Assembly: GCA_022496185.1 (NCBI GenBank)
Contig: WTXG01000559.1
Span: 1-13,577 of the forward strand
DNA: 13,577 nt
Direction of reading: 5' to 3'
DNA from: Multifurca ochricompacta
Lineage: Eukaryota; Basidiomycota; Agaricomycetes; Russulales; Russulaceae
Shown: positions 1 to 13,577 of the stretch, piece by piece
Layout: every line of letters begins with the position of its first letter
How positions within the stretch are numbered: the first letter of the stretch is position 1
Position numbers and translations under genes: made by a program
Notes under the pieces: model-generated
What the model was told of the DNA's origin: nothing
The model's database searches: none
Seen by the model: the letters and a program-made list of their open reading frames with translations, nothing else

Positions 1-192
1 AATTTTATACAAGCACAACTAAAATACAGTATACAGAGATGATTAGATAGGATGTTATAGAACATTGATGAAAAGCCTGTCAGATAACCAACAGAATGCA
101 AAATAATTTGATGAACACATAGCAATTTGCAGGGGTAACCCCTGGATAATTGTTTTGATACCTGGGTTACCCATAAAATGAAACGCGTGCAA
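1..192. other. AT-rich flank with dispersed motif and hairpin
   Basis: No gene is seen. The first 20 bases (TTTTATACAAGC core) match the end of the 198-bp tandem repeat unit at 917-937 and 1115-1135, and a related stretch near 8698, so the window seems to open at the end of another unit. The next ~170 bases do not match the unit and may be a further insertion, but no convincing ends or TSD were found. A short inverted repeat, GGGTAACCC (133-141) against GGGTTACCC (164-172), could form a 9-bp hairpin. Confidence 0.5.
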
Positions 193-205
193 GTTCTTTA
201 CTTGC

Positions 206-427
206 TGTTGAGGTTTCAGCACCCTGATCGAGGGACATTCAATCTCAGGAAAAGTATAGCCATGTTGGGGATTGAACCCAAGACCCCCAGACATTCTAGG
301 TCCAGTGCTCTAACCACTGAGCTACATGGCCTTGGGAACTTCAAGGTGGTTTCTGTGTGTTATGCCTAGCCATAACCAGTCCACCCATGTACATGTGCCA
401 TTACTAGGCTTCAGGCACTTCTCAACA
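206..427 (-). repeat. 3' LTR of the TRIM (element orientation)
   Basis: This is the 222-bp partner of the LTR at 525-746, with the same TGTTGAG/CTCAACA ends and the same tRNA-like module (258-331). It lies directly after the G-rich PPT-like tract and is followed by the CTTGC duplication at 201-205. Confidence 0.9.
258..331 (-). tRNA. tRNA-like sequence inside the TRIM 3' LTR
   Basis: This is the second copy of the module, 74 nt, identical to the one at 577-649 except for one extra G in the variable region (5 nt instead of 4). Acceptor, D and T stems are complete and the B box lies at 269-278. Because both copies sit at the same place in the two LTRs, the tRNA-like segment belongs to the element and is not a neighbouring host gene. 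A genome tRNA scan would probably flag it as a pseudo-tRNA or undetermined type because of the odd anticodon arm. Confidence 0.7.
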
Positions 428-438
428 TGCCCCCTGCA
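428..438 (-). promoter_or_regulatory. Polypurine tract of the TRIM
   Basis: The minus strand reads GCAGGGGGCA directly before the TGTTGAG of the 3' LTR. It is short and not wholly purine, but its position is exactly that expected for plus-strand priming. Confidence 0.6.
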
Positions 439-510
439 TGGAAGGATCTAGACCCACCAGATCTTCACATGCATATGACTCATACAATTCCTGGATTAGT
501 CATGAACGAG

Positions 511-524
511 AAGTCCTGCTACCA
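511..524 (-). promoter_or_regulatory. Primer-binding site of the TRIM
   Basis: The minus strand reads TGGTAGCAGGACTT immediately after the LTR end (no gap). The first nine bases are complementary to a tRNA 3' end CTGCTACCA, the form found in many eukaryotic initiator-Met tRNAs. Initiator Met is a common primer for LTR elements. Which tRNA of this fungus matches the remaining bases cannot be judged from this window. Confidence 0.75.
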
Positions 525-746
525 TGTTGAGGTTTCAGCACCCCGATCGAGGGACATTCAATCTCAGGAAAAGTATAGCCATGTTGGGGATTGAACCCAA
601 GACCCCAGACATTCTAGGTCCAGTGCTCTAACCACTGAGCTACATGGCCTTGGGAACTTCAAGGTGGTTTCTGTGTGTTATGCCCTAGCCATAACCAGTC
701 CACCCATGTACATGTGCCATTACTAGGCTTCAGGCACTTCTCAACA
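525..746 (-). repeat. 5' LTR of the TRIM (element orientation)
   Basis: This 222-bp LTR starts with TGTTGAG when read from 746 downward and ends CTCAACA at 525. It contains the tRNA-like module at 577-649, about 97 nt from its start, and a TTTT run just after the module that could act as a weak Pol III stop. Relative to the other LTR it has CCCCG for CCCTG near 544, one C fewer in the tRNA variable region and one C more near 683. Confidence 0.9.
577..649 (-). tRNA. tRNA-like sequence inside the TRIM 5' LTR
   Basis: Read on the minus strand, the segment folds as a near-canonical cloverleaf. The acceptor stem is GGCCATG/CATGGCT (7 pairs, one G-U), the D stem GCTC/GAGC, and the T stem TTGGG/CCCAA with loop TTCAATC. 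The A box (TAGCTCAGTGG) and B box (GGTTCAATCC) fit Pol III consensus. The anticodon arm is abnormal: it needs a 6-bp stem CTGGAC/GTCTGG with two wobble pairs and loop CTAGAAT. That loop would give anticodon AGA (Ser), yet no long serine variable arm is present. The variable region is 4 nt. I therefore call it tRNA-derived and probably not an aminoacylated tRNA. It may work as an internal Pol III promoter of the retroelement. Confidence 0.7.
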
Positions 747-751
747 CTTGC

Positions 752-1135
752 ATCGCGCATTTTGGACATCCGGCCCGGGACATCCCAGTCAAGGAGATAT
801 GCACTTGGACACAATGCATTCATTTATGGCTACTCAAGATCCCTCAAAGATTCCTATTTTATGTTCATAAGATTAAGATAATTTATTATTCCAATTTTAT
901 TTTATTATTCTGGTTTCAATTTTATACGAGCGTGACTGTTCTTTGCGTTTCTGCGCATTTCGGATAAATGGCCCGGGCCATCCTGGTCAAGGAGATAAGC
1001 ACTTGGACACAACGTGTTCATTTATGGCTACTCAAGATCCCTCAAATATTGTTGGTTTATGTTCAGAAGATTAAAAGGATCCTTTATTTACATTATTATT
1101 TTATTATTCTGGTTTCATTTCATACAAGCGCGACT
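752..1135. repeat. Tandem repeat of about 198 bp (two units)
   Basis: Two diverged units lie head to tail. The second is 938-1135. The first is 193-205 plus 752-937, split by the TRIM. Equivalent landmarks (GCGCATTT at 755 and 953; the end ...GCGYGACT at 937 and 1135) are exactly 198 bp apart. Shared blocks include GGCCCGGG, TCAAGGAGATA, CACTTGGACACAA and TTTATGGCTACTCAAGATCC. Each unit ends with an AT-rich tract and TTTYATACRAGCGYGACT. A third unit seems to start at 1136 but fades at once. There is no coding signal; the class of repeat is not recognised. Confidence 0.8.
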
Positions 1136-1559
1136 GTCCTGGTGCGTTTAAGTCAACCTTCCTTAATAGGAAGGAGGTCAGACCACCATGCGATCCAATG
1201 TAGTCACTGCCCCATGCAGCTTGTAGATACACGCGGGCCTTGTTTCAGCAAACTAATTTGATAATTAGATTACAATACAGTCTAAAGTAGTCTAGAGTGT
1301 ATTTTAGATAGTGCCAGACTGGCAGAATTGGTCGCGCGTTAATAAAACAGATGTATCATGGTTTTCAAGAAAGTGGATCACTGATAAGGATTTTATTTTA
1401 CATCGCACCGTTAATCTGCTTTGATATTTTGTAGGATAATACTAGAACATATTTAACACAACCCTGTAGCATACATCAGACGAGATCTTGTATTTTTGTG
1501 GCTGCAGATGTGTTTTATCTCGGAAATTCTACTGATCTTGTCAATGGATAATCAGCGCC
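1136..1559. other. AT-rich intergenic stretch, nothing recognised
   Basis: No ORF with coding character, RNA gene or clear repeat ends were found. A short hairpin-capable sequence (CCTTCCT...AGGAAGG) lies at about 1157-1174. The stretch ends at the TATAC target duplication of the solo LTR. Confidence 0.5.
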
Positions 1560-1564
1560 TATAC

Positions 1565-2114
1565 TGTTACGAACTACCCAGCGTACCAAACAGACAGCAA
1601 GACGCAGGGGACACACAAGCAGTGACAGCAGCCACGCGGGGTCCGCAAGGACATCGCCAGCTTAGTCATGATGTCCCACGCCAAAGTCCAGAAGACAAGT
1701 ACGGCATGAGGTACAGAAGCAGATCACGTGACAGTAAGGTTTGATGCCTCGTGTACAGAAGGACCCTGAACCTTAGTTGACGTGAGAAGACAGTGGCGCT
1801 GGTTCTGATGGAAGGTTCCATAGTCACACATCCAGAACCACAAGCGTCTAGATAAGACTGATAAGAACGGATGACTAAGCTAGTACCAGCATGTATATAT
1901 ACCCTAGCTAGTCTCACTCAGATGGTTCCCCATCTTGAGCTCCTGTAACAATCAGTAGCCTTGTGGACCTTTAACTTCCTTCCTTGCGTCTCACCACCCG
2001 GACTGAGCGTAGCGTCGGACTTATTGTCTTCCGCATCGACCCAAGATCGTCCCGACCTTGTCCCTGTGACCTAGCCGCCCGCACTCGACTGCGTATGCCC
2101 CTCTGAGCGTAACA
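1565..2114 (+). mobile_element. Solo LTR, 550 bp, with TATAC target-site duplication
   Basis: The segment begins TGTTACG and ends CGTAACA (7-bp inverted ends) and is flanked on both sides by TATAC (1560-1564 and 2115-2119). A TATA-box-like TATATATA lies at about 1893-1900, some 220 bp before the end, as expected for a U3/R/U5 layout on the plus strand. The first ten bases TGTTACGAAC are shared with the Ty3/gypsy 5' LTR at 10643, so it is probably from a related family, although the interiors differ. No internal retroelement sequence adjoins it, so it is best read as the product of LTR-LTR recombination. Confidence 0.9.
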
Positions 2115-2239
2115 TATACCCGCCAAACCCGCCATGCGGGTACGGGTTTCCACGGGTTGGGAGCCGTATACCCGTACCCGTACCCGGCAAAACCCGTGGC
2201 GCTTACCCGCACGGGTATGAAACCCTTTGACAATCACTA
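2115..2239. mobile_element. GC-rich arm of a probable hAT-type MITE, split by the solo LTR
   Basis: This 125-bp segment is packed with CGGGT/ACCCG motifs in both orientations (ACCCGTACCCGTACCCGG near 2169-2186). Its right edge reads CAATCACTA, i.e. TAGTGATTG on the minus strand, which resembles the TAGTGATG end of the well-bounded hAT-type element at 6519-7020; that element also has GC-rich subterminal repeats. The TATAC duplication of the solo LTR marks where the arm was interrupted. No left terminus or 8-bp duplication was found upstream, so completeness and class are tentative. Confidence 0.45.
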
Positions 2240-2612
2240 GGTAAAGATACTAATTAATATATAAGTTTTGACCACAACAACTTGAACCTATCCGCTATCT
2301 ACATAGATAGCTAAACCCCTTTCACAGCTGCATTTCGTCAGGATTTTGGATGAAAGAGGACAACTCGTGATCGCATTTCCTACTTGTATCAGAGTCTGTC
2401 TGAAATTGAAACTAACATGTCAAATATTTTTATTAAACAAAGCTGTGAAACAAGAGCATATGCTTTGGTCTGGAGTCTTCACCGGAACTATCTTTAAAAC
2501 AACTAAGATGATAATAACCGAGCTGAACCTGGACAAATACATACTAGTCTCCTTAAATTTTAGAATACGTTTGAAAAGATGCCACTCCGAAAGCAGTTCC
2601 ATACTTGTAGCT
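2240..2612. other. 3' flank of the NLR pseudogene
   Basis: AT-rich sequence with no convincing gene. A perfect palindrome GCTATCTA-CA-TAGATAGC lies at 2294-2311. Open frames here have no recognisable coding content. Confidence 0.4.
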
Positions 2613-2639
2613 CTACACATTGATCCTCGCACCATGCTC

Positions 2640-3345
2640 AATCAACAATTTCTCGATCTCGATAAGTCCGTTGACTATCGCCGCCTGCAGAGGATATCCA
2701 TAATAGCCGCCCTCTGCATTGACATCAGCGCCACGGTCTACCAGCGATTTCACGATCTCGACATGTCCCTGGCTGCCGCCGCCTGCAGAGGATATCCATA
2801 ATAGCCGCCCTTTGCATTGACATTAGCGCCGTGGTCTAGCAGCGACTTCACCATCTCGACATGTCCTCGGCTGCCGCCGCCTGCAGAGCATATCCATAAT
2901 AGCCGCCCTCCGCATTGACATCGGCGCCATGGTCTACCAGCCATTTCACGATCTCAACATGTCCTTGTGTATCGCCACCTGCAGAGGATATCCATAAATG
3001 CGCCCCCGCATTGACATCAGCGCCATGGTCTAGCAGCCATTTCACGATCTCGACATGTCCCTTGTCTATCGCCGCCTGCAGAGGATATCCATACTCGCCG
3101 CCCTCCACATTGACATCAGCACCATGGTCTACCAGCCATTTCACGATCTCGACATGTCCTTGTCTATCGCCGCCTGCAGAGGATATCCATAATAGCCACC
3201 CTTTGCATTGACATTAGCGCCATGGTCTAGCAGCGATTTCACTATCTCGACATGTCCCTTGGCTGCCGCCGCCTGCAGAGGATATCCATAAAGGCCGCCC
3301 TCCACATTGACATCAGCACCATGGTCTACCAGCCATTTCACCAGT
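2640..3345 (-). repeat. Ankyrin-coding tandem repeat array (about 98-bp period)
   Basis: Seven highly similar units can be aligned by CTGCAG at 3273, 3174, 3076, 2979, 2881, 2783 and 2685, plus partial first and last repeats. Each encodes an ankyrin repeat of the form KWLVDHGADVNVEGG...YGYPLQAA..KGHVEIV. Spacing should be 99 bp (33 residues), but going down the array it is 99, 98, 97, 98, 98, 98. Four of the five short units lose their base in the same place, the CCAAGGGACATG stretch coding the K-G-H residues; the 97-bp unit loses two bases elsewhere (near 2995-3005). High unit similarity suggests recent expansion or conversion. The last unit ends with EHGARINV and a stop. Confidence 0.85.
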
Positions 3346-4789
3346 TGCGGGAAGCCGCAGAGAGCCGCGTAGTATATTGGGTGTACCGAAGTGTCTTTTG
3401 TCCCTCGCCCAGGGTCTTGTCCGGGTCATATATTCCAATCCAAGCTAGGAAGTGGGTCTTTTCTGGGTCAAACAACGTTTCCATTCCGTCTCGTACATCC
3501 AAAGAGACATCCTCGAATCGTGCGTGACGACCCAGTGTTCTGCCGCGTATCGAGACAACGGAAATTCTTGATAGTATTGGTGTCCGTGGTCTTGTCGAAT
3601 CCGAGCAGCGTGCTCAGGCATGTCTGAGCAAGCACTCTATGCGATTCTTTGGGGAGAACATGGTAGCGCCTTTCCGTCGACCCGCCAGCCGGTCTGATGT
3701 CAGGAATTCCCGCACAGAGAAGTGCGCAAACTGTACAACACGACTCTCTTCTCCTCTTCATCACGTGATGACAATGACAACCAAGCTGGAGCATGTGGAC
3801 AGTACAGTCCGTAGAGTCCGGGTTTCGCCAAGTTACGTCATGCTTTGGCATATTGACAGCGTCGAAATCGAATTCAAGCATCGTCGCAACCTCCTCGACT
3901 CGGAGTGGACGAGCAGAGAACGCAAGGCATTGGAATAGACGATGGCAAATTTCCAGTCTTTCGTCATCCTCCGTAGCGTGGCCACATATGTTTCATCCAG
4001 TGTTTTGGGAGTGATTCGAGCGTCGAATGGAAGTTCCTCGGTTGACAGCGGCGCATGTCTCCAGTTGGCAGAAAACCCATCTAAACCTAACCATGACATG
4101 AATAATGATCGCGAAATAAATAGTTGTTCTGGTTTGAAGCTTACATTCCGTTTGCCTTTTCCGAGAGCGTTTTGATCACGAGTTCCTTTCTCTCCGCCTC
4201 CCACTCACTCATCATGGGTCCGTGTTGACCGTTGAGTAGATATATTCGGAGATGTCCCGCGTTTGCCACCTTCCGCATGAAGGATACAGGACAATGCGCC
4301 AGCTTTGTAAAGGCTTTCTGAATATCTGGTTCGGGGCGGCTAGTGACGCAGATCCTTAAATTTCGGAGGCGGGGGTCGACGAGGTCTTTAATAAGTTTCA
4401 ATACTTCTTCACGTTTAGACGGCATTCCAGAGAGGGACATTCGTCGAGGGCATCAATGATGATGTACATTGGGTCCTGAACGGGTGTTACGAGCATGGCC
4501 TTCAAAGTTTCTGCAAGATCCTTCTCGTCGGGCTGCTTCTGGCCATTACCATGTTTCGAGTACAATTCAGAGACGATGGCACGGTAGGCATCTGACTGGG
4601 AACAGAGCTGCACTAAGAGAGAAGATAGTAGCCCACGGATATTTTGCTTTTCCGTGTCTCGAAAGTCGCAATAAAAGTACGCAAAGCAGGCAGATCCACC
4701 ATAGCATAGACGCTGGACATCTTCAACGATGGTGGAACTGATCATTCAGATGAGTGCTAATGATACCCCATAATGCTAGGCAAACGTAC

Positions 4790-4814
4790 CAAAGGATGCT
4801 CTTGCCAGATCCCG
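4790..4814 (-). other. 25-nt micro-exon carrying the NACHT P-loop
   Basis: Between introns 4815-4870 (GTAGGT...GAAAG) and 4738-4789 (GTACGT...GATCAG) lies a 25-nt exon. Joined to its neighbours it gives G-N-A-G-S-G-K-S-I-L-C-S-T with both phases correct (2 nt in, 2 nt out). The catalytic Walker A lysine and serine are in this micro-exon. Phase agreement across both introns supports the gene model despite the frameshifts elsewhere. Confidence 0.75.
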
Positions 4815-5952
4815 CTTTCAAGAAAAGACCGTCAGAAACAAAAAGCACGCAAGTAGTGCAGTCAACCTACCATTCCCATTTAACCACAGAAGCGAACCCT
4901 TCGATTTCCATTCCTTGAATGTTTTGCCTTTAACGAACCACTTGGCGGTTCCCTCATGGTAAAGTTTCCGCGCAATGTTGTGATTTTTAGATGGGTCAGG
5001 AGGTGACAGCCATGTCCGAATGTCCTTGTTCATCTGATCATCTGCAAATAATGTCTTAGCTGCCCTGTCTATAATGTTACTGCGAAAGGGATGACGAACA
5101 CATCATCTTGTTCACGGTACCAAATGTGTGCGCCGCTACGGTGAGAGACTCTTCCTGGGTCAATTTGTCCAACCTCTGAACGGCGTCCTGGACCTCATTA
5201 TCCCCTAACAGCATCCGTCCATACGCCCCTGCTAAATATTTAATCGCGGGAACATTAAAACGGTAGTTCACTCACGGATTCGTCCTTGTTGGATCTGTTT
5301 CGTTGCCAGAGCGAGGATGGTGAGCAGTTCCGCCATCGTCTTGACGAGGATCTCGACCATGGACTCGGTAAAGGGGGTCTCAGGGGAAGTGTAAATCTTG
5401 AGGCGGATGAGAAAACCTTGCATGGATTCAAAGAGGTTGAGTAGAGAATCGTAATCATCACTGATCTTTTTTGATGCCTTGGAATGAAGGTGAGATAACC
5501 AGTTGGAAGCAATGGAGGGAGACACGGACAGAGAGAAGGACATCAACAGCAGAAAATATGGCCTGTGCGGGTGGAAACACCTGAAAAAGAACATGTTGTA
5601 AGCCGGTCAATGCGAATGGGCCAGACCAATTAGGACTCACGGAACCAATGCCATTTACGAGTGGTGCGCAGTTCGTGAGGGCGAGGAGTATATTCACTGT
5701 TGGTTTAAGTCCCCTTAGAAGCTGCGTCTTGCGATTGCCGTTCCGAAATATGCTAAACCGAGAAGATCTTCCTTGAAGTACGTCGATCACGGCGTCCGCG
5801 TTGTCACATCCTTTCAGCTTGTCGACAAGCTGGTGTTCGGACAGATTTATGCCTGTGTTGGCAAGATACTGATCCAGGGCAGCATCTAGGATGAGCTTGA
5901 AATGAGAAGAGGAGGCAGTTGTGCGAATGTGTGTACGAGGAGCTGAAGACAT

Positions 5953-6510
5953 GAAGCTAGACTAGGTTATGGGGGAGAGTAAGAGGATCCCTGGGAAAGG
6001 CGGCGGATGGTTATCGATGGTTTACGTATAGATAGCCGCCTAAGAACTAAGATAGACGCTGGTATGTAGAGGTAGCAAGAGGTAACATAGGTACTGCATC
6101 TTGAAGAACCAGTGAACTGAACGTTGCAGATTCGGCACCAGAACGGGCAATGGCTGACCATCTGGCCATTTTTTCTTTTCATTTTTTAAATCGATTTTTA
6201 TACTGCATGAGCCGCGAGGCCAGTGCAGTTAATGTAAGCAGCTGTAAATAGGGTTTTAGCTGCCTATTTAGGTAGGGGATAAGTTCAGTTAGTGAACACG
6301 TACAAAGTAGAGTGCCTATATAATACTTGAAGAGTGAGAGGAATATAACTACTTAATTGTCAAAGGAACGTGTTGTGCGTTCAATGTGGAATTGTTGAAT
6401 CAGTTAATGGACGCACTTTAGATTAGATTATCTTATCACGATCAATAAGAGATCGAGTCCACCCGGGTGTCCGGCTATCCGGTCCTAAACTATCCAGTCG
6501 CTTCTCGTGG
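5953..6510. other. 5' flank of the NLR pseudogene; no gene recognised
   Basis: This stretch would contain the promoter of the minus-strand NLR gene. No convincing TATA box or other coding region was identified. The open frame at 5967-6182 shows no domain-like content. Near 6310-6330 there is CTATATAATAC, which could be a chance AT-rich match. Confidence 0.4.
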
Positions 6511-6518
6511 TTACTGGC

Positions 6519-7020
6519 TAGTGATGTTCCGGCCCAGCTTGGCCCAAAAGCCGCGGCTTTGGCTCGGCCTGAGGCGGCTCCGGCTTTCCTGAAGTCTGGG
6601 CCAAGCCAAAGCCGCCACAGACGGCTTGGCCCTGGCCCGGCTTGGCCCAAGCCGCGGCTTTTGGCAGAGAAAATTTTATGACATATAACTAGTAGTTATA
6701 GTTCAGCTAATCCAAATCTGACTTGGTGTGTTACGTATTGCAAAGCTATATCGAAGAAAAAGGTTGAAATGCCGTGATAAACATGATCACGTGACCCAAA
6801 TCAACCACTTTGTGATAAGATTTCTACTGATTTTGACGATTGCTAATGCATTTGTATGTGCTGTTGAAAGCCGCGGCCTGAGCCGGCGGCTTTGGCTTTT
6901 AGTTTCTCTGAGCCGGGCCAAAGCCCTTGCTGGGCCGTCACAACGGCCTGGCTTGGCCCGGCCCAAACAGGCCCGGCTTGGCCCGGCTTCCGGCTTTGAG
7001 CCGGGCCAGGCACATCACTA
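6519..7020. mobile_element. Non-autonomous hAT-type MITE, 502 bp, with 8-bp TSD
   Basis: The left end reads TAGTGATGTTCCGGCCC and the right end, reverse-complemented, TAGTGATGTGCCTGGCCC, giving imperfect terminal inverted repeats. The perfect 8-bp duplication TTACTGGC flanks it at 6511-6518 and 7021-7028. An 8-bp TSD with TAGTG/CAGTG-type ends is typical of hAT transposons. Both arms (about 6525-6666 and 6866-7015) are dense with GGCCCGGCTTGGCCC and AAAGCCGCGGCTTT motifs in both orientations, resembling the subterminal repeats that hAT transposases bind. The ~200-bp core is AT-rich with no transposase. Open frames inside it are compositional artefacts of the GC-rich arms. Confidence 0.9.
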
Positions 7021-7098
7021 TTACTGGCCCGTCTCAACAGGTGGAACCCATTTTAGTGTGAGCTGTGGGTTGGGCTGTTGTGCACATGCATTGTAGAG

Positions 7099-7452
7099 CA
7101 GGCATGGTGCAGGATTGTACTTTAGATACTATAGTACTACTAACTATCTCACCTTGTTAGTTTAGACACTTAGATGCATGCAATAATGTGATAGCAACTG
7201 CTTTATCTATTGCAGCTATACAGTGGTTTATATACATTCATTTTCATGTACTATATCAGCTACTAATTTAAACAAGTGTGGTATCTCGTTTCTTGTTAAT
7301 GATGTGATTTGATCACCTGCCCGATCTGAGATATATATGCTAAGGATCTCATCACTTGTGCTATCTAAGCAATCGCAATTATGTCAGACCGCTATCCCGG
7401 CAACTCTGTACCGGTATTCTGAGTCAGTAACCAGCAGCATGCCTGTTTAACA
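7099..7452 (-). repeat. LTR-like repeat, copy 1
   Basis: This 354-bp segment aligns with 9782-10632 (minus its inserted solo LTR), sharing CAGGCATGG, TGTACTTTAGAT, ATCTCACCTTGT, GCAATAATG, TTATATACAT, CATGTACTA and a CTGTACC block. On the minus strand it starts TGTTAAACAGG after a G-rich stretch (GGAGGGGGCAG) and carries TATATAAAC about 210 bp in, so it looks like a minus-strand LTR next to a PPT. The far end is not clearly defined and no TSD was found, so it is probably a truncated or old LTR of an unidentified family. Confidence 0.6.
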
Positions 7453-7850
7453 TTTATGACTGCCCCCTCCACCACGAGAGCCGCATTGTGTCAAACATGC
7501 ACACTTGGTCATTCCCCTGATGACCATCTTCAATACGAAGAACCTCGTTGAAGCTCTGCTGCAAAATGGCTTCTTGATCCAGACTAGGCCTAGCAGAGGC
7601 CTAATGGACCCCCCTTTCCTATTGACTTGGTCGGTCTGAACCTACACGGCATTGCAGTCTGCGCTCGTCTCACTTAGTCAATCCCACTACTCTTATCTTT
7701 CCCCCTGGGAGTTTTTCAATGGGGCTCTGCTCTAATACAATTACAGTAGCTACTAGGGGACCCTTTGTAATAGATAGCTGCGCAACTTAGGCACAGCCTT
7801 GCAAGCGCATCAATGAAACTTGATTCCAAAAAAAAAAGGTTTAGCACACT

Positions 7851-7889
<39 letters not shown>

Positions 7890-8131
7890 TTTTGAATTTG
7901 AATGGACAACGCCTAAATCGCGCGGCTACTACCAGGTACATAGTAGCCATTACAAGCAAGTGGCGGGCCCACCTTTGCACAAACCAAATTCAATCAACTC
8001 AACTCCAGGAGACCATCTCGAAAATCACTGAAGAATCCGTAAATTTTATAAATTTATTGTATTCTGGACATTGTATGTTATACGGCTCACTATGGCCTGA
8101 ACACCTTCTCTAGGGAGGACTTCCTATGTCT
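7453..8131. other. Unassigned stretch with low-complexity tracts
   Basis: No gene was recognised. If the adjoining LTR-like repeat is a minus-strand 3' LTR, this could once have been the end of a pol gene, but minus-strand translations show no family motif. A run of ten A lies at 7828-7837, just before the TTTA microsatellite. Confidence 0.4.
7850..7893. repeat. (TTTA)n microsatellite
   Basis: About eleven perfect TTTA units. The open frames running across it (repeating Y-L-F-I) are artefacts of the microsatellite. Confidence 0.95.
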
Positions 8132-8398
8132 CTATGCAAAATCGCTGCTCAAGGGGCAGGCATCTAAAACTTGCCCGAGATCCATTCCTCCATATGCCAT
8201 CCCCTTCCTCTGCAATCCAATCAACTTCTTGAACAATGCTATCTTGCTAGTGGTGAATGGGGAAGTCTCCCCAGTGTGGTACTTTGGTGGTATGAATCCA
8301 TCTACTTCTATCTGCTCCGCACCCAGATGTACCATGTGTAACGCGAGGAGCGCGCATATTCTTTCATATTCTCCTCTACTATCAAAGTAGAGCTGTCC
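8132..8398 (-). pseudogene. Unidentified protein-coding fragment (possible exon)
   Basis: This minus-strand frame of about 89 codons has a natural-looking composition, with segments such as YFDSRGEYERICALLALHM, GAEQIEVDGFIPPKYH and FTTSKIALFKKLIGLQRKG. It begins just after a good splice acceptor (CTGTTTTCAG, ending at 8399), so it may be an internal or last exon. The frame upstream (minus strand from about 8676 to 8410) does not clearly belong to it. I do not recognise the family; it could be a host gene fragment or part of a DNA-transposon or helicase-like ORF. It ends at a TAG near 8132. No partner exons were found. Confidence 0.45.
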
Positions 8399-8659
8399 TG
8401 AAAACAGATTCAATTCTGTTCAAACATGTGCAGGGGACGATCACGATCCGGTTGGCAACGCGGGTATGGAATAAAACACAAGGTCGGAAAATGAACGCAT
8501 TGACGCAGTGACTCTAGGTGCAACCGCACTGTCTTGCTCTTACGGATGTCAGGGAGTAACTCGTTTGCTTTGTGCGGATCCAATCTGCAGTGAGTGCGAG
8601 GTAAAGTGTTCCCGAGAGGAGAGAGGTAGAAAGGTGGAAGAGAGCATAGAAAGAGTAAA

Positions 8660-9020
8660 CGCATTTCATATCTCAATTATTATCTTATCTCGTTTTGATT
8701 TTATGCAAGCGCGACTAATACCATTACAGTTGTACATTACAGTTCCGCCCCTTTTGCATGCCCCCGTAGTTTCGACTTTATTGTGTTATCTCTCTTATAT
8801 TGACTTCTATAGTTAAATTGTATAAAAACCCTAGTAGTTTGTCTGAAATCTATTATCCAGTTTGATCCCTTCCTATCCAACTGTCTGCTTCAACTTGATT
8901 CTCATAAAAGCGAACTTAACAATCGCTTTTACTCTTACTTGCGCTCACTCTGCTCTTAGGTTGATTTTTGTGCTATCGCCAACTGTACCGGCAAATTCAG
9001 CTTGCTGTACTGGACTAACA
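8660..9020 (+). other. Possible 3' part of an LTR (TATA to U5)
   Basis: The region starts with an AT-rich tract and TTTTATGCAAGCGCGACT (8699-8716), matching the end of the 198-bp tandem unit. A TATA-like GTATAAAAACC sits at about 8819-8830, and 190 bp later the sequence reads GGACTAACA then CTGGTACC, compatible with an LTR end plus PBS. No matching TGTTAG start or duplication was found, so the call is weak. The sequence from 8399 to 8660 is unassigned. Confidence 0.25.
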
Positions 9021-9579
9021 CTGGTACCCCCTAATAATAGTCTATTCACACAACATCACACCACACCTTCAAGCTTCAACTCAAGGACTATTCGCCGAGA
9101 TGCACTACTACAACCCCCTTTAAGGTTGTCATCTATCGCTATAGACAATTGTCAAAGGATGTAATGCCACCCAGGGTGTATTGAAGAAGAGGTGTGTTAG
9201 AATACAGCCACGGCACACAGCCACATTGATACCGGAGATGGCGGCCTGGGATCGATCACATTGAGGCCATTCTACACAATGCACGAGGTATCATATCATG
9301 CAAATTTCTTACTATATTATAGGACTACCAGCGTAGTTAGCATCCTCAGTCTTTCTGTTCCAAAGACTGAGGTCAGTATTATTTTCTTCATAGCTACATT
9401 GCATTTTACTAATTCTTTGTGTAGCTACTTGCTTTTCTAGGTATTACCTAGCAATATAGTCTTTCTGTTCCAAAGACTGAGCTACTCGCTTTTCTAGCTC
9501 TTACAGATTATGAGACCTGAGTTTCTCTAAATTGAACCAGAATACATACCAGACAGAAAACCACCATGCACCATAAACC
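9021..9579. other. Gene-poor stretch leading to the copia Gag fragment
   Basis: No gene is seen. The stretch holds imperfect inverted sequences (TGTGTTAGAAT near 9193 and ATTCTACACA near 9270) and the duplicated hairpin described separately. The part next to 9580 may be the leader of the copia element. Confidence 0.35.
9344..9497. repeat. Duplicated hairpin motif
   Basis: CCTCAGTCTTT-CTGTTCC-AAAGACTGAGG (9344-9372) is a perfect 11-bp stem with a 7-nt loop. A 24-bp direct copy of its core occurs at 9458-9481, with a 7-bp stem there. A second direct pair, AGCTACTYGCTTTTCTAG, lies at 9423-9440 and 9480-9497. The pattern indicates partial local duplication. A structural RNA or binding site is possible but not shown. 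Confidence 0.7.
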
Positions 9580-9781
9580 ATGAGTTCCCCAATCAGCACA
9601 GCAGCACCCAAAGCAGCAGCAGCACCGTCTACAAAAGGAGCACATCAATATGACATACCATACTTGGAAGAAGATGGTGGCAATTTCACATTCTGGAAGT
9701 ACAGAGTTCAAATGGTCTTGAAACTGCGGAGATTGTGGTCCGTGGTTGATGGATCAGAGCCTCAGCCAAATCCTGAAGAAT
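9580..9781 (+). pseudogene. Ty1/copia Gag N-terminal fragment
   Basis: From the ATG at 9580 the frame gives an Ala-rich leader and then YDIPYLEEDGGNFTFWKYRV and LWSVVDGSEPQPNPEE. This is the characteristic N-terminus of copia-type Gag polyproteins in fungi and plants (the D-G-x-N-[FY]-x-x-W-K block and L-W-x-V-V-D-G). Only about 67 codons remain. At about 9782 the sequence changes into the LTR-like repeat copy 2 and the frame closes after nine more codons. No zinc knuckle, protease, integrase or RT follows, so it is a 5' remnant cut by a later insertion or deletion. Confidence 0.8.
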
Positions 9782-10632
9782 CAGGCATGGCACAGACTGT
9801 ACTTTAGATGCTACTTTACTACTCTATCTTGTCAAACAATCATGCTGCTGGTTATACTGACTGTGGTTAGTAGCGGGTTAGGCTAGAAAGACAAGTATAC
9901 TTCAGAGGTTGAAGAAACTCTATATTACTATTCTACTGACCTAGAAAGACAAGTATCTACAAGAGACATTAGTCAAAGGAAAGTAGAAAGTATAGTAAGA
10001 CTTACACTTCAGAGGTTGAAGAAACTCTGAAGTGAAAGAGACAAAACAGACACCCTTATATACCCATAGGGGCCAGGGGAAATGGTCTGTGCGCACTGGG
10101 AATAAGTCCACAAGTGCCGGACAATAAACAGAGAGGGATAAAGGCCATTGGCCAAAGAGATATCACATGCTTACTGCGCATTACTAAGTCCATCACTAAT
10201 CAGCTGAGTAAGGTGAGAAAGAAATGTAATAAAGATAACATAAAAAGTCCGATACTCCGAAATCTAATCTAATCTAATCTACAGCTGAAGCGAACCTTAG
10301 ATGCCTGAAGCATCTCCAGACACGTCCTGTGTCAACATATCTCACCTTGTATGTAGAGGCTTAGATGCTTTCAATAATGCAATAGCAACTTCATTCTTGT
10401 AGCATATTTACATAGGCTTTTATATACATCTGCATGTACTAATCAGCTATTAATCTAATTGTAAGTACAATGTGTTTATAATGTGATTATAGTCACATGA
10501 CCGCTTTCGGATGTATTAGGATCATTAAGTATCTAAGTGATTGTGATCGGCTGCGTTATCTCTGAAATGCATGATCACAATCTTATGTCGGACCGATCTC
10601 CGGTAGCTCTGTACCAGTACTCTGGTTCAACA
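9782..10632 (-). repeat. LTR-like repeat, copy 2, split by a solo LTR
   Basis: 9782-9829 plus 10343-10632 align with 7099-7452. On the minus strand it begins TGTTGAACC right after AAGGGGGAG (PPT-like, 10633-10641) and has a strong TATATAAAAG about 210 bp in, the layout of a minus-strand 3' LTR. The plus-strand copia Gag fragment beside it lies in the opposite orientation, so the two are probably unrelated insertions. The Ty3/gypsy element begins immediately beyond the PPT-like tract. Confidence 0.6.
9830..10337 (+). mobile_element. Solo LTR, 508 bp, with TATCT target-site duplication
   Basis: The insertion starts TGTCAAAC and ends GTCAACA (TG...CA) and is flanked by TATCT at 9825-9829 and 10338-10342. 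Copy 1 of the host repeat (7099-7452) shows the uninterrupted sequence at this place. A TATA-like TTATATACCC lies at about 10056-10065. Internal direct repeats include CTAGAAAGACAAGTAT (9883, 9941) and CTTCAGAGGTTGAAGAAACT (9900, 10007), plus (AATCT)4 at 10261-10280. Strand is inferred from the TATA position. Confidence 0.88.
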
Positions 10633-10642
10633 CTCCCCCTTG

Positions 10643-11220
10643 TGTTACGAACCCCGTCTCTTCCGACTTTCTTTCTCCTACCTAGCAACGACCCCTCCTT
10701 GCCGCCTACTTTACATTATCAGATCACGTCTCCATCGTGGGACCCTTCACGTGCCCTGCTCCCTTCCCCGTGACTGCCCTTGTTTATGTTTGTGTTACTG
10801 TACTTGTGTTTGGACTCTTATCTTATCCCTTATCTTTACGACTGGACACTTACTTAATCCCCTATCAGAAGCCAGGCTTTACGCCCTCCGCTTTCGTATA
10901 TTCGGGCCCACTTGACTCTGTTATCTTATCTATAGACGCCCATTCGATTACGTATATAAGTCCGCAGTAACTACCTTGTAGACCTCAGACTCGACTTATT
11001 GAATACATCGGTGTTTGTCTTCTGGACTTCCCCTTGAAACCTTTGACTCAACCGTCTCAGTGCTTTTGGCACTTTCCGCTCAACATTGCCACTCGGGAGC
11101 AGCCCTGTTGGCTTTGACTCATTCATCTTAAACTCCAAGAGGCCTTATTGACCTCTTATCTGAACATACGTACAACGCTGTCGCACAAGTCGTGCAGAAT
11201 GTCTCACACCGGACATAACA
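10643..11220 (+). repeat. 5' LTR of the Ty3/gypsy element
   Basis: The 578-bp LTR starts TGTTACG and ends CATAACA (one mismatch in the inverted ends). Its end is fixed by the PBS two bases later. U3 runs to about 10986 with the TATA box at 10953-10960, and R begins at about 10987. Open frames across it are not genes. Confidence 0.82.
10953..10960 (+). promoter_or_regulatory. TATA box of the Ty3/gypsy LTR
   Basis: TATATAAG lies 34 bp upstream of AGACTCGACTT (10987-10997), the segment complementary to the PBS and hence the predicted RNA 5' end. The spacing fits a Pol II TATA box. Confidence 0.75.
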
Positions 11221-11222
11221 TC

Positions 11223-11233
11223 AAGTCGAGTCT
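11223..11233 (+). promoter_or_regulatory. Self-priming primer-binding site
   Basis: AAGTCGAGTCT is the exact reverse complement of AGACTCGACTT at 10987-10997, 34 bp after the TATA box. In Tf1 the first 11 nt of the mRNA fold back on the PBS and are cleaved to prime reverse transcription; length and geometry here are the same. No TGG tRNA-type PBS is present at the LTR edge. Confidence 0.85.
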
Positions 11234-11239
11234 CTCACA

Positions 11240-12738
11240 GTGGCTTCCAGCCGCAGTCAGACCCTCTTCCGAGAAGAGCTCATCGAACGCAGAGACGAGA
11301 ATAATCTTTCACAGCAAGTACTTGGCTCTGCCGCCTGGAAAGACTTTGAATCCGAGTTTGGATACTACGTCTATCACGACGGAAGATACCAACCGGTAGA
11401 ATACGACGAAGAAAAAAGAGTTTGGTATTGTATCCAATACTCGGACAGTTGAAACTCTTGGGTTACAACCAGACCTGCCCCACCTGAATTTGGACTAGGC
11501 CCGTGGAGAGAAAACCCTCCGGCCATTGTCACGGACTCCGAACCAGAGGAGTACATAGAAGAACCTAGCGAAGAAGCACTGGTATTAGCGTCGTCTACAG
11601 CCCCAGTTGCACCCGAAGTTGTCACGTTCAGAGCCCCTGCTTTGACAACTCCCCAGATCTCTATACAATCCACCAACACCGTCACCCCGCTTTACCAAAA
11701 CATGTCCACCATTGCCGCCCAGCTTCCAGACCCTGCCCCACCAGCCCCAGTGGCAGCACCACCAAACATTCCCCCCCCGTCCGGACGATTGTCAGGAGTG
11801 CTTCCCCAAACGTTCACTGGGGACCGCTCACAGAGCAAAAAATTCATGTTGGAGTTCACAACCTTTAAAAACTTCAACCATGACATCCCACAGATTGTCA
11901 ATCCATTTCAACAAGCCAATCTGTTCCTTTCCCTGATTCGGGGGGATGCGGTTGACGACTGGACCATGGAACAGCTGGAGTGGCTGAATGAACAAGTCGA
12001 AAGTGGGTGTCGTACCACTAGTGAAGGTCTTTGGGAGACCATCGCTGAGCGGTTTAAAGATGCCTTCACGGATGGGCAGGCCAAGCAGAAGGCAGCCCGC
12101 GAATTAAAGTCCCTTAGAATGGAGAAGGGAGAACTTGACGCATACGTCGCCAAGTTCAGAAGTCTAGCCAACAGGGCCGGCTATGACACGGACGAAGAGG
12201 CAACGTTAGACCTCTTTTCACAGGGTTTGCCCAACCCCCTGGTCAAGAACATCATTCAGTTTCATCACCCCCACAACTGGGACACCTGGGTTGACGCTGC
12301 TCGAAGACAGCAACAAGACTACCTTGACTTCCAGACAAGGTTTGGAGTTGACACCAAAAAAGGAAAAACCTGAGACCAGTGGAAGGCAGCGTTCGGAGTG
12401 AAGCCCGCGCCACATGGCCAGAGGGATCCAAACGCTATGGATACCTCTGCAGACTGAGCCCGAGCTCGGGCAGCACTTACGGAAGACGAGCGGCAGACAC
12501 TAATGAAAGAAGGGCGCTGCTTCTGTTGCAGAGCATTGGGACATATGTCCCGAGACTGTCCCAAGAAGGGAGCACGAGTTGCTGTCGCCACGGTGGCACC
12601 AGAACACCCCGTTCAGAACAACCCCCCACCGTGGACAAACGGTCGAAAGAAGAAAAAGCTCAGGACATATGGGCCAACATGATGAAGGAGAGTGAGGAAG
12701 TGCGCACCATATTAGTAGAAAAAGCGTTTGCGAAGAAG
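11240..12738 (+). pseudogene. gag: Ty3/gypsy Gag (capsid and zinc knuckle), disrupted
   Basis: Gag forms the retroelement particle and binds its RNA. The frame starts at 11240, seven bases after the PBS, with GTG GCT TCC where ATG GCT TCC is expected, suggesting a lost start codon. It stays in one frame to about 12650, broken only by TGA at 11450-11452, 12371-12373 and 12455-12457. Residues from about 11800 to 12330 form a retrotransposon capsid domain (LSLIRGDAVDDW, LWETIAERFKDAF, AYVAKFRSLANRAGYDTDE, LDLFSQGLPNPLVKNII). A CCHC knuckle, CFCCRALGHMSRDC, is coded at 12518-12559. Near 12650, in an A-rich run, the coding moves to the next frame (EKAQDIWANMMKESEEV), which ends with TAG at 12748. 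The shift may be a mutation. Confidence 0.88.
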
Positions 12739-12740
12739 GA

Positions 12741-13577
12741 TTTTTGTTAGGCTCAAACCCATCAGCCTGGGCACGAGCACTCCATGTTACCTCTGTGTAT
12801 GCTAGTCGATTCAAATCATTGAAAATACCAGTCCATTTCAAAACTACACAGAGGACGGCCGATCGAGATATTTTAGTGGACTCCGGAGCCACAGACAATT
12901 TTATTCACCCACGACTAATCAAGACAATGGGTCTGGGACGGCTGGCACTTCCCCAGGAAAAGAACATTTGGAACATTGACGGAACGGCCAACCGCGCTGG
13001 GAAGATTACTCATTACACGGATCTGAAGGTCCAGGTTGGAGAAACCACGAAGAACATTCGTTTCCTGATTACAGACCTAGGAGACGAAGATCTTATCTTA
13101 GGATACCCATGGCTTGCCGCGTTTGAGCCCAAGATCAACTGGGCTGACGCGACAATGGACAAAGAATCATATCCCACCATTATCACGTCCATAGGCTATG
13201 ACTACACAGTCAGACATCCGACAATAAAAGCCACGAGTACAGGAGAGGAAGACCCAGGTCACTGTTACGCTACTAAAGCGTCAGAGTTAGCCCAAAAGGC
13301 AATACAAGGGCAGACAGAAAAGACATACAGCGACATAGTACCAAGTGTTTACCATAGGCATTGGAAGGTGTTCTCCGAAGAAGAATCCCAGCGCTTTCCA
13401 CCTTCCAGACCATGGGACCACGCCATAGACCTACTCCCCGATACACCTACAGCAATAGATTGCAAAATCTATCCGCTGTCCCAGTCCGAGCAGGTGGCAC
13501 TGACAGAGTTCCTTGAAGAACACTTGGCAAAAGGATATATTCGCCCATCCAAGTTGCAGTACGCCTCGCCTTCTTCT
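12741..13577 (+). CDS. pol: Ty3/gypsy Pol: retropepsin and N-terminal reverse transcriptase (partial)
   Basis: The open frame starts at the gag/pol overlap and runs uninterrupted to the window edge (about 279 codons). The aspartic protease shows ILVDSGATDNFIHP with the catalytic DSGA at 12879-12890, and the second conserved block LILGYPWLAAFEPKINW near 13094-13142. A linker follows, then the RT N-terminus with RPWDHAIDLLP, LSQSEQVALTEFLEEHL and KGYIRPSKLQYASPSS. RT catalytic YxDD, RNase H, integrase and any chromodomain would lie to the right. It is in the -1 frame relative to the gag C-terminal frame, with TTTTTG at 12741-12746 just before the TAG of gag, so it may be expressed by frameshifting or be part of a single damaged ORF. 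Confidence 0.88.

Follow-up and report, generated by a model that had tools for sequence, protein, structure and literature searches.

A Helenus-type TRIM in the fungus Multifurca ochricompacta with a tRNA-like gene, a likely internal Pol III promoter, and an exact T4 run in each LTR

Introduction

The closest described systems are the Helenus elements, TRIMs with a tRNA-derived sequence in their LTRs (TRIMp3), which have been reported in fungi, three Agaricomycetes among them (Kojima 2024, PMC10886601). Mobilisation of fungal Helenus by Copia is that paper's inference from a shared PBS region, and its main text makes no statement on terminators or TATA boxes of Helenus, the word "terminator" occurring in it once, on Cassandra (PMC10886601). 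Regarding termination by Pol III, the enzyme of S. pombe reads beyond runs of two to four T (PMC4982682), and in S. cerevisiae T4 causes very little pausing, becomes moderately efficient with nearby RNA structure, and occurs as first terminator, rarely (PMC9278858). A limited literature search found no publications on a leaky terminator in TRIMs and, among the papers listed, only one on elements of the Helenus type (PMC10886601).

The element analysed here lies in a window of 13,577 nucleotides, positions 1 to 13,577 of contig WTXG01000559.1 (assembly GCA_022496185.1) of Multifurca ochricompacta. The first-pass annotation of this DNA was right in proposing a mobile family of TRIMs whose LTRs each bear a tRNA-like gene, which makes them the tRNA equivalent of Cassandra, and wrong in knowing of no named fungal family of the kind, Helenus having been reported from Agaricomycetes (Kojima 2024, PMC10886601). 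The family of the window unit (A) and two sister families of the same genome (B and C) are filed as Helenus-type TRIMs, since that paper describes the anatomical features found here (PMC10886601), the filing being by anatomy rather than by comparison of consensus sequences.

Results

The unit at window positions 206-746 reads as a non-coding LTR-interior-LTR element of 541 bp with LTRs of 222 bp and an interior of 97 bp (Table 1), which confirms the earlier description of an LTR unit with CTTGC duplications, PBS and PPT and no coding capacity. It reads on the minus strand, with the 5' LTR at 746-525, the 3' LTR at 427-206 and the tRNA-like genes in sense orientation. The two LTRs (206-427 and 525-746) are 98.7% identical across 223 aligned columns, the differences being one substitution and two 1-nt indels, and the ORF list of the window holds no ORF of at least 100 aa overlapping the unit. 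Joined at one CTTGC, the flanks align over 160/160 nt with locus L077 at 96% identity and with L091 at 94%, and further paralogues (L012, L053 and others) align similarly across 155-160 nt. Insertion is thus proven, because these paralogous empty sites carry a single CTTGC.

Table 1. Coordinates of the element and its parts in the window
Feature	Position	Strand	Basis
Target-site duplication CTTGC (left)	201..205	.	Sequence; single CTTGC at paralogous empty sites, e.g. L077:2699-2858
3' LTR, 222 bp, TG...CA	206..427	-	Sequence and LTR alignment
Sense-strand T4 run, 3 nt behind 3'-LTR tRNA-like part; proposed Pol III stop	250..253	-	Sequence
3'-LTR tRNA-like module, cloverleaf, anticodon AGA	257..331 (75 nt)	-	ARAGORN, Rfam
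Boxes in 3'-LTR module	A 324-314, B 278-272	-	Worked out from sequence
Polypurine tract GCAGGGGGCA, adjoining 3' LTR on its upstream side	428..437	-	Sequence
Non-coding interior, 97 bp	428..524	-	Second copy at G000:C368:170534-170630
PBS TGGTAGCAGGAC, directly after 5' LTR	513..524	-	11/12 complementary to host initiator tRNA-Met 3' end
5' LTR, 222 bp	525..746	-	Sequence and LTR alignment
T4 run behind 5'-LTR tRNA-like part; proposed leaky terminator	569..572	-	Sequence
5'-LTR tRNA-like module; proposed Pol III promoter and R region	576..649 (74 nt)	-	ARAGORN, Rfam
Boxes in 5'-LTR module	A 642-632 (TAGCTCAGTGG), B 597-591 (GGTTCAA)	-	Sequence
Target-site duplication CTTGC (right)	747..751	.	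Sequence; empty sites

The element went into a dispersed repeat, to which two tandem 188-nt units (755-942 and 953-1140, 77% identical) belong and which also adjoins several other TRIM copies (L077, L028, L012, L091). Elsewhere in the window, pieces of a fungal STAND/NLR-type gene lie on the minus strand at 4398-5952 (NPHP3_N, E 9.5e-22; Goodbye, E 2.9e-6) and a Ty3-type gag fragment on the plus strand at 11642-12373 (Retrotrans_gag, E 2.9e-10).

The LTR of the window unit has at least 42 matches in its own 53.8-Mb genome (40 of 217 candidates scored), copy counts being lower bounds throughout, and 39 further stretches were fetched for inspection. The two findings that the first-pass annotation had named against a mobile family, a single copy or LTRs devoid of the module, are not borne out, and the fetched copies lacking the module in whole or in part are truncated or broken ones. 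The family A interior has two genomic occurrences (2/2 candidates), the window and a full copy on contig C368 whose two LTRs are identical. As that annotation had expected of a mobile family, the copies have different 5-bp duplications, each its own, at 11/11 non-redundant family A solo LTRs with both ends intact and at both full copies. Taking all families, target-site duplications (TSDs) were found at 26/28 solo LTRs (A 11/11, B 13/15, C 2/2) in a survey of LTRs with both exact end motifs, the solo-LTR counts leaving out six B and two C LTRs that adjoin a PBS or PPT junction (excluded by visual inspection) and the TSD counts leaving out the duplicate sites L020, L029 and L082. Among full copies they stand at 12/13; the 13th is cut off where its fetched sequence ends, and the four bases that can be read there agree. 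Family A is mobile, and in the three families taken together some copies have identical LTRs and are likely recent.

Families B and C were uncovered by a search with a related module (at least 40 matches; 40 of 155 candidates scored) together with the LTR-PBS junction pattern CAACATGGTAGCAG, which has 19 matches in the genome, its reversed control having 0. All 19 lie within TRIM copies (A 2, B 10 and C 7, as assigned from their loci). The 11 full B and C copies examined have 222-bp LTRs, interiors of 79-91 bp, full lengths of 523-535 bp and a tRNA-like part in both LTRs, and on the PPT side a GGGG-rich tract ends the interior, as in A. LTRs of B and C are 81% alike along their whole length, and A has in common with them mainly the module and, weakly, the part downstream of it (0/500 shuffles reach the score). 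The module is the most conserved part of the LTR: for the pairs A-B, A-C and B-C respectively, identity is 0.85, 0.86 and 0.95 in the module, 0.54, 0.48 and 0.73 in the upstream part of the LTR and 0.53, 0.57 and 0.78 in the downstream part; the A-C upstream likeness is at shuffled level (63/500 shuffles reach it) and that of A-B is marginal (4/500).

Intact LTRs measure 222-224 bp in all three families in spite of flanks of different length around the module, whose start is at 98 in A, 80 in B and 78 in C. Within single elements of family B (L092, L101-L104, L106), 32/33 differences between the two LTRs are C/T or G/A, many of them at CpG, as deamination of methylated repeats would give. Another repeat, its termini similar to TGTTGACACAGGATGTGTCTGG or TGTTGAACACRGGA, appears to adjoin or interrupt the LTRs of L040, L126, L024, L032 and L107 (by eye), as nested mobile elements.

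Both window modules were called on the minus strand by ARAGORN, as tRNA-Ser, and matched Rfam RF00005, whose cut-off is 29 bits, with 53.1 (E 3e-9) and 54.5 bits (E 1.2e-9). With such E values they are not chance matches, and the cloverleaf that had been drawn in each LTR is borne out by both programs, at 75 and 74 nt. Plus-strand Rfam matches to Plastid-ycf2 were rejected, being below the family cut-off and antisense to the tRNA match, and no Rfam match to 5S rRNA was obtained in the window up to E = 1. Box A TAGCTCAGTGG and box B GGTTCAA are present in A, B and C, read in one copy of each.

Behind the module, exactly T4 stands within 20 nt in 81/86 full modules and T5 or longer in 0/86, a set from which L083 and L084 (host tRNA-Ile) and five partial modules were left out, as also from the module alignment. 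The other 5/86 modules sit in LTRs broken right there (L028, L033, L034, L045 and one LTR of L105). On the sense strand, 13/13 full copies examined have exactly two T4 runs and no longer run, each standing 3-4 nt behind a tRNA-like part. The two-T4 pattern arises in 1.9, 2.1 and 3.5% of shuffles of the non-module parts for A, B and C, whose T4 runs are not three independent cases because the families are related. Host tRNA genes, on the other hand, mostly carry longer runs: T5 or more follows within 20 nt in 24/29 and within 45 nt in 28/29, and only T4 within 20 nt in 5/29, in a sample of the best-scoring genes that includes L090 and L091. The latter are near-identical AT-rich tRNA matches on contigs (C22 and C79, respectively) that look mitochondrial by eye, and they are perhaps nuclear copies. 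This T4 pattern, with two runs in every full copy and T5 or more behind most host genes, seems to be what is new here.

The PBS was compared with a host gene on contig C24, located with a pattern for the 3' half of initiator tRNA-Met. ARAGORN labels this gene tRNA-His; by its anticodon loop, the intron behind that loop and the pair A1-U72, we read it as the initiator tRNA-Met. The gene ends in GTGCTGCTA, and the complement of its 3' end with CCA is TGGTAGCAGCAC, which the PBS of B and C matches at 12/12 positions and that of A at 11/12. Because the PBS fits the host initiator tRNA-Met, the module as primer is unsupported, and so is the earlier suggestion of tRNA mimicry for priming; Kojima 2024 likewise saw no complementarity between Helenus modules and their own PBS (PMC10886601).

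Searches for an autonomous partner with the LTR-PBS junction, the family C interior and a family A 15-mer gave only TRIMs; they used exact patterns, by which a partner with another LTR end would be missed. A site on contig C279 with a single mismatch was rejected as partner, having no recognisable LTR structure by eye. Copia is present in the genome with at least 150 RVT_2 matches (150/150 scored; 1159 candidates in all), and in two sampled Copia 5' regions no stretch of at least 9 nt matches the initiator tRNA-Met complement.

Discussion

The unit is best described as a Helenus-type TRIM in which the tRNA-like gene of the LTR is likely an internal Pol III promoter and the T4 behind it a leaky stop. 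The proposal of the first-pass annotation that a Pol III promoter was gained stands as far as sequence signals go, namely the A and B boxes and the T4 at their 3' side. Transcription by Pol III would start at the 5'-LTR module, and part of the polymerases would stop at the T4 of this LTR and release a short tRNA-like RNA, while the remaining ones would pass the interior, in which no T run exceeds four, and terminate at the 3'-LTR T4. The read-through product would be about 400 nt long with the tRNA-like part as its terminal repeat (R). Initiator tRNA-Met would then prime cDNA at the PBS, and reverse transcriptase and integrase would be supplied by an autonomous element, likely Copia. If polymerases stop with probability p at each T4, the yield of useful RNA would be p(1-p), which peaks at p = 0.5 and would thus favour a terminator of intermediate, half strength. 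A terminator tuned to half strength by the tRNA fold plus T4, with the tRNA gene acting at once as promoter, as R region and as signal for the 3' end, is a more tentative proposal, which we regard as possible rather than probable; if true, selection for p near 0.5 would explain the exact T4 in three families versus T5-T12 in nearly all sampled host tRNA genes. Against the Pol III reading speaks that RNase P and Z should be expected to cut at an intact acceptor and T stem, to the detriment of the long RNA.

For ordinary TRIMs, transcription by Pol II is assumed (PMC10853983, PMC10886601), and the strongest competing explanation would have this enzyme transcribe the unit from a TATA-like box some 30 nt upstream of the module, with the tRNA-like part as a mere leftover or with a role in the RNA. 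Family B has TATATA 30 nt upstream of the module (LTR position 50), family C has ATATAG 32 nt upstream (position 46), and family A has CATAAC 33 nt upstream. However, TATA-like boxes at -30 assist Pol III too, and in the pairs A-C and B-C conservation is lowest in the upstream part of the LTR, while all three families retain boxes A and B. Transcription by Pol II is regarded as unlikely.

Less probable still is that the tRNA-like fold itself is kept for a role of the RNA in packaging, export, stability or strand transfer, with promoter function secondary. The cloverleaf fold is present in the modules: standard pairs fill 93.8% of its pair cells in 50 distinct modules versus 35-44% in slid controls, and the acceptor and T stems are 97-98% paired in these copies, the acceptor stem staying paired in A, B and C although it lies outside the A/B promoter. 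On the other hand, the comparison with slid controls is biased towards any structure derived from the sequences themselves, and the anticodon stem is only 83% paired. Covariation in the module is 0.135 compared with 0.139 in shuffles, 440/500 of which reach the observed value; selection on the fold is therefore unsupported, and tRNA mimicry for stability, another suggestion of the first-pass annotation, is no more than possible.

Functional host tRNA genes carried by the LTRs are very improbable. The Rfam scores of 53-55 bits lie inside the range of 46.2-69.2 bits of the non-TRIM matches listed, and the ARAGORN call as tRNA-Ser would suit such genes, but of the 29 host genes in the comparison, tRNA-Ile(AAT) comes nearest to the module body, with 70-75% identity, in disagreement with the Ser or Ala anticodons assigned by ARAGORN. 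The modules also have a short variable arm, whereas a long one was seen in the host genes for tRNA-Ser(aga) and (cga), and U33 is absent in 27/33 distinct B and C modules (counted by eye). Least probable of all, a dimeric SINE or two tRNA pseudogenes paired by chance, which the tRNA-derived heads of SINE2 might suggest (PMC10886601), is refuted by the TG...CA ends, TSDs, solo LTRs, PBS, PPT and like interiors in independent copies.

With internal Pol III promotion and a leaky T4 as the preferred reading, the contrast in T runs bears on the question of how full-length RNA can arise from a Pol III element that has terminators in both of its LTRs. The present analysis adds three co-resident Helenus-type families together with the host's own primer tRNA. 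Such elements can swell the tRNA counts of a genome: half of the Rfam tRNA matches listed (31 of 62, from 63 of 1851 candidates scored) fall in TRIM LTRs (23 A and 8 B by hand count), and automatic tRNA counts of this genome are therefore likely inflated.

Among other known systems, SINE2 elements share a tRNA-like promoter and a short non-coding sequence with the window unit; they are without LTRs, PBS and PPT, all of which the unit has, and are moved by non-LTR retrotransposons. Ajax likewise has a Pol III promoter fragment in TRIM LTRs, yet it is an element of nemerteans, which are animals, and the fragment is of 5S rRNA (PMC10886601). Cassandra has a Pol III gene in its LTRs as promoter, with the start in one LTR and the stop in the other (PMC10886601), the gene being 5S rRNA in a plant element compared with tRNA in a fungal one here; Pol III transcripts are reported for Cassandra (PMC10886601), whereas the promoter of A, B and C is proposed from sequence. 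Helenus agrees in the tRNA-like part of each LTR, which has boxes A and B, in having a PBS, a PPT and no coding capacity, in several families per genome (here A, B and C), in a length of 311-1263 bp (here 541 bp, and 523-535 bp in B and C), in 5-bp TSDs in fungi, in box A with TRGCY and YGG and box B with GGTTC, and, in many of its families, in the disagreement between anticodon and tRNA body (PMC10886601). Families A, B and C differ from most fungal Helenus families, which prime at the anticodon loop (PMC10886601), in that they would prime at the 3' end of the tRNA.
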